Of a DNA stretch of 64,000 bases, positions 1 to 64,000 are shown piece after piece. Each line of letters begins with the position of its first letter. Position 1 is the stretch's first letter. The notes below the pieces were generated by a model. That model had not been told where the DNA came from and did no database searches. It worked only from the letters and a program-made list of their open reading frames with translations. Made by a program: the position numbers and the translations under genes. The stretch is from Kordiimonas sp. (GTDB lineage: Bacteria; Pseudomonadota; Alphaproteobacteria; Sphingomonadales; Emcibacteraceae): NCBI GenBank assembly GCA_002700365.1, contig PADB01000012.1, positions 124,001-188,000 on the forward strand, written 5' to 3'.

Positions 1-652
1 CTACCCATTCTGACGCATCAATATTTCCCTGTGACAGGGCCAGAAATATTTCGCCGCCGGGGCGTGTGACGGGAGTGGCTCCCAAACGTTTGATGACCTC
101 ACCCCCAAGGCCGGGTATGCGCATGCGCAATCCTTGGAAGTCGTCAATCGTATTTATTTCTTTTTTGAACCAGCCCCCCATTTGCACACCGGTATTTGTG
201 CCGGCAAGAGCCTTGATATTAAAGCGGCCTGAGAGTTCATCCCATAGTTGCTGTCCGCCACCAAAGGCCAGCCATTCATACATTTCATTTGCTGTCATGC
301 CAAACGGGACGGTTGTGAAAAAGGCATAGGATTTATGTTTACCCTGCCAATAATAATCCCCCGCATGATAGAGGTCGGCTTTGCCCTGGGATACGGCATC
401 AAATACGCCAAAAGCCGGCACCAGTTCACCAGCGGCATATACCTTGATACGAATTTGGCCATCGGTGGCTTTTTCAACATCCTTGGCAAAACCGGCAGCA
501 CTGGTGCCCAGTCCGGGAAAGTTTTTTGGCCATGTGGTCACCATTTTTAATTTGCGCTTACCACTGGCTATGGCCGGAGCACTGAGACTGCTGGCCGCAA
601 CGGCGGCACCTGCGCCAATTGTCGCTTGCTTTAAAAAATGACGGCGTTCCAT
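1..652 (-). CDS. TRAP transporter substrate-binding protein (DctP-like), 3' part beyond the window
   Basis: Periplasmic binding component of a tripartite ATP-independent transporter; the frame is open from an ATG at 652 to the window edge, so about 217 N-terminal residues are seen. It begins MERRHFLKQA followed by an Ala-rich stretch and APAIASG, which is a twin-arginine-like export signal. The next segment (MVTTWPKNFPGLGTSAAGFA) and the later AFGGGQQLW region match the COG4663 (mannitol/chloroaromatic, FcbT1-like) branch of DctP proteins, whose ligands are usually organic acids. The partner membrane subunits would lie off the window to the left if they are in the same operon. The ligand cannot be told from the sequence. 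Confidence 0.85.
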   Translation of the reverse strand, partial: MERRHFLKQATIGAGAAVAASSLSAPAIASGKRKLKMVTTWPKNFPGLGTSAAGFAKDVEKATDGQIRIKVYAAGELVPAFGVFDAVSQGKADLYHAGDYYWQGKHKSYAFFTTVPFGMTANEMYEWLAFGGGQQLWDELSGRFNIKALAGTNTGVQMGGWFKKEINTIDDFQGLRMRIPGLGGEVIKRLGATPVTRPGGEIFLALSQGNIDASEWV

Positions 653-743
653 TGGGACTTCCCTATATTGCTAACGGATTCACTCTATGCTGTTTAACAT
701 AGATTATAGGGCAGATAACAGGGGGAAAGTGGGGAAGGGGCGG

Positions 744-1505
744 TCACTTTGTCTGTATAACGCGCCAACCATGGGGGGTTAGGGTCTCAAGGGGAGTGAA
801 GCTGGCCTTATATGCCATTTTAGGGCTGTCATCGACCCAATAGCCCAGATACACATGGGGCAGTCCAAAGTCTTCTGCCGTGGCGATGTGTTCCAAGATC
901 ATATAGGTGCCCAGTGATCTTTTCGTGAATTTGGGATCAATATCAAAAAAGGAATAGACTAACGACAAACCGTCCTGCATTTGATCCGTAAGGCAAACAG
1001 CGATCAATTGGCCACGATTGCGCGTAGGGCCATGGCCCTGATCGTCCGGTGGCAGACGGTATTCAACAAGATGCGTACGGATAGGGCTGCTTTGCACCAT
1101 GTCTGCGTATTCTTCAAATGACATATTTGTCATACCGCCTTCGGGGTGACGATTTTCCAGATAGCGACTTAGGAGCTGATATTGTTCGCGGGTTGCAATA
1201 TTGGGGACTTCGCTGCTGTGCAGATCATTATTTTTCTTAATCAGCCTTTTTTGTGTGCGATTGGCAATAAAGTCCTGCACGGGAATACGGACTGAAATGC
1301 AGGCATTGCAATCTTCGCAAGTCGGTCGGTAGACAATATCCTGACTGCGGCGGAAACCAACCTGCGCTAATGCTTCATGCAGACCTTCCGGATCATTCCC
1401 TTTTAATTCGGTAAAGACTTTTCGTTCTACATTGCCGCTGCGATAAGGGCAAGTAGACGGGGCCGTTACATAAAACCGGGGAAATTGTGTGGACTGGTCA
1501 GTCAA
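744..1505 (-). CDS. bpt: Aspartate/glutamate leucyltransferase (Bpt), arginyltransferase family
   Basis: Transfers leucine from Leu-tRNA to proteins with N-terminal Asp or Glu, marking them for ClpS/ClpAP degradation (family knowledge). At 253 residues it has normal Bpt length. It shows CPYRSGNVERKVF near residue 20, the Cys cluster CEDCNACISVRIPV around residues 63-76, and HPEGGMTNMSFEEY in the middle. The start is a TTG at 1505 preceded by GGAG at a good distance; no in-frame ATG fits the conserved N-terminus. It follows the SLC13 gene by 57 bp on the same strand. The eukaryote-like Ate1 activity on Arg-tRNA is an alternative, but the bacterial short form is normally Bpt. Confidence 0.88.
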   Translation of the reverse strand: MTDQSTQFPRFYVTAPSTCPYRSGNVERKVFTELKGNDPEGLHEALAQVGFRRSQDIVYRPTCEDCNACISVRIPVQDFIANRTQKRLIKKNNDLHSSEVPNIATREQYQLLSRYLENRHPEGGMTNMSFEEYADMVQSSPIRTHLVEYRLPPDDQGHGPTRNRGQLIAVCLTDQMQDGLSLVYSFFDIDPKFTKRSLGTYMILEHIATAEDFGLPHVYLGYWVDDSPKMAYKASFTPLETLTPHGWRVIQTK

Positions 1506-1562
1506 AGTTGCTCCGCTTTTTCGTTTTGCAATGCAATATATTATCAGAAAACTAGAATAATT

Positions 1563-3434
1563 CTACCATAGACCGTAGTACCACGGTGCGAAAATGCTGT
1601 AAGCCAGCCAGATTAATATAATCAATGGGCCACCAACTTTTAAGAAGTCTTTGAATTTATAATTTCCGGGCCCCATGACCAATAGATTGGTTTGATAACC
1701 CATAGGGGTTGCAAAGGAACAATTTGCCGCAAAAATGACGGCATAAACGAAAATTAAGGGATCAACACCGAGTTCCGCGGCAAGATTTAGGGCAATGGGC
1801 GTGAATAATACCGCCGTTGCATTATTGCTGAGCACATTGGTCAAGACGGCGATCAATAAAAAGAAACCAGATAAGATTAGAGGGATTGGCGCTGCGGAGA
1901 GTGCCTCTACCATGGCATGGGCGAGGAAGGCCGCCCCGCCAGTCGCTTGTAACGACGTCCCCATGGCCAGTGCAGCGCCAACTAATAAAAACACGCGACG
2001 GTCAACGGCACGACTGGCCTGGCGAATATTCAAACAATCGGTCATGACCATAATGGCGGCCCCGGCGAGTGCGGCAATGGGAATGGGAACTATGCCAGTG
2101 GCCGCCAACCCGACAACGCCTAAGAACGTTGCAAGGGCTGTACGTGTTTTTCCCGGTGATGGCACGATGGTTGTTGACCATTCCATTAACAAAACATCAC
2201 GATTGGTGCGTAGTGTGCGGATTTGGTATTTATTGCCAACAACAAGTAAGACGTCACCTGCTTCTAAGCGGATATCGGACATGGCGGTGCGGAACATGCG
2301 GCTGCGCCGTTGTACACCCAGAATTTTACACCCCCCCTGCAGATGGTAACCGACCTGATCCAGGGTACGCCCGTCCAAACGCGAGGCGGGGGCCACAACG
2401 ACTTCTGCTAATAGTGCTTTGTGTTCTGGTTCGTTTTGTACCGGCTCGCCATCCTGATTGATGGTTTCTTCATTAATGATGCCGCTTAAAAAATGAGGGT
2501 CTTTGACCAGAATTTCGTTCAACGCCCGGCGGGTTGTCGCCAAAAGAACTGCGTCCCCCGTAGTGAGTGTGAGGTCGTCAAAAGGGGGGAGGAAAGTTTC
2601 TTGTCCCCGTTGGATCATGCGGACTGTGACACCCGTCAGATTAGGAAACATTCCGGCAACAGACTTTTTGCCATAAAGGGAGTTGCCGGGCAGTATGTCC
2701 ATTTGGAATATAAATTGTTTGCCGCTTGCCCCGGCTTGTGTTTCCGTGCTTTTTGCTTGTTCCGGTAACAGTCGGGGCGCAATAAAGGCTACATAAAAAA
2801 AGCCAAGCGTTGCCAGGACAAGGCCTGGAAAACTGAAATCAAAGAAACCGATGCTTTCGCCGGTGAGGCCCTGAAGGCTACCTGAGACCAAGAGGTTGGT
2901 ACTGGAACCGATCAAGGTCGTCATCCCACCCAGGATCGCTACAAAACTAAGTGGCATTAAAAGTCGTGCAGCCGATGTCCCTAATTTATCGGCCAGTGTA
3001 CTGATAATGGGGATAAAAATGACGACGACGGGTGTGTTGTTGAGGAACGCACTAATGACCATCACGGTTATCATACATAACAGGATAGTGCGTTTAGGAT
3101 AGCTGACCCCCGTTTTAACAAGCCAGCGCGCAGGTGTTTCCAAAGCCCCAGTTTGCACCATGCCCTGACCAATAACCAAGAGTGCCAAAATAGAGATCAA
3201 TGCTGGATCGGCAAAGCCCGATAACAGGGTCTTTGCATCCAGAAGATTATGCCCTTCCGCGGATAAGACCGGGAAGAAATGAAAGAGAAGCAAGCAAATG
3301 GCAATTACACCGAGAGAGGTGATTTCCAGCGCAACGCGCTCCATCGCATAGAAAAAAATGGCCCCGACGACCAATAAGAGAGTTGCCCACATAAGAAGTG
3401 ACGGATCTGTCTGAAGTGCAACATGTGCGGTCAT
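1563..3434 (-). CDS. SLC13/DASS-family permease with two central TrkA-C (RCK_C) domains
   Basis: Inner-membrane anion transporter of the ArsB/CitT (SLC13) superfamily. Twelve or so hydrophobic segments occupy residues 10-220 and 415-623, with the paired SNNATAV and NNTPVVV turns typical of the two hairpin halves. The soluble middle (about 240-400) contains two TrkA-C-like modules, each with the LDDLTLTTGDAVLL / IRLEAGDVLLVVG pattern. The 623-residue length is usual for this RCK-containing type. Sulfate, dicarboxylates or other anions are possible substrates; sequence alone does not decide. A pair of tandem palindromes lies 130-170 bp upstream. Confidence 0.85.
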   Translation of the reverse strand: MTAHVALQTDPSLLMWATLLLVVGAIFFYAMERVALEITSLGVIAICLLLFHFFPVLSAEGHNLLDAKTLLSGFADPALISILALLVIGQGMVQTGALETPARWLVKTGVSYPKRTILLCMITVMVISAFLNNTPVVVIFIPIISTLADKLGTSAARLLMPLSFVAILGGMTTLIGSSTNLLVSGSLQGLTGESIGFFDFSFPGLVLATLGFFYVAFIAPRLLPEQAKSTETQAGASGKQFIFQMDILPGNSLYGKKSVAGMFPNLTGVTVRMIQRGQETFLPPFDDLTLTTGDAVLLATTRRALNEILVKDPHFLSGIINEETINQDGEPVQNEPEHKALLAEVVVAPASRLDGRTLDQVGYHLQGGCKILGVQRRSRMFRTAMSDIRLEAGDVLLVVGNKYQIRTLRTNRDVLLMEWSTTIVPSPGKTRTALATFLGVVGLAATGIVPIPIAALAGAAIMVMTDCLNIRQASRAVDRRVFLLVGAALAMGTSLQATGGAAFLAHAMVEALSAAPIPLILSGFFLLIAVLTNVLSNNATAVLFTPIALNLAAELGVDPLIFVYAVIFAANCSFATPMGYQTNLLVMGPGNYKFKDFLKVGGPLIILIWLAYSIFAPWYYGLW

Positions 3435-3562
3435 TATGGGGCGTCTTCCTGAATTACTGGCCTTTAACAGACTTTGTTTTTTACGGTGCCTAAGATCAAT
3501 ATGATTATGCCGTAAGTCTTTCAGCTGATTATTATTTCTGCGTGTCTTATTGGCAAGACATT

Positions 3563-3602
3563 AAAGCACTAACTATTCAGTGAAAGCACTAATAATTTAG
3601 TG
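3563..3602. repeat. Two tandem 20-bp palindromic repeats
   Basis: AAAGCACTAACTATTCAGTG (3563-3582) is followed without a gap by AAAGCACTAATAATTTAGTG (3583-3602). The second copy contains a perfect 18-base inverted repeat, GCACTAA-TAAT-TTAGTGC; the first is imperfect. The pair lies between the 3' end of motB and the 5' end of the SLC13 gene. It may be an operator for the permease or, read on the minus strand, a hairpin ending motB transcription. Confidence 0.6.
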
Positions 3603-3660
3603 CCGTAGAAAGCTGAAAATAGCAATAGGACGATGTTGTTTATTTATACAACGTCTTTAG

Positions 3661-4539
3661 TTACTGATTGTAGGCATGGGGTAAGACCGGGGCTTCACGC
3701 ATTAAGAGGATCGTGATACGGCGGTTTTCTGCGCGATAGGGGCTATCAGGAAGAAGGGGTTCTGTCGCCGCCTTGCCCATTACGTCAGAAAAACGGTCTG
3801 TGGAGACTGAGGCATCCATTAAAACCCGACGTGCTGCGTTGGCCCGGTCGGAGCTCAGTTCCCAATTGCTATAATTCCCTTTGTTCAAAGGTGTGGCGTC
3901 TGTATGGCCTGAAATTGAAATCCGGTTAGGTAATTTGCCCACTGTTAAAGAAATCTGACGTAGCACCTTTTTAGCGTAATTATACAGCTCTGCTGAGCCG
4001 GGCTTAAACATAGATTTATTGTTTTGGTCAATGAGCTGGATGCGCATACCGTCTTCTGTAATATCAATCAGAATTTGGTTATGCAGATCACGTAATTCGG
4101 GTATTGCTTGAATACTCAGTTTTAATTCTTCGGTAGCGGCTTCCAGTACTTCCTGTTCGCGTTCAGCAATAAGTTGCTCATAACTTTTTTCTTCTGCGCT
4201 CGGCTCATGCTGACTTGTTTCTTTGCTGGGTGTTGTTGGTGTAGGGATTGAAATGGTCACGGCGGCATTATTCAAGGCCCCTTCAGGACTCATTGAACTC
4301 CCCCCCAGAATATCTCCTGACCCACTGCTGCTGCTCGTGCTGGCGGATGTGGGGGAAAAATATTCCGCTAATCCTGCTTTTTGTTCTTCTGTTGTCGCAT
4401 TTAAAAGCCATAGCAGCATAAAAAAGGCCATCATCGCAGTCGTAAAATCTGCATAGGCGACTTTCCACGCCCCGCCGTGGTGTCCACCACTGACTTTTTT
4501 GATGCGTTTTACAATAATGGGGCGTTCGTTATTTGACAT
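3661..4539 (-). CDS. motB: Flagellar motor stator protein MotB
   Basis: Peptidoglycan-anchored half of the proton-driven stator. One membrane segment (about 28-48) carries the ion-binding aspartate in VAYADFTTAMM (Asp31). A Ser-rich and then acidic coiled linker leads to a C-terminal OmpA-like domain (about 160-280) with SGHTDATPL and the NRR peptidoglycan-binding signature. The 292-residue length is normal. Unlike the usual motA-motB operon, motA sits 3 kb away on the other strand (7485-8360), with ilvA and the FemAB-like gene between. Confidence 0.95.
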   Translation of the reverse strand: MSNNERPIIVKRIKKVSGGHHGGAWKVAYADFTTAMMAFFMLLWLLNATTEEQKAGLAEYFSPTSASTSSSSGSGDILGGSSMSPEGALNNAAVTISIPTPTTPSKETSQHEPSAEEKSYEQLIAEREQEVLEAATEELKLSIQAIPELRDLHNQILIDITEDGMRIQLIDQNNKSMFKPGSAELYNYAKKVLRQISLTVGKLPNRISISGHTDATPLNKGNYSNWELSSDRANAARRVLMDASVSTDRFSDVMGKAATEPLLPDSPYRAENRRITILLMREAPVLPHAYNQ

Positions 4540-4714
4540 GTGAACCAGGCCTATTTTGTCATCTCTAGCTATAGAGTGACACTATGGACTGATTTGGTTA
4601 ATTTTGCGTTAGGTATAGCCGTACCTAGAAGAGTGCCGAAGGACAGGATGATAGCCTCGATGGCCCATGCCTATATTGAAATCTAGGTGCAGGGTGGGAA
4701 GACGTTTATCTTAT

Positions 4715-5977
4715 TTAGTCTTCATTCTGGGTGATATGCACGACAAAACCCGCACTGCGTAGTGCAGACAGAATATCCTGTAAGTGGTTTCGGTCGCGAG
4801 TTTCCAGCGTAATATTGGAATATGTTTCTTTGGCAGGGAGTTCCGTAAATAATCGGTGATGCGATACATCAATGATGTTACCGCCCCGTTCACCGATTAA
4901 TCCCGAGACAAGAGACAAAGCGCCGGGGATATCCTGTAATTCGACCTTGATGCGGGTGATCCGACCTTCCCGAACCAGACCGCGCATGAGTAGTGAAGCC
5001 AGCAGGCGTGAGTCGATATTCCCGCCACTGAGCACAAGGCCGACTTTTTTATCCTTAAACATTTCAGGATGGTTCAATACTGCAGCAAGAGGCGCAGCAC
5101 CGGCCCCTTCGGCAACAGTTTTTTCGATTGTGAGATAAAGGCTTACAGCCTGTTCCAGTAGATCTTCGCTAACCAGAAGAACATCATCAACCAATTCGCG
5201 ACAGATATCCAATGTGATCGCACCAATATCTTTTACCGCGATCCCTTCGGCGAGTGTGTTGCCTTGTGGGGTGAAGTCTTCATTATGAAGCGCGCGATAG
5301 AGTGATGGGAAACGCCTTGCCTGCACACCAATGACTTTTATGTGGGGGTTTGTTGCCTTCGCGGCAACCGCCATGCCAGCGATAAGACCACCACCACCAA
5401 CGGGTACAACAAGAACATCCAGGTCCGGGACGTCCTGAAGAAATTCCAGGGCGACAGTCCCCTGACCCGCGATGACGTCCGGGTCATTGAAAGGATGGAT
5501 GAGTGTATACCCTTTTTCAGCGGCCAGCTCATGGGCGTATACCGCAGTTTCGTCAAACTTTTCCCCTTGCAGAACAACCGTTGCGCCGAATTCTTCTGTT
5601 TGTCGGACTTTGACAAACGGGGTGTTCGTGGGCATGACAATCGTCGCCGGGATGCCTAAACGGTTAGCGTGGTAGGCAACACCCTGGGCGTGGTTTCCGG
5701 CCGATGACGCGATAACACCCGCTTTCTTTTGTTCCGGGGACAGATTGATAAGTTTATTTAAGGCACCGCGTTCCTTAAATGCTGCGGTGAACATCAAATT
5801 TTCAAACTTGATATAGATTTCCGCCCCTGTCATCTGTGACAGGACACGTGAATGTGTCACAGGTGTCGGTTTTAGGGCACCACGCAAGGCGTCTGCGGCT
5901 CTTTGTACGTCTGCCATTGTGACGGGTAGATTTGACTTTTCTGCGGAGGCGTCATGCATGGGAATATCTTTATTCAT
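4715..5977 (-). CDS. ilvA: Threonine ammonia-lyase with C-terminal ACT domain
   Basis: PLP enzyme deaminating threonine to 2-oxobutanoate, the first step to isoleucine. The fold type II core shows AAFKERGA with the PLP lysine at residue 68, SAGNHAQG and the phosphate loop VGGGGLIAG. The C-terminal 80 residues (from about 335) form an ACT domain starting RIKVELQDIPGALSLV, which normally carries allosteric control. The usual serine just before the PLP lysine is alanine here. It stands alone, 175 bp upstream of motB on the same strand. A biodegradative TdcB or serine dehydratase role is possible, but the ACT tail fits the biosynthetic type. Confidence 0.9.
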   Translation of the reverse strand: MNKDIPMHDASAEKSNLPVTMADVQRAADALRGALKPTPVTHSRVLSQMTGAEIYIKFENLMFTAAFKERGALNKLINLSPEQKKAGVIASSAGNHAQGVAYHANRLGIPATIVMPTNTPFVKVRQTEEFGATVVLQGEKFDETAVYAHELAAEKGYTLIHPFNDPDVIAGQGTVALEFLQDVPDLDVLVVPVGGGGLIAGMAVAAKATNPHIKVIGVQARRFPSLYRALHNEDFTPQGNTLAEGIAVKDIGAITLDICRELVDDVLLVSEDLLEQAVSLYLTIEKTVAEGAGAAPLAAVLNHPEMFKDKKVGLVLSGGNIDSRLLASLLMRGLVREGRITRIKVELQDIPGALSLVSGLIGERGGNIIDVSHHRLFTELPAKETYSNITLETRDRNHLQDILSALRSAGFVVHITQNED

Positions 5978-6067
5978 TATCGACTATGGATCGCCTTTTT
6001 GACAACAAACAGACTTACCTTTCAAAGTTTCGTATAGAGCCTGGGGCGCGAAAAGTCCAAGTTTAAA

Positions 6068-6265
6068 TCATGGTTGAAAGAGGCAGCTGATTCCATAGCA
6101 GCTATTAAATCCATATTTAAAAAGCGCATATAATAAGAGGTCTATGAGTATCAAGGCCATCAGAATAGGCAATCCCATAAACAAGAAAATATAAAAACGG
6201 CCCCATGGTGTAAGGCGTGGTTTTTCTATTTGTTGTTTATAAATGGATGAGGTGCGTTTTGTCAT
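6068..6265 (-). CDS. Small single-pass membrane protein of unknown function
   Basis: I do not recognise a named family. With the ATG at 6265 the product has 65 residues: a basic N-terminus (MTKRTSSIYKQQ), PWGRFY at the membrane border, one strongly hydrophobic segment (about 28-48) and a short tail containing SCYGISC. A longer form from a GTG at 6346 is open, but neither start has a clear ribosome binding site. The charge pattern predicts the N-terminus inside. It is divergent from the FemAB-like gene. It is probably real because hydrophobicity and charge are well organised. Confidence 0.45.
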   Translation of the reverse strand: MTKRTSSIYKQQIEKPRLTPWGRFYIFLFMGLPILMALILIDLLLYALFKYGFNSCYGISCLFQP

Positions 6266-6412
6266 ATTGCGTGTTCTGCCATCGGTGATATTTTGGGACG
6301 TATTATGTCCGGTAAATTTATAAAACACAGCATCATCATAAGCCACGGCCGGAAAAAGTAAGAGAAAAATAAGTGAAAAATTTGCAACGATTTTGCGGGA
6401 ACTATTTTTTAT

Positions 6413-7366
6413 ATGATGAATGAAGAGACAGCAGAGGTCACGCTGACCTGGGGATATGGAGACCGTGAAGCGTGGGATGAGGTGTTGTCACAAACCACAT
6501 TTCCCAGTCTGCAACAAAGCTGGGCCTATGGGGAAGCTTTAGGCGATGTGAGGATAGCCCGCGGTGTTTTTTATAAGCATAAAAAACTGTTGGGGTGCGT
6601 ACAGGTCATAAGCCGTAAGAATTTGGGGTTCATAACATTACATATGGTTTTACGTGGCCCGGCGTGGTGTGCAGATACAACGGAAAATGAAAAATATGAA
6701 TGTCTGAGGTTGTTAAAAAACCAATACCGCAAGAGGAGAGCGCGGTTTCTATTTATCATGCCAGAGGACACGAAGGTATCCATGCACGGTGTCATGGGCA
6801 GGTTGGGTGTAAAGCGTGTACTGACAGGATATACAACTGTGATGATAATGCTGTCGCAGGATGAAGGGGAACGCCGTGCTGCCCAACAGGGGAAGTGGCG
6901 TAATATGCTGCGTAAGGCAGAGAAAAGCGGCCTTAACTGCCAGATTGAATATGGGGCGGGTGAGCATCTGCCATGGCTATTGAGCAAGGAATTAGAACAA
7001 CAATCTTTGCGGGGTTATATCGGTTTCCCGCCTGAGCTGGTTATGCGTTTTGTCCGCTTGTGCGCATCACCGGATCAGGTGATGGCCATATATGCCTATG
7101 ACAATGAAGGCCCGGAGCCTGTTGCGGGCATGCTATTTTTATCCCATGGGGTAGGGGTGACATATCATGCCGGGTGGACATCGCCGCGTGGACGTGAGAA
7201 AGCGGCCCATAATTTGATGTTATGGGAAACACAAAAATATTTTTATGAACGGGGTCGTGAATTTATCGATCTTGGTGGGGTCAATACAGAAGAGAACCCC
7301 GGGCTCGCACGTTTTAAATTAGGGACGGGCGGACGTATTCATCGCCTGTTGGGCACGTATTTATAA
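6413..7366 (+). CDS. FemAB-like GNAT-fold acyl/aminoacyltransferase
   Basis: The 317-residue protein has the double-GNAT layout of FemA/FemB and related proteins: FPSLQQSWAYGEALGD near residue 30, KWRNMLRKAEKSGL near 165, and the C-terminal half with GVTYHAGWTSPRGREKAAHNLMLWET and FIDLGGVN near 290. Gram-positive FemAB enzymes add amino acids to peptidoglycan bridges; in proteobacteria such proteins are often linked to exopolysaccharide or lipid modification, and the substrate here is unknown. The start is ATGATG at 6413. It is followed by motA after 118 bp, with no functional link evident. Confidence 0.75.
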   Translation: MMNEETAEVTLTWGYGDREAWDEVLSQTTFPSLQQSWAYGEALGDVRIARGVFYKHKKLLGCVQVISRKNLGFITLHMVLRGPAWCADTTENEKYECLRLLKNQYRKRRARFLFIMPEDTKVSMHGVMGRLGVKRVLTGYTTVMIMLSQDEGERRAAQQGKWRNMLRKAEKSGLNCQIEYGAGEHLPWLLSKELEQQSLRGYIGFPPELVMRFVRLCASPDQVMAIYAYDNEGPEPVAGMLFLSHGVGVTYHAGWTSPRGREKAAHNLMLWETQKYFYERGREFIDLGGVNTEENPGLARFKLGTGGRIHRLLGTYL

Positions 7367-7484
7367 AAAATCATAAAATTTTATCGGCATTAAACTTAGA
7401 TTAACGCCCTTTAACTATAACTGTGCACATAAGACATCAAAAATGCTGGTTCTCCATGGGAACCCGAGAAGGTAAGAAGATAAA

Positions 7485-8360
7485 ATGTTATCAATTATAG
7501 GCATTGTTGTCGTGATGGGCATGGTTTTCGGCGGCTATATTATTGCTGGCGGGAAAATGGCTCCTATTTTCAAAGCGTTGCCACTGGAATTTATGATGAT
7601 CGGTGGGGCGGCGGTTGGGTCGTTTATGGCGGGTAATGGTGCATCCGTTATGAAGAAGACCGGCGCAGGATTTGGCAAGATTGTCAAAGGGCCGCAGTGG
7701 AAAAAAGAAGATTATCAGGATGTGTTAAGCCTGATGTTTATTTTGACGAAACTGGTGCGTACCAAAGGCGTTATCGCATTGGAGCCACATATTGAAAATC
7801 CGGGTGAGAGCAAAATCTTTCAGCATTTTCCGAAAGTTGCAAGCGATCACCATGTGACGGATTTTGTTTGCGATTACCTGCGCATGACAACGATGAACTT
7901 TGATGACCCCCATCAGTTAGAAGATGTGATGTTGAAAGACCTAGAGAAACATCATCATGAAGCCAGCGAAGGCGCACACGCCATGGGAGTGATAGGCGAG
8001 GCTCTTCCTGCATTAGGTATTGTTGCCGCGGTGTTGGGGATTGTGAAAACAATGGGGAGCATCAGTGAGCCAGTAGAGGTGCTGGGCGCCATGATCGGGG
8101 GAGCATTGGTCGGTACGTTTCTGGGTATTTTGCTTTCTTATACTGTTGTAGGCCCACTGGCGGCACGATTACAGCAAATTGTAGATGAAGAAGGCCATTT
8201 CTATAATGTGATTAAGGATGTCATTATCGCGCATTTGCAGGGCAATGCACCGCAAGTGGCTGTCGAAGTGGGCCGCAAAAGTGTGCCCACCGGCATGCAG
8301 CCTAGTTTTTATGATCTGGATGAGGCGGTTCAGGAATTACCGCCGGAGCTGCTGACGTAG
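7485..8360 (+). CDS. motA: Flagellar motor stator protein MotA
   Basis: Membrane half of the proton-driven flagellar stator. It has four hydrophobic segments: residues about 2-22, 33-50, then 165-190 and 200-225 after a large cytoplasmic loop. FEFMMIGGAA-like residues near 40 and ALPALGIVAAVLGIVKTMGSI near 165 are family signatures, the latter with the conserved channel proline. The length of 291 is close to the family norm. Its MotB partner is encoded divergently 3 kb upstream. A strong hairpin terminator follows the stop by about 55 bp. Confidence 0.95.
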   Translation: MLSIIGIVVVMGMVFGGYIIAGGKMAPIFKALPLEFMMIGGAAVGSFMAGNGASVMKKTGAGFGKIVKGPQWKKEDYQDVLSLMFILTKLVRTKGVIALEPHIENPGESKIFQHFPKVASDHHVTDFVCDYLRMTTMNFDDPHQLEDVMLKDLEKHHHEASEGAHAMGVIGEALPALGIVAAVLGIVKTMGSISEPVEVLGAMIGGALVGTFLGILLSYTVVGPLAARLQQIVDEEGHFYNVIKDVIIAHLQGNAPQVAVEVGRKSVPTGMQPSFYDLDEAVQELPPELLT

Positions 8361-8414
8361 AAATCTACTGCAAGTCAAATGACTTAGTTATAGTTCCTCA
8401 TCATTGCGAATAGT

Positions 8415-8446
8415 AAAAAAGCCCTGTTCTATGCAGGGCTTTTTTG
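8415..8446. terminator. Rho-independent terminator after motA
   Basis: AAAAAAGCCCTG-ttctatg-CAGGGCTTTTTT forms a six-pair GC-rich stem with A and T runs on either side, so it can work in both directions. It lies between the convergent motA and hemB. Confidence 0.85.
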
Positions 8447-8462
8447 GTTCTGTTTTTTTTGT

Positions 8463-9521
<1,059 letters not shown>

Positions 9522-9664
9522 CTATAGAACAATATATACGTTACGAAAAGTCATAAGATTTTAGCAATGCTTAAGGGCTTGTTAGGGGTTCTCCTTTATA
9601 ACGAATGGAAATGGGAACCTTGTCGAGGGGGTTCGTTGAGATAGTATTTATAAGGGCTATATGA

Positions 9665-10180
9665 ATGTCTTTTGCGCAAAATAGTTCATTAATTGGGGCA
9701 AATGAAACGCCAGAAGCTCAGACCAGACTAAAGTTTCTGGATTGCTTGCGTTTGGTTGAACGGTTACACCGGCGAATGCTGGATATCCTGAAAATTAAGC
9801 TAGATCAAACCGGGTTGAGCGATATTAACAGCGTCCAGGCGTTGCTGTTGTATAATATTGGCGATCACGAAATGACTGCGGGCGAGTTACGCAGCCGCGG
9901 CTACTATCTTGGCTCTAATGTGTCGTATAACCTGAAGAAGCTGGTGGAATATGGCTATATTCTTCAGGAGCGTTCTGAACATGATCGTCGTTCTGTGCGT
10001 ATTCGTCTGAGTGATAAAGGCCGTGAAGTATGTCAGTTAGTGCAGGGTCTATTTGACGACCACCTGGCACATATTACCAGCGGTGGTCACTTAGAGTCGG
10101 AAGAGATAGCGGAATTACAATCCGGCCTTAAGAATTTAGAGAGATTCTGGAGCGAGCAAATCGGCTTTTCAACATTATAA
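9665..10180 (+). CDS. MarR-family winged-helix transcription regulator (LdtR-like)
   Basis: The 171-residue protein has a winged-helix DNA-binding domain at about 55-130: SVQALLLYNIGDHEMTAGEL, then YYLGSNVSYNLKKLVEYGYI as the recognition region, and a wing with SEHDRRSVRIRLSDKG. This matches the MarR family, closest in feel to the LdtR type of alphaproteobacteria, which controls an L,D-transpeptidase and stress genes. Here it sits between divergent hemB and downstream hemA; control of haem genes is possible but not shown. A hairpin terminator follows. Confidence 0.8.
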   Translation: MSFAQNSSLIGANETPEAQTRLKFLDCLRLVERLHRRMLDILKIKLDQTGLSDINSVQALLLYNIGDHEMTAGELRSRGYYLGSNVSYNLKKLVEYGYILQERSEHDRRSVRIRLSDKGREVCQLVQGLFDDHLAHITSGGHLESEEIAELQSGLKNLERFWSEQIGFSTL

Positions 10181-10223
10181 TGCATGACATTGCAGCAGCT
10201 TAACTTGCGTTGTCCATACTATT

Positions 10224-10262
10224 AAAAACGATGGTCTAATTGATTTAGGTCATCGTTTTTTG
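10224..10262 (+). terminator. Terminator after the MarR gene
   Basis: AAAAACGATG is followed 17 bases later by CATCGTTTTTT, giving a nine-pair outer stem with an imperfect continuation and a T run. It lies 44 bp after the MarR stop. Confidence 0.7.
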
Positions 10263-10290
10263 TCATTTTATGGAACAATTTTGTTATAAT
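10260..10290 (+). promoter_or_regulatory. Candidate extended -10 promoter for hemA
   Basis: TGTTATAAT (10282-10290) is a perfect -10 hexamer with the extended TG motif; TTGTCA at 10260-10265 could serve as -35 with a long 19-base spacer. The hemA start is 172 bp downstream, implying a long leader. The rest of the 282-bp gap shows no ORF. Confidence 0.4.
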
Positions 10291-10462
10291 GGTTTTTTGT
10301 CGTCACTACGCTTGTATGTTGAGAAAACTTGTTTCAGCGTTATTTTTATATATAAAGGGGCGGTTTAAGGGTGATGGCATATGTAATTTTTACTGGTCTG
10401 GGGCGTCCTGATCATCATAAAATGAATATGTTGTGACAGTGACCTTATAAGAGTTAAAAAAT

Positions 10463-11689
10463 ATGCCCATTGATTACGACAGTATGTTTTCCGATGCGTT
10501 ATCCTCACTCCGTGATGAGGGACGCTATCGGGTATTTATTGATATTGAACGCCGTAAGGGCAATTTCCCCCGCGCTGTGCATCATCGTCCCGACGGTGAA
10601 GCGCAGGACATAGTCGTATGGTGTAGCAATGATTATCTGGGGATGGGGCAGCATCCGGCAGTTCTGAAATCCATGGATGAAGCATTGCAACGCGTGGGCG
10701 CAGGGGCAGGCGGGACCCGGAATATTTCCGGGACGAACCATTATCATGTTTTGCTAGAGGAAGAGCTTGCCGACCTGCATGGCAAAGAGGCAGGCCTGAT
10801 ATTTACATCTGGCTATATTTCCAATGAAGCCACATTGAGCACCTTGGCAAAATTGTTGCCGGGATGCGTAATATTTTCCGATGCGTTAAATCATGCTTCC
10901 ATGATTCATGGCATTATCGGTAGTGGGGCGGAAAAGAAAATTTTTCGCCATAACGATGTTGAACATTTAGAAGAATTATTAAAAGCCACAGACCCGTCGC
11001 GCCCCAAATTAATCGCCTTTGAATCGGTGTACTCTATGGACGGGGATATTTCACCTATTGCTGAAATCTGTGATCTTGCGGACAAGTATAATGCCCTGAC
11101 GTATCTGGATGAAGTGCATGCGGTCGGGATGTATGGGCCACGTGGGGGTGGTGTTGCTGAACGTGAAGGAATAATGGACCGCCTGACCATAATTGAGGGC
11201 ACATTGGGTAAAGCCTTTGGTGTTATGGGCGGTTACATCACGGCTTCGGCAGATATAGTGGATGCAGTGCGCAGTTATGCCCCTGGTTTTATTTTTACAA
11301 CCTCGCTGTCGCCGGTTCTCGCGGCTGGTGCGCTTGCAAGTGTGCGGCACCTGAAAAATAGCGATGTTGAGCGTACAGGACATCAGGACCGTGCGGCTAC
11401 ATTAAAGGCCAAACTAAAGCAGGCGAATTTGCCTGTAATGATGTCCGATAGCCATATTGTACCGGTTTTGGTGGGAGAACCGGTGATTTGTAAGCAGGCA
11501 TCGGACATGTTGCTGGATGATTATGGTATATATGTACAGCCGATCAACTTCCCGACAGTGCCACGGGGCACGGAACGGTTGCGTTTTTCCCCGAGCCCAT
11601 TACATACAGATGCAATGATAAATGATTTGGTCAAGGCATTGAGCGAGGTCTGGCGCCGTTTGGATGTGAAAGAGTCCCAGGCGGCATAA
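10463..11689 (+). CDS. hemA: 5-aminolevulinate synthase
   Basis: PLP enzyme joining glycine and succinyl-CoA to 5-aminolevulinate, the first and rate-limiting step of the alphaproteobacterial haem route. The 408 residues include [12 protein letters not shown] (54-65), [17 protein letters not shown] (79-95), [15 protein letters not shown] (216-230) and the PLP lysine in [12 protein letters not shown] (Lys250). Length and motifs separate it from AONS and KBL relatives (SNDYLGM plus RNISG fit ALAS). The downstream DUF6898-like gene follows after 24 bp and is probably cotranscribed. Confidence 0.96.
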
Positions 11690-11713
11690 TAAACTGCCCA
11701 GTGGAAGGCTGTT

Positions 11714-11908
11714 ATGGCGGAGAGATCACAAGAAGGTTATCTCATTGAATTTCGGCAAATCGGGCAGTCGGTAAAAGTGTCGGCTGTTGACCCTGTTTCT
11801 AAAATGGAAGTTTCGATTGTCGGCGCGGCGCGGGCACCACGTCAGCAACTTATACAGACAGCTATACGTAAGCTGGAATATGTTATGAAGAAGAATAACA
11901 ATATTTGA
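11714..11908 (+). CDS. Small conserved DUF6898-like protein
   Basis: A 64-residue basic protein (MAERSQEGYLIEFRQIGQSVKVSAVDP then KMEVSIVGAA and a C-terminal helix TAIRKLEYVMKK). This arrangement, IEF-x-x-x-G-x-x-VKV-x-A-x-DP followed by EV-x-I-x-G and RKLEYV, matches a short alphaproteobacterial family I know as DUF6898; function unknown. It sits directly behind hemA, an arrangement that suggests cotranscription only. Confidence 0.65.
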   Translation: MAERSQEGYLIEFRQIGQSVKVSAVDPVSKMEVSIVGAARAPRQQLIQTAIRKLEYVMKKNNNI

Positions 11909-12084
11909 TCTGGTTTTACGTTTCTGAGCGTATTGTTAGCCATGTCCTTTCGTTTAGATAGGTATGGCTTTTTTATGTTTGGGGTGACTAACAGTAGGCA
12001 TCCCGTATTTCATATGCTATGTAGCGAAAATGCATATAAACGGGGTTTACGATCCTCCTTGTTGATGGGAGCTTTTGCAGCTTT

Positions 12085-12519
12085 ATGTCGAAAAAAACGA
12101 TTGCACTTGCCAGTGATCATGGCGGCTATGATTTGAAAGAAACATGCAAATTATTTCTTTTGGAAATGGGGTATGACGTCGTGGACTTAGGGACAGATGG
12201 AACTGCATCTGTGGATTATCCTGACTTTGCAGACGCGATGGCCACAGCATTAAAGGAAGGTATTGCAGAACAAGGCGTATTATTCTGCGGTACAGGTATT
12301 GGTATTAGTATTGCGGCGAACCGCTATGCCCATATTCGGGCAGCGCTAGTGCATGATGCGCTCTCAGCGCGGTTATGCCGCGAACACAATGATGCTAATG
12401 TGCTGGTGCTGGGGGGGCGTACAACCGGTGTAGAAGTTGCCAAAGATTGCCTAAAGGTTTTTCTAAATACGCCATTTGAAGGCGGCCGCCACCAAAAACG
12501 TATTGATAAATTTTCATAA
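12085..12519 (+). CDS. rpiB: Ribose-5-phosphate isomerase B
   Basis: Interconverts ribose 5-phosphate and ribulose 5-phosphate. The 144 residues contain IALASDHGGYDLKE at the N-terminus, VDLGTDG, the catalytic loop region GVLFCGTGIGISIAANR with its cysteine, and LSARLCREHNDANVLVLGGR. All are LacAB_rpiB hallmarks. It is the first gene of the rpiB-glyA-nrdR-rib run; glyA follows after 63 bp. The 176 bp upstream hold no convincing gene. Confidence 0.95.
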   Translation: MSKKTIALASDHGGYDLKETCKLFLLEMGYDVVDLGTDGTASVDYPDFADAMATALKEGIAEQGVLFCGTGIGISIAANRYAHIRAALVHDALSARLCREHNDANVLVLGGRTTGVEVAKDCLKVFLNTPFEGGRHQKRIDKFS

Positions 12520-12582
12520 CCAATTTGAATATGTGATGCGATCATCATGTTCTTAAAGCTATAAAATTAGGAAGTAGAGAGA

Positions 12583-13857
12583 ATGTCCGATCTGAAAACT
12601 TTTTTTCAATCTCCCCTGAGTGAGACTGATCCGGAATTGTTGGAAGCACTGACGGCGGAGGCTGGACGTCAGCAGGACCATATTGAGCTGATTGCCTCTG
12701 AGAATATTGTCAGTAAGGCGGTCTTAGAGGCACAGGGATCTTTGCTAACGAATAAATATGCGGAAGGTTATCCGGGGCGTCGTTACTATGGCGGCTGCGA
12801 GTTTGTTGATGTTGCAGAAAATTTGGCCATTGAACGTGCGAAGAAGCTATTCGGTGCGGCGTATGTCAATGTGCAGCCACATTCCGGCGCACAGGCGAAT
12901 GGTGCTGTCTTTATGGCCCTGGTTAAGCCGGGCGAAACGATTATGGGAATGTCGCTGGCGGCGGGGGGGCATTTGACCCATGGGGCACCACCCGCACAAT
13001 CCGGAAAGTGGTTTAATGCCGTTCAATACGGGGTGCGTAAAGAAGACGCGCAAATTGATTTTGATGAAGTAGAAGCATTAGCAAAAGAACACAAACCCCG
13101 GATTATTATTGCCGGTGGTTCCGCATATCCACGGCAGATTGATTTTGCCCGTTTTCGGGCGATCGCCGATGAAGTGGGGGCATATCTCATGGTAGATATG
13201 GCGCACTTTGCAGGCTTGGTGGCCGGGGGGGCGCATCCCAATCCATTGCCTTTTGCCGATGTGGTGACGACGACTACACATAAAACCTTACGCGGCCCCC
13301 GCGGCGGGATGATTTTAAGCAATAATCCTGATTTGGGTAAAAAGTTTAATTCGGCTGTTTTCCCCGGATTACAAGGCGGGCCACTGATGCATGTGATTGC
13401 CGCAAAAGCAGTTGCTTTTGGTGAAGCATTAAAACCTTCGTTTAAAGACTATGCAGAACAGGTCGTGGCTAACTCTCGTGCCTTGGCTGCGAAATTGAAA
13501 GCCGGGGGATGCGATATTGTGTCCGGTGGGACTGACACGCATTTAATGCTGGTGGATCTGCGTCCAAAGGGCCTGACAGGTAAGATTGCTGACGCCTCAT
13601 TGGGGCGGGCTAATATTACGTGTAATAAGAACGGAGTACCTTTTGATCCGCAACCTCCTATGGTGACATCCGGTATTCGTTTGGGTACGCCTGCGGGAAC
13701 GACACGAGGCTTTGGCGTCGCCGAATTTGAGAAAATCGGCGATTATATCGTGGAAATTCTTGATGGCCTGATCGCAAATGGCGAAGATAATGAGGCGGTT
13801 GAGGCTGTGGTGCGTGAGAAAGTTGTAAATTTATGCGGCGCATTTCCAATCTATTAA
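12583..13857 (+). CDS. glyA: Serine hydroxymethyltransferase
   Basis: PLP enzyme converting serine and tetrahydrofolate to glycine and 5,10-methylene-THF, the main source of C1 units. At 424 residues it has standard length. Visible signatures are [10 protein letters not shown] (35-44), [15 protein letters not shown] (57-71), QPHSGAQAN (98-106), [13 protein letters not shown] (204-216) and the PLP lysine in [14 protein letters not shown] (Lys234). AGAGAGA-like GAAGTAGAGAG precedes the ATG. Glycine made here can feed ALAS upstream. Confidence 0.97.
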
Positions 13858-13958
13858 GCCAGCATAAGCGCGTAACGCGTAAAAACCCGGTTGTGTGAGT
13901 GCGCGGTTGATATACCGTTATATAGATCAAGTGACGACTTGGACATTAAGGAAAGAAT

Positions 13959-14423
13959 ATGCGTTGCCCGTTTTGTGGAAATGAAGATACGCAAGTTAAA
14001 GACTCGCGGCCAACAGAAGACAATTCAGCTATACGGCGGCGGCGGTCATGCTCGGGGTGTGGGGCGCGCTTTACAACCTTTGAGCGTGTGCAATTACGTG
14101 AATTAACTGTTTTAAAGAAAAATGGACGGCGCACGCCCTTTGATCGCAGCAAGCTGGAACGGTCTATTGGTATCGCATTGCGCAAACGCCCCGTAGAACC
14201 AGAACAGGTGGATCAGATGATCACAGGTCTGGTGCGCCAATTGGAAAGTATGGGGGAAAGTGAAGTCGATTCAGAAAAGATCGGATATTTGGTCATGGAA
14301 GGGTTGAAAAGTCTGGATACTGTGGCCTATGTGCGTTTTGCGTCTGTTTATAAAAACTTTCGTGAGGCGAAAGATTTTGAAGATTTCGTGGGCACGATCG
14401 AAGGTGACGAAGATACACTTTAG
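13959..14423 (+). CDS. nrdR: Transcriptional repressor NrdR
   Basis: ATP/dATP-sensing repressor of ribonucleotide reductase genes. The 154 residues start with the zinc ribbon [17 protein letters not shown] followed by [18 protein letters not shown] (cysteines 3, 6, 31, 34). An ATP-cone domain then runs from about 47 to 137 ([18 protein letters not shown], then [11 protein letters not shown]-like residues and [11 protein letters not shown]). Its place between glyA and ribD is the usual alphaproteobacterial order. I saw no NrdR box nearby. Confidence 0.96.
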
Positions 14424-14451
14424 ATTACAATCTGTCTCAGGGAGTTAAAGG

Positions 14452-15573
14452 GTGATGACCTCTGTGGCATCTGAAGATCAATGGCATATGAAAGCTGCTC
14501 TGGCACTTGCGTATCGTGGGTTGGGCCGGGTGTGGCCAAACCCTGCTGTTGGCTGTGTTATTGTTGACAGAAAAGGTCATGTTGTTTCCCGTGGCTGGAC
14601 ACAGCCGGGTGGGCGCCCGCATGCAGAACAAATAGCATTAGATGCAGCCGGCGATAAAGCCGCAGGGGCAACGGTATATGTCACGTTGGAACCATGTGCC
14701 CATCACGGCGTCACCCCGCCATGTGCGCAGGCATTGATCGACGCGCATGTTGGGCGGGTTGTGGTTGCCATTATGGACCCTGATCCACGGGTTGCGGGTC
14801 GTGGTCTGGATATGCTGAAAGCGGCAGGGATAACGGTGGAGCTTGGCATTGGTGCAGATGAGGCTAGAAAATTAAATGCAGGATTTTTGACGAAAGTCTC
14901 CCAGCAAAGGCCATATGTGATCCTTAAGGCAGCAACCAGCATAGATGGCCTGATTGCAACAGGCACAGGGCAAAGTAAGTGGATTACAGGTCCGTCCGCG
15001 CGCAAGATGGCCCATTATTTTCGTGGCCAGGTGGATGCTATTCTTGTGGGGTCTGCAACGGTTTTGGCCGACGATCCAGCCCTGACATGCCGACTGGAAG
15101 GTATGGAAGACAGGTCGCCTGTCAAGATTGTACTGGATACGGCATTAAAATTATCAACGGATTGCCAGCTATTGAAAACCGCGGGCGATGTCCCGGTGTG
15201 GATTGTGACGACACAGCCTGAAACGCATCCGAAAGCGCAGGCCTTTATTTCGGTGGGTGCTGAAATTGTCTTCTTAGAAAAAACATCGGAAGATCTACAG
15301 ATTGACATTGGAGAACTGCTGACGGCCTTGGCAGCACGTGGTATTACCCGTCTAATGGTTGAGGGGGGGAGTCATGTTAATGCATCATTCCTTCAGCAGA
15401 GGGTTGTGGACAGGTTATTGTGGTTTCGTGCGCCATTAATCATTGGTGGAGACGGGCTGAATGCAATTCAAGCCTGCGGTGTTAAAATATTGGATCAGGC
15501 GCATCGTTTCAGTCAGGTAACTTATAGACCGCTAGAAGACGGGCAGTTAGAAATTTACGAACGGGAGAGGTAG
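14452..15573 (+). CDS. ribD: Bifunctional diaminohydroxyphosphoribosylaminopyrimidine deaminase / reductase RibD
   Basis: Carries out the second and third steps of riboflavin synthesis. The N-terminal deaminase (about 8-150) has HAEQIAL and the zinc motif EPCAHHGVTPPC. The C-terminal reductase (about 152-370) shows LKAATSIDGLIATGTGQSKWITG and the NADPH-binding MVEGGSHVNASFL. The annotated start is a GTG at 14452 with an ATG one codon later, both behind GGGAGTTAAAGG. ribE follows after a single base, so the two are translationally close. Confidence 0.95.
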   Translation: MMTSVASEDQWHMKAALALAYRGLGRVWPNPAVGCVIVDRKGHVVSRGWTQPGGRPHAEQIALDAAGDKAAGATVYVTLEPCAHHGVTPPCAQALIDAHVGRVVVAIMDPDPRVAGRGLDMLKAAGITVELGIGADEARKLNAGFLTKVSQQRPYVILKAATSIDGLIATGTGQSKWITGPSARKMAHYFRGQVDAILVGSATVLADDPALTCRLEGMEDRSPVKIVLDTALKLSTDCQLLKTAGDVPVWIVTTQPETHPKAQAFISVGAEIVFLEKTSEDLQIDIGELLTALAARGITRLMVEGGSHVNASFLQQRVVDRLLWFRAPLIIGGDGLNAIQACGVKILDQAHRFSQVTYRPLEDGQLEIYERER

Positions 15574-15574
15574 T

Positions 15575-16174
15575 ATGTTTACAGGGATCATTACAGATGT
15601 CGGCCAGGTCGATAGCATTGAACAACGGGGGGATATGCGAATTGTGCTAAAGACAGCTTTTGATACCTCAACGATAGATATTGGTGCCTCCATTGCATGT
15701 TCCGGTGTGTGTTTGACGGTTGTGGATAAAGGGGAGGACTGGTTTAGCGTTGATGCGTCTGAGGAAACTTTATCTTGCACAATCCTGTCAGATTGGCGAA
15801 AGGGCAGTACCGTCAATTTGGAACGGGCCTTAAAAGTAGGTGATGAGCTGGGCGGGCATATTGTCACAGGGCATGTGGATGCTGTGGGGCATATTGAAGC
15901 CATAACACCAGAGGGTGATTCCCTTCGTTTTCTTTTTGAAATGCCGGGTGAAATTAAAAAATTTGTTGCAGAAAAAGGCTCTATCACTATTAATGGCGCC
16001 TCTTTGACCGTAAATGAGGTCGTGCGAACGGACGGCAGGGACTTTTTTGGTGTGAATATTATCCCTCACACACAAAGTCAGACGACATTCGGCCAGGCAA
16101 AGCAGGGGGACCGGGTGAATTTGGAAATTGATATTCTGGCCCGTTATATCGCGCGCATGAATGAGGAAGGTTAA
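15575..16174 (+). CDS. ribE: Riboflavin synthase alpha subunit
   Basis: Dismutates two 6,7-dimethyl-8-ribityllumazines to riboflavin. The 199 residues form two lumazine-binding repeats: MFTGIITDVGQV with CSGVCLTVV in the first, and GGHIVTGHVDAVG with SITINGASLTVNEV in the second. The ATG lies 1 bp after the ribD stop with GGGAGAGG as ribosome binding site. ribBA follows after 2 bp. Confidence 0.96.
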   Translation: MFTGIITDVGQVDSIEQRGDMRIVLKTAFDTSTIDIGASIACSGVCLTVVDKGEDWFSVDASEETLSCTILSDWRKGSTVNLERALKVGDELGGHIVTGHVDAVGHIEAITPEGDSLRFLFEMPGEIKKFVAEKGSITINGASLTVNEVVRTDGRDFFGVNIIPHTQSQTTFGQAKQGDRVNLEIDILARYIARMNEEG

Positions 16175-16176
16175 TC

Positions 16177-17319
16177 GTGCCCCATCGTTTTTTATCTCCC
16201 ATTGAAGATATTATTGAAGATGCTCGTCAGGGTAAGATGTTTATTCTTGTTGATGACGAGGACCGGGAAAATGAAGGGGACCTGATTATTCCTGCGGAAA
16301 AAGCGGATGCCGGGGCCATTAATTTTATGGCGAAATACGGCCGCGGGCTTATTTGTCTAGCTATGACCGGCGATCGCGTTGCAGAATTAGATTTGCCGTT
16401 GATGTCGCAATCAAACCGCACGCGCCACCAAACAGCCTTTACAGTATCTATTGAGGCGGCGCAGGGCGTGAGTACAGGTATTTCTGCAGCGGATCGGGCG
16501 CTTACCGTAGCAGCCGCAATTGATCCGACAAAAGGAAAAGATGACATTGTCACACCCGGGCACGTATTCCCGCTGGTGGCCCGAGATGGCGGTGTGTTAG
16601 TACGGGCGGGACATACTGAAGCCGCTGTAGATATTGCGCGTATGGCTGGGCTGAACCCCGCTGGAGTGATCTGCGAAATCATGAAAGATGATGGGAGCAT
16701 GGCCCGGTTGCCGGATCTGGTTGAGTTTGCAAAGGAACATGATCTGAAGGTGGCAACGATAGCCGACCTTATTGCATACCGTCGCCAGAATGACCATCTG
16801 ATTGAATTAATTGCGGAGACAAAGGTCGATACAGTTTTGGGGGGCGAATTCAATGTTCGTGCTTATTTGTCTAAAGATGATGGCACAGAACATTTAGCCC
16901 TTATTAAGGGAGACATGCATACGGACGAGCCGGTTTTGGTGCGTGTACATGTCTATAATTTGTTTGAAGATTTCCTAGGGGAGGCGAGCCCGCGTTTTGG
17001 ACAATTCCAGAAAGCTCTGTCTATGCTAAAAGATGAAGAGCGAGGCGTGATTATTGTCCTGCGGGAAAAAGAGAACTTCCTGGAAAATTCTATTCGTGCG
17101 CGGCAAAAGGCCCAGGAACGTAAATTGCCAAAAGAAACCATCCTTCGTAATTATGGTATCGGGGCACAGATTTTGTCAGACCTGGGTCTGAAGAATATCA
17201 TGCTGATGTCAAATACAGCACAACATGTTGTTGGCATTGAAGGATATGATTTGAATATTGTTGGAAGTGTGCCGATTTCTAAAGAGCACGAGATTATAAT
17301 ATCCGATAAAGAAGATTAA
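16177..17319 (+). CDS. ribB: DHBP synthase RibB fused to a degenerate GTP cyclohydrolase II domain (RibBX-like)
   Basis: The N-terminal half (1-205) is 3,4-dihydroxy-2-butanone 4-phosphate synthase, making the four-carbon unit of riboflavin: FILVDDEDRENEGDL, TAFTVSIEA and HTEAAVDIARMAGLNPAGVICEIM are intact. The C-terminal half (about 210-380) aligns with GTP cyclohydrolase II in its general layout (VRVHVYNLFEDF, YGIGAQILSDLGLKNI) but lacks the zinc-binding CxTGD...RCDCG motif. GTP cyclohydrolase II activity is therefore probably absent, as in described RibBX proteins, and a real RibA should be elsewhere. The start is GTG at 16177, just behind AGGAAGG. Confidence 0.88.
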   Translation: MPHRFLSPIEDIIEDARQGKMFILVDDEDRENEGDLIIPAEKADAGAINFMAKYGRGLICLAMTGDRVAELDLPLMSQSNRTRHQTAFTVSIEAAQGVSTGISAADRALTVAAAIDPTKGKDDIVTPGHVFPLVARDGGVLVRAGHTEAAVDIARMAGLNPAGVICEIMKDDGSMARLPDLVEFAKEHDLKVATIADLIAYRRQNDHLIELIAETKVDTVLGGEFNVRAYLSKDDGTEHLALIKGDMHTDEPVLVRVHVYNLFEDFLGEASPRFGQFQKALSMLKDEERGVIIVLREKENFLENSIRARQKAQERKLPKETILRNYGIGAQILSDLGLKNIMLMSNTAQHVVGIEGYDLNIVGSVPISKEHEIIISDKED

Positions 17320-17371
17320 GTTGTTACAATCAGCTGTGTGCAGTAGCGCATAAGAAGGCATAGGAAAAGAT

Positions 17372-17827
17372 ATGGTAGGTAAGCCACATTTACTGATAGT
17401 AGAGGCTCGCTTTTACGCAGATATAGCGGATGCCTTGGTCGAAGGTGCAGTAGAGGCAATAGAGGCTGTGGGAGGTACTTATGATCGCATAGAAGTGCCG
17501 GGTGCTTTTGAGATTCCTGCAGCGATCCGTTTTGCGGCTGACGGTGCAGCATCTGGCGGCATCAAATATGATGGTTATGTTGGGCTAGGATGTGTCATTC
17601 GTGGAGAAACAAGCCACTATGACTATGTTTGCGAAGAAAGTGCCCGTGGCTTACAGCAATTAGCGATTGTTGACCGGCTTGCAATTGGTTATGGCGTATT
17701 GACGGTAGAAAATGCGCAGCAAGCATGGGCGCGTGCTGATAAAGCACAAAAGAATAAGGGTGGTGATGTGGCGAATGCTGCGTTGCGAATGATTGAAATC
17801 AAAAAGAAGTTTGGTGTGGTTGGTTAA
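17372..17827 (+). CDS. ribH: 6,7-dimethyl-8-ribityllumazine synthase
   Basis: Joins the ribityl-aminouracil and DHBP to form lumazine, the penultimate step of riboflavin synthesis. The 151-residue protein has VPGAFEIPAAIRFAA, GLGCVIRGETSHYDYVCEESARGL with the catalytic histidine in ETSHYDYV, and GVLTVENAQQAWARA. It follows ribBA after 52 bp and precedes nusB by 32 bp, completing a ribD-ribE-ribB-ribH set. No FMN riboswitch is visible before the cluster. Confidence 0.96.
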   Translation: MVGKPHLLIVEARFYADIADALVEGAVEAIEAVGGTYDRIEVPGAFEIPAAIRFAADGAASGGIKYDGYVGLGCVIRGETSHYDYVCEESARGLQQLAIVDRLAIGYGVLTVENAQQAWARADKAQKNKGGDVANAALRMIEIKKKFGVVG

Positions 17828-17859
17828 CCAGATTACAACAGTATGAGTGAAAAAAGTAG

Positions 17860-18333
17860 ATGGCTGAAGACACTGTAAAAGTCAAAAAAGGGGGCGCACG
17901 AAGTGCCGCGCGCCTTGGTGCTGTTCAGGCATTGTATCAAATGCATTTATCTGGAGAGACAGCAGCTCTGGTCATCCACGAATTTTTACAGCATCGTTTA
18001 GGGCAGGAAATCGAAGGGGCCCAATACACAGATGCGGATCGTGAATTTTTTGCCGATATTGTACAGGGTGTGACGGCGCGATTGGATGAAATTAATGGCC
18101 ATATATCAGACTGGTTGAGCGGAGAATGGACATTAGAGAGGCTCGAATTGCTCGTGTTGATTATTTTACGGGCCGGTATTTATGAACTAATCGCCCGCCC
18201 TGATGTCCCGACTAAGGTCATTATTGATGAATACGTTGATGTAGCCCACGCTTTCTTCGAAGATACAAAACCGTCTTTTGTTAATGGCGTTTTGGATAAG
18301 GTGGCGCAGCATATCCGTATGGTGTCTTCCTGA
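17860..18333 (+). CDS. nusB: Transcription antitermination factor NusB
   Basis: RNA-binding protein that, with S10, loads on boxA of rRNA operons. The 157 residues show the all-helical NusB pattern: GGARSAARLGAVQALYQMHLSG at the N-terminus, ADREFFADIVQGV in the middle, LERLELLVLIILRAGIYEL and VIIDEYVDVAHAFFEDTKPSFVNGVLDKV near the end. Its position between ribH and thiL is widely conserved in proteobacteria. Confidence 0.95.
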   Translation: MAEDTVKVKKGGARSAARLGAVQALYQMHLSGETAALVIHEFLQHRLGQEIEGAQYTDADREFFADIVQGVTARLDEINGHISDWLSGEWTLERLELLVLIILRAGIYELIARPDVPTKVIIDEYVDVAHAFFEDTKPSFVNGVLDKVAQHIRMVSS

Positions 18334-18353
18334 TAAATATCGAAAAATTAAGC

Positions 18354-19334
18354 ATGCCGGGCGAATTTGATATCATAAAGCGTTATTTCGCCACCATTGC
18401 CCAGAAGAATGAAAATAGCTTTGGGCTTATGGATGACGCGGCGATATTTTCCCCTGCTGCGGATCAGGCATTAGTCTTTACCAAAGATATCCTGATAGAG
18501 AATATTCATTTTCGACAGGACGATAAGGCGTCGCAGATTGCGCGAAAACTATTACGCGTCAATTTGTCGGACCTTGCCGCGATGGGGGCAGATCCCTGCG
18601 GGTATTTATTGGGATTGTCTTTACCAAAGGAAACGCGCTTTTCTGAACAGTGGATTGAAGATTTTTCCAATGGGCTTGCAAACGATATAGAAACCTTTGG
18701 AGGGGGGCTATGGGGAGGGGATACCGTGGCCACTACAGGGCCATTGACATTATCACTCACGGCAATTGGTTCGCTGCCTAAGGGACAGGAAGTATTGCGT
18801 TCCGGCGCACGGCCAGGGGATGACATTTATGTATCCGGGACGTTAGGTGATGCGGCATTAGGATTGCGGGTTTTAGAGGGTGATCTCAATATTGAAAAGG
18901 AAGACTTCAGTAGGGCGTTAGTTTCACGTTATCACCTGCCGCGCCCACGAATGGCGTTGGGGAAGTCATTGCGCTCTATTGCCAGTTCCATGATGGATAT
19001 TTCTGATGGTTTGATGGGTGATATCGCGCATATTTGTGCATCCAGTAAGTGCGGGGCACGGATTTATGCTGATAAATTACCTTTATCGGATGCCACACAG
19101 GCGGTTTTGCAAGAACACAAGAAATTTGCTCCTATGGTATGGTCCGGTGGCGATGATTATGAACTGTTATTTACAGCGGATATCGGACAACGTGGGCAGA
19201 TTATGAACTGCGCGGAACAGTGTGGTGTTCAGGTGGCCAGAATTGGAGTGACTACAAAAGAATTAAGCGCTGTGTTGTTAGATGAAAATGGCGATAGACT
19301 GGCATTAGCGGGGGAGGGATATCGTCATTTTTGA
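18354..19334 (+). CDS. thiL: Thiamine-monophosphate kinase
   Basis: Phosphorylates thiamine monophosphate to the active cofactor thiamine pyrophosphate. The 326-residue PurM-like protein has FGLMDDAAIFSP near residue 24, the Mg-binding LRVNLSDLAAMGADP, GGDTVATTGPLTLSLTAIG, SMMDISDGLMGDIAHIC and WSGGDDYELLFT. Length is normal. It is 20 bp behind nusB, and the FliL-like gene follows after 54 bp. Confidence 0.95.
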   Translation: MPGEFDIIKRYFATIAQKNENSFGLMDDAAIFSPAADQALVFTKDILIENIHFRQDDKASQIARKLLRVNLSDLAAMGADPCGYLLGLSLPKETRFSEQWIEDFSNGLANDIETFGGGLWGGDTVATTGPLTLSLTAIGSLPKGQEVLRSGARPGDDIYVSGTLGDAALGLRVLEGDLNIEKEDFSRALVSRYHLPRPRMALGKSLRSIASSMMDISDGLMGDIAHICASSKCGARIYADKLPLSDATQAVLQEHKKFAPMVWSGGDDYELLFTADIGQRGQIMNCAEQCGVQVARIGVTTKELSAVLLDENGDRLALAGEGYRHF

Positions 19335-19388
19335 GGGGTATTTATTTTTTGTGGTTTAGTGAGAAGTAGCCGGAAAGGAAAAGGCTGA

Positions 19389-19895
19389 ATGAGCGATGAA
19401 GCAGAAGTGGGTTCCGATGCGGCCGAAAATGGTGGCGGTGGTAAGAAGTTACTTGTTATCGGTTTATTAGCTGGCCTTGTCATTGGTGGTGGGGGGGCTG
19501 CAGCTGCCCTTATGCTGATGGGAGGTGATGATGGAGAGGCAGGGGGAACTGATGTTGCGGAAGAAGAGGTGGCAAAGCCCAGCCCGCAATATGTGTCACT
19601 AGAGCGCGTCTCTTTACCGTTATTGACCAAGACTGGCCGGGTTTTAGGATATATTATGCTGGAACTGTCGATTGAGGTGGAAGGCGACGAGAATAAATTA
19701 AGGCTCTTACATCGCTTGCCTGCTTTGAAAAGTGCCTTCTTGCAGAATGCTCATTCCACACCAATTGGCAAAGACGGGCAAGCCGACGTTGTGGACTATC
19801 CAGCGTTAAATACGCGCTTTACCGAAGAAGCAAACCAGTTGTTCCAAGAGGATATTGTCAAGAATATCCACGTAGTTCAGGCCCGACGCATGTAG
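19389..19895 (+). CDS. FliL-like single-pass membrane protein
   Basis: The 168 residues comprise an acidic-glycine N-terminus, one membrane span (about 20-44), a short acidic linker and a periplasmic domain. That domain, with YVSLERVSLPLLTKTGRVLGYIMLELSIEVE and LLHRLPALKSAFLQNAHS, resembles the FliL stomatin-like fold that supports the flagellar stator. It is outside any flagellar cluster and follows thiL, as in several Rhodospirillales as far as I recall. A generic membrane protein of another family is possible because FliL is poorly conserved. Confidence 0.6.
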   Translation: MSDEAEVGSDAAENGGGGKKLLVIGLLAGLVIGGGGAAAALMLMGGDDGEAGGTDVAEEEVAKPSPQYVSLERVSLPLLTKTGRVLGYIMLELSIEVEGDENKLRLLHRLPALKSAFLQNAHSTPIGKDGQADVVDYPALNTRFTEEANQLFQEDIVKNIHVVQARRM

Positions 19896-20005
19896 CGGGA
19901 ATGGATGGGTGAGATTAATCGCGCGGCTGAGGATCGTCATAAATATAGGCCATCATATCTTCAAAAAAGAAGGCGGATGACTAACGGCGGTATTGTATAA
20001 AAGTT

Positions 20006-20026
20006 GAAAGGGGCTGCGCCCCTTTC
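20006..20026. terminator. Hairpin between convergent fliL-like gene and bamE
   Basis: GAAAGGGGC-TGC-GCCCCTTTC is a perfect nine-pair inverted repeat. The T tract after it is weak in either direction, so termination is likely but not certain. Confidence 0.6.
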
Positions 20027-20048
20027 TCATGACAATAGCCGTGTATCA

Positions 20049-20528
20049 CTAGTTCCCGGCTTCAGGGACACCGCCACCTGCACTAAAGCGGCCGATATTG
20101 CCGAATAGCTCCTGGAAGAAGCCAAGTTCGCGGCCGTGGGTGATTGTTTTCTTGGTGACGGGGTTGATGATTTTACCATCTTTTGCAGTAAAGCGGTCAA
20201 CGGCAATGACATATCCATCATCGTTGAAACGAACGGCTATGATATTCTGTTCTACGATTTTTTCGTCAAAAAACGCGAATTGTTCGGACTTTTTCGAATA
20301 ATAATACCAACTATTATAGTCAAAGGTAGCTGTTGCTGTTGGGGAGCCTAGCATGGACTGCACTGAATTACGGTTATCAACACCGGGCCGGATGGCTTCT
20401 ATCAGAGCAGTGTCTGCCTGATAGCCTCTTACATATGTTCGCGGAGAACAGGATGTCAGCACGATCGCGCTTACAATTGTCAAAGTGATAATAGTCAGTG
20501 TCGTGCGCAGTTCTGCCAAGGTTATCAT
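20049..20528 (-). CDS. bamE: Outer-membrane lipoprotein, BamE/OmlA (SmpA) family
   Basis: Small accessory lipoprotein of the outer-membrane protein assembly (BAM) machinery. The 159 residues start with a signal peptide whose lipobox is LTSC (Cys27). The SmpA/OmlA fold follows: LIEAIRPGVDNRNSVQSMLGSPT, then YNSWYYYSKKSEQFAFFDEKIVEQNIIAVRF, the classic pattern. The C-terminal tail is Gly-rich. It is divergent from the CBP3-family gene, the conserved neighbour in alphaproteobacteria. Confidence 0.88.
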   Translation of the reverse strand: MITLAELRTTLTIITLTIVSAIVLTSCSPRTYVRGYQADTALIEAIRPGVDNRNSVQSMLGSPTATATFDYNSWYYYSKKSEQFAFFDEKIVEQNIIAVRFNDDGYVIAVDRFTAKDGKIINPVTKKTITHGRELGFFQELFGNIGRFSAGGGVPEAGN

Positions 20529-20710
20529 GAAGTACAGTCTATCTTTGTTAGCGTGTGTTTATTTCTGGGGTTTGCGTCCATGACAGCATCATGATAGGTC
20601 ATGGACATACTTTGCGGCAAAGATGGCATTGCTTTGTGATGCTGTCAATTGGCGTCAGGCGATTAGTTTCCTATCTATAGTTATGTGAAGAAGGGATAAG
20701 GATTAAATCC

Positions 20711-21268
20711 ATGGAATTATTCTCAAGGGTTTTTGGTCGAAAAACCGCGGAAAAAAAGGCATATCTTCTTTATGTCACTATAGCGAACCACGCGCGTCAG
20801 CCGTTGTTTTATACGAAGGGGCACGTCGCCGATACATTAGATGGTCGATTCGATGTTCTAGCAATATATATGTCTTTGGTTTTAATGCGCCTGAATATGG
20901 AAACAGATAATAAAAAAGCTGATGACCTTGGGCGTCTTTTGCAAGAGGTTATGTTTGCCAATCTGGACCAAAGTCTGCGGGAAATCGGTGTCGGCGATTT
21001 GGGGGTCGGGCCAAAAGTCAAAAAAATGGCAGAAGCCCTGTTCGGTCGCCAAAAAGTTTATGAAGAGGCCTTTGCTGAAGAAGGCGAGGCTTGTGTGTCT
21101 GCATTAAAAGAGGCACTGGCCCGCAATTTGTACCGGGGTGAAAAGGTAGATGATAAAGTCCTTACCGCGGTGGCAGAACATATGGTCGCGCAAAAGCTAT
21201 ATCTCCAGGAAGTTGCCTTTAGTGATCTTTGGAAAGGCCAGCCGCGTTTATTAGCGTTCGAGTTATAA
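20711..21268 (+). CDS. Ubiquinol-cytochrome c chaperone (CBP3 family)
   Basis: The 185 residues match the CBP3/UQCC1 family (Pfam Ubiq_cyt_C_chap), which helps assemble the cytochrome bc1 complex. Features are the helical motif GRFDVLAIYMSLVLMRLNME, LGRLLQEVMFANLDQSLREIGVGDLGVGPKVKKMAEALFGR, and a C-terminal helix bundle with NLYRG. It is followed after 4 bp by the DUF177 gene, so the two are an operon. Its presence implies a bc1-based respiratory chain. Confidence 0.88.
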   Translation: MELFSRVFGRKTAEKKAYLLYVTIANHARQPLFYTKGHVADTLDGRFDVLAIYMSLVLMRLNMETDNKKADDLGRLLQEVMFANLDQSLREIGVGDLGVGPKVKKMAEALFGRQKVYEEAFAEEGEACVSALKEALARNLYRGEKVDDKVLTAVAEHMVAQKLYLQEVAFSDLWKGQPRLLAFEL

Positions 21269-21272
21269 ATCT

Positions 21273-21881
21273 ATGAATAGTGATACAGATAATCCCCTAT
21301 CGTTGGCGGAAACAGCAGATACAGTCGAGTTTAGCCGTCTGATCTCCATTGAAATGTTGTCGGAGAGCGGGCGCGACTTTACATTTGAAGCGCATAATGA
21401 TGAATGTCTGGCGATTGCAGAACGTTTTGACATTAAGGAATTATCATCTTTTAAAATCAAAGGCACAATCGCTCCTTTTGATGATGAGGAGCAGCGTGGT
21501 CTTCAGCTGGAAATTACGATTGCGGCCTGTGTTGTACAAAATTGTATTGTGACAGGGGAACCTGTAAAAAGTGAATTGACTGATAAGAATAGAATTCTTT
21601 TTTTGCCACAAAAGCAATATAATAGGCTATGTGAGGGGCAAAGTGAGGAATCTGAGTTTTCCACCGAAGAATTGGACTTTGAGCTGTTGCCCGTGGGGAA
21701 AATAGATATAGGTGAGCTTGCAACGCAGTATCTTGGTCTTGCGGTGCCGCAATATCCACGCAAAGAAAATGTCGAGGCAAGACAATATAGTAAAGCCGTT
21801 TTGGATGAACGCGAGATTGCGAAGGAAAGAGAGAAAAATAACCCTTTCGCAATCTTAACAGAACTGAAACATAATAGTTGA
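21273..21881 (+). CDS. DUF177 (YceD) family protein
   Basis: A 202-residue acidic protein of the YceD/DUF177 family, which in other bacteria is linked to 23S rRNA maturation and ribosome accumulation. It has EFSRLISIEML near the N-terminus, the central AACVVQNCIVTGEPVKSEL (VxxxCxVTGEPV pattern) and EELDFELLPVGKIDIGELATQYLGLAVPQYPRK. In many bacteria rpmF follows; here plsX follows directly after 128 bp, the usual alphaproteobacterial situation. Confidence 0.85.
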   Translation: MNSDTDNPLSLAETADTVEFSRLISIEMLSESGRDFTFEAHNDECLAIAERFDIKELSSFKIKGTIAPFDDEEQRGLQLEITIAACVVQNCIVTGEPVKSELTDKNRILFLPQKQYNRLCEGQSEESEFSTEELDFELLPVGKIDIGELATQYLGLAVPQYPRKENVEARQYSKAVLDEREIAKEREKNNPFAILTELKHNS

Positions 21882-22009
21882 TCGGAAAGAATAATAGATT
21901 ATTGTCATGCTTCAGTTTGGCTGTCATTTTTAGAGAGCTATAAATATAATAATTCGATAAAAACCGCGAAAACGCGGACAGTATTTGTATATTGACCACA
22001 GAGATTATT

Positions 22010-23059
22010 TTGGCACGCGAACTGATTATATCCTTGGATGCTATGGGCGGCGATAACGCACCTGATATTGTTATAGAAGGTGCCAATATTGCCCGTGAAC
22101 GATATCCGAATCTTCATTTTCTGATTTATGGGAATAAGACTGAGATAGCACCGTTAATCAGTAAATACCCGTTGTTGGCTGACTGCCATGAATTGCGTCA
22201 TACCGAAAAAACGATCAGTGCTGGCGATAAGCCGGGCCAGGCTTTACGCCGTGGTCGTGATTCCAGTATGGGTCTGGCATTGCAATCTGTAAATGATGGT
22301 GAGGCCTGTGCGGCGGTGTCGGCGGGTAATACTGGCGCGCTAATGGCTATGGCAAAATTTATGTTGCGGACTATGCCGGGCATTGATCGTCCGGCGTTGG
22401 CCAGCCTCTTGCCGACCTCACGGGGGGAATGTGTGGCCCTTGATTTGGGGGCAAATGTGGAATGCACAGAAAAAAATCTTGTGCAGTTTGCTGTTATGGG
22501 GGCGGCTTTTGCCAGAACCGTCTTGGGCCTTAAAAAGCCTACAGTTGGGCTGCTGAATGTCGGGGTTGAAGAATTAAAAGGCAACGATGTCGTAAAAAAG
22601 GCAGATCGTATCTTGAGGGAGACGAGTTTGCCTATGGAGTTCGTCGGTTTTACCGAAGGCGATGGGCTTGCTGGTGGCGAAGTTGATGTGGTCGTGACAG
22701 ACGGCTTTACAGGGAATGTGGCCCTGAAGACGACTGAAGGAACGGCCCGTATGATTTCTAACCTGTTGAGCGATGCGTTGCGTGATAGCATCTGGTCGAA
22801 AATAGGTTATTTATTTGTGCGTTCCTCACTGAAAGGGTTGAAGGATCACCTAGACCCCAATAACCATAACGGCGCCGTCTTTATGGGACTGAGCGGCATT
22901 GTGGTGAAAAGTCATGGAAGTGCCAGCGGAGCGGGGTTTGCCAGTGCAATTGGCGTGGCTGCGGATATGTCGGCAAATGATCTCTTCGGTAAAATTGCTG
23001 CAGATTTGAAAAGCTTTGAAGAAGAACAAACTGGGGTTTCCCAGGAAAAGGCGTCATGA
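22010..23059 (+). CDS. plsX: Phosphate acyltransferase PlsX
   Basis: Converts acyl-ACP to acyl-phosphate for phosphatidic acid synthesis. Motifs include [20 protein letters not shown] at the N-terminus, [37 protein letters not shown] and [14 protein letters not shown]. There is no ATG before the conserved start. I chose TTG at 22010 (protein [15 protein letters not shown]) because ACAGAG lies a few bases upstream; a second TTG at 21992 would add six residues. The gene overlaps fabH by 4 bp (ATGA). Confidence 0.93.
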
Positions 23060-24033
23060 GTATCATTAGGTCTGTCTTTAAGGGGTGTGGGGCGTATCTA
23101 CCGGAAAAAGTCCTGACGAATGCGGAGCTAGCCACGTGCGTGGAGACGAGCGATGAGTGGATTACGGCGCGCACGGGTATTAAAAAACGCCATATCGCAG
23201 CAGAAGATCAAACAACATCAGATTTAGCCATTGCGGCGGCCAATGACGCGCTTAAAGCTGCGGGCATGACAGCGGAAGATATTGACCTTGTCATCGTAGC
23301 GACAGCAACACCAGACCAGACTTTTCCTTCTACAGCGTCCCGTGTACAGGCGGGCCTTGGTATGACATCAGGCGTTGCCTTTGATATTCAGGCGGTATGC
23401 TCTGGTTTCATATTTGCTTTAACAACAGCCGATAACTATTTGAAAACAGGGCAATACCAAAATGCTTTAGTCATTGGCGCGGAGACATTTTCCCGTATTC
23501 TGGACTGGGAAGACCGCACGACATGTGTGTTATTCGGTGATGGGGCAGGTGCTGTTGTCATATCGGCGGAGACAGGCAGCGGAACGTCGACGGATCGGGG
23601 TATATTGGCAACGCAAATTCATTCGGATGGGCGGTATAACGATTTATTGTACGTCGATGGTGGTCCTTCTTCGACGAAAACTGTTGGGCATCTTCGCATG
23701 CAGGGGCGGGAAGTTTTTCGGCATGCAGTTACAAACTTGGCGTCGGTCGTAAGGGATAGTCTGGCTGTGGCCAATATGAATATGGACGATGTGAATTGGA
23801 TCGTACCGCATCAGGCTAATAAGCGGATATTGGATGGCACGGCCCGCAAATTAGGTATTGAGGCAGATAGGGTTGTTGTGACTGTAGATCAGCATGCAAA
23901 TACATCTGCCGCATCAGTTCCTTTGGCGTTGGCAACGGCAGTGAAAGACGGGCGAATCGTTGAGGGTGATGTGATTATCATGGAAGCCATGGGGGGTGGT
24001 TTTACATGGGGGGCCTGTCTTTGCCGGTGGTAA
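23056..24033 (+). CDS. fabH: 3-oxoacyl-ACP synthase III (FabH)
   Basis: Starts fatty-acid synthesis by condensing acetyl-CoA with malonyl-ACP. The 325-residue thiolase-fold protein has [17 protein letters not shown] near 34, the catalytic Cys in [14 protein letters not shown], His in [12 protein letters not shown] and Asn in [15 protein letters not shown]. The start codon lies inside the plsX stop (ATGA), and GGAAAAGG precedes it, indicating translational coupling. Confidence 0.97.
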
Positions 24034-24109
24034 AGGGTGGGTTTTTGGCTTTTTTTCATGTTTTTATTGCTTAGATAGCCCCTTAGGAAAACTGTTCATC
24101 CCTTTGATA

Positions 24110-24138
24110 TTGACTGGATATTTTTCGGCGATTACCCT
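24110..24138 (+). promoter_or_regulatory. Candidate sigma-70 promoter for ihfA
   Basis: TTGACT (24110-24115), a 17-base spacer and TACCCT (24133-24138) lie just before the ihfA ribosome binding site (GGGAAGAAAG). The -10 match is weak. Confidence 0.3.
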
Positions 24139-24163
24139 GATAGGGAATTAGGGAAGAAAGATT

Positions 24164-24466
24164 ATGGCTGGAAAAACAATAACGCGTGCAGATTTGAGCG
24201 AAGCTGTCTATCAAGAAGTAGGTTTGTCACGTAACGAGTCCGCGGACTTGGTAGAGGCTATTTTGAAAGAGATTTCTGATAACTTGACGCAGAATGACAA
24301 TGTAAAAATATCTTCTTTCGGTAGTTTTATGGTCCGTGATAAAGGCGGGCGTGTAGGCCGCAATCCCAAGACCGGAGAGGAAGTCCCCATTGACCCGCGC
24401 CGGGTACTTGTTTTCAGACCATCGCAAGTTCTTAAGGAACGGGTCAGCCGTTTAGCAGAAAAGTAA
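24164..24466 (+). CDS. ihfA: Integration host factor subunit alpha
   Basis: DNA-bending nucleoid protein working as a heterodimer with IhfB. The 100 residues carry the HU/IHF fold: [25 protein letters not shown], then [45 protein letters not shown]. That last region includes the beta-arm with GRNPKTGE and the intercalating proline. A MerR-family gene follows after about 70 bp; this ihfA-merR pairing is typical of alphaproteobacteria and gammaproteobacteria. Confidence 0.95.
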
Positions 24467-24535
24467 GTAATTTTCGTTTCATCGTAAATTAGAGGTCCGG
24501 GTTTTCCGGGCAGCTATGTGTGTTTTTAAGCGACT

Positions 24536-25039
24536 GTGATGGCTGTAAAAGAGAAAAAATCTCCTAAAGCATACCGCACGATTAGTGAGGCGGCCTCTGA
24601 ATTAGATGTGCAGCAGCATGTTCTACGGTTTTGGGAAAGCAAATTTGCACAAATTAAGCCGATGAAACGTGCAGGGGGGCGACGTTATTATCGTCCCGAG
24701 GATATTGAACTCCTTACAGCGATTAGAGAGCTGCTCTATACGCAAGGTTACACGATCAAGGGTGTACAGAAGATATTGCGTGAGCAGGGGGTGAAGCGGC
24801 TTTTAGCGGCATTGCATGAAGAGAAAAAGGAGAGCGATGCCCTCCCGGTGTCGTTACCAAGGGTTGCAAGTGATCCGGTGTCTGCGCTAAAGGCAAATGA
24901 TGATGGCCAAGAGCAAAAGGGTGAGCAGGAGGGTAGTCAAAACCTGCATCAGCAGAATGCTGAATATCAAAAAATGCGTGATGTTCTTGGGCGGTTAAAA
25001 GAAATCAAAAAAATGTTAAATGCCGAGTTGCCCTTATAG
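24536..25039 (+). CDS. MerR-family transcriptional regulator downstream of ihfA
   Basis: The 167 residues have an N-terminal MerR winged helix: [25 protein letters not shown], then [40 protein letters not shown] Gln- and Glu-rich linker leads to a short coiled C-terminus ([17 protein letters not shown]). No metal-binding cysteines are present, so it is not a classical metal sensor. The start may be GTG at 24536 or ATG at 24539. Target genes are unknown. Confidence 0.88.
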
Positions 25040-25072
25040 GCGCATGGCATTATATTGCGCCAACTTTAGTGA

Positions 25073-25149
25073 CGGAACGTAGCGCAGCCTGGTAGCGCAC
25101 TTCACTGGGGGTGAAGGGGTCGCTGGTTCGAATCCAGTCGTTCCGACCA
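25073..25149 (+). tRNA. tRNA-Pro (anticodon GGG)
   Basis: A 77-base cloverleaf: acceptor CGGAACG pairs with CGTTCCG before A-CCA. The D arm contains AGCGCAGCCTGGTAGCGC, the anticodon loop CTGGGGG between CTTCA and TGAAG places GGG at 34-36, and the T arm is GCTGGTTCGAATCCAGT. The CCA end is encoded. Reads proline codons CCC and CCU. Confidence 0.95.
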
Positions 25150-25153
25150 TATT

Positions 25154-25192
25154 AAAAGCCTGTTTAACGATGATGTTAAGCAGGCTTTTTTT
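25154..25192 (+). terminator. Terminator after tRNA-Pro
   Basis: AAAAGCCTGTTTAAC is followed after six bases by GTTAAGCAGGCTTTTTTT, a long near-perfect stem with a run of seven T, directly behind the tRNA. Confidence 0.9.
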
Positions 25193-25287
25193 ATGATTAT
25201 GGTGCGGATATAGGCTGATTTAACAAATATTTAGCTTTGTTGCCATAGGTTGAGGCTCACCAAACAGTTGTGCTTCATGGGATGATT

Positions 25288-26409
25288 ATGTGGTTTAAAA
25301 CGAAGTTAATTATCTTTAGTTCTATTTTTCTTCTTATTGCCCTGGGTTACTATTTTGATAATTCCGGTCTGGTGGGGAAAAATGCAGATCATGTCATGCC
25401 GACAATGCTCATGGTGATGATTGGTGGGCTTATTGTATTGGCTATTATTCATTATCGTCATTTGCATAATCTAGAACTGAATTTGCGCCAGCAATTTGAG
25501 ACTATTTTCAAGACGAAGGTCATGGGATTTATGGCTGTGGATCGGGAAGGCTGGCTGCAAAATGGTAATCGTAAGGCGCTGAAATATTTTGGCCTTGAGA
25601 GCACTAACGTTCGCAAATTACACCTTAGTGATGTGTTGACGCCAGAGGCCGCCCGAAAAATTCAGGCGGATTTTATTGATAAAGAAGCTTTTGGTGAAAT
25701 CTATGAAGTAGAGGGACGGCGCAGCGATGGTGAATTATTTGATGTTGAAGTGTCCCTTGGGGAAATTCCATTATCACCAGGCGGGGATTTTACATTAATT
25801 GTTCGGGACATATCACGTCGGAAACGTCTGGAAAACCAGCTTCATCAGCAAATTTTACATCTGAAAGATGCAGAAGGGATAGCAGGCCTGGGTCATTGGC
25901 GTATGGATGTGCCGACGGGTAAAATTGAATGGTCTGATGAATGCTATAGAATTCATGGGTATGATCGTAGCGAATACACGCCTTCTTATGAGAGATTAGA
26001 AGAGTTTGTCCATCCTGATGAAGTTGATGACTTTAAATCATCCGTAGAGGAGATGATACATACCGGGCAGCCATCGGTGAAAAAAGTACGGATTTTCCGT
26101 CCAACAGGAGAGCTTCGCCATTTACAGGTTAAAAGTACCGTGAAGCCGGATGAGACCGGCCGGGTCATCGAAATGTTCGGTGTTATTCAAGATGTGACGG
26201 AGCGCGTAGAACAAGAGGAAAGCCTGCATAGAAATCAGGTCGAACTGGAACGCCGCGTTCTGGAATTGGAGGATTTGCATGTTCGTTTAGAGCAACAAGC
26301 TGCAGAATTAGTCCATATGTCAGAAGACTTGGCCATATCAAAAGAGGAGGCTGAGCACGCAACCATGGCAAAGTCAGAATTTCTGGCCACCATGAGTCAC
26401 GAGATTTGA
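25288..26409 (+). CDS. Sensor half of a hybrid histidine kinase, stopped by TGA at the H-box
   Basis: N-terminal part of a membrane sensor kinase. Two membrane spans (about 5-22 and 38-58 from the ATG at 25288) are followed by a PAS domain with FKTKVMGFMAVDREGWLQNGNRKALKYFG, a second PAS/PAC with GLGHWRMDVPTGKIEWSDECYRIHGYD, and a coiled coil. It ends at the start of the HisKA helix, ATMSHEI, where TGA (26407-26409) replaces the arginine codon of the normal HEIRTPMNG. The phosphoacceptor His is thus the second-last complete motif residue. An upstream GTG (25270) is an alternative start. Without the second half the product cannot signal as a kinase. Confidence 0.8.
   Translation: MWFKTKLIIFSSIFLLIALGYYFDNSGLVGKNADHVMPTMLMVMIGGLIVLAIIHYRHLHNLELNLRQQFETIFKTKVMGFMAVDREGWLQNGNRKALKYFGLESTNVRKLHLSDVLTPEAARKIQADFIDKEAFGEIYEVEGRRSDGELFDVEVSLGEIPLSPGGDFTLIVRDISRRKRLENQLHQQILHLKDAEGIAGLGHWRMDVPTGKIEWSDECYRIHGYDRSEYTPSYERLEEFVHPDEVDDFKSSVEEMIHTGQPSVKKVRIFRPTGELRHLQVKSTVKPDETGRVIEMFGVIQDVTERVEQEESLHRNQVELERRVLELEDLHVRLEQQAAELVHMSEDLAISKEEAEHATMAKSEFLATMSHEI
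26407..26409 (+). other. In-frame TGA inside the HisKA H-box
   Basis: The reading frame gives MSHEI-stop-TPMNGVLGM; the same frame continues for 411 residues. One transition (CGA to TGA) explains it. Frame is unchanged, so this is a nonsense change, not a frameshift. Confidence 0.85.
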
Positions 26410-26415
26410 ACGCCT

Positions 26416-27651
26416 ATGAACGGCGTTTTAGGGATGACATCCTTGTTGCTGGAAACGCCACTTACGGAACAACAACGGCATTATGCTGAAACCGGGCATG
26501 AATCAGCGCAGGCTCTTTTGACAATTATAAATGATATTCTGGACCTTTCCAAACTGGAGGCCGGGAAAGTAGAGCTAGAAAACCTTCCCTACAGTATTGA
26601 AAAATTGGTCGCGGGAGTAGCCACGCTGTTATCCGAACGTGCAAGCAGTAAGGGGGTACTATTGCAGGTGGAGGAGACAAGAGATATTCCCCCGCTATTA
26701 CAAGGTGACCCGACACGCCTGAAGCAGGTTTTATTTAATTTGGTTGGTAATGCCATCAAATTTACAGAACAAGGGCAAGTGACCGTCCGTACTGTTTATA
26801 GTAAATCGCAAGAGGGGCAGCCCGCACGATTACGATTTGAGGTGGTCGACAGTGGTATAGGCATATCAGAAGAGCAACAAAGCCTACTTTTTGATCGCTT
26901 CACGCAGGCGGACAACTCTATTACACGTAAGTTTGGAGGAACAGGGCTGGGACTGTCTATATGTCGGCAACTTGTCGAATTAATGGGAGGGCAGATTGGT
27001 GTGCACAGTGTTCTCGGTAAAGGGAGTACATTCTGGTTTGAGGTGCCGGCAGAGCTTTCAATGAAGGATATCGTTGAGGGGACGGAAAACCTTACAGGTC
27101 AGAAGGTTGCTGATGTTGTGACGAAACAGAAAGTTCTGGTGGCGGAAGACAATGAGATAAATCAAATGCTGATCCGTGCGCTATTGGAAAAATACGACCA
27201 TAGTGTCCGGATTGTAAGTAACGGTGTGGAAGCACTTGCGGCGATAGAAGCTGATGATTTTGATGTTGTTTTAATGGACATCCAGATGCCAGTCATGGAT
27301 GGCATTAGTTGCGCGCAGGAAATACGGAAGCTAGAGGGTGACAAAGGCCGTATTCCTATTATTGCGTTGACGGCAAATGCGATGAGTGGCCAAAAAGAAG
27401 AATATCTGGCGTCTGGGATGAACGGCTATGTATCAAAGCCTATAGATCAGCATAAATTAATAGTTGAAATGATGACGGTGACAGCAAACCGGACAAGAGT
27501 TCTTCCTGATAAAGTTGAAGAAATAATGCTCCCAGATGAGGCCATGGTTGATAACCAAACAGAGATAATTGCTAAAAAACGCACTATGGCAGATCAGGAG
27601 CAGCAAAAAGCTCTGAAAGATTTAGCGGCTAGTTTTGAAGATCTAATATGA
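26416..27651 (+). CDS. Catalytic and receiver half of the broken hybrid histidine kinase
   Basis: This frame continues directly from the stop at 26407-26409. It has the rest of the HisKA helix (MNGVLGMTSLLLETPLTEQQ), a HATPase_c domain (about 90-215) with N box LVGNAIKF, VVDSGIGIS and GGTGLGLSICRQLVELMGG, then a receiver domain (about 235-355) with VLVAEDNEINQML, phosphoacceptor in VLMDIQMPVMDG and YVSKPI. The first ATG sits 6 bp after the TGA, so reinitiation is conceivable, but no good ribosome binding site is seen. Cytosolic and lacking the phosphoacceptor His, it is probably non-functional alone. Confidence 0.78.
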   Translation: MNGVLGMTSLLLETPLTEQQRHYAETGHESAQALLTIINDILDLSKLEAGKVELENLPYSIEKLVAGVATLLSERASSKGVLLQVEETRDIPPLLQGDPTRLKQVLFNLVGNAIKFTEQGQVTVRTVYSKSQEGQPARLRFEVVDSGIGISEEQQSLLFDRFTQADNSITRKFGGTGLGLSICRQLVELMGGQIGVHSVLGKGSTFWFEVPAELSMKDIVEGTENLTGQKVADVVTKQKVLVAEDNEINQMLIRALLEKYDHSVRIVSNGVEALAAIEADDFDVVLMDIQMPVMDGISCAQEIRKLEGDKGRIPIIALTANAMSGQKEEYLASGMNGYVSKPIDQHKLIVEMMTVTANRTRVLPDKVEEIMLPDEAMVDNQTEIIAKKRTMADQEQQKALKDLAASFEDLI

Positions 27652-27836
27652 CGACCCGCCATAAGGCTCTATCATAGGCGGAGAACAGTGTCTGTTACAT
27701 AGTAGATTTTCTTTTTATTCCCTTATAAAAAGTGAGGCTGTATGGGCTTCTGTATTAGGGATATAATGGTGAGCGATGTATATTAAGAAAGCTCACAGAT
27801 GATGAGCCTGTTACATACACAGTATGAATGTAAATA

Positions 27837-28940
27837 ATGATTATTGGCATTCCTAAAGAAACGAAAATCCATGAGTACCGTGTCAGCATGACACCGGATG
27901 CGGTTGCGGACTTATGTGCGCATGGTCATGTTTGTTATGTGCAGCAGTCTGCCGGGGTGGCTGCCGGGTTTTCTGACAGGGATTACCAACAGGCGGGGGC
28001 GCATATTGCGACAACACGTGAAGAGGTTTTCCTGCTGGCGCAACTGATCGTCAAGGTCAAAGAGCCGCATAAGGAAGAAATCGCATTATTACGCCCGGAG
28101 CATATTTTGTTCACTTTTTTGCACCTGGCGGCGGTGCCAGATATTGCGGCCCTTTTGTTGGCATCTGGTTGTACTGCGATTGCCTATGAGACGGTGACCG
28201 ATGATAAGGGGCGCCTGCCGTTGCTGATGCCTATGAGCATGGTGGCTGGTCGCATGGCTATTCAGGCCGCCGCCCGCTGCCTAGAGCAGGAATACGGGGG
28301 TAAAGGCCTGCTGATGTCGGGTATCCGGGATGTCCCTGCGGCAAAAGTTATTATCATTGGGGCCGGCACAGTAGGTCGTAATGCGGCGATGGTGGCGATA
28401 GGGATGGGGGCAGATGTTATCGTTATTGATAAACAGGCAGCCAGTTTACAGGCGATCAAGAAGGAGTATGGGGAGAGGATAGAAACTGTTCTCTATAGCC
28501 CTGAAAATTTGATGACTTATTTGGCGCAGGCCGATGTGATTGTCGGGGCCGCGTTACAGGCAGGGAAGCGTGCCCCTAAGATTTTGACCCGTCAGCATCT
28601 GAAGACTTTGCAACATGGAACTGTTTTGGTTGATGTTTCTATAGATCAGGGGGGCTGTTTTGAAAGTAGTCGTCCGACAACACATGCAGATCCCAGTTAT
28701 ATAGAAGAAGGTATTGTACATTATTGTGTGACCAATATGCCGGGGGCTGTACCGCGTACTTCAACCATGGCTCTTTCGCAGACGACCTTGCCATATATAC
28801 TGAGACTGGCCAATAAGGGGGTGGCAGATGCCATGAACGATAAATATGGGTTAGTCGATGGGATAAATATTCATGCAGGAAAAATATATCACGAAGCTGT
28901 CGCGTCAGCTTTGCAGCAAGTCAAAACAAAGGGCGCATAA
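27837..28940 (+). CDS. ald: Alanine dehydrogenase
   Basis: NAD-dependent oxidative deamination of L-alanine to pyruvate, or the reverse. The 367 residues show the N-terminal signature MIIGIPKETKIHEYRVSMTP, FTFLHLAAVP, the Rossmann loop VIIIGAGTVGRNAAMVAIGMGA, VLVDVSIDQGGCFESSRPTTH and VTNMPGAVPRTSTMALSQTTLPY. It is followed by the malic enzyme after 127 bp; both feed pyruvate metabolism, though a shared transcript is not certain. Confidence 0.95.
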   Translation: MIIGIPKETKIHEYRVSMTPDAVADLCAHGHVCYVQQSAGVAAGFSDRDYQQAGAHIATTREEVFLLAQLIVKVKEPHKEEIALLRPEHILFTFLHLAAVPDIAALLLASGCTAIAYETVTDDKGRLPLLMPMSMVAGRMAIQAAARCLEQEYGGKGLLMSGIRDVPAAKVIIIGAGTVGRNAAMVAIGMGADVIVIDKQAASLQAIKKEYGERIETVLYSPENLMTYLAQADVIVGAALQAGKRAPKILTRQHLKTLQHGTVLVDVSIDQGGCFESSRPTTHADPSYIEEGIVHYCVTNMPGAVPRTSTMALSQTTLPYILRLANKGVADAMNDKYGLVDGINIHAGKIYHEAVASALQQVKTKGA

Positions 28941-29067
28941 AAAGTTCGCAAAGAGAATTATAGGTCGTTTTTACAATTAGCCTCTTGAGTTCTGGAAAGG
29001 ACTCCATTAGGCATGACAAAAAAGAGAATTACCCCTTTGGATTTGACGGTTATATAGGTTGTGCAGC

Positions 29068-31341
29068 ATGGAAAATGATAAATTACGGGAAAGTGCGCTT
29101 TCCTATCATCGGGAAACTCCTCCGGGTAAGCTTGCCATTGCACCAACAAAACCATTGGCGAACCAACGTGATCTGTCGAAAGCCTATTCGCCAGGAGTGG
29201 CTTTTGCCTGTGAGGAAATTGTCAAAGACCCGCGTGAGGCAGCAAATGTAACAGCACGGGGTAATCTGGTTGGTGTGGTTACCAATGGTACGGCCGTATT
29301 GGGGCTTGGGGCCATTGGGCCGCTAGCAGCCAAGCCCGTGATGGAAGGGAAGGCCGTTTTATTTAAGAAGTTTGCGGATATTGATGTTTTCGATATAGAG
29401 CTGGATGAAACAGACCCGGATAAGCTGGTGGATATGATCGCCGCATTAGAACCCACCTTTGGCGGGATCAATCTGGAAGACATCAAAGCCCCTGAATGTT
29501 TTGTTGTGGAAAAAAAATTACGGGAACGAATGAACATTCCGGTATTCCATGATGACCAGCACGGAACAGCCATTGTTGCGGGGGCCGCAGTCTATAACGG
29601 ATTGCGTGTTGTTAATAAGAAAATAGAGGATGTGAAACTGGTTTCCACGGGCGGTGGGGCCGCAAGTCTGGCATGCCTGGATTTGCTTGTGGGAATGGGG
29701 TTGAGAAAAGAAAATATCTATCTCGTGGATCGTGTCGGTGTGGTGTATGAGGGCCGTGAAGAAGACAATAATTCCTATAAGTCACGCTATGCACAAAATA
29801 CTCCCTTGCGCACATTAGACGATGTGATTGATGGCGCGGATATATTCCTGGGGTTATCAGGGCCTGATGTATTGAGCCCATCTATGGTCAAAAAAATGGC
29901 GTCACAACCACTTATTCTTGCCATGGCCAATCCGACACCGGAAATTTTACCAGAGGTGGCACTTGAAGCACGACCGGATGCTATTTTAGCAACGGGACGT
30001 TCGGACTATCCAAACCAGGTGAATAACGTGTTGTGTTTCCCCTTTATCTTCCGCGGGGCGCTGGATGTAGGGGCGACAACCATTAATGAAGAAATGAAAA
30101 TTGCCTGTGTAGAAGCCATCGCAGATTTGGCATATCAGGAATTAGATGAAACTGTCGCAAATGCCTACAGTGGCCAGGAATTGAAATTTGGTCCACAGTA
30201 CCTTATTCCGAAGCCGTTTGATCCACGGTTGATCTCTGTTATAGCCCCGGCAGTGGCCAAAGCCGCGATGGATAGCGGTGTTGCCAGCCGACCGTTGGAA
30301 GATTTTGACGCCTATCGCGCGAAATTAAACCAGTTAAATATTCGTTCTCAGCTGTTAATGCAGCCGATCTTTAACAGTATTAAAGGATCACAAAAACGTT
30401 TGGTTTATGCAGAAGGTGAAGATGTACGTGTTTTACGGGCTGTACAGGCTGTAATTGACGAAGGTGTTGCGCGTCCAATCCTGATCGGTCGCCCGGATGT
30501 CGTGCAGCATCGTATTGATAGCCTTGGCTTACGGTTGGAAATGGGGCGGGACTTCGACCTGACTAATCCGGAAAACGATCCAAGATATAAAGATTACTGG
30601 CAGGAATTACATAATCTTGTGGGACGAAAGGGCGTTTCTGCGGAAGCGGCCAAGACGATTATACGGACAAATACGACGGCCATTGCATCGGTGATGTTGC
30701 GGCGGGGTGAGGCCGATGCAATGATCTGTGGTAGCTATGGCCGGTTTGATTTTCATCTTCGTTATATAATGGATATTTTGGGGCGTAAGACCAAGGGCAA
30801 AAACATTTCTTCATTGTCGGTGTTGTTGTTGCCGAAGGGGCCATTATTCTTGTCCGATGCCTTTATTGGCATAGAACCTACGGTGGATCACATTATTGAA
30901 ACAACATTAGCGTCCATTAAACAGGTACAAAAGTTCGGCATTACGCCTAAGGTCGCTTTATTATCACATTCTAATTTTGGAACATCCAAGGCCCCCTCGG
31001 CCCGCAAGATGCGTGAGGCGACGACACAGTTACGTAATATGCAATTAGGGGTGGAGCTGGATGGTGAAATGCATGCGGATGCAGCTTTGGATGCAAGTAT
31101 TCGTGCGGCTATTTATCCCATGTCAGACCTGACCGGACAGGCCAATCTTTTGATTATGCCTAATCTGGATGCGGCCAATATTGCGCTGGAATTAGTGAAA
31201 TCGATTGATGACGCACTGTTCATCGGGCCTGTCTTGCAAGGGGTTGGATATCCAGCGCATATTGTTACACCTGCGGTTTCTGCACGGGGAATATTTAATA
31301 TGAGTGCGCTTGCTGTTATTGACGCCATGCAGTCATCTTAG
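29068..31341 (+). CDS. maeB: NADP-type malic enzyme fused to a phosphotransacetylase-like domain
   Basis: Decarboxylates malate to pyruvate. Residues 1-430 are the malic enzyme: [15 protein letters not shown], the NAD(P) loop [36 protein letters not shown] and [29 protein letters not shown]. Residues from 430 are the phosphate acetyltransferase-like domain ([32 protein letters not shown]), which in this class acts in regulation by acetyl-CoA instead of catalysis. The ATG at 29068 follows AGG; an upstream TTG at 29059 is open. The 757-residue length is typical of the fused form. Confidence 0.95.
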
Positions 31342-31551
31342 TTTGGCTGTCGCCATAGTTTGACTGTCGTCGTTGTTTTAATGGCAAAGTGATACATTGA
31401 TACGGCTGATTATCTTCAGGCCGATGATGCGATTGTTCCCCCTTGTAGTTTTGTGCTTATGAAACGGAGCGATGGTTGGGGTTGCAGTTTTATGTGTACA
31501 TGTTAAGTATGTCATGGGGGACAGGCAGGCACATAAAATAAAGGCATCTCA

Positions 31552-32589
31552 ATGGGATACTATGTGGGAACAGTGGCACGCCACTATAACCGACAAATTG
31601 CTTTTTGGCTGTTATGTGTTTGTGCGCTTGTATTTCTGATGGTGATGGTTGGCGGTATTACCCGGTTAATGGAGGCCGGTTTATCCATGGTGCGTTGGGA
31701 GCCGCTTAGTGGTATTCTTCCCCCGCTTTCAGAGGCGGAATGGCAACAAGAATTTGCCCATTACAAAGAATATCCTGAATACCAGAAGATTAATAAGGGC
31801 ATGTCCCTTACGGAATTTAAGGGTATTTTCTATTGGGAGTACGGCCACAGGCTATTGGGCCGTGTGATCGGCCTCGCTTTTTTTCTGCCCCTATTATATT
31901 TTTTGATTAAACGACGTGTATCTGCGGCATTAATGCCGAAATTAATTTTCATGTTTATTCTGGGCGGCGCGCAAGGCTTTCTGGGCTGGTTTATGGTGAA
32001 AAGCGGTCTGGTGGATCATCCGGATGTCAGCCATTACCGTTTAACGGCTCATTTAGGTTTAGCGGTCTTTATTTATGGTTATATGTTTTGGGTCGCATGT
32101 GATTTATTGACTGACCGTTATAGCAGTACATTGGGCGGGCGAAATCCGATCAGGATAACATGGTTATTTATTGTGCTTGTCTATACGCAGATTTTGCTCG
32201 GCGGGCTTGTGGCCGGATTAAACGCCGGTTTCAGTTATAATACATGGCCATTAATGGATGGGGCGTTGATACCAGAGGGATTATTTGATTTATCGCCCTG
32301 GTATTATAATTTGACCTCTAATCTTATAACAGTGCAGTTTAATCACCGACTATTGGCCTATGTGATTGTTTTTATGGCCATAGGACTTTGGTTTAAATTT
32401 GCGAACGGGAGTAATCCCCGCTTGAAGGTGTTATCACTGTTATTATTGATTGTGGTGGGGTTGCAGGTTGCACTTGGGATTTTAACGTTAGTTTATGTAG
32501 TGCCTGTAGCTCTCGCATCTTTACATCAAATGGGGGCTATGGTCGTCTTTAGTGTAGGGTTACTGATGTTGCATCGCATGAAGGTCTAG
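31552..32589 (+). CDS. ctaA: Haem A synthase (COX15/CtaA)
   Basis: Oxidises haem O to haem A for aa3-type cytochrome oxidase, in the inner membrane. The 345 residues have eight hydrophobic segments. The haem-ligand histidines lie in EYGHRLLGRVIG, HYRLTAHLGLAVF, QFNHRLLAYVIV and LASLHQMGAMVV. GGITRLMEAGLSMVRWEPLSG near the N-terminus and GLVAGLNAGFSYNTWPLMDG near the middle are CtaA/COX15 marks. It indicates aerobic respiration with a haem A oxidase. cutA follows after 16 bp. Confidence 0.95.
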   Translation: MGYYVGTVARHYNRQIAFWLLCVCALVFLMVMVGGITRLMEAGLSMVRWEPLSGILPPLSEAEWQQEFAHYKEYPEYQKINKGMSLTEFKGIFYWEYGHRLLGRVIGLAFFLPLLYFLIKRRVSAALMPKLIFMFILGGAQGFLGWFMVKSGLVDHPDVSHYRLTAHLGLAVFIYGYMFWVACDLLTDRYSSTLGGRNPIRITWLFIVLVYTQILLGGLVAGLNAGFSYNTWPLMDGALIPEGLFDLSPWYYNLTSNLITVQFNHRLLAYVIVFMAIGLWFKFANGSNPRLKVLSLLLLIVVGLQVALGILTLVYVVPVALASLHQMGAMVVFSVGLLMLHRMKV

Positions 32590-32605
32590 ACCTGGAGGGG
32601 TGAGG

Positions 32606-32920
32606 ATGGACGGCTGTATCGTTTATATGACATGCGGTAGTGTTGAAGAGGCCAAGGACATAACAAAGAAGGTGGTCGAGGAACGACTGGCGGCCTGCGG
32701 TAATATCATGGCACCGATAACGTCTATTTATGAATGGGACGGAAAGTTAGCTGAGGAGGCTGAGATAGGCGTTATGCTCAAGACACGGGAGGTGAAAGCG
32801 ACAGATTTAATGGCGCGCCTGAAAGAGCTGCATTCCTATGATGTGCCGTGTATTATCAGATGGTCGATGAGCGGTGGTGATCCCGATTATTTGCATTGGC
32901 TGTATGAGAAGACAGCATAA
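32606..32920 (+). CDS. cutA: CutA1-family divalent-ion tolerance protein
   Basis: A 104-residue trimeric ferredoxin-like protein of the CutA1 family. Visible marks are VYMTCGSVEEAKDITKKVVEERLAACGNI, ITSIYEWDGKLAEEAEIGVMLKT and the C-terminal SYDVPCIIRW. Its link to copper tolerance in E. coli is weak and its function is unsettled. The ATG at 32606 lies seven bases after GGAGG; a GTG at 32600 is also open. Probably cotranscribed with ctaA. Confidence 0.9.
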   Translation: MDGCIVYMTCGSVEEAKDITKKVVEERLAACGNIMAPITSIYEWDGKLAEEAEIGVMLKTREVKATDLMARLKELHSYDVPCIIRWSMSGGDPDYLHWLYEKTA

Positions 32921-32942
32921 ATTCATGAGGAAATACCAAGAG

Positions 32943-32968
32943 AAAAGCGGCCAAAAGGCCGCTTTTTT
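32943..32968. terminator. Terminator between convergent cutA and metY
   Basis: AAAAGCGGCC-AAAA-GGCCGCTTTTTT: ten-pair stem with A and T runs, able to end transcription in both directions. Confidence 0.9.
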
Positions 32969-33005
32969 GTTTTAGATATAGGCTTAAAACCCGGATTATC
33001 GTGGA

Positions 33006-34298
33006 CTAGAGAGTTTCAAGGGCCTGATCCAGGTCCGCAATAATATCCCCATGGTCTTCAATGCCGATAGATAAACGAATGACGTCCGGCCCTGCTCCTG
33101 CTTTTATTTGCTCTGCTTCTGAAAGTTGACGGTGGGTTGTAGAGGCCGGATGGATAATGAGGCTGCGGGTATCTCCAACATTTGCCAGATGCTTAAACAA
33201 GCCCACTTTATTGACAATCTGCACCCCGGCGTCATACCCGCCCTTTACACCAAAGGTCATGACCGCGCCGGCGCCCTTCGGCATATATTTTTGTGCCAGA
33301 TTATAATAGGGACTGTCTGAAAGGCCAGCATAGGAGACCCATTCTATCTTATCATGTGCTTGTAAGTATTCGGCAACGGCCTGCGCATTCTGACAATGTT
33401 TTTCCATGCGTAAAGGTAATGTTTCAATACCGTTCATCAAGAGAAAGGCATTCATCGGTGAGAGGCATGGCCCTAAATCACGCAATCCTAATGCACGGCA
33501 AGCAATAGCAAAGGCAATATTGCCCATCTCAGGACCAAAGACATCCGCAAATACCATCCCATGATATGAAGCGTTTTCCATTGTCAATGTCGGGTATTTA
33601 TCCGATGCAGACCAGTCAAACTTCCCGGAATCGACAATAATCCCGCCCAGGGAATTACCTTGCCCACCCATGAATTTTGTCAGGGAATGCACGACGATGT
33701 CCGCGCCAAACTCAATTGGTCGACATAAGTAAGGGGTAGCCAGTGTGTTATCAACGACCAGAACAATGCCAGCGTCATGTGCAATTTGGGCAATTGCCTC
33801 AATATCAGTGACGATCCCGCCTGGATTAGCCAGACTTTCGATAAAAATGGCTTTGACATTATCATTAAGAGCCTTGCGGAAATTTTCAGGGTCGGTGGGA
33901 TCAATAAAAGTTGCCCCCCAGCCCATTTTCTTAAAAGACTGGCTTAGTTGAGTAACCGAACCACCATAGAGTTTGTTGGAAGCGAGGATTTCATCACCAC
34001 TGCTGAGCAAAGTATGAAATACGATGAATTGTGCGGCATGGCCTGAAGCTACGGCAAGGGCGGCAGGGGCGCCTTCTAATGCCGCAACGCGCGCTTCCAG
34101 TGCCCCAACAGTAGGATTCGTGAGGCGTGAATAGATATTGCCAAATTCCTGTAGATTAAAGAGGCGCGCGGCATGATCAGAATCCTGAAATTCAAAGGAG
34201 GCTGTTTGATAAATAGGTGTGGCGCAGGCCCCCGTGGCAGGATCGGCCTGTTGGCCAGCATGAACGGCAAGTGTAGAAAAATGTGGCGTGTCAGACAT
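33006..34298 (-). CDS. metY: O-acetylhomoserine (thiol)-lyase, MetY
   Basis: PLP enzyme making homocysteine from O-acetylhomoserine and sulfide. The 430 residues show TLAVHAGQQADPATGACATPIYQT, the substrate loop FGNIYSRLTNPTVGALE, ALAVASGHAAQF, the PLP lysine in VVHSLTKFMGGQG, and the C-terminal HPASTTHRQLSE. The length (about 430, longer than MetB or MetC) fits the OAH sulfhydrylase group. AAGGGG serves as ribosome binding site six bases before the ATG. The leader contains possible SAM-sensor structure. Confidence 0.94.
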   Translation of the reverse strand: MSDTPHFSTLAVHAGQQADPATGACATPIYQTASFEFQDSDHAARLFNLQEFGNIYSRLTNPTVGALEARVAALEGAPAALAVASGHAAQFIVFHTLLSSGDEILASNKLYGGSVTQLSQSFKKMGWGATFIDPTDPENFRKALNDNVKAIFIESLANPGGIVTDIEAIAQIAHDAGIVLVVDNTLATPYLCRPIEFGADIVVHSLTKFMGGQGNSLGGIIVDSGKFDWSASDKYPTLTMENASYHGMVFADVFGPEMGNIAFAIACRALGLRDLGPCLSPMNAFLLMNGIETLPLRMEKHCQNAQAVAEYLQAHDKIEWVSYAGLSDSPYYNLAQKYMPKGAGAVMTFGVKGGYDAGVQIVNKVGLFKHLANVGDTRSLIIHPASTTHRQLSEAEQIKAGAGPDVIRLSIGIEDHGDIIADLDQALETL

Positions 34299-34302
34299 AT
34301 GG

Positions 34303-34367
34303 GTCCCCTTAAACTTTATGCCTTAATGTGTTAAATCAGAAGGTTACAAACAAGGTATTATGATACC
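34303..34367 (-). promoter_or_regulatory. Structured metY leader, possible SAM-II/SAM-V-like riboswitch
   Basis: On the minus strand a hairpin GGTAT-CATA-ATACC (34367-34354) is followed by AACCTT, then CTGATTTAAC, then AAGGCATAAAG and TTTAAGGGG. AACCTT can pair with either AAGG (34324-34321) or the Shine-Dalgarno AAGGGG (34310-34305). CTGATTTAAC recalls the conserved loop of SAM-II aptamers, and SAM-II/SAM-V elements precede metX/metY genes in alphaproteobacteria. I cannot fold or align it properly, so the assignment is tentative. Confidence 0.3.
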
Positions 34368-34405
34368 ATTTTTATAACTTATTGATTTATATGAATTAAT
34401 TTGTG

Positions 34406-34434
34406 TTGACTATTAATTAAACGGTGGCATATTG
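34406..34434 (+). promoter_or_regulatory. Sigma-70 promoter for rplM-rpsI
   Basis: TTGACT (34406-34411), 17-base spacer, CATATT (34429-34434). It implies a leader of about 130 bases before rplM that has no ORF. It is divergent from metY. Confidence 0.5.
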
Positions 34435-34568
34435 CCCCGGTCCCTGTGAGAGGCGGAAGGCTATGCCGACAATGCCTTTTACAGTAATGAAAAATTCGAT
34501 CAGGCACTAGTATTTTCACGTGGGTTTATGACCGCATGTGTTAAGGCAGGCCAAAGGAATTGGAAGAA

Positions 34569-35033
34569 ATGAAAACCTTTACAGCAACACCTAATGATAT
34601 TGAAAAGAAGTGGGTGCTGATTGATGCAGAAGGCGTAGTATTGGGCCGTTTGGCAGCTATTATCGCAAATGTTCTGCGCGGCAAGCATAAACCTTCTTAT
34701 ACACCGCATATGGATTGTGGCGACTATGTCGTTGTAATCAATGCCGATAAAGTAAAACTGACTGGCCGTAAAATGACCGATAAGGTTTATTACCGTCATA
34801 CAGGTCATCCCGGTGGTATTAAATCTACGACACCGGGTGAAATCCTGTCAGGTGATTTTCCTGAGCGCGTTTTGACCAAAGCCGTACAGCGTATGATCCC
34901 AAGCGGGCCATTGGGTCGTCAGCAAATGCGTAACCTGCGTGTTTATGCTGGTGCGGAACATGCCCATGAAGCACAAAAACCGGAAGTGCTGGACGTTGCC
35001 GGTATGAACGTTAAAAATACAAGGAGCCGTTAA
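34569..35033 (+). CDS. rplM: Ribosomal protein L13 (uL13)
   Basis: Early-assembling large-subunit protein. The 154 residues from the ATG at 34569 begin [20 protein letters not shown] and contain [37 protein letters not shown] and [32 protein letters not shown] places GGA correctly before this ATG; a TTG nine bases upstream is open but less likely. rpsI follows after 2 bp. Confidence 0.97.
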
Positions 35034-35035
35034 TC

Positions 35036-35530
35036 ATGGCTGAAGATAAAAAAACCTTGGAAGATTTAAAAGAGGTTACTGTTGCGGCACCGGCTGAGGT
35101 TGCTGTAGAGGAAGCCGTCCCTGCAGAACCCAAAATTGATGAGCAGGGTCGCGCATATGCTACAGGTCGTCGTAAAGACGCAGTTGCGCGGGTCTGGATT
35201 AAACCGGGTAACGGTACAATCACAGTTAACGGGCGCGATCAAGAGACCTATTTCGCACGTCCGACGCTGCGTATGATTGTTAACCAGGCGTTTGAAGTTA
35301 CCCAACGTGAAGGCCAATATGATGTAATTTGTACGGTGACAGGTGGTGGTTTATCCGGTCAGGCCGGTGCTGTACGCCACGGTCTGAGCCGTGCGTTGAC
35401 AAATTATGAGCCTGCATTGCGCGGTGTTCTGAAAGCCAGCGGCTTCCTGACACGTGATGCGCGTGTGGTTGAACGTAAGAAATACGGTAAGGCGAAAGCC
35501 CGCCGGAGCTTCCAGTTCTCCAAGCGTTAA
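35036..35530 (+). CDS. rpsI: Ribosomal protein S9 (uS9)
   Basis: Small-subunit head protein whose basic tail reaches the P-site tRNA. The 164 residues carry an acidic N-terminal extension of about 40 residues (rich in Glu and Val), common in alphaproteobacterial S9. The core follows: [29 protein letters not shown] and the tail [17 protein letters not shown]. It forms the usual rplM-rpsI operon and ends at a hairpin terminator. Confidence 0.97.
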
Positions 35531-35552
35531 TTTTCAAAATATATTGTTATGG

Positions 35553-35582
35553 AAAAGGGCTGCTCTCCGGTGGCCCTTTTTC
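35553..35582 (+). terminator. Terminator after rpsI
   Basis: AAAAGGGC, a 12-base loop, then GCCCTTTTT within GTTATGGAAAAGGGC...GGTGGCCCTTTTTCT. A similar unit recurs at 37020-37043 after the next gene. Confidence 0.8.
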
Positions 35583-35757
35583 TGTTTTAGGGAAAGTAGA
35601 GATATTATCCCGCGGCGTTATGGTGTTAAGCTTATAGGATTAGGGGTTTATGATCTGAGAGCTATGTTAACGGCCAAGGGCTGCTCTTACGAAGCGATTA
35701 ATGATTGTAGTAAGAGAACTTTATACTATCCTTCTGGTCGATTAGTCGTTTAATTGA

Positions 35758-36975
35758 ATGTGGTGGTTGGGGGCGGTTATGACTCAAAAATCATATCATA
35801 AATTAAGGACCATTTTTGCAATTTTTCCAGGCGGATATAAATACCATTCCGCCCTGTTTCTGCGGCAGCATTATCAGGTCATCAGTGCAAAGCGGAGCTT
35901 ATGCAGGTTATTTTTGGATTTGTTGGTTGCATTGTGTTTCCGGATTTGGATTCCTGCCCGGGCCTTCAGTATTCGTAAAAGACATAAGCTAAGCCTAAGG
36001 GAAGTTTTTCAGAACATACGGCTTTCTTTTGCGGGCTTTATGGACCCTAATGATGTTGCTCTTTTGAATATTCAAGATGAGAAAGGCCTTAATTATTATA
36101 TGAGGCGTTTCGAGTTGGCGCCTATCATGCGCCAGATTAATCCGGCAGGCTGGCAGCCAGATTGTGCGCTTAATAACAAAGAATTATTCTATGACCGCTG
36201 TCTGTCATACGGTCTTCCGCATCCGCAAATTGTAGGACTGTACGTTGACGGGACAATTACATGGAGGAACGTGTTATATGAGAAGAAGTTTCCTGACGGT
36301 TTTATTGCCAAGCCGGTCGCAGACCGGGGCGGTGCAAGAATCAAGAGATTAAAAGTTGCCTTTGACAGTCCATCTGAACAGGGGAATTTAGAACGCTTTA
36401 TAGCAGAGTCTTTAGAGGGTGAAATTGGCCCCTATCTCATACAGGAATTTATTGCGCCACACCCTTTGCTTGTGCCGATCGCCTGTGATGCGCTTCCAAC
36501 CATCAGGATGACGACGATAATGAATGAGAAGGGGGCGCCAGAGCTTACCACTCAGGTTATTCGTATGCCGAGCGAGTACCTTGTTGCTGTAGATAATTTA
36601 AAGGCAGGGGGAATGATTGCTCCGCTAGATGACAGTGGGTATTTAGGAAGAGCAATTAGAGGACGGAGATATGGGGAGTTTACAGTTCATCCTGCAACGG
36701 GTCAGAAAATAAAAGGTCTTCAAGTGCCGTATTTTGATGAAGCGAAAGAGCTTGTTCTAAAAGCACATTATGAGGCCTTTAGGGAATATACGCTTGTGGG
36801 TTGGGATTTGGCGATTGCCCAATTTGGTCCTGTATTGATCGAAGGTAATTCGAAGCCAAGTGTTATTGTCGCACAGAGGGCCAATATGAAAGGAATCGGA
36901 GAGACCCGATTTGGTGATTTAATTGCTTACCATTTGGCACGCAGTGAAGAGGAAAAAGCGGGAAATTTGTCTTGA
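35758..36975 (+). CDS. Sugar-transfer-associated ATP-grasp protein
   Basis: The 405 residues have an ATP-grasp domain of the ATPgrasp_ST type, found in polysaccharide or envelope loci. Marks are FIAKPVADRGGARIKRLKV (ATP lysine), PYLIQEFIAPH, ALPTIRMTTIMNEKG and, near the C-terminus, YTLVGWDLAIAQFGPVLIEGNSKPS with the metal-binding Glu and Asn. The substrate is unknown. The start may be ATG 35758 or ATG 35779, the latter just after GGGGGCGG. It sits alone between two near-copies of a terminator, in a place where argC usually follows rpsI, which suggests later insertion. Confidence 0.8.
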   Translation: MWWLGAVMTQKSYHKLRTIFAIFPGGYKYHSALFLRQHYQVISAKRSLCRLFLDLLVALCFRIWIPARAFSIRKRHKLSLREVFQNIRLSFAGFMDPNDVALLNIQDEKGLNYYMRRFELAPIMRQINPAGWQPDCALNNKELFYDRCLSYGLPHPQIVGLYVDGTITWRNVLYEKKFPDGFIAKPVADRGGARIKRLKVAFDSPSEQGNLERFIAESLEGEIGPYLIQEFIAPHPLLVPIACDALPTIRMTTIMNEKGAPELTTQVIRMPSEYLVAVDNLKAGGMIAPLDDSGYLGRAIRGRRYGEFTVHPATGQKIKGLQVPYFDEAKELVLKAHYEAFREYTLVGWDLAIAQFGPVLIEGNSKPSVIVAQRANMKGIGETRFGDLIAYHLARSEEEKAGNLS

Positions 36976-37019
36976 TATGCAGTGTAAATGACTTTTTCTC
37001 AGATTGCGGTTATGGAACA

Positions 37020-37043
37020 GGGGCACATTGAGTGGCCCTTTTT
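37020..37043 (+). terminator. Terminator after the ATP-grasp gene, similar to the rpsI terminator
   Basis: GGGGCAC-ATTGA-GTGGCCCTTTTT forms a stem with one mismatch and a T run. The surrounding GTTATGGAA and GGCCCTTTTTCT match the rpsI terminator region. Confidence 0.65.
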
Positions 37044-37120
37044 CTATTCCGGGATATTGTTTGTTTTCGGAATATTGGGTATGAGATGATTATATTTATT
37101 TAGATGTAAGGTTGTGAGAG

Positions 37121-38239
37121 ATGCAGAAAATTCGTGTCGGTATTTTAGGAGCAAGTGGCTACACAGGGGCGGAATTGGTACGCTTGTTGGCACAGCACCC
37201 TTATGTCGAAATTGCCTTGTTGACGGCCGACCGCAAGGCGGGGCAGCCGTTGCAGTCCGTCTTCCCGCATCTGGGGTATCTTGATCTGCCTGACCTAGTG
37301 GCGATCGATGATGTTGAATGGGCGGGGTTAGATCTGGATTTGGTATTCTGTGCTCTTCCCCATGCGACATCACAAAAGATTATCAAGGGACTATTGCATG
37401 GGGCTGATGATACTTTATTGGATGATATGATTGTTGTTGATGCCACGGATCATGCGTCGGCTATTCAGAAATCCGTTAAGGTTATTGATCTGTCGGCTGA
37501 CTTTCGGCTGCGGGATGTAGAAACTTATGCCAAGTGGTACGGGGGAGAGCATACGGCTCCTGAATTGCAGCAGGAGGCTGTATATGGGCTGACGGAACTT
37601 TCGCGCGAAGAAGTAAAGTCAGCGCGGCTTGTGGCTTGTCCAGGATGTTATCCAACGGCTGCATTACTAAGCCTTATCCCGTTACTTTTAGCGAAGGTGA
37701 TTTCTACAGAAGGGATCATCATTGACGCAAAGTCCGGTGTGAGCGGCGCAGGGCGGTCTTTACGGGAAAGTAATCTGTTTACCGAGGTTGCTGAAGGCAT
37801 GCACCCATATGGTATTGCGGCGCACCGTCATTCTCCTGAAATTGAACAGGAATTGAGCAAAGCAGCGGGCGAGGGCGTCTATGTTACCTTCACACCGCAC
37901 TTGGTGCCTATGAACCGTGGGGAACTAGAAACAATCTACGTGACTTTAGCCGATGGACAGAGCGGGGAAGATTTGCGTGCCGTGCTGTCGAAACAGTATG
38001 CGGAAGATCATTTTGTGCAGGTTTTGGGAGAGGGAGATATTCCTGCAACACGGAATGTTCGTGGCTCTAACTTGTGCCAAATAGCTGTGTTTGATGATCG
38101 CATTCCGGGACGGGCTATTATTGTCGTGGCGATTGATAATCTGGTAAAAGGGTCATCGGGGCAGGCCATACAGAATATGAATTTGATGTTCGGTTTTCCA
38201 GAAACATTGTCTTTGGAACAAGCCCCATTATTTCCATAA
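37121..38239 (+). CDS. argC: N-acetyl-gamma-glutamyl-phosphate reductase
   Basis: Third step of arginine synthesis: NADPH-dependent reduction of N-acetylglutamyl phosphate. The 372 residues start with VGILGASGYTGAELVRLLAQHP, have the catalytic cysteine in ARLVACPGCYPTAALL, KSGVSGAGRSLRE, and near the end VRGSNLCQIAVFDD with IDNLVKGSSGQAIQNMN. It is slightly longer than the usual 350 because of an acidic insert near residues 85-110 (GADDTLLDDM). The gamma carbonic anhydrase gene follows after 47 bp. Confidence 0.96.
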   Translation: MQKIRVGILGASGYTGAELVRLLAQHPYVEIALLTADRKAGQPLQSVFPHLGYLDLPDLVAIDDVEWAGLDLDLVFCALPHATSQKIIKGLLHGADDTLLDDMIVVDATDHASAIQKSVKVIDLSADFRLRDVETYAKWYGGEHTAPELQQEAVYGLTELSREEVKSARLVACPGCYPTAALLSLIPLLLAKVISTEGIIIDAKSGVSGAGRSLRESNLFTEVAEGMHPYGIAAHRHSPEIEQELSKAAGEGVYVTFTPHLVPMNRGELETIYVTLADGQSGEDLRAVLSKQYAEDHFVQVLGEGDIPATRNVRGSNLCQIAVFDDRIPGRAIIVVAIDNLVKGSSGQAIQNMNLMFGFPETLSLEQAPLFP

Positions 38240-38286
38240 TCAGTGTTTCTGATACGGTCACGTTAATCACATGAGGAGAAAGCATC

Positions 38287-38835
38287 GTGGGACGAATAAC
38301 GTCAGGTGGCGGGATGTTACAGTCCTATAAGGGGATATGGCCAAAGCTGGGTCAGGATGTTTTTATTGCGCCCGGGGCGCAAATTATCGGGGATGTAGAG
38401 ATCGGTTCGGGGAGCAGTATTTGGTTTAATTGTGTACTGCGTGGTGATGTGAATAAAATTCGCATTGGCCGCAATACAAATATACAGGACGGGTCTGTGG
38501 TGCATGTGGAAAGTGGTGGGGCCGCTACCATTATCGGGGATGACGTTCTTATTGGGCATATGGCATTGGTGCATGGTACAGTCCTCGAAGATCAGGCCTT
38601 TGTCGGTATGGGTGCGGTGACTATGGATGGTTGCTGTATTGAAGGCCAAGGCATGTTGGCGGCAGGGGCGTTGTTAACGCCGGGAAAACGTATCAAGACT
38701 GCGGAGTTATGGGCCGGACGTCCGGCAAAATTGATCCGTACGTTACGTCCTGAAGAATTAGCTGGTTTGGCAAAAGGGACAAGCCATTATGCCCAAATGG
38801 CCCAGACTTATTTGACTGAATATAGTGACCGTTAG
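38287..38835 (+). CDS. Gamma carbonic anhydrase family protein
   Basis: The 182 residues form a left-handed beta helix of hexapeptide repeats: IAPGAQIIGDVEIGSGSSIWFNCVLRGDVNKIRIGRNTNIQDGSVVHVE, then the zinc histidines in LIGHMALVHGTVLEDQAFVGMGA. This matches the YrdA/PaaY/Cam group. Bona fide carbonic anhydrase activity varies within it. The start is GTG at 38287 with AGGAG eight bases before. Probably cotranscribed with argC. Confidence 0.88.
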   Translation: MGRITSGGGMLQSYKGIWPKLGQDVFIAPGAQIIGDVEIGSGSSIWFNCVLRGDVNKIRIGRNTNIQDGSVVHVESGGAATIIGDDVLIGHMALVHGTVLEDQAFVGMGAVTMDGCCIEGQGMLAAGALLTPGKRIKTAELWAGRPAKLIRTLRPEELAGLAKGTSHYAQMAQTYLTEYSDR

Positions 38836-38886
38836 CAGTCCTTTGTGGCCAGATGAGGTATCAATAACGTAAAGATTAGAAGCGAA

Positions 38887-38912
38887 AAGGCCCGCAAATT
38901 ATTGCGGGCCTT
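38887..38912. terminator. Terminator between convergent carbonic anhydrase and phaC
   Basis: AAGGCCCGCAA-ATTA-TTGCGGGCCTT is a perfect eleven-pair stem followed by an AT-rich stretch. Confidence 0.85.
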
Positions 38913-38948
38913 ATACCTTATTTATGTGTCGTTCAATTCTTTTAGGTT

Positions 38949-40763
38949 TTAACTTTCTTCAGTATCATTGCGGACGCGGACATAAGTGCCGGGCGCATCT
39001 TCAAGCAGAGGAAGTTTTCCATCACCAGGCATGCGGGCATCTATTATTTTCCTTCCTCCGGCTTTTTTGGAAAGCCATTTATGCCAGTCGGTCCACCATG
39101 ATCCTTCATGCTCCATGGCACCTTCCAGCCATTCTGACGCCGTATCAGGAATTTTATCATTTAGCCAATGGTTATATTTGTTGGCCGCGGGGGGATTAAC
39201 TACACCTGCAATATGTCCTGATCCGGCAAGGACAAAACGTCTGTCGCCAGTAAAGTGCTGTGTAGCTTTATACACAGATGCATAAGGACAAATATGGTCG
39301 GCAATTGCTGCCTGAATATATGTGGGTATGGTGATATTTGCCAAATCTATTGGTACGCCTTTTAATTTAACCTTCCCGGGTTTTATAAGATTGTTTTCAA
39401 GATAGAATTCTTTCAGATATTGTTGATGGGACGTTTTGGTAAGACGTGTGGTGTCGGCATTCCAATAGAGAAGGTCGAAAGCCGTTGGATCCTTACCCAT
39501 CATGTAATTATTAACCACAAAAGACCAGATCAAGTCATTAGAGCGCAAGCTGCTAAATGTCTGACCCATAATATCTCCATCGAGATAGCCTTTCTCGTCC
39601 ATCGCTTTTATTTGTGTTGCCAGTTGTTCCTCATCAACGAACAATGTCAGTTCTCCGGCCTCACTAAAGTCAACTTGGGTGACAAAAAATGTTGCTGATT
39701 TTACGCGATCTTCCAGCTGACCCTGGGCCCCCAGATAGGCAAGAGTGCAGGTGAGCAGTGTACCGCCAATACAATAGCCGACCGCATTTATGCTTTCTTC
39801 TCCTGTGGCGTCCTTAATAGCGTCCATCGCCGCCAGTGGGCCATGAGTCATGTAGTCTTCAAAGCCGTAGTCTGCCATGCTGGCATCGGGATTTCGCCAT
39901 GAGAGGATGAAAGTTGTATAGCCCTGATCCGTAAGCCATTTGACCATTGAATTCTTTTCCTTGAGATCAAGGATATAAAATTTGTTGATCCACGGTGGTA
40001 CGATCATCACTGGAGTTTTGTAGACTTTTTTAGTGGTGGGTGTGTATTGAATAAGCTGTATCAGGTCATTTTGATAGACGACCTTGCCGGGCGTTGTGGC
40101 AATATTTTTACCTAGTTCAAACGCTTCTGTATCTGTCATGCGAATTTTGATATTGCCGGTTTTCGGGTCCATGTCGTGCAACATGTTCTTCATGCCCTGG
40201 ACTAAATTCTGTCCGTGCTGTTTAACAGTTTCACGTAGGACTTCGGGGTTTGTGGCGGCAAAATTTGTAGGAGAAATAGCATCGACAAATTGTCGTGTGT
40301 AGAAATCCAGTTTTCCTGCATCTTTGGGGCTGGTGCGGGCATTTTCCTGTACAATGTCAGTCATCCAACGTGACATTAATAAATAGGATTGTTTGATAAA
40401 GTCAAAGACCTGATTTTCCTGCCACTCGTCATCACGGAAACGTTTGTCCCCTTGGGCAGGTTTGATAACAGGGTCCACATCTGTATCGCCCATGGCCTTG
40501 CGCACTGAGTTTTGCCAAAGCCGCAAATAATCCTGCCAAAGGGACATTTGCATTTCCATCATTTTTTCGGGATTGGCTGCCATTTGTGCAGACATGTCAA
40601 TCAAGGCATTACCGATATTCATTGGGTCCATGCTGGGAAGGCCGCTTTTTAGGCTTTGTTCGCGCATATATTCATTGGCGAGACGTTGGCACTCTTCGAA
40701 AGCGCGGGTCATGTCCTCCGTCAGTTCTGTGAAGTCGATATCTGTAAAGCCGTTGTCTTGCAT
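38949..40763 (-). CDS. phaC: Class I poly(3-hydroxyalkanoate) synthase
   Basis: Polymerises (R)-3-hydroxyacyl-CoA into storage granules. The 604 residues include the N-terminal domain (about 75-240), PPWINKFYILDLKEKNSMVKWL, the lipase-like box GYCIGG with the catalytic cysteine at 331, WNADTTRLTKTSHQQYLKEFYLENNL, and the His region VLAGSGHIAGVVNPP near 500. The length and lack of a PhaE partner fit class I. AAGGAGG precedes the ATG at good distance. A 314-bp gap without a gene separates it from the divergent aminotransferase. Confidence 0.96.
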   Translation of the reverse strand: MQDNGFTDIDFTELTEDMTRAFEECQRLANEYMREQSLKSGLPSMDPMNIGNALIDMSAQMAANPEKMMEMQMSLWQDYLRLWQNSVRKAMGDTDVDPVIKPAQGDKRFRDDEWQENQVFDFIKQSYLLMSRWMTDIVQENARTSPKDAGKLDFYTRQFVDAISPTNFAATNPEVLRETVKQHGQNLVQGMKNMLHDMDPKTGNIKIRMTDTEAFELGKNIATTPGKVVYQNDLIQLIQYTPTTKKVYKTPVMIVPPWINKFYILDLKEKNSMVKWLTDQGYTTFILSWRNPDASMADYGFEDYMTHGPLAAMDAIKDATGEESINAVGYCIGGTLLTCTLAYLGAQGQLEDRVKSATFFVTQVDFSEAGELTLFVDEEQLATQIKAMDEKGYLDGDIMGQTFSSLRSNDLIWSFVVNNYMMGKDPTAFDLLYWNADTTRLTKTSHQQYLKEFYLENNLIKPGKVKLKGVPIDLANITIPTYIQAAIADHICPYASVYKATQHFTGDRRFVLAGSGHIAGVVNPPAANKYNHWLNDKIPDTASEWLEGAMEHEGSWWTDWHKWLSKKAGGRKIIDARMPGDGKLPLLEDAPGTYVRVRNDTEES

Positions 40764-41077
40764 GATCCCTCCTTAAATACACGACGGCAGGGTGCCATCA
40801 TACGAGGCGTTCACCATAATGATTTAGCCTCTAAAACATGTAAAATAATTGTAATGATTTTCGTAGGACAACCATAGTTTTTTTTTGTGTCAGTGACGTT
40901 TCAATAGGGGTGTATCCAATATGGCTGTGAAATGTTTTCCAAATTGAGCCCCCGAAAGTCAATTCACTGTTTTCGAATAGAAAAATGCCTGCTATAGAAA
41001 AGGCTGCACGATGTGGCCACTTTATTGATGGTTTCACATTCCCTATATCGCGACCTACATCACAATGTGAGTTCACA

Positions 41078-42298
41078 ATGGAAACGGAATTTTACCGGAT
41101 TAAAAGATTGCCCCCTTATGTGTTTGCCGAAGTCAATAAGATGAAGGCAGAGGCGCGGGCCGCCGGTGATGATATCATTGATTTAGGGATGGGTAATCCA
41201 GACCTGACACCGCCACAGCATGTGATTGATAAAATGGTGGAGACGGTACAAAATCCGCGCGTACATCGTTATTCGATGTCAAAGGGAATACCGGGTTTGC
41301 GTAAGGCCGTAAGCGGTTATTATCAGCGTCGCTTCAACGTGGGATTAGATCCGGAAAATGAGATCGTCGTTACATTAGGATCCAAAGAAGGATTGGCGAA
41401 CCTTGCGCAGGCAATTACGGCACCGGGTGATGTGATCCTTGTGCCGAACCCCAGCTATCCCATCCATCACTTTGGTTTTATAATTGCCGGTGCAACAATA
41501 CGGCATATTCCTTTGGGGCCGGGTCATGATTTTATGGAAACGGTGACACAAGCTGTAAAGCATAGTGTGCCAAAACCATTAGCCCTGGTGCTTAATTTTC
41601 CTGCGAACCCAACCGCAGAAGTTGTTGATTTGGCGTTTTATAAAGAAGTTGTCGCCTTTGCACGTCAGCACGATATTTATGTGTTATCAGACTTGGCGTA
41701 TTCGGAAATATATTTTGATGATAACCCGCCGCCGTCTATTTTAGAGGTGCCGGGGGCAAAAGATGTTGCGATTGAATTCACGTCAATGAGCAAAACGTAT
41801 TCTATGGCAGGGTGGCGTATTGGCTTTGCGGCCGGAAACCAAAAGCTGATCAGTGCCTTGACACGGGTAAAGTCATATTTGGACTATGGGGCCTTTACAC
41901 CTATTCAAGTGGCAGCAACGGCTGCCCTGAACGGTCCTCAGGATTATATTGATGAGGTGCGTGAGATTTATAAGTCCCGCCGCGATGTTCTGGTCAGTGG
42001 TTTGAAAAATGCAGGTTGGGAAATTCCAAGTCCGAAAGCCACGATGTTTGCTTGGGCCCCAATCCCGGAAGAATGGCGTGAATTAGGTACAATGGCTTTC
42101 ACCAAATCACTGTTGACACATGCCAAGGTGGCCGTAGCCCCCGGGGTCGGTTTTGGTGAATACGGGGAAGGCTATGTACGGATTGCCATTGTTGAAAATG
42201 AACATCGGATTCGCCAGGCTGTGCGTAATATCAAAAAATTCATGGCCAATAGTGAGACATATCTTCAAGAAGCAAAAGAACAGGTAGAGACGCCGTGA
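41078..42298 (+). CDS. Class I/II aminotransferase (AlaC-like, homoserine-cluster type)
   Basis: PLP fold type I aminotransferase of 406 residues. I chose the ATG at 41078 because the canonical start METEFYRIKRLPPYVFAEVNKMK begins there; a longer frame from 40985 adds unlikely residues. Marks are IIDLGMGNPDLTPPQHV, LVLNFPANPTAEVV, VLSDLAYSEIYFD and the PLP lysine in TSMSKTYSMAGWRIGFAAGN. It overlaps hom by 4 bp (GTGA), so the two are coupled. It may act on alanine, aspartate or another amino acid; the substrate is not determined. Confidence 0.9.
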   Translation: METEFYRIKRLPPYVFAEVNKMKAEARAAGDDIIDLGMGNPDLTPPQHVIDKMVETVQNPRVHRYSMSKGIPGLRKAVSGYYQRRFNVGLDPENEIVVTLGSKEGLANLAQAITAPGDVILVPNPSYPIHHFGFIIAGATIRHIPLGPGHDFMETVTQAVKHSVPKPLALVLNFPANPTAEVVDLAFYKEVVAFARQHDIYVLSDLAYSEIYFDDNPPPSILEVPGAKDVAIEFTSMSKTYSMAGWRIGFAAGNQKLISALTRVKSYLDYGAFTPIQVAATAALNGPQDYIDEVREIYKSRRDVLVSGLKNAGWEIPSPKATMFAWAPIPEEWRELGTMAFTKSLLTHAKVAVAPGVGFGEYGEGYVRIAIVENEHRIRQAVRNIKKFMANSETYLQEAKEQVETP

Positions 42299-43587
42299 CT
42301 ACACCATTGAGAATTGGTATTGCCGGCCTGGGTACAGTCGGTGCCGGGGTTATAAAAATCATCCAGACACACGCAGACACACTGCAGCAGCGGACAGGGC
42401 AGGCGTTTGAAATTGTTGCGGTGTCCGCGAGTAACCGTAGCCGCGACCGCGGCGTGGATATTAGCGGCTATGCATGGTTCGACAATGCGCTAGACCTGGC
42501 TGAACAGGATAATATTGATCTTATTGTAGAATTAATCGGCGGTTCTGACGGCATTGCTAAAGAATTAGCGTTTGCAGCCCTGGACAGCGGTAAGCATTTC
42601 GTGACTGCAAATAAGGCATTGATTGCCCACCACGGCCACGCATTGGCCGAGTTGGCTGAAAAAAATAAGGTGGGTCTAAAATTCGAAGCGGCAGTGGCGG
42701 GGGGCATCCCCATTATCAAAGCTATCGGTGAAGGACTAGCCGCAAATGGCCTGTTTCGTGTTTACGGTATTATGAATGGGACCTGTAACTATATTTTAAC
42801 GCAAATGGAAGAAACTGGCCGCGATTTTGCTGACGTTCTGGCTGATGCGCAACGACTAGGCTATGCGGAGGCGGATCCGACATTTGATGTGGATGGTATT
42901 GATACAGCCCATAAACTGGCTATTCTCAGTAGTGTGGCCTACGGCACCAAGATAAACTTTGATGCGGTGCACACGGAAGGTATTCGCAGTATCGGTGCGG
43001 TGGATATCGATCATGCGAAAGAGTTGGGGTATCGTATTAAATTATTGGGTATTGCGGAATATTCTTCTGATGGCTTGCGTCAGCGTGTGCGTCCTTGCTT
43101 GGTTAGCCTGGAGACGCCGATTGCTCACGTGGGAGATGCCTTTAATGCGGTTGTCGCCGAAGGTGATTTTATTGACCGTACAGTCTATGAAGGGCGTGGT
43201 GCGGGAGAAGGGCCGACGGCTTCGGCTGTTGTCGCGGACGTTATTGATCTGGCAAGGGGTTTCCTGACTTCGCCATTTTTTGTTCCTGCCGCGCATTTGT
43301 CAGATACGCGTCATCTTCCTATGTCAGAAAATGAGGGGGAATATTATCTGCGGTTCCATGTGTCTGATACGCCAGGCGTCGTAGCGGGGATATCATCAGC
43401 ACTCAGCGAAGAAGGTGTATCAATTGATACCATGTTACAGCGGGGTAATGACGAAGAAGGGGCCGTTTATATTATTATGGTCACACATGAGACAACGGAA
43501 CATCATATGCGCCGGGTTTTAGATAAGATAGGCCAGTTAAACAGCCTAATTGAACCGACTGTCGTGATGCCTATTGAGCAATTATAA
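42295..43587 (+). CDS. hom: Homoserine dehydrogenase
   Basis: Reduces aspartate semialdehyde to homoserine, the branch point to threonine and methionine. The 430 residues begin with LRIGIAGLGTVGAGVIKI, then FVTANKALIAHHG, the catalytic region FEAAVAGGIPIIKAIGEGLAAN and ADPTFDVDGIDTAHKLAILSS. A C-terminal ACT domain (about 350-425) starts YYLRFHVSDTPGVVAGI. The start is GTG at 42295. glpX follows after 14 bp. It supplies homoserine for metY and threonine for ilvA. Confidence 0.97.
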   Translation: MTTPLRIGIAGLGTVGAGVIKIIQTHADTLQQRTGQAFEIVAVSASNRSRDRGVDISGYAWFDNALDLAEQDNIDLIVELIGGSDGIAKELAFAALDSGKHFVTANKALIAHHGHALAELAEKNKVGLKFEAAVAGGIPIIKAIGEGLAANGLFRVYGIMNGTCNYILTQMEETGRDFADVLADAQRLGYAEADPTFDVDGIDTAHKLAILSSVAYGTKINFDAVHTEGIRSIGAVDIDHAKELGYRIKLLGIAEYSSDGLRQRVRPCLVSLETPIAHVGDAFNAVVAEGDFIDRTVYEGRGAGEGPTASAVVADVIDLARGFLTSPFFVPAAHLSDTRHLPMSENEGEYYLRFHVSDTPGVVAGISSALSEEGVSIDTMLQRGNDEEGAVYIIMVTHETTEHHMRRVLDKIGQLNSLIEPTVVMPIEQL

Positions 43588-43601
43588 AGTTTGGAAACAA
43601 A

Positions 43602-44570
43602 ATGACTGCGAATACAACATTAGACCGTGAATTAGTTTTAGAAATTGTCCGTGTGACTGAGGCTGCGGCCGTTGCGGCGTCTAAGCTAGTGGGCATGGGA
43701 GACGAAAAAGCCGCAGATGCAGCGGCCGTAGATGCAATGCGTACGGTCTTAAACCAGTTAGACATGGATGGTACGGTCGTGATTGGGGAAGGTGAACGCG
43801 ACGAAGCCCCTATGTTATATATTGGGGAAAAAGTAGGAACGGGTAAAGGCCCGGCTACGGATATTGCCTTGGACCCTTTGGAAGGGACAACAATCTGCGC
43901 TAATGCCATGCCGAATTCTTTAGCGGTGCTGGCGATATCCTCTGCGGGGGGGCTTTTGAACGCCCCTGACGTGTATATGGATAAAATTGCCATAGGCCCA
44001 GGCTACGAGGAAGGTTTGGTAGATTTAGATAACACTATTGAAGAGAATATCAACGCGCTTGCCGCCGCAAAAGGGGTGGCTGCGTCTGATATAATGGTGT
44101 GTATTTTGGATCGTCCCCGTCATTCTGAATTAATACAACGTGTGCGGGCGATGGGGGCACCTGTTATGCTTATTGGTGATGGTGATGTGGCAGGGGTTAT
44201 TGCGACAACTAATCCGGAGCCCAATATTGATCTTTATGTGGGCTCTGGGGGAGCACCAGAAGGCGTTTTGGCAGCGGCAGCATTGCGTTGCATAGGTGGG
44301 CAAATTCAGGGTCGTTTATTGTTCCGCAATGAAGATGAAAAGGCCCGGGCGCGTAAGTGGGGGATTACAGACCTTAACAGGAAGTATTCAACGGAAGAAA
44401 TGGCAAGCGGCGATGTCATTTTTGCTGCCACCGGTGTGACAGACGGGGCCTTGCTGGAGGGCGTGCATATTTCTGCTGATGGTTGTCGTTACAGCACAGA
44501 AACATTGGTTATGCGATCGGCGACCGGTACTGTGAGGTGGATTAAAGGGGAACATAAAACCCAGGATTAA
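43602..44570 (+). CDS. glpX: Class II fructose-1,6-bisphosphatase (GlpX)
   Basis: Gluconeogenic phosphatase giving fructose 6-phosphate. The 322 residues contain TEAAAVAASKLVGMGDEKAADAAAVDAMR, VIGEGERDEAPMLYIGE, the metal site DIALDPLEGTT, YVGSGGAPEGVLAAAALRCIGGQ and FAATGVTDGALLEGV. In some alphaproteobacteria this family also handles sedoheptulose bisphosphate. hom-glpX-recJ is a familiar Rhodospirillales arrangement. Confidence 0.95.
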   Translation: MTANTTLDRELVLEIVRVTEAAAVAASKLVGMGDEKAADAAAVDAMRTVLNQLDMDGTVVIGEGERDEAPMLYIGEKVGTGKGPATDIALDPLEGTTICANAMPNSLAVLAISSAGGLLNAPDVYMDKIAIGPGYEEGLVDLDNTIEENINALAAAKGVAASDIMVCILDRPRHSELIQRVRAMGAPVMLIGDGDVAGVIATTNPEPNIDLYVGSGGAPEGVLAAAALRCIGGQIQGRLLFRNEDEKARARKWGITDLNRKYSTEEMASGDVIFAATGVTDGALLEGVHISADGCRYSTETLVMRSATGTVRWIKGEHKTQD

Positions 44571-44594
44571 TCTTTTTGTTAATCAGGAGCATGA

Positions 44595-46415
44595 ATGGTA
44601 CAGACTGACAAGGTGACGGAAAATCAGGTTGCTGCTGAACCATTATTGAATGTGACAGAAAGCTTTAGCGGCCGGATCTGGAATACCAGACCGGCCGATT
44701 TGCATGTTGTTGCCGGGCTGTCACAGCGGTTGGGAATTAGTGAAGTGCTCGCCCGTGTCATTGTTGGCCGGGGCATTAGTCGTGATGAGGCAGAAACATA
44801 CCTTTCGCCATCCCTACGGGCTTTAATGCCTAATCCGTCAATCTTTAAGGATATGGATAAGGCGGCAAAGAGAGTAGCAGAAGCTATTAAAGCGAATGAA
44901 GTGGTCGCGGTCTTTGGTGATTATGATGTGGATGGCGCGACATCATCGGCCCTGCTACACCGTTTCTTCGCCGCTATTGGACGTGATTTAGTCGTACACA
45001 TACCAGACCGAATGACAGAAGGGTATGGACCGAACTGGCCAGCATTTGAAAAGATGCGGGCTGAGGGGGCGGAACTTATTGTGACGGTTGATTGTGGAAC
45101 CTTGGCGTATGACGTTTTGGCACAGGCCGCCGCAGCGGGTCTGGATGTGATTGTTGCTGACCATCATCAGGCAGAACCAATATTGCCCAAGGCCGTTGCC
45201 GTGGTCAACCCTAACCGACTGGATGAAGATGGCCAATACGGCCAGATGGCCGCAGTGGGAGTGGTGTATATGCTGGTTGTTGCGGTCAACCGGCAATTAC
45301 GGGATGAAGGTTGGTATAGTGCGCAAGGGATCAGGCCACCGGATTTGTTGCAGTGGTTAGATCTGGTAGCATTGGGAACGGTGTGTGATGTTGTACCTTT
45401 GACAGGTGTTAACCGGGCCTTTGTTGCACAGGGATTGAAGGTCGCGGCCCAGCGCAAGAATGTTGGTCTTAAGGCCTTGGCAGATATATGTGGTGTTACG
45501 GATAAACCATCGACCTATCATGCAGGTTTTATATATGGTCCGCGTGTAAATGCAGGGGGGCGTGTAGGGCGGGCAGATGCCGGGGTGAAGTTGCTGACGA
45601 CCAATGAAGTCGAAGATGCGAATAATCTGGCTGCAGAATTACACCATTATAATTTGGAACGTCAGGCCATAGAACAACAGGCCGTAGAGGAGGCAACAGC
45701 CCAATTTATTCGCGCACACGGGATTGATGGGGGGACGACCCCGATTGTCTTCGTTGCGGGGGAAGGTTGGCATCCGGGTGTTGTCGGGATTGTAGCTGGC
45801 CGCCTGAAAGAACGGTTTCAAAGACCTACATTTGTCATCAGCATAGATGAAGAGGGGCAGGGCAAGGGGTCGGCGCGTTCTATTCCCGGGGTGGATGTGG
45901 GCAATGCCGTTATTTCGGCCTGTCAGGCCGGTGTTTTGCTGAATGGCGGGGGGCATAGCATGGCTGCAGGCCTTACGGTTGCGGCGGGCCAGTATGAAGC
46001 TTTAGAAAGCTTTCTTATTGAAAAGCTTGGGACACAGGTAGAGGCCGCGAAGGAAAGCATGTCATTGAAATTAGATGGCGTGATTACGGCGGGGGCCGCG
46101 AAGCTGGACTTGTTAGATGAATTGGCGAAAGCCGCCCCCTATGGGCAGGGAAATGGACAACCGCGCTTTGCGATAGCAAATATGACGTTATCTTATGTGG
46201 ATATCGTGGGTCAGAATCATGTGCGGTGTCAATTGCGCGGAGCAGATGGTACACGACTTAAGGCTATGGCTTTCAGGGCGGCTGAACAACCATTGGGGCA
46301 GGCATTGCTGGCAGCAAAAGGTCAAAGAATTCATGTGGCTGGCGTGTTACGGCGTAACGAATGGAATGGAAATGTGAGCGTCGAAATGACATTGGACGAT
46401 GCGGCCCCTGCGTAA
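44595..46415 (+). CDS. recJ: Single-stranded-DNA-specific exonuclease RecJ
   Basis: 5'-3' exonuclease on single-stranded DNA, used in recombination, base excision and mismatch repair. The 606 residues show motifs of the DHH family: VAVFGDYDVDGATSSALLHR, VTVDCGT, IVADHHQAE, LDLVALGTVCDVVPL, FIYGPRVNAGGRVGRAD and NGGGHSMAAGLTV in the DHHA1 domain. An OB-like C-terminal domain completes it. AGGAG precedes the ATG. The tRNA-Glu gene lies about 100 bp downstream. Confidence 0.97.
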   Translation: MVQTDKVTENQVAAEPLLNVTESFSGRIWNTRPADLHVVAGLSQRLGISEVLARVIVGRGISRDEAETYLSPSLRALMPNPSIFKDMDKAAKRVAEAIKANEVVAVFGDYDVDGATSSALLHRFFAAIGRDLVVHIPDRMTEGYGPNWPAFEKMRAEGAELIVTVDCGTLAYDVLAQAAAAGLDVIVADHHQAEPILPKAVAVVNPNRLDEDGQYGQMAAVGVVYMLVVAVNRQLRDEGWYSAQGIRPPDLLQWLDLVALGTVCDVVPLTGVNRAFVAQGLKVAAQRKNVGLKALADICGVTDKPSTYHAGFIYGPRVNAGGRVGRADAGVKLLTTNEVEDANNLAAELHHYNLERQAIEQQAVEEATAQFIRAHGIDGGTTPIVFVAGEGWHPGVVGIVAGRLKERFQRPTFVISIDEEGQGKGSARSIPGVDVGNAVISACQAGVLLNGGGHSMAAGLTVAAGQYEALESFLIEKLGTQVEAAKESMSLKLDGVITAGAAKLDLLDELAKAAPYGQGNGQPRFAIANMTLSYVDIVGQNHVRCQLRGADGTRLKAMAFRAAEQPLGQALLAAKGQRIHVAGVLRRNEWNGNVSVEMTLDDAAPA

Positions 46416-46511
46416 GCTGAAAACCACCGTAAAAAATATGCCATTTTTGATAAAAAGTGGTTGACCATAGAGGCGCTTATCATTACACATCTGCTCACAC
46501 CAGCCATGCTG

Positions 46512-46586
46512 GCCCCTTCGTCTAGTGGTCTAGGACGCCGCCCTTTCACGGCGGAAACACGGGTTCGAGTCCCGTAGGGGTCACCA
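46512..46586 (+). tRNA. tRNA-Glu (anticodon TTC), attachment site of the island
   Basis: A 75-base cloverleaf beginning GCCCCTTCGTCTAGTGGTC; the acceptor GCCCCTT pairs with AGGGGT, the anticodon loop CTTTCAC lies between CCGCC and GGCGG, and the T arm is CACGGGTTCGAGTCCCGT... ending CACCA. The gene is intact. Its last 15 bases begin a 26-bp sequence that is repeated at 50857-50882. Confidence 0.95.
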
Positions 46587-46597
46587 GGCTGGTTTTT
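46572..46597. repeat. Left attachment repeat (attL-like), 26 bp
   Basis: Starts CCGTAGGGGTCACCAGG in the tRNA-Glu 3' end and continues CTGGTTTTT into the spacer. Identical over 26 bases to 50857-50882. Confidence 0.9.
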
Positions 46598-46814
46598 ATC
46601 CCTTTGATATCATTGGTCTTTTTCGCCTGTTCCCCGCACCGGGAACGAAGGTTCGGGGCTAGGCTCTCCTAAGATGTGATAGAGTATATTAAGAAAGATG
46701 AGCATGACTTGAAAGAAATGCGTACTCTACTTTCTAGCTATCTGTCGCAGCCCTTAAAATAGATAAAACTACCCTTACTAATTTGTTGCAGTTACATTTA
46801 TCCTCATATGGTGA

Positions 46815-47246
46815 ATGTGCCGGGGGCTTCAGAGGCTTCGGAAGACAGCGCAGGAAATTGTATTGAGGGCGGGCCTAGCAACTGGCTTCGAATTTCTGGT
46901 GCTGATTGATTTGGGGGCTGGGGAAATAATCTATTGCGGAACGACTGAACAGACGACTCGTGTCGGGCTGCCTTCTTATGATGTGTTCAAGGGAAAGGCG
47001 GTGGAAGTACACCATAATCACCCGCGTTCAAGCCCCTTGTCTGTGGAAGATGTGCTGACCGCCGCGCATTATGAGGAGATCATAAGAATGTACGCTCACG
47101 GCCATGACGGGCGATCCTGGGGCTGTGAAATCAAGAAGCGTTGGGGGTTAATACCCGCGCTGCACAAGGCCGTTATAGACAAGGGAGAGGGTGGTTTTAT
47201 AGAAGGGTTGGCCGCTGATGGTCTGGTGGATGCCTGCGGGCCATAA
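46815..47246 (+). CDS. JAB/MPN-like metallopeptidase-fold protein, possibly 5'-truncated
   Basis: The 143 residues contain GFEFLVLIDLGAGEIIYCG (26-42) followed by VEVHHNHPRSSPLSVEDV (63-80). The HxHP-x(5)-S-x(2)-D pattern (His67, His69, Ser76, Asp79) is that of JAB/MPN proteins such as RadC and phage-encoded relatives. The C-terminus is unassigned. An alternative frame from ATG 46808 (MVNVPGASEASEDSAGN) runs only 33 codons and may be the original start, so the gene could have suffered a frameshift. Function unknown. Confidence 0.5.
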   Translation: MCRGLQRLRKTAQEIVLRAGLATGFEFLVLIDLGAGEIIYCGTTEQTTRVGLPSYDVFKGKAVEVHHNHPRSSPLSVEDVLTAAHYEEIIRMYAHGHDGRSWGCEIKKRWGLIPALHKAVIDKGEGGFIEGLAADGLVDACGP

Positions 47247-47477
47247 AGGACCTCGCCGGAGCGGGGTTAGGAAGCATAATCGTTTATTAGAAGCTTCTCA
47301 ATAAAATCACTCTTTGCGACACATGATTTCAGCCCATAATTTTGGCGGTTTATTTTGAAAGAGGCTGTTGTTTTAAGGTAAATAGATAAAGAGGGTGTGC
47401 GTGGGGTAAAGTGCAGGGGAAATAGTGTGATGATTGTTGTCGTCCCTTATGATAAAAGAAGCGCTGGAGAGCCTTAA

Positions 47478-47570
47478 ATGACAGCCATTGAATGGACAGA
47501 AGTAACGTTGAAGCCCGTCAAGGGGTCAGCATCGTTCAGACGGCTGCGAATATCTGCCGACGTTGGATAA
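47478..47570 (+). pseudogene. Remnant resembling the N-terminus of DUF5131 (phage Gp37/Gp68) proteins
   Basis: A 30-codon frame begins MTAIEWTEVTLKPVKG, close to the family's start (xxIEWTxxTWNPVxG), then diverges and stops at TAA 47568-47570. The family is a radical-SAM-like phage protein; only a stub remains. In another frame a 47-residue ORF (47492-47635) overlaps the start of the next gene, with no recognisable similarity. The 360-bp gap 47247-47606 holds nothing else I can identify. Confidence 0.35.
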
Positions 47571-47606
47571 CGTCTGATGAATTCGTGAACAAAGAACTGA
47601 AGAAGA

Positions 47607-48275
47607 ATGAATGTGAGCAATCTGAAGCCAACTGAAGAAGAAAGAGCATTATGTGCGGTGGTTAACCTGCTGGAAGGCGATATCCGGCAGGAGCACTTCA
47701 TTGCAACTGAGGTTCCTTTCGCCAACCGTAGCCGTAGAGCGGACTTGGTGATGGTGGGTAAAGCTACATGGGGTATTGAGGTAAAGTCACCTGCGGACAA
47801 GATTGAAAATGCAATAGCCCAACTTGAAGATTACCGGCAGTTTTTTGATTTCGTCGTACTTGCAAGTACTCCAGAACAAATCAAGCGAGTATTCAAAGAC
47901 ATTCCTCGTCAGATTGGCTTGATTGAACTTTCAGGCGCAACCGCTACATGGCGCAGGGTGCCGCTAGCAATCAATCGTCATAACAAAGCGTATTTGGCTG
48001 GTTTTCTTGACCGGTCCACATTGCAATCACTGCTTTCTAGTCAAGAAATCGAGCGAGACAGTCTCATATCCGTGCTGAGGAACTTGGCGACCAAACATAT
48101 CTCGACTTCTGTTCTTCAGACAGCGATGAAAGAGCGTATGACCGCCAAGATGCGCCCACACTTCCAACAGTTTATTCAGGAATTTAACGGCATGTGCTGG
48201 CCAGATGATCTGGACACTATCCGTTACCGAGACGAAGACGCTACAGGCTTTCGAGTAAGCGAACCCTCCTCGTGA
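47607..48275 (+). CDS. PD-(D/E)XK nuclease-like protein (MmcB/sce7726-like)
   Basis: The 222-residue protein has a restriction-endonuclease-like core: Glu35 in ATEVPF, Asp46 in RRADLVMV, Glu58-Val-Lys60 in WGIEVKSP, and Gln72 in the following helix (IAQLEDYRQFFDFVVLAS). This is the same layout as MmcB and the uncharacterised sce7726 group. The C-terminal half (residues 100-222) is unassigned. It is convergent with the beta-family gene and the two 3' ends overlap by 35 bp. A DNA-targeting role in defence or repair is inferred, not shown. Confidence 0.65.
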   Translation: MNVSNLKPTEEERALCAVVNLLEGDIRQEHFIATEVPFANRSRRADLVMVGKATWGIEVKSPADKIENAIAQLEDYRQFFDFVVLASTPEQIKRVFKDIPRQIGLIELSGATATWRRVPLAINRHNKAYLAGFLDRSTLQSLLSSQEIERDSLISVLRNLATKHISTSVLQTAMKERMTAKMRPHFQQFIQEFNGMCWPDDLDTIRYRDEDATGFRVSEPSS

Positions 48276-49365
48276 TATGAATATTCTCACGAATGGCAAT
48301 CCATGAAGCAGGCCCGCGCCCAACATCTTTGTCATGAGCGGCAGCGAGTCTGATCTGCTTATCACCCCAGCTATCACACGACTCATATTCAGGGTCATTC
48401 AACATATACTCTGCCGCCAAATCGTATCCAGCGTAAGGCTTGCCCACAATCTCACGCCTATACCGGTGATAAATGTATTTATCGGCCATTGGGGCATCCA
48501 CACGCGGAACCCAATTGTATCCTAAAGCATTATAGCGCAACGGATGAATTGACGCGTAATCACCGTATGTTAATGAATCAATCCCTCTGTCACGCAAGCG
48601 CAAAAACATGGTCCACTCCAACATCGGAAAAATACCATGCCGATCATCGCCATAATTCTTTTGAGCTACCATCTGGGGAAAAGATGAACCGATCGGGACA
48701 TAGGTCTTGGGACTGCCCAAGCCCAAGTTTTCAATCTTGGCAATAATATCCATTACACAGTCGGCAAACCTACCCATCTCTCCATATGGAATAAAGCCTA
48801 CATCAATCATGAGAATGCAGTTTCTGGTATTGTCCAGTGCTTCAAATACAGGCCGGACGAAATCTTCCACATCATCATCGAAAAATTCAAACGCCGATGA
48901 ATCGTCTTCGTCGTGCTCCACACAGCCAATGCGAAGGCACACAGCCCCAAAGTCAGCCTCAAGCTGTCTAGCCTGCTCTGTCAGGTTATCAACAGATGCA
49001 TCTCCATCAAGCAAAAGCGTTGGGATTAAAGAGGCCCAATCATGGGAGACTAAGAAGTTCCGCCAATTCTGATAGCCATCGGTTTCATCGAAAAACTGCT
49101 TGATTTCCTTATTCTGAAATCGCTCTTCGCCAATCAAATCAAGGATAAATGGGCGCTCCCCCATAATATCCTGAATAACCTTCATCCGACGCTCTACTTT
49201 GCTGTCAGGATTGGTGTTTTTGTGGAAACGGCTTTTTGTAAGTTCAAACATTGGACATAGGGCATCTAGCACATCGCCGCTCAAATTGTGCATGCCCTTT
49301 AACTCAGCATCCGATGTTTTCATCACCGGAATATACCGCTGCTGCTCCAATCGCCCCCTGTTCAT
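48241..49365 (-). CDS. Beta-protein family (T4 beta-like) protein
   Basis: The 374 residues begin RYIPVMKTSDAELKGMHNL, the (Y-x-P-x-x-K-x-x-x-x-E-L-x-A/G-L) start of the Beta_protein family named after a bacteriophage T4 protein. Acidic loops (DDDVEDF), ILMIDVGFIPYG and YGDYASIHP fit a TIM-barrel-like family body. The molecular role is unknown; related genes are frequent in accessory regions near HTH or ImmA-type genes. Its ATG directly follows the ImmA stop (TAAATG), so it is the last gene of a three-gene operon. Confidence 0.75.
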   Translation of the reverse strand: MNRGRLEQQRYIPVMKTSDAELKGMHNLSGDVLDALCPMFELTKSRFHKNTNPDSKVERRMKVIQDIMGERPFILDLIGEERFQNKEIKQFFDETDGYQNWRNFLVSHDWASLIPTLLLDGDASVDNLTEQARQLEADFGAVCLRIGCVEHDEDDSSAFEFFDDDVEDFVRPVFEALDNTRNCILMIDVGFIPYGEMGRFADCVMDIIAKIENLGLGSPKTYVPIGSSFPQMVAQKNYGDDRHGIFPMLEWTMFLRLRDRGIDSLTYGDYASIHPLRYNALGYNWVPRVDAPMADKYIYHRYRREIVGKPYAGYDLAAEYMLNDPEYESCDSWGDKQIRLAAAHDKDVGRGPASWIAIRENIHITRRVRLLESL

Positions 49366-49926
49366 TTACAGGCCGTGCCCCGTCATTCCCAAAGTCTTCG
49401 CCCGAATGCGAACTGCCATTGTAGAAACCCCAAAATAAGTCGCTAACTGATCGAATGAATTTTTACCTTCTGCAACTCTATCGCGAAATTCCTGTTCGGG
49501 CATCAGGAATTCAGCCGCAAATTGATTAGCTTGCCATTCATCCGGATCGGATTTCGCATCTGCACGTGTAAACGCATAATTATCATCATATGCCTTGGCC
49601 TTATGACGATGCAGGAAGTAATGCCCCAACTCGTGAGCCATCGTAAATCTCTGCCTGTTTGGGTGATGCAAGCTATTTATGCCGATTACCCAACCTGATC
49701 CCTCTGGATGCAGAAAGCCAGATTGATCATCCCGCATCGGCTTACGTACTAATCGAATTCCCAACCTTTCAATAAATTGCTCTATGTGTCCATCATGATT
49801 TCCGAAGCCCATTTGCTCATATAGATTCTTTGCCTCACTACTGTTGTTTGCTCCTTGGCCAATTTCAACAGTGCGGACGGGCCTTGTGGGTCTGTTTCTC
49901 TTTCTTCTAACGACTGCCATTTTCAT
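49366..49926 (-). CDS. ImmA/IrrE-family zinc metallopeptidase
   Basis: The 186 residues have a basic N-terminus and a gluzincin core: FTMAHELGHYFLHRH with HExxH at His98-His102, and PDEWQANQFAAEFLMPEQEF with the third ligand glutamate at about 130. A helical C-terminus (FDQLATYFGVSTMAVRIRAKTLGM) resembles a small HTH. ImmA-type peptidases cleave repressors in ICEs, and many occur in toxin-antitoxin and defence loci. No XRE partner is present here. The gene overlaps its upstream neighbour by 20 bp and abuts the beta-family gene. Confidence 0.88.
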   Translation of the reverse strand: MKMAVVRRKRNRPTRPVRTVEIGQGANNSSEAKNLYEQMGFGNHDGHIEQFIERLGIRLVRKPMRDDQSGFLHPEGSGWVIGINSLHHPNRQRFTMAHELGHYFLHRHKAKAYDDNYAFTRADAKSDPDEWQANQFAAEFLMPEQEFRDRVAEGKNSFDQLATYFGVSTMAVRIRAKTLGMTGHGL

Positions 49927-50557
49927 CCTCCCCCTTTATATAATCATCATCTGGGGACATTTCAATTTTAACAGGCAAATCCTTATCTTCCTTAAATGCA
50001 TCGAGATGAGCCAAACGGTCTTCTATCAAGTGCAGTCGGTCTTGCAATAGATCAATTTTTGAAAGTGCGTCAGAAAACCTCTCCAACTCTGGAATAAATT
50101 CTAGGCCAAACTCGCTATCAAATGCATTCGATGCCGCTTCGTTAAGGGTTTCAGTATTAACTTTAGCCTTGAAAGCCCTTTCGACTTCCTTTTCAGCCAT
50201 ATCTTCTGCCGCTGCCCTCGATTGGCCGCGAATATACAGATATGCCACCACACCCAATAGAGTGAGCAAGGCTAATTGAATTTGAAACACGTTCGAATAA
50301 AACACGTGCAAGCTATCAAGTAACATTGATGGCGATACGACATCGCCGTTTGCTATCAACAATTCCAGCAGTTCTTCTTCTTCTGCGGTGAGAGGGACAT
50401 TCATCGAACCATCAGTAAAGATCGCACGCTGAGAAAAATGGACATCGTGCATAGTGACTAATGCACCGATACCAAAGACCCCAAAAGCAGCCCCTGCAAA
50501 TATCATCACGCCCCGAACTATATAATCCAGCCCAGCCAAAAAAATTCTTCCGCTCAC
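49907..50557 (-). CDS. Two-TM coiled-coil protein, first gene of the island operon
   Basis: I do not recognise the family. The 216 residues have two hydrophobic segments (about 13-35 and 88-109), an acidic stretch between them (LTAEEEELLELL), then a long charged helical region with heptad-like FSDALSKIDLLQDRLHLIEDRLAHL (about 161-185) and an acidic tail. This predicts a membrane anchor with a cytosolic coiled coil. The 3' end overlaps the ImmA gene by 20 bp. Such two-TM subunits are often the effector in defence systems; that is inference. Confidence 0.65.
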   Translation of the reverse strand: MSGRIFLAGLDYIVRGVMIFAGAAFGVFGIGALVTMHDVHFSQRAIFTDGSMNVPLTAEEEELLELLIANGDVVSPSMLLDSLHVFYSNVFQIQLALLTLLGVVAYLYIRGQSRAAAEDMAEKEVERAFKAKVNTETLNEAASNAFDSEFGLEFIPELERFSDALSKIDLLQDRLHLIEDRLAHLDAFKEDKDLPVKIEMSPDDDYIKGEDENGSR

Positions 50558-51002
50558 GCTTACCCCTTTTCGCTATCCATCAAACGACATCTTAAGCGAA
50601 GTAAAACCCTGAATGGTTGAGTTTCTCAAATTATTCCAAATTTTCAAGAACTTCCTCATCGGTTCATTCTCGAAGTCAAGAAAGCCAGTGCACCAACGGC
50701 CAATACCACTTTGCTTACATCACTAGCGGCCCTTATTTTTGTGATAAATTCCCTGAAAAAGGTGCGGGGAGCGTTTAAAATTCCCTAATGATTTCAATGG
50801 GTCGTTTGCCCCGCACTTTTGTAGTAAGGCATTGTTTTTAAAAGAACCGTTTACTTCCGTAGGGGTCACCAGGCTGGTTTTTTATTGGCCTTTCAATAGC
50901 TTGGTGTATTTGGGTTTTTTGCGCTCTTCCCAACTTACTTTTTTCAGCGTGCCAGTCTTTGAGTGGTTATCTTAATATGGCCTTCCAATAAGCCGATGGG
51001 CA
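50558..51002. other. Intergenic stretch containing the right island end
   Basis: No ORF is convincing. An inverted repeat GTGCGGGG (50762-50769) and CCCCGCAC (50809-50816), flanked by A and T runs, lies 41 bp inside the right attachment repeat (50857-50882). Beyond it the sequence is chromosomal spacer up to the small gene ending at 51003. Confidence 0.6.
50857..50882. repeat. Right attachment repeat (attR-like), 26 bp
   Basis: Copy of 46572-46597 starting CCGTAGGGGTCACCAGG and ending CTGGTTTTT. Only the 3' 15 bases of tRNA-Glu are present, so it is not a second tRNA gene. Confidence 0.9.
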
Positions 51003-51266
51003 TTAATGTTCAGTATTTGCCGTCGTCGCCCGTTCAGCGCGCTGAAGGTGATCCGCTATTTCACCATAAATGCGTCCTTCCAGTGATAATTCCAGAAAAC
51101 GGATATAATCTTCAGGTTTTGAAATAGACTGACGGGCCACGGGGATTACGTCCAACGCACTGGAAGCATCAAGATTATATTTTTGGATCAGGGGAACAAG
51201 CTCGTTACTAATCCGGTCAAGCTCGCTACGGATTTGGGCAATGGAAATATTATCGGACTGTGGCAT
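51003..51266 (-). CDS. Small hypothetical protein
   Basis: An 87-residue, mostly helical, soluble product: MPQSDNISIAQIRSELDRISNEL, then QKYNLDASSALDVIPVARQSISKPEDYIRFLELSLEGRIYGEIADHL and a short tail. I recognise no family. Codon pattern and helix periodicity suggest a real gene. It lies just outside the right island boundary, so it is likely a native neighbour of tRNA-Glu. Confidence 0.5.
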   Translation of the reverse strand: MPQSDNISIAQIRSELDRISNELVPLIQKYNLDASSALDVIPVARQSISKPEDYIRFLELSLEGRIYGEIADHLQRAERATTANTEH

Positions 51267-51413
51267 GACGCGTACTCTTGTGGAAAAATGATGTGACTAT
51301 CATTCTAGCTAAACAGCTTTTTAATAATATTACTATAGAAAAGAAAAGTGAGGCCGTAAGCTATATCGTAGTGTGTTACCCCTGTGGGTGATGCATTTGG
51401 GGGCGGATTGTAA

Positions 51414-53834
51414 GTGCAAGGCGGATTTAATCGTATGAATAAAGTTTCTACGAGTGATATGCCCAGAATCAAGGGGCAGGATAACAGGCGTTTGGACCAT
51501 TCGCTGCGCGCAGATGGACAGAAAGATCAGCAAGAATATCTTCAACAATACCAATTGGAGACATTGTCGCGTTGGTTAGGGCCATCGATAATGATGAATC
51601 TGGTTGGGGCAACGACACTGTCCTGGATCATTCTTGATGCAGTTACACCTCTCTTGGTTATTGGTTGGCTGGGGTCGGTAATATTATCTCTTTTCCTGCG
51701 GTTTGGTGGCGTTTACCTGTCGCAGAAAAAAGAAAATAAAAAAGATGCCGGTTATTGGTTAAACGTACAATTAGCGACGATTGCGTTTAATGGATTGACG
51801 TGGGGGGCATGTGTTCTTTTTGTAATGGAAGGGAGTGCTGCCGGGTTAGAACATTATATTGTCGTGTTTCTGGCGGGTATAACAGCGGGCGTGATTGCAA
51901 CGGCGGGTGCGCATATATGGTCTGCGTTAAGCTTTAATGTATTGGCTGTTGTGCCAGTAGCTTTGTACTATCTGCTGTCCAATGACCATGTGGACGTGGA
52001 TTACGGCTTTGCCATGTTGATTTATCTGGCACTGACAACATACACGGCCCTTGCGCTTTATCGTAATTTTATTGCCACTGCGCAACAACGATTTGAAGCA
52101 AAACGCATTGCGGAAAGTGTAACGCGGCATGCAGAAGAAAATGTGAGAACGTTAGAACAGCTCACGACAATATTAGACCAGATGGAAGTGGGGGTATCCA
52201 TGTATGATGCCGATAGACACCTGGTGACGTGGAACCGTAGTTTCCAAGACTTGTTTAATTTTTCGGACGATCTTTTATACAATAGCCCCACGGCGGAAGA
52301 GATGTTCGCGCAATTCTACCGTCGGCATGGGGATGATGCTACCCATCTGGCCTCGCATTTAGAAGAGTTGAACAGCCATATACAGGCTGCGGAACGTGAC
52401 GGTAGCAGCAAGCAGGAATTCTCCCTCCCGGATGGTAGATTGATGGATTTGACCTGTCATCAATTGGGCGATGGGAGCCTCGTGCAGTGTTATATGGATG
52501 TAACTGACCGTCAGCAGGCCAATAACAGGGCATTAGTGCATATGGCCCAACATGATGCCCTGACAGGCCTGCCTAATCGGATTATGTTCAGGCGTAAGCT
52601 GGAGCGAGGGCTAGATGCAACGTCGGACGGCGACATTCTGGCCGTCATGTTACTGGATCTGGATCATTTTAAGGATGTTAATGACACCCTAGGCCATCCC
52701 ATAGGGGATAGGCTCTTAGGGCAGTTAGGAAATCGACTACGCCGTCTTTTGTCAGAAGGTGATTTCGTTGCGCGTTTTGGTGGTGATGAATTTGCAGTGC
52801 TGATACGTAGTGCAAAAAGTGCAGAAGAGGTAGAGACGTTAGCCACGACACTTGCCGATGAAATATGCCGGTCTGTGCAACTGGGCGAGAATAGTGTCAG
52901 TGTTGATGTGACAATAGGCATTACCATTTATCCCAATGATGCAGGCAATGCCGACCAATTGGTACGTAATGCCGATATTGCCTTAAACAGAGCAAAACGG
53001 GATGGCCGCAACCGGATTGTAATTTTTGATCCGAGCATGCAAGAAGAAGTCGAACACCGGACACTATTACAAAGTGATATCAGGGGTAGTATAGACACAA
53101 ATCAGTTTAAATTACTCTATCAGCCACAGATTGATATACATACGCGTCAAATCACAGGCGTAGAAGCATTGATGCGGTGGGAACATCCAGAGAGAGGACA
53201 AGTCTCCCCGGCGGATTTTGTTCCTATCGCGGAATGGTCAAATCAGATTGTTCCGTTGACCGAACAGCTTTTACCAGAAGCCTGTATCCAGGCCAAAGTC
53301 TGGGAGTCACAAGGACTGCCAGCATTTCAGTTGGCATTTAATTTATCTCCGTTGCATTTTCAGGAACCGGGATTGGTGGATTTTATCCGTAAATGTCTGG
53401 ATGATGCGGACCTGCCCCCTGACAGGCTAGAATTGGAAATTACCGAAGGGGTCGTCATGACAGAAACGGAAGTGGTACTGTCGACCCTAAGTGAGCTTGA
53501 TGCGTTGGGGGTGAAGTTAGCAATCGATGATTTTGGGACCGGCTATTCTTCGATGGCGTATTTAAAGTCTTTGCCGGTAGACAAGCTGAAAATCGATCAG
53601 GCCTTTGTGCGGGACATGACCCATGATAGTGGTATCGCATCTATCGTAGAAGCTGTCGTGAATTTAGGGCATAGCTTTGGTCTGAAAGTGATTGCAGAAG
53701 GTGTCGAGACCGCCGATCAATTAGGACTTTTGTCTATAATGAATTGCGACCAGATTCAGGGTTATTATATCAGTAAGCCATTGAATGTAATGGAGTTAAC
53801 CGAATGGATCAGAGAAAGATACAACCGCATTTGA
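51414..53834 (+). CDS. Membrane GGDEF-EAL protein with PAS domain
   Basis: Cyclic-di-GMP turnover protein of 806 residues. Hydrophobic segments span about 55-220 (five to six TM helices), followed by a PAS domain with QMEVGVSMYDADRHLVTWNRSFQDLFNF. The GGDEF domain has an intact FGGDEFAVL (GGDEF at 456-460), and the EAL domain has intact GVEALMRWEHP (EAL 584-586), ELEITEGV and IDDFGTGYSSM. Both catalytic motifs look active. The start is GTG at 51414, with ATG 51435 as alternative. It may link membrane signals to motility or biofilm. Confidence 0.93.
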   Translation: MQGGFNRMNKVSTSDMPRIKGQDNRRLDHSLRADGQKDQQEYLQQYQLETLSRWLGPSIMMNLVGATTLSWIILDAVTPLLVIGWLGSVILSLFLRFGGVYLSQKKENKKDAGYWLNVQLATIAFNGLTWGACVLFVMEGSAAGLEHYIVVFLAGITAGVIATAGAHIWSALSFNVLAVVPVALYYLLSNDHVDVDYGFAMLIYLALTTYTALALYRNFIATAQQRFEAKRIAESVTRHAEENVRTLEQLTTILDQMEVGVSMYDADRHLVTWNRSFQDLFNFSDDLLYNSPTAEEMFAQFYRRHGDDATHLASHLEELNSHIQAAERDGSSKQEFSLPDGRLMDLTCHQLGDGSLVQCYMDVTDRQQANNRALVHMAQHDALTGLPNRIMFRRKLERGLDATSDGDILAVMLLDLDHFKDVNDTLGHPIGDRLLGQLGNRLRRLLSEGDFVARFGGDEFAVLIRSAKSAEEVETLATTLADEICRSVQLGENSVSVDVTIGITIYPNDAGNADQLVRNADIALNRAKRDGRNRIVIFDPSMQEEVEHRTLLQSDIRGSIDTNQFKLLYQPQIDIHTRQITGVEALMRWEHPERGQVSPADFVPIAEWSNQIVPLTEQLLPEACIQAKVWESQGLPAFQLAFNLSPLHFQEPGLVDFIRKCLDDADLPPDRLELEITEGVVMTETEVVLSTLSELDALGVKLAIDDFGTGYSSMAYLKSLPVDKLKIDQAFVRDMTHDSGIASIVEAVVNLGHSFGLKVIAEGVETADQLGLLSIMNCDQIQGYYISKPLNVMELTEWIRERYNRI

Positions 53835-53861
53835 CGTAAAAAAACCGTCGTCTTAGCGTAA

Positions 53862-53875
53862 CTGATTTATATCAA
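53862..53875 (+). promoter_or_regulatory. FNR/FixK-type box 1 upstream of ompW
   Basis: CTGAT-TTAT-ATCAA matches the TTGAT-N4-ATCAA consensus at nine of ten positions. It lies about 100 bp before the ompW start. Confidence 0.65.
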
Positions 53876-53883
53876 TTCCCTGT

Positions 53884-53897
53884 CTGATCTATATCAA
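53884..53897 (+). promoter_or_regulatory. FNR/FixK-type box 2 upstream of ompW
   Basis: CTGAT-CTAT-ATCAA, nine of ten consensus positions, centred 22 bp (two helical turns) after box 1. Two boxes on the same face suggest oxygen control of ompW; E. coli ompW is a known FNR target. Confidence 0.65.
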
Positions 53898-53969
53898 AGC
53901 TTTTGACTTTTATTGCCGTTATGTTGCCTTCAAATAAAGATTCTACTCCTGAACTAAAGAGGAAGCGAC

Positions 53970-54617
53970 ATGGAAAAGAATACACTTTGTAAACTGGGCC
54001 TTGCGGGGCTGATGGCAGCATCTGTTGCGACGGCATCTACAGATGTAGAAGCGAAGCAGGCAGGTGACCTGTTGGTGCGGGCCCGTGCCATTGTCGTTGC
54101 ACCGGATGAAAGCGGCACAACCCCGCAAATTGGTGGTAATGTCAGCATTGATAACGCCGTTGTACCAGAGTTAGATTTTACATATTTCATTACAGATAAT
54201 ATCGGTGTGGAACTTATTCTTGCTACAGCGAAGCATCATCCAGATGTGAACGGTACGACCCTTGGGGATGTGGATCTAGGCGGTATTTGGTTATTACCAC
54301 CGACACTCACATTACAATATCACTTTAATCCACAAGGCCAGATCAGTCCTTATGTTGGGGCAGGCATCAACTATACTATTTTTTATAGTGCGGACCTGCC
54401 TACAGGGGGCGTAGCAACTGATATTTCCTATGATGATGGCTTTGGTTTTGCCCTGCAAGCTGGTGTTGATTACCAGATTGATGAAAAATGGTCATTGAAT
54501 GTTGATGTTAAAAAATTATGGCTGGGTACTGATGTTAGCGTAAATTCAGGTGGTGTAACATCTGACGTTGATATTGATCCCTGGATCTTTGGTGTGGGCT
54601 TTGGCTACACTTTCTAA
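53970..54617 (+). CDS. ompW: OmpW-family outer-membrane protein
   Basis: Eight-stranded beta-barrel of 215 residues. A signal peptide (about 1-28, ending SVATASTDVEAKQA) is followed by GDLLVRARAIVVAPDE, VPELDFTYFITDNIGVELILATAKH, TLGDVDLGGIWLLPPTLTLQYHF, ISPYVGAGINYTIFY and the C-terminal strand PWIFGVGFGYTF ending in aromatic Phe. These are OmpW hallmarks. AAGAGGAAG is its ribosome binding site. Two FNR-type boxes precede it, and a terminator follows. Confidence 0.95.
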   Translation: MEKNTLCKLGLAGLMAASVATASTDVEAKQAGDLLVRARAIVVAPDESGTTPQIGGNVSIDNAVVPELDFTYFITDNIGVELILATAKHHPDVNGTTLGDVDLGGIWLLPPTLTLQYHFNPQGQISPYVGAGINYTIFYSADLPTGGVATDISYDDGFGFALQAGVDYQIDEKWSLNVDVKKLWLGTDVSVNSGGVTSDVDIDPWIFGVGFGYTF

Positions 54618-54669
54618 GTTGTTGTAATATTGTGCATATAGGCGTCTAAATGACGCATATGCGCCGTAT

Positions 54670-54705
54670 AAAAGCACCTCCTGACATGTTCAGGGGGTGC
54701 TTTTT
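54670..54705 (+). terminator. Terminator after ompW
   Basis: AAAAGCACCTCCTGA, CATG loop, TTCAGGGGGTGCTTTTT: long stem with a single mismatch and five T. Confidence 0.9.
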
Positions 54706-54732
54706 GTTTAAGGAATAGAATGTGAAGTTTTT

Positions 54733-54923
54733 ACGACCAGAAGAATTAGTCTTGTTCTGGAGGCATTTTTTTGCTTAGAATTAGAGCAGGGAGTAATGAT
54801 TGCATGTTGATAATGCTCAGACGGTTACGACTAAACCTAAGTAGGCTACCACGACAGCCTCTCACTCCCGCGCATGAACGTCTTATGCTGAAATGTAACG
54901 CCTCCTTTGTTGGGGCGTTTTTT
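54733..54923 (+). ncRNA. Candidate small RNA locus between ompW and phoH
   Basis: After the ompW terminator lies a stem CCAGAA...TTCTGG (about 54737-54762, ahead of a T7 run), then a gene-less stretch, then a second Rho-independent terminator AACGCC...GGCGTTTTTT (54897-54923). No convincing ORF lies between. Ends of any transcript are unknown. Confidence 0.3.
54897..54923 (+). terminator. Terminator upstream of phoH
   Basis: AACGCC, TCCTTTGTTGG loop, GGCGTTTTTT. It ends a transcript that starts after the ompW terminator or reads through it. Confidence 0.75.
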
Positions 54924-54981
54924 ATTTGGCCTTCTTATTCATCAATAACACTTTTTGCGTCTATCCCAGAAGGAGTCTCTC

Positions 54982-55731
54982 ATGGGAAAAAAGTCTCGCC
55001 GTGCGGCAACCCCTATTTCCGAAAAACAAAAGTTTCACAGCTCTACAATGCGGCCCCTATATAAAGATCAGGCATGGGATCCTTTGGAGACAGAAAACCG
55101 TGAAAAACGTTATCTGCGAAAAGTACGCCCACAAAGTGACAATCAACGGGAATTAATGGAAGCCATAGATAAATATAATTTATGTGTTGCAATTGGCCCT
55201 GCTGGTACAGGAAAGACGTATCTTGCAGTCGCAAAAGCGGTAGAAGCGTTAGAGGCTGGTGATGTAGGGCGCATTTTGCTTTCACGTCCGGCAGTGGAGG
55301 CTGGGGAAAATCTAGGATTTTTGCCTGGTGATTTGGATGAGAAGTTAGCCCCTTATTTGCGGCCGTTATATGATGCCTTGGGGGATAGATTAGGGCTAAA
55401 TAAGCTAAAGAAATATTTGCAGGACGGGACCATTGAAATTGCGCCGGTCGCCTACATGCGTGGGAGGACGTTAAATAATAGTTTTATTGTCGTTGACGAA
55501 GCACAGAACTGTACATATGGACAGTTAAAAATGTTACTGACCCGCCTGGGGTGGAATTCGACTATGGTTTTGACAGGGGACCCTGACCAGAGCGATTTGC
55601 TGAATGGTTTGTCTGGTTTTGGGGATATAGCGTCACGGTTGAGTCAGTTGGATGATGTGCGGGTGGTTTCCCTGGAAGAGCAGGATATTGTGCGGCACCC
55701 GCTGGTTGCCAGCATGTTGACGGTTATCTAA
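54982..55731 (+). CDS. phoH: PhoH-family P-loop ATPase
   Basis: Predicted RNA-associated ATPase of 249 residues. It has GPAGTGKTYLAVAKAVEAL (Walker A, about 71-90), SRPAVEAGENLGFLPGDLDEKLAPYLRPLYDAL, FIVVDEAQNCTYGQLKMLLTRLG (Walker B) and MVLTGDPDQSDL, all typical of PhoH. The ATG at 54982 follows AGAAGGAG at a good distance; a longer frame from 54955 is less likely. The single ATPase domain without a KH or PIN domain marks the short PhoH form. Confidence 0.93.
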   Translation: MGKKSRRAATPISEKQKFHSSTMRPLYKDQAWDPLETENREKRYLRKVRPQSDNQRELMEAIDKYNLCVAIGPAGTGKTYLAVAKAVEALEAGDVGRILLSRPAVEAGENLGFLPGDLDEKLAPYLRPLYDALGDRLGLNKLKKYLQDGTIEIAPVAYMRGRTLNNSFIVVDEAQNCTYGQLKMLLTRLGWNSTMVLTGDPDQSDLLNGLSGFGDIASRLSQLDDVRVVSLEEQDIVRHPLVASMLTVI

Positions 55732-55772
55732 CGTAAGCTGGATACCGTTCACGTTTTGTCGGATTTAGCAAT

Positions 55773-55800
55773 AAAGGCGGCCTGATGTCAGGCCGCCTTT
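55773..55800. terminator. Terminator between convergent phoH and rne
   Basis: AAAGGCGGCCTGA-TG-TCAGGCCGCCTTT: perfect thirteen-pair stem with an AT-rich flank. Confidence 0.85.
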
Positions 55801-55838
55801 ATGTTTTGTTACTTAAGCTATTTAATGTAATCGATAGA

Positions 55839-58679
55839 CTAATTGCCCAAGGCTTTTTGCCACCACCCTTTGCGCGGTTTGGCGGGCGGTTCTGCCGTTG
55901 GTGTTTTTTCGACTTTTGTGTCTGTTTTTGTATCAGCCTGCGAAGGTTGTGATACAGGCGCTTCCGTAGCAGGTTGCGATGACGGCACGGATACTTCCGA
56001 AGCTTGTTCTACTTTAGATTCCGTTTTATCCCCCTGAGTATTGCGTTTGCGGGGGGGGCGTCGTCGGGCAGGTGTGTGTTCGTTGCTGCCGTCTGTTTCG
56101 CTTTCCGCTTTTTTTGCAGTCTCACTTGCAACGGGCGCGTCATGTGCGGAGGACGTTGCGCTACTATCATCTGTATGCGTCGTATTGTCATCCTGTGTGG
56201 ATTGAGGGCGCCGCCGCCTTCTTGGGTTGCGACGTCTTCTGGGTTTTTCATCAGTAGAAGAGGCGGGTTTATCTTCTGTATCACCGGGGACAGCCGTATT
56301 GGAATGACCTCCCTCTGTGGAAGACGCAATATTTACGTTATCATCCGGGGCACCGTCACCGATGTTGTCGGTGTTTTCCGGGTTCTCTGTATTTTGTTGT
56401 TGTTCCTCACCACCACGGGTTCTACGTCGTCCTCCGCGTTTACCACGTCTGCGCCGCCGTTTTGTATTACCGTCCTGATTATCGTCATCATCTTCGCTGC
56501 TCCGCTCCGGACTGTCGGCCTGCGCGGAACGATCATCGCCTGTTACGGTCTGATCGCTGTTTTGGTTATCATTATCATTTTGAGTGGCATTGTCATCGCT
56601 ATCACGACGGCGGTTGCGTTTTTTGCGTTTCCGGCGGCGATTACCTTTGCCATCTTCATTGTTGTCATTATCTTCTGTGCGGATATCACGGGATTGCTGC
56701 GTTTGACGGCCTGGGTCAGACGCAACGGGCGTTGTGTCCTCTCCTAGCACATGGTCAATTGTCTGGCCGTCACGTTCCATAATGAAATTTGGTACTGTGA
56801 GATTATCATCCGTGGATATACCAACAGAAAAACTATAACGCTGTTCGATATCGGAGAGTTCACGGCGTTTTTTATTCAACAGGTAAATGGCAACGTCAGT
56901 GGAGACTTTAACAAGAATATTACTGCTACGTTTGCGAATGCCTTCTTCTTCGATAGCGCGTAAGACATAAAGGGCGGCTGAGTCAATTGTCCGGATAATG
57001 CCTGTTCCCTCACAATGAGGGCAGGGCCGGGTGCTGGCTTCCAGCATGCCTGGCCGCAGGCGTTGCCGGGACATTTCCAATAGCCCAAAACTACTTATTC
57101 TTCCGACCTGAATACGTGCACGATCCGACTTTAGGCATTCTTTTAATTTACGTTCCACAGCGCGATTGTTGTTGCGGTCGTCCATGTCAATAAAGTCGAT
57201 AACGACTAAACCAGCCATATCACGTAACCGGAGTTGTCGAGCGATTTCTTCGGCGGCTTCCAAGTTAGTTTTTACTGCGGTTTCTTCAATGTTATGTTCT
57301 TTAGTCGACCGACCTGAGTTAACATCAATAGAAATCAAAGCCTCTGTCGGATTGATGACAATATAGCCGCCTGAGCGCATATGGACTTCCGGGCTATACA
57401 TACTGTCCAGTTGGCTTTCGACCTGATAGCGATGGAAAAGCGGAATATTATCGCTGTAATGCTTCACATTCCGCGCGTGGCTGGGCATGAGCATTTTCAT
57501 ATATGCTTTAGCATTCTTATAACCAGGCTCGCCATCGACAAGAACCTCATCAATATCGCGGCTATAGAGATCGCGTATGGAACGCTTTACCAAATCGCCT
57601 TCTTCGTAAATTAAGGCCGGGGCAATTGAGCTGAGTGTGCTTTCGCGAATGTCTTCCCACATTCTATTGAGATAATCATAATCACGCTTGATTTCTGTTC
57701 GCGTACGATCTTTCCCGGCGGTACGAATGATACAGGCCATTCCCTCTGGCATATTCATCTCTGCCAGAACAGATTTTAATTTCTTGCGATCTTGAGGCGA
57801 AGAAATTTTCCGGCTGACCCCGCCCCCGTGAAAGGTGTTGGGCATCAAGACGCAATAACGTCCGGGCAGTGATAAATATGTGGTAAGTGCGGCACCTTTA
57901 TTTCCACGCTCTTCCTTGACGACCTGAATAAGAAGAATTTGGTTCTTTTTAATGACTTCTTGAATTTTATATCTGCGTCGCAGGCGGTCTGCGGCTACTG
58001 TGCGAATGATTTCGCGTTCATCTTCATCAGTGTTAAGGTCATCAATATCTTCAGTGACTTCTTCTGTAGAGTCATCCTCTGAAGTAGCATCACCCTTAGT
58101 GACATCAGCTTTGCCATTATTTTGGTCGTTACTACTATCGTTATAACCAGCTTTATCTTCGTCATGACCGGCGCTTGCGGCTTCTGGATCTTGGCCATCG
58201 TTATTGGCATGTGCACTGCTGTCATCGACAGGGCGGGCATCTTCAACAGCGGACGTTACAGCGGGTGCGGATGCGTCTTCGGCCGCAGTCGCAGGGGCAG
58301 AATCTGTATCCTGGTCCTCTTCCTTGCCTTCATCAGTTTTGGCCTGGGCGTCCGCCTCGGCCTCTAACTGTTTCTGGGCATATTGTTCGAGAAGCTTTGC
58401 TTCCTCTTCCAAGAGGGCTTCACGGTCAGCAATAGGAATTTGATAGTAATCCGGATGGATTTCACTGAAGGCCAGAAAGCCGTGGCGGTTACCGCCATAG
58501 TCAACAAATGCCGCCTGTAGTGAAGGTTCTACGCGGGTAACTTTTGCAAGGTAGATGTTACCTTTAAGTTGTTTTTTATTTGCTGATTCAAAGTCAAAAT
58601 CTTCAACACGATTCCCCTTAACGATAGCGACTCTTGTCTCTTCGTCATGGGTCGCATCAATAAGCATGCGAGTTGCCAT
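55839..58679 (-). CDS. rne: Ribonuclease E
   Basis: Endoribonuclease for mRNA decay and rRNA and tRNA processing, scaffold of the degradosome. The 946 residues start MATRMLIDATHDEETRVAIV. The S1 domain (about 37-90, LAKVTRVEPSLQAAFVDYGGNRHGFLAF) is interrupted by a long acidic, repeat-poor insert (about 100-235). The catalytic DNase I-like region follows, with IVINPTEALISIDVNSGRST, GLVVIDFIDMDDRNN and the Zn-link CPHCEGTG. The tail from about 660 is Arg- and Asp-rich and disordered (KRRRRRGKRGGRRRTRGG). The 498-bp gap upstream holds its leader, often used in autoregulation. Confidence 0.96.
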   Translation of the reverse strand: MATRMLIDATHDEETRVAIVKGNRVEDFDFESANKKQLKGNIYLAKVTRVEPSLQAAFVDYGGNRHGFLAFSEIHPDYYQIPIADREALLEEEAKLLEQYAQKQLEAEADAQAKTDEGKEEDQDTDSAPATAAEDASAPAVTSAVEDARPVDDSSAHANNDGQDPEAASAGHDEDKAGYNDSSNDQNNGKADVTKGDATSEDDSTEEVTEDIDDLNTDEDEREIIRTVAADRLRRRYKIQEVIKKNQILLIQVVKEERGNKGAALTTYLSLPGRYCVLMPNTFHGGGVSRKISSPQDRKKLKSVLAEMNMPEGMACIIRTAGKDRTRTEIKRDYDYLNRMWEDIRESTLSSIAPALIYEEGDLVKRSIRDLYSRDIDEVLVDGEPGYKNAKAYMKMLMPSHARNVKHYSDNIPLFHRYQVESQLDSMYSPEVHMRSGGYIVINPTEALISIDVNSGRSTKEHNIEETAVKTNLEAAEEIARQLRLRDMAGLVVIDFIDMDDRNNNRAVERKLKECLKSDRARIQVGRISSFGLLEMSRQRLRPGMLEASTRPCPHCEGTGIIRTIDSAALYVLRAIEEEGIRKRSSNILVKVSTDVAIYLLNKKRRELSDIEQRYSFSVGISTDDNLTVPNFIMERDGQTIDHVLGEDTTPVASDPGRQTQQSRDIRTEDNDNNEDGKGNRRRKRKKRNRRRDSDDNATQNDNDNQNSDQTVTGDDRSAQADSPERSSEDDDDNQDGNTKRRRRRGKRGGRRRTRGGEEQQQNTENPENTDNIGDGAPDDNVNIASSTEGGHSNTAVPGDTEDKPASSTDEKPRRRRNPRRRRRPQSTQDDNTTHTDDSSATSSAHDAPVASETAKKAESETDGSNEHTPARRRPPRKRNTQGDKTESKVEQASEVSVPSSQPATEAPVSQPSQADTKTDTKVEKTPTAEPPAKPRKGWWQKALGN

Positions 58680-59177
58680 TTATGTATTCTCCAATACAAA
58701 AACCGCGCTGGCCACAACTGCACAGGGCAGGGCGCGCTGATTTTTGTGATTAACCAAAACTTGTACGAAAAACGATCGTTCGCTGTGTATAGAGATTTGG
58801 AGCGGCCAGCAACAGGCCACACATTGTGTGGTGCTGCCTTTATTCGGTCGATCCTAGATCTTATGCGAACGGGTAAACTCATCCCAACTAAATTCCACGG
58901 CACGCATGTGCCATAATAGGATTAAAAAAATCAGGAAATATGCCAGTGGTTTCTTACGATCTATATTTCATAAGACCTAGCGTAGCATGTCGTCCCCTGA
59001 CATTAGACATTAAGGTATAATCATTTATATCCTTATCGTCTATCATGTAACATAAGCAGAGATACACATGATAACAACGATAATCTTCATTATCAGTTAA
59101 TTTATCTTTTTTCTTTTGATTATTCTGGACATTGGTTAAAAAAGAGTGGTGTTTACGATAGCGAAAGATGCACGACT
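58680..59177. other. Gene-less stretch between divergent rne and amiC
   Basis: No supported ORF is seen. It should contain the promoters and leaders of both genes. RNase E autoregulates through its 5' leader in other proteobacteria; I cannot identify a specific structure here. Confidence 0.5.
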
Positions 59178-60431
59178 GTGAATGATGTATGCCGGTTTAT
59201 ATTCGCATTCATCAGATGCGGACTTCTGGGGTTAATGTTGGCAGGAGGCACCAATTTCCTGACCACCATGTCCGCGGAAGCGAAGAGTGTGAGTGTCACC
59301 GGTGTTCGTATCGGTGAGACTAATAAAAAGACCCGTCTTGTATTAGAGCTAAGCGAGAGGGTTAATTTTAATGTCTTTACCTTGGCAAATCCATATAGAG
59401 TTGTAATTGACTTTGACGAACTGGACTGGAAAATCGGTCAGGGCGGGGATAAGGGTAGAGGATATATCAGCAGATATCGTTATGGTCTGTTTAAGCCGGG
59501 GACATCACGTTTGGTATTGGATATAGACCGCCCTGTGAAAGTATCTAAAAGTTTTTTTATTGCTGCAAATCATAAGTATCCAGACAGATTTGTACTGGAT
59601 CTGGAAAAAACAAATCACCAGACATTCGTAAAAAATACGCGTAAACCTGTGGCGGTGACGAGGTCTTCTTCTTCCGCATCACCTGTCGCGGCCTTTGATC
59701 CGTCTTTCAGTGGAAAGGCGAAGCGTACGAAAAAAGTGATTGTTATTGATGCGGGCCACGGTGGTGTTGATCCGGGAGCCCCAGGTGCGGCGGGTAAGCC
59801 GGAAAAGAAAATCACCTTGGAAGTGGCGCGGGCTATTCGGCATGCCCTGGTCTCAACCGGGCGATATAAGGTGGTGATGACACGGGATCGGGATCTTTTT
59901 ATTCCTTTACGTAAACGTGTGGACATCGCCAGAGCCCATGATGCAGATCTGTTTTTATCGGTCCATGCGGATTCTCTGGATAATAAGAAAGTCCGCGGTG
60001 CTACTGTATATACGCTTTCCGAGACCGCATCGGATAAGGAAGCGGCGAAACTGGCGGCCAAGGAAAATAAGGCTGATATTATTGCAGGTATTGACCTGGG
60101 AACAGAAACAGATGATGTCAGCGGCATCTTGATTGATCTTGTGCAGCGTGAAACGATGAATTATTCAGTGCGTTTTGCAGATGTTCTAGTAGGACAGCTA
60201 AAGGGTAAGGTATTGCTGCGCACAAACAGTCACCGCTTTGCAGGCTTTAGAGTGTTGAAAGCACCGGATGTGCCGTCAGTGTTACTGGAAATGGGGTATC
60301 TGTCTAATTATCAGGATGCCAAATCGCTGGGGACACGCCAGACACAGCGTAAACTTGCCAAGACCGTACAGGAAGCCATCGATCGGTACTTTGAAAAGGC
60401 CTATGCAGGTCAGTTAGGTATAGATGGTTAA
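59178..60431 (+). CDS. amiC: N-acetylmuramoyl-L-alanine amidase with AMIN domain
   Basis: Periplasmic septum-splitting amidase of 417 residues. A GTG start (59178) leads into a signal peptide (about 1-35, ending MSAEAKS). The AMIN domain (about 38-150, VSVTGVRIGETNKKTRLVLEL and VVIDFDELDW) targets the septum. The catalytic Amidase_3 domain (about 190-410) has IVIDAGHGGVDPGAPG, LEVARAIRHAL, LSVHADSLDN and the final glutamate in VLLEMGYLSN. It is upstream of mrcA by 78 bp, as in other alphaproteobacteria. Confidence 0.95.
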   Translation: MNDVCRFIFAFIRCGLLGLMLAGGTNFLTTMSAEAKSVSVTGVRIGETNKKTRLVLELSERVNFNVFTLANPYRVVIDFDELDWKIGQGGDKGRGYISRYRYGLFKPGTSRLVLDIDRPVKVSKSFFIAANHKYPDRFVLDLEKTNHQTFVKNTRKPVAVTRSSSSASPVAAFDPSFSGKAKRTKKVIVIDAGHGGVDPGAPGAAGKPEKKITLEVARAIRHALVSTGRYKVVMTRDRDLFIPLRKRVDIARAHDADLFLSVHADSLDNKKVRGATVYTLSETASDKEAAKLAAKENKADIIAGIDLGTETDDVSGILIDLVQRETMNYSVRFADVLVGQLKGKVLLRTNSHRFAGFRVLKAPDVPSVLLEMGYLSNYQDAKSLGTRQTQRKLAKTVQEAIDRYFEKAYAGQLGIDG

Positions 60432-60509
60432 GACAAAATTGCCTTACGGCGGTCATAGTTGCATGTTTTATAGATACATTCAGCATGGCATGGATATCCG
60501 GAACATTAT

Positions 60510-63044
60510 ATGACCCGCCGCACTCGTTTTATTTTGAATTTTCTGGCTGCAGCCGTAACAGGGGTGCTGTTGGCGGGCGTCGTGGCGATTTTGACGATCG
60601 TCGTGGTGCTGAATAAGTACGGCCAGGATTTACCAGATTATCGGCAACTGGCTAATTATGAACCGCCAGTGGTAACGCGCATTCACGCAGGTGATGGTAC
60701 CTTGTTGAAAGAATATGCGCGTCAAAAACGGCTTTTTATTCCCATTTCCGCAATTCCGACACCTGTGGTGCAGGCTTTTTTAGCGGCAGAAGATAAGTCC
60801 TTTTATAGTCATTCCGGTGTTGATTATCGCGGTGTTATTCGGGCTGTGCTGGTAAATGTGCGCAATGTTGTCAGCAATAGGCGTTTGGTTGGGGCATCGA
60901 CAATAACGCAACAGGTGGCAAAAAACTTTTTGCTGACAAATGTTGTAAGTTATGAACGCAAAATCAAAGAAGCGATATTAGCGTACCGTATTGAGAGGGC
61001 TTTTACAAAAGACGAAATATTGGAACTGTACCTGAATGAAATTTATTTGGGATATGGTTCGTACGGCGTTGCGGCCGCCGCAATGAATTATTTTAACAAA
61101 TCTTTAGATGAGCTGACATTAGAAGAAGCTGCGTATCTGGCGGCGTTACCAAAAGCACCGAATAATTATCACCCGTTAAGGCGTGCAAAGGCGGCTACGG
61201 CACGACGAAATTGGGTATTGGATAGGATGGTCGCGGTCGGTTTTATAGAACCTCAAGCCGCCGTTGACGCAAAGGCTGTGCCTTTGAGAACATATAAGCG
61301 TGAAGAGACGAAAATTTTTCGCGCAGACTATTTTACCGAAGAGGTGCGCCGACAGTTAATGGGACAATTTGGTATGAAAGCCCTATATGAGGGGGGGCTT
61401 TCTGTACGAACTACATTGTCACCACGTTTGCAACGTATTGCAGAGCGTCGATTACGTGAGGGGTTAATTGCTTATGATCGCCGCCATGGGTGGAGAGGGC
61501 CTATTGGCCGATTAGAACAATGGGATAACTGGAAAGAGCAACTCCAGAAAATTGATGTTGCGGTTGGTGGACAGGATTGGGAGATTGCCGTTGTTGCAGG
61601 TATTCAAGACGAGGCGGCGGAAATAAGATTAGCTGATGGTAGACAAGGCATTATTCCTTTAAGCGAATTAAAATGGGCGCGAGAGGTTCTGCCGGACCAA
61701 GAAAGAGGGCCTGAGATAGAAAAGGCCACCGATGTGTTGGCGGTTGGGGATATTATTCTAGTTGAAGAACTGTTTAATGCGCCGGTAGAACGTCAGGAAG
61801 AAGAAGTAAAACGCAAAGCCATAATTGAGGCGAATGACCCTGAATATGCAGAGGAAGACGTCCCGACGTTGGAAAGTGCTGACGATCCTGTGGTCTACTA
61901 TTACGGATTGCGGCAAGTTCCTGAGATAGGGGGAGGGCTTGTCGCCATGGATCCGCATAGCGGGCGGGTGCTGGCGATGACCGGTGGATTTGATTATGAC
62001 GCCAGCGAATTTAACCGCGCCGTTCAGGCCAAAAGGCAGCCGGGTTCGGCTTTTAAGCCCTTTGTGTATGCGGCGGCATTAGATAATGGTTTCACCCCAT
62101 CCAATTTAATTTTGGATGCGCCATTTGTAATAGATCAGGGTTATGGAATGGGCAAATGGAAGCCTTCGAACTACTCTGACAAGTTTTATGGCCCCAGTAC
62201 GCTTCGATTGGGTTTGGAAAGGTCACGCAATTTGATGACCGTGCGGTTAGCGCAATATATCGGCATGGAAAAGGTTGCGGAATATGCTGACCGTTTCGGG
62301 ATCATGCAGAATATGCCACCGATTTTATCAATGTCACTGGGCGCGGGGGAGACAACATTACTTAAATTAACGACAGCCTATAGCATGCTGGTAAATGGCG
62401 GGAAAAAGATATCCCCAAGTCTTATAGATCGCATTCAAGACCGATGCGGAAAGACAATTATGCGTCATGAACAACGCGATTGTGAACAGTGCCGTGTTGA
62501 GATGTGGGATTTTCAGCCGGAGCCCGCTTTAGATGATGAACGTGAACAGGTACTGGATAAGGTCACAGCGTATCAAATTGTCTCTATGTTAAAGGGTGTC
62601 GTGGACCGGGGCACAGGACGCCGTATAGCGGCAGTGGGGAAGCCGTTGGCGGGTAAAACAGGCACAACAAATGATAGTGCGGACACGTGGTTTGTCGGAT
62701 TTTCCCCTGATTTGGTCGTAGGGGTATTTGTCGGTTTTGATGTGCCGCGTACTTTGGGTGAAAAAGAAACAGGTTCGTCTGTGCCGGCACCGATCTTCCG
62801 TGATTTTATGAAAGACGCATTAGCAGACCAAAAAGCAATACCTTTTCGGGTTCCCGAAGGGGTGCGTCTGGTCAGGGTTAACCCAAAAACAGGTGCCACG
62901 GCGCAGGCCGGAGAGAGAGGTGCCATATTAGAGGCGTTTAGGACCGGCACCGAGCCCTATGGCGACAATATTGTTCTTGATGGGCCGGGAAGTTTAATGG
63001 ATACGAAAACGGGCTTGCGTACAGGTACGGGTGGGCTGTATTAA
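60510..63044 (+). CDS. mrcA: Penicillin-binding protein 1A
   Basis: Bifunctional peptidoglycan glycosyltransferase and transpeptidase. One N-terminal membrane span (about 7-30) is followed by a GT51 domain with AFLAAEDKSFYSHSGVDYRGVIRA, GASTITQQVAKNFLL and EIYLGYGSYGVAAAAMNYFNKS, an OB-like insert (about 325-400), and the transpeptidase domain with the active serine in PGSAFKPFVYAA, SRN (SRNLMTVRLAQ) and KTGTTNDSAD. The 844-residue length is normal for alphaproteobacteria. prfB follows after 43 bp. Confidence 0.96.
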   Translation: MTRRTRFILNFLAAAVTGVLLAGVVAILTIVVVLNKYGQDLPDYRQLANYEPPVVTRIHAGDGTLLKEYARQKRLFIPISAIPTPVVQAFLAAEDKSFYSHSGVDYRGVIRAVLVNVRNVVSNRRLVGASTITQQVAKNFLLTNVVSYERKIKEAILAYRIERAFTKDEILELYLNEIYLGYGSYGVAAAAMNYFNKSLDELTLEEAAYLAALPKAPNNYHPLRRAKAATARRNWVLDRMVAVGFIEPQAAVDAKAVPLRTYKREETKIFRADYFTEEVRRQLMGQFGMKALYEGGLSVRTTLSPRLQRIAERRLREGLIAYDRRHGWRGPIGRLEQWDNWKEQLQKIDVAVGGQDWEIAVVAGIQDEAAEIRLADGRQGIIPLSELKWAREVLPDQERGPEIEKATDVLAVGDIILVEELFNAPVERQEEEVKRKAIIEANDPEYAEEDVPTLESADDPVVYYYGLRQVPEIGGGLVAMDPHSGRVLAMTGGFDYDASEFNRAVQAKRQPGSAFKPFVYAAALDNGFTPSNLILDAPFVIDQGYGMGKWKPSNYSDKFYGPSTLRLGLERSRNLMTVRLAQYIGMEKVAEYADRFGIMQNMPPILSMSLGAGETTLLKLTTAYSMLVNGGKKISPSLIDRIQDRCGKTIMRHEQRDCEQCRVEMWDFQPEPALDDEREQVLDKVTAYQIVSMLKGVVDRGTGRRIAAVGKPLAGKTGTTNDSADTWFVGFSPDLVVGVFVGFDVPRTLGEKETGSSVPAPIFRDFMKDALADQKAIPFRVPEGVRLVRVNPKTGATAQAGERGAILEAFRTGTEPYGDNIVLDGPGSLMDTKTGLRTGTGGLY

Positions 63045-63087
63045 AACGTCTACTGTAAATATTCTTATTAAAGGTTGGCAAAAAATA

Positions 63088-64000
63088 ATGAAGGCGGAAA
63101 CCATTGCCGTTGTTGACAAAATCCAGCAGTCTTTGGCACTGCTGAGGAGGCATCTTTGACTGGGATCAGGCCCTTGACCGTCTGGATGAGCTAAACGCAC
63201 TCGCAGAAGATCCTGAACTGTGGAACGATCCCGCGCAGGCCCAGAAAATGATGCGTGAGCGCACCAATCTGGAACAGGCGATCAATGCCTGTAAGCATGT
63301 GTCGCAAGAACTACAGGATAATATTGATCTCATTGAGCTTGGGGAGCTTGAAGAAGACAATTCTGTGGTAAGAGACGCGGAAGAGGCATTAGAGCATTTG
63401 CAGAATGAAGCCGAAAAAATGGAATTGCTTACCTTGTTGTCAGGTGAGGCAGATGGCAATGACTGTTTCGTTGAAATTCATTCAGGAGCCGGCGGCACAG
63501 AAAGCCAGGACTGGGCCCAGATGTTGTTACGTATGTATCAGCGTTGGGCAGAAGCCCATGGTCATAAAGTTGAGTTAATGGAATATAGCAGCGGCGAAGA
63601 AGCCGGCATTAAATCGGCAACTTTGCAAGTTAAGGGTGAGCAGTCCTATGGATGGTTGAAGACGGAAAGTGGTGTCCATCGATTGGTGCGTATTTCGCCT
63701 TTTGATTCAAATGCCCGCCGTCATACAAGTTTTGCAAGCGTTTGGGTCTATCCCGTAGTCGATGATAATATCGAAGTTGATATTAACGAAAAAGATTTAC
63801 GTGTCGATACGTACCGGGCGTCCGGGGCGGGGGGGCAACACGTCAATACAACAGACAGTGCCGTGCGGATTACACATATTCCCACGAATATCGTGGTGCA
63901 ATGCCAGAATGAAAGATCGCAGCATAAAAACAGGGCAACGGCGATGTCTATGCTAAAGGCCCGGCTATATGAAGCCGAATTACAAAAGCGCGAAGAAGCG
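63088..64000 (+). CDS. prfB: Peptide chain release factor 2, with +1 programmed frameshift, 3' end beyond window
   Basis: Recognises UGA and UAA stop codons. The 5' frame (ATG at 63088) encodes [23 protein letters not shown] and stops at TGA 63157-63159. Reading resumes in the +1 frame at 63158: [25 protein letters not shown], then the catalytic GGQ in SGAGGQHVN and the tripeptide SPF in [11 protein letters not shown]. The 281 codons to the edge stay open. Peptide release activity therefore needs frameshifting, which is controlled by RF2 levels in known cases. Confidence 0.95.
63145..63160 (+). promoter_or_regulatory. prfB: prfB +1 frameshift site
   Basis: AGGAGG (63145-63150) acts as an internal anti-SD stimulator three bases before the slippery CTT-TGA-C (63154-63160). 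This is the standard RF2 autoregulation site. Confidence 0.95.

Follow-up and report, generated by a model that had tools for sequence, protein, structure and literature searches.

A hybrid histidine kinase gene of Kordiimonas sp. with one in-frame TGA in its H-box: a probable recent inactivation

The interrupted kinase frame

The DNA analysed here, called the window, is a stretch of 64,000 nucleotides from the genome of Kordiimonas sp., an assembly of 2.40 Mb in 12 contigs that is rated 100% complete and 0% contaminated. Between a tRNA gene and a gene of the alanine dehydrogenase family it carries a frame of 787 codons (25288–27651) with a single internal stop and no frameshift. The following features were located, all on the forward strand:

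25073–25149, +: tRNA-Pro(GGG), the upstream neighbour (ARAGORN)
25154–25189, +: terminator-like hairpin with a T tail, in the gap that separates tRNA-Pro from the kinase frame (consensus scan)
25288–26409, +: upstream open reading frame from the ATG at 25288, with an alternative GTG start at 25270; hydrophobic N-terminal stretches (by eye), two PAS regions, a linker and the HisKA helix from its start to H-E-I (open reading frame list, translation, Pfam)
26407–26409, +: in-frame TGA inside the H-box (translation, Pfam across the stop)
26410–27651, +: downstream fragment with the remaining HisKA, HATPase_c, a receiver domain and a short tail (open reading frame list, translation, Pfam)
27837–28940, +: gene of the alanine dehydrogenase/PNT family, the downstream neighbour (open reading frame list, Pfam)

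When the stop was read as X, the Pfam HisKA domain was matched across it at full length (66 of 66 positions) with a score of 75.5 bits, the cut-off being 26.9, and the downstream half alone gave a HisKA match from profile position 15 onwards (15–66, 49 bits). Since the domain is continuous across the TGA, the locus represents one gene cut in two and not two adjoining genes. The initial annotation, which had described a hybrid histidine kinase cut by one TGA in its H-box, was thereby confirmed. Its statement that everything else is intact for 411 further residues also held, as the frame stays open and yields HATPase_c at 112.1 bits and Response_reg at 95.2 bits, both far over their Pfam cut-offs. 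The N, G1, F and G2 motifs of HATPase_c were present as judged by eye, and so were the acidic pair, phospho-Asp and Lys of the receiver. No HPt domain was among the Pfam matches of the kinase halves. The locus thus encodes a HisKA domain with its His, a HATPase_c domain and a receiver, as in a hybrid histidine kinase, but not an uninterrupted polypeptide. As read from the sequence, the ancestral gene is predicted to be a hybrid histidine kinase with the order membrane stretch, PAS, PAS, HisKA, HATPase_c, receiver.

Around the stop, the translation reads FLATMSHEI, stop, TPMNGVLGM, so that the conserved phospho-acceptor His is followed by E, I and the TGA. Codon usage is coding-like on either side (15.5 bits upstream and 13.2 bits downstream, over 60 codons each), with GC3 values of 0.41 and 0.43. 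Past the stop, the first ATG lies at 26416, at a distance of six bases, and opens a frame of 411 amino acids (26416–27651). The place of the stop had been called striking; it does lie in the H-box beside the His, but 49 codons of the kinase frame are a stop already or one transition from a stop. As the stop is one event among these 49 candidate codons, its position is eye-catching yet statistically weak and deserves little weight.

Phase variation had also been proposed, by which the stop would be toggled in a switching or mixed population. Apart from the lesion being confined to a single codon, nothing speaks for it, and the surrounding sequence (26381–26440, by eye) has neither an evident short repeat nor a run of more than four bases. 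A substitution is not a usual switching mechanism, and this explanation is considered extremely unlikely.

Decoding of UGA in the genome

The genome was searched for means of reading UGA as sense. Release factor 2 (prfB) is present, with 531 bits (cut-off 370) and a match that begins inside the end of the window. Open stop-to-stop stretches of at least 300 codons, counted on both strands of the window for genes and non-coding frames alike and including the target TGA itself, end in TAA 16 times, in TAG seven times and in TGA seven times; as TGA ends seven of these long stretches, it is a normal stop here. No match to selA was found in the genome by a search that, run identically on 14 control genomes, exceeded the cut-off in one. 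The only tRNA-Sec match over the cut-off (48.7 versus 47 bits) coincides with a tRNA-Ser(tga) gene. No UGA-reading anticodon (tca/UCA) occurs among the 36 tRNA genes that the Rfam model detected and ARAGORN typed, a list that may be incomplete since it contains neither tRNA-Ile(gat) nor tRNA-Ala(tgc). The anticodon stem of tRNA-Trp comprises 5 bp; a tRNA-Trp with a stem of 4 bp has been reported to read UGA in bacteria (PMC13092985).

A search for 16S rRNA gave no match in this genome and also missed five of 14 control genomes. The rRNA operon may be unassembled even though the assembly is rated 100% complete, and a few tRNA genes, among them a possible UGA decoder, may lie in the unassembled stretch. 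The missing 16S match and the absence of tRNA-Ile(gat) and tRNA-Ala(tgc) leave some room for such a decoder.

Even without a dedicated decoder, near-cognate tRNA-Trp could read through the UGA and supply a little full-length kinase that is still of use to the cell. The base after the stop is A, and in E. coli this context has been described as making misreading by tRNA-Trp particularly likely (cited from older work in PMC5289835); the intact downstream domains would fit low-level readthrough. On the other hand, the genome showed no dedicated decoder, tRNA-Trp has a stem of 5 bp, RF2 is present, and no ortholog was found in which the stop could be seen to be conserved. Leaky readthrough of UGA-A, or reinitiation at the ATG at 26416, may occur, and nothing shows that it is programmed. 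The residue at the site in homologs also bears on this, as described below, and useful readthrough is considered quite unlikely overall.

Homologs, genomic slot and other in-frame stops

Homologous loci, none of which is an ortholog, were aligned over the site, and 115 of 116 carry Arg and one Lys at the residue of the stop, with a stop in none. Arg was found in seven of seven loci of the same genome (taken from at least 40 other places, with two of the seven being the same gene), in 28 of 29 loci of relatives, the remaining one having Lys, and in all 80 wider loci, which are the best 80 of 590 confirmed and no nearer than those of the relatives. Because Arg or Lys occupies the site in all 116 loci, a product with Trp would be off consensus, which argues against readthrough. 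Stop readthrough was another option of the initial annotation; as a programmed event it is unsupported by RF2, selA, tRNA-Sec, the 36 anticodons, the tRNA-Trp stem and the homologous loci alike.

At the site, the codon is CGA in six of the 116 loci and another codon in 110. The exact substitution from CGA to TGA that had been suggested is plausible; no ortholog of the kinase that would give the ancestral codon was found among the relatives searched.

The same alignments bear on the reading as a split gene, in which two proteins would be made by reinitiation at the ATG at 26416 and the ATPase-receiver piece would act on other kinases or regulators. This ATG opens its frame just past the stop, near enough for coupled reinitiation. 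However, the break lies inside a domain and not between domains, no homologous locus has a stop at the site, and no Shine-Dalgarno-like run is seen by eye directly ahead of the ATG. At six bases past a stop, coupled reinitiation does not strictly need a Shine-Dalgarno sequence. Taken together, a split gene is very unlikely.

At least five matches in relatives had been flagged for internal stops (G032:C8, G001:C5, G052:C2, G024:C16 and G045:C44). All but G052 were realigned by tblastn, and the four stretches, one of which repeats an aligned locus (L018), have Arg at the site; three are without a stop in the tblastn alignment, and in G045 the stop lies far downstream, at query position 638. This hybrid kinase match (L224, G045:C44) has its internal stop in or near the receiver domain.

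Among the 60 genomes compared, its own included, Kordiimonas sp. is the sole member of its genus. The top 30 matches listed for relatives show 40–50% identity, mainly over the kinase core. For the sensor half, a search of the order at E<=1e-30 covered 396 genomes, a sample of a larger group with up to five candidates scored per listed genome, and it matched its own genome but none of the other 395. Among plasmids, the sensor half matched 323 records, all below 60% identity, with the five listed at 26–27%.

tRNA-Pro(GGG) and the alanine dehydrogenase gene bound a slot (25073–27840) whose content differs across the family. The family was represented by 32 genomes, and in 28 of them, its own among these, the MerR-like neighbour was found. 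In 15 of the 27 relatives the slot after MerR was searched by tblastn (only 1.8 kb in one of them, L221), and neither kinase half was matched at E<=1e-3. A tRNA-Pro(ggg) gene is present in nine of these 15 slots, and the alanine dehydrogenase gene with malic enzyme in one (G003), where the homolog of the alanine dehydrogenase gene adjoins malic enzyme at L207. This genome alone has both flanks, MerR with tRNA-Pro and alanine dehydrogenase with malic enzyme, and contains about five other open frames between them. Another relative (G001, L209) has an integrase-like frame past tRNA-Pro, named from its sequence by eye; in the window itself, no mobile element was shown. The variable slot makes the kinase look like an accessory gene, and the loss of such a gene would not be surprising.

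Elsewhere in the window, the region 46511–50557 lies 3' of a tRNA-Glu gene (46511). It contains a Beta_protein family gene (48241–49365; PF14350, 142.6 bits), an IrrE-like Peptidase_M78 gene (49366–49926; PF06114, 102 bits) and a frame without a Pfam match (47607–48275). The region may, as a guess, be a small island of mobile or defence genes.

To put the stop into the context of the genome, 20 stretches of 20 kb were scanned together with the window, which amounts to 464 kb of 2.40 Mb. There, 310 in-frame stops are flanked on either side by 60 or more open codons, and 24 of them, the target included, have coding-like codon usage on both sides; these counts come from the looser of two scans, as the target was lost at a stricter threshold, which kept six stops. 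Each of the 24 was then compared with Pfam over 150 codons each way, for in-frame stops and not for frameshifts, and the best stretch per domain was taken. The target was the only one of the 24 with its best domain stretch running across the stop. For 21 of the other 23, the best stretches end at or before the stop or start after it, with only one side matched for a few. Most of these are simply pairs of genes, for example ribosomal protein, pyruvate dehydrogenase or flagellar export genes, and in one of the 21 (L130:9580) the only match is far under the family cut-off and ends at the stop. The remaining two (L122:4076 and L135:12165) had no Pfam match. As no other domain-spanning in-frame stop was found in the 464 kb, a genome-wide trend of this type of gene loss is not apparent.

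Three further matches of the same genome had been flagged for internal stops and were rejected on the basis of the open reading frame tables: one (C3:251990) reaches the terminal stop of its own gene, and two (C1:468532 and C1:607475) each span a kinase gene and the adjoining regulator gene.

The solitary stop can also be seen as a base-call or assembly error, in which case the gene would be intact in the organism and the TGA not real. This is the main rival explanation. It fits with the otherwise intact frame and with the fact that no other domain-spanning stop was found in the 464 kb. When one genome was resequenced, 28 of its 73 interrupted coding sequences turned out to be sequencing errors (PMC1852416). 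Miscalls were not seen among these 28, a result that the authors ascribe to the detection program, and the set therefore has little bearing on substitutions. The completeness of 100%, contamination of 0% and low number of contigs (12) suggest good base quality without proving it. An error is regarded as unlikely, if less so than the other rivals.

Interpretation and comparison with known systems

The locus is probably best explained as a lineage-specific accessory hybrid kinase that was lately inactivated by one in-frame nonsense codon in the phospho-acceptor helix. Among the four options that the initial annotation had offered, a recent null mutation is therefore the best supported. We infer both the loss of function and its recency; as no second lesion was found in the frame, the gene was probably broken recently on an evolutionary scale. 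The upstream product would stop two residues past the His, without the ATP-binding domain. Translation restarted at the ATG at 26416 would give a product that has the ATPase and the receiver and misses the His. Judged by the general architecture of kinases, neither piece should autophosphorylate. Misreading of UGA-A may give traces of full-length protein with an off-consensus residue.

A more far-fetched idea, to which next to no credence is given, would make UGA-A a leaky dial. Rare misreading would supply a little full-length kinase, termination with reinitiation at 26416 would yield mostly a His-less ATPase-receiver protein acting as phosphate sink or phosphatase, and the stop would set the ratio of kinase to antagonist.

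If the inactivating stop is real, a bacterium with a small genome, alphaproteobacterial by the look of the neighbouring genes, has recently lost one of its sensors. The importance of the stop is then mostly one of annotation: the gene ought to be flagged as broken instead of being entered as two proteins. The stop would gain in importance only if regulated readthrough were proven, and the reading preferred here is an ordinary one.

Several known systems resemble the locus in part. Cases of UGA recoding (selenocysteine, codes with UGA as Trp, and tRNA-Trp with a stem of 4 bp, the last as described in PMC13092985) share with it an in-frame UGA and an intact coding sequence after it. Unlike these, Kordiimonas sp. 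gave no selA match and no UCA anticodon, and has a tRNA-Trp stem of 5 bp, RF2 and TGA as an ordinary stop.

Among hybrid kinases, the core of HisKA, HATPase_c and receiver in the downstream half matches the BarA, TorS and ArcB types best (NCBIfam PRK11107, TIGR02956 and PRK11091), in a ranking of the 25 families listed of 152 matched, with the two halves scored apart. The scores are 394.1 of 890, 370.6 of 676.5 and 305.8 of 838 bits, respectively, and thus all far under the curated cut-offs. An assignment as BarA/GacS equivalog was rejected, as its model (PRK11107) scored that far below its cut-off with the downstream half and was not among the matches listed for the upstream half. The locus further differs from BarA, TorS and ArcB by a sensor half with two PAS regions for which no ortholog was found, and by the stop in the H-box.

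Genes of two-component kinases have been found split or broken in various ways, for example cckA and pleC in Wolbachia (PMC4426382). A published case with a stop at this exact residue was not met in a limited literature search, which is no proof of absence. The closest likeness is to interrupted coding sequences and recent pseudogenes, of which the former make up a small percentage in all bacterial genomes according to PMC2277376. As in these, an otherwise intact gene is broken by an in-frame stop across which homology is continuous. In comparison with interrupted coding sequences, the lesion here consists of one stop, with no indel, beside the active-site His.
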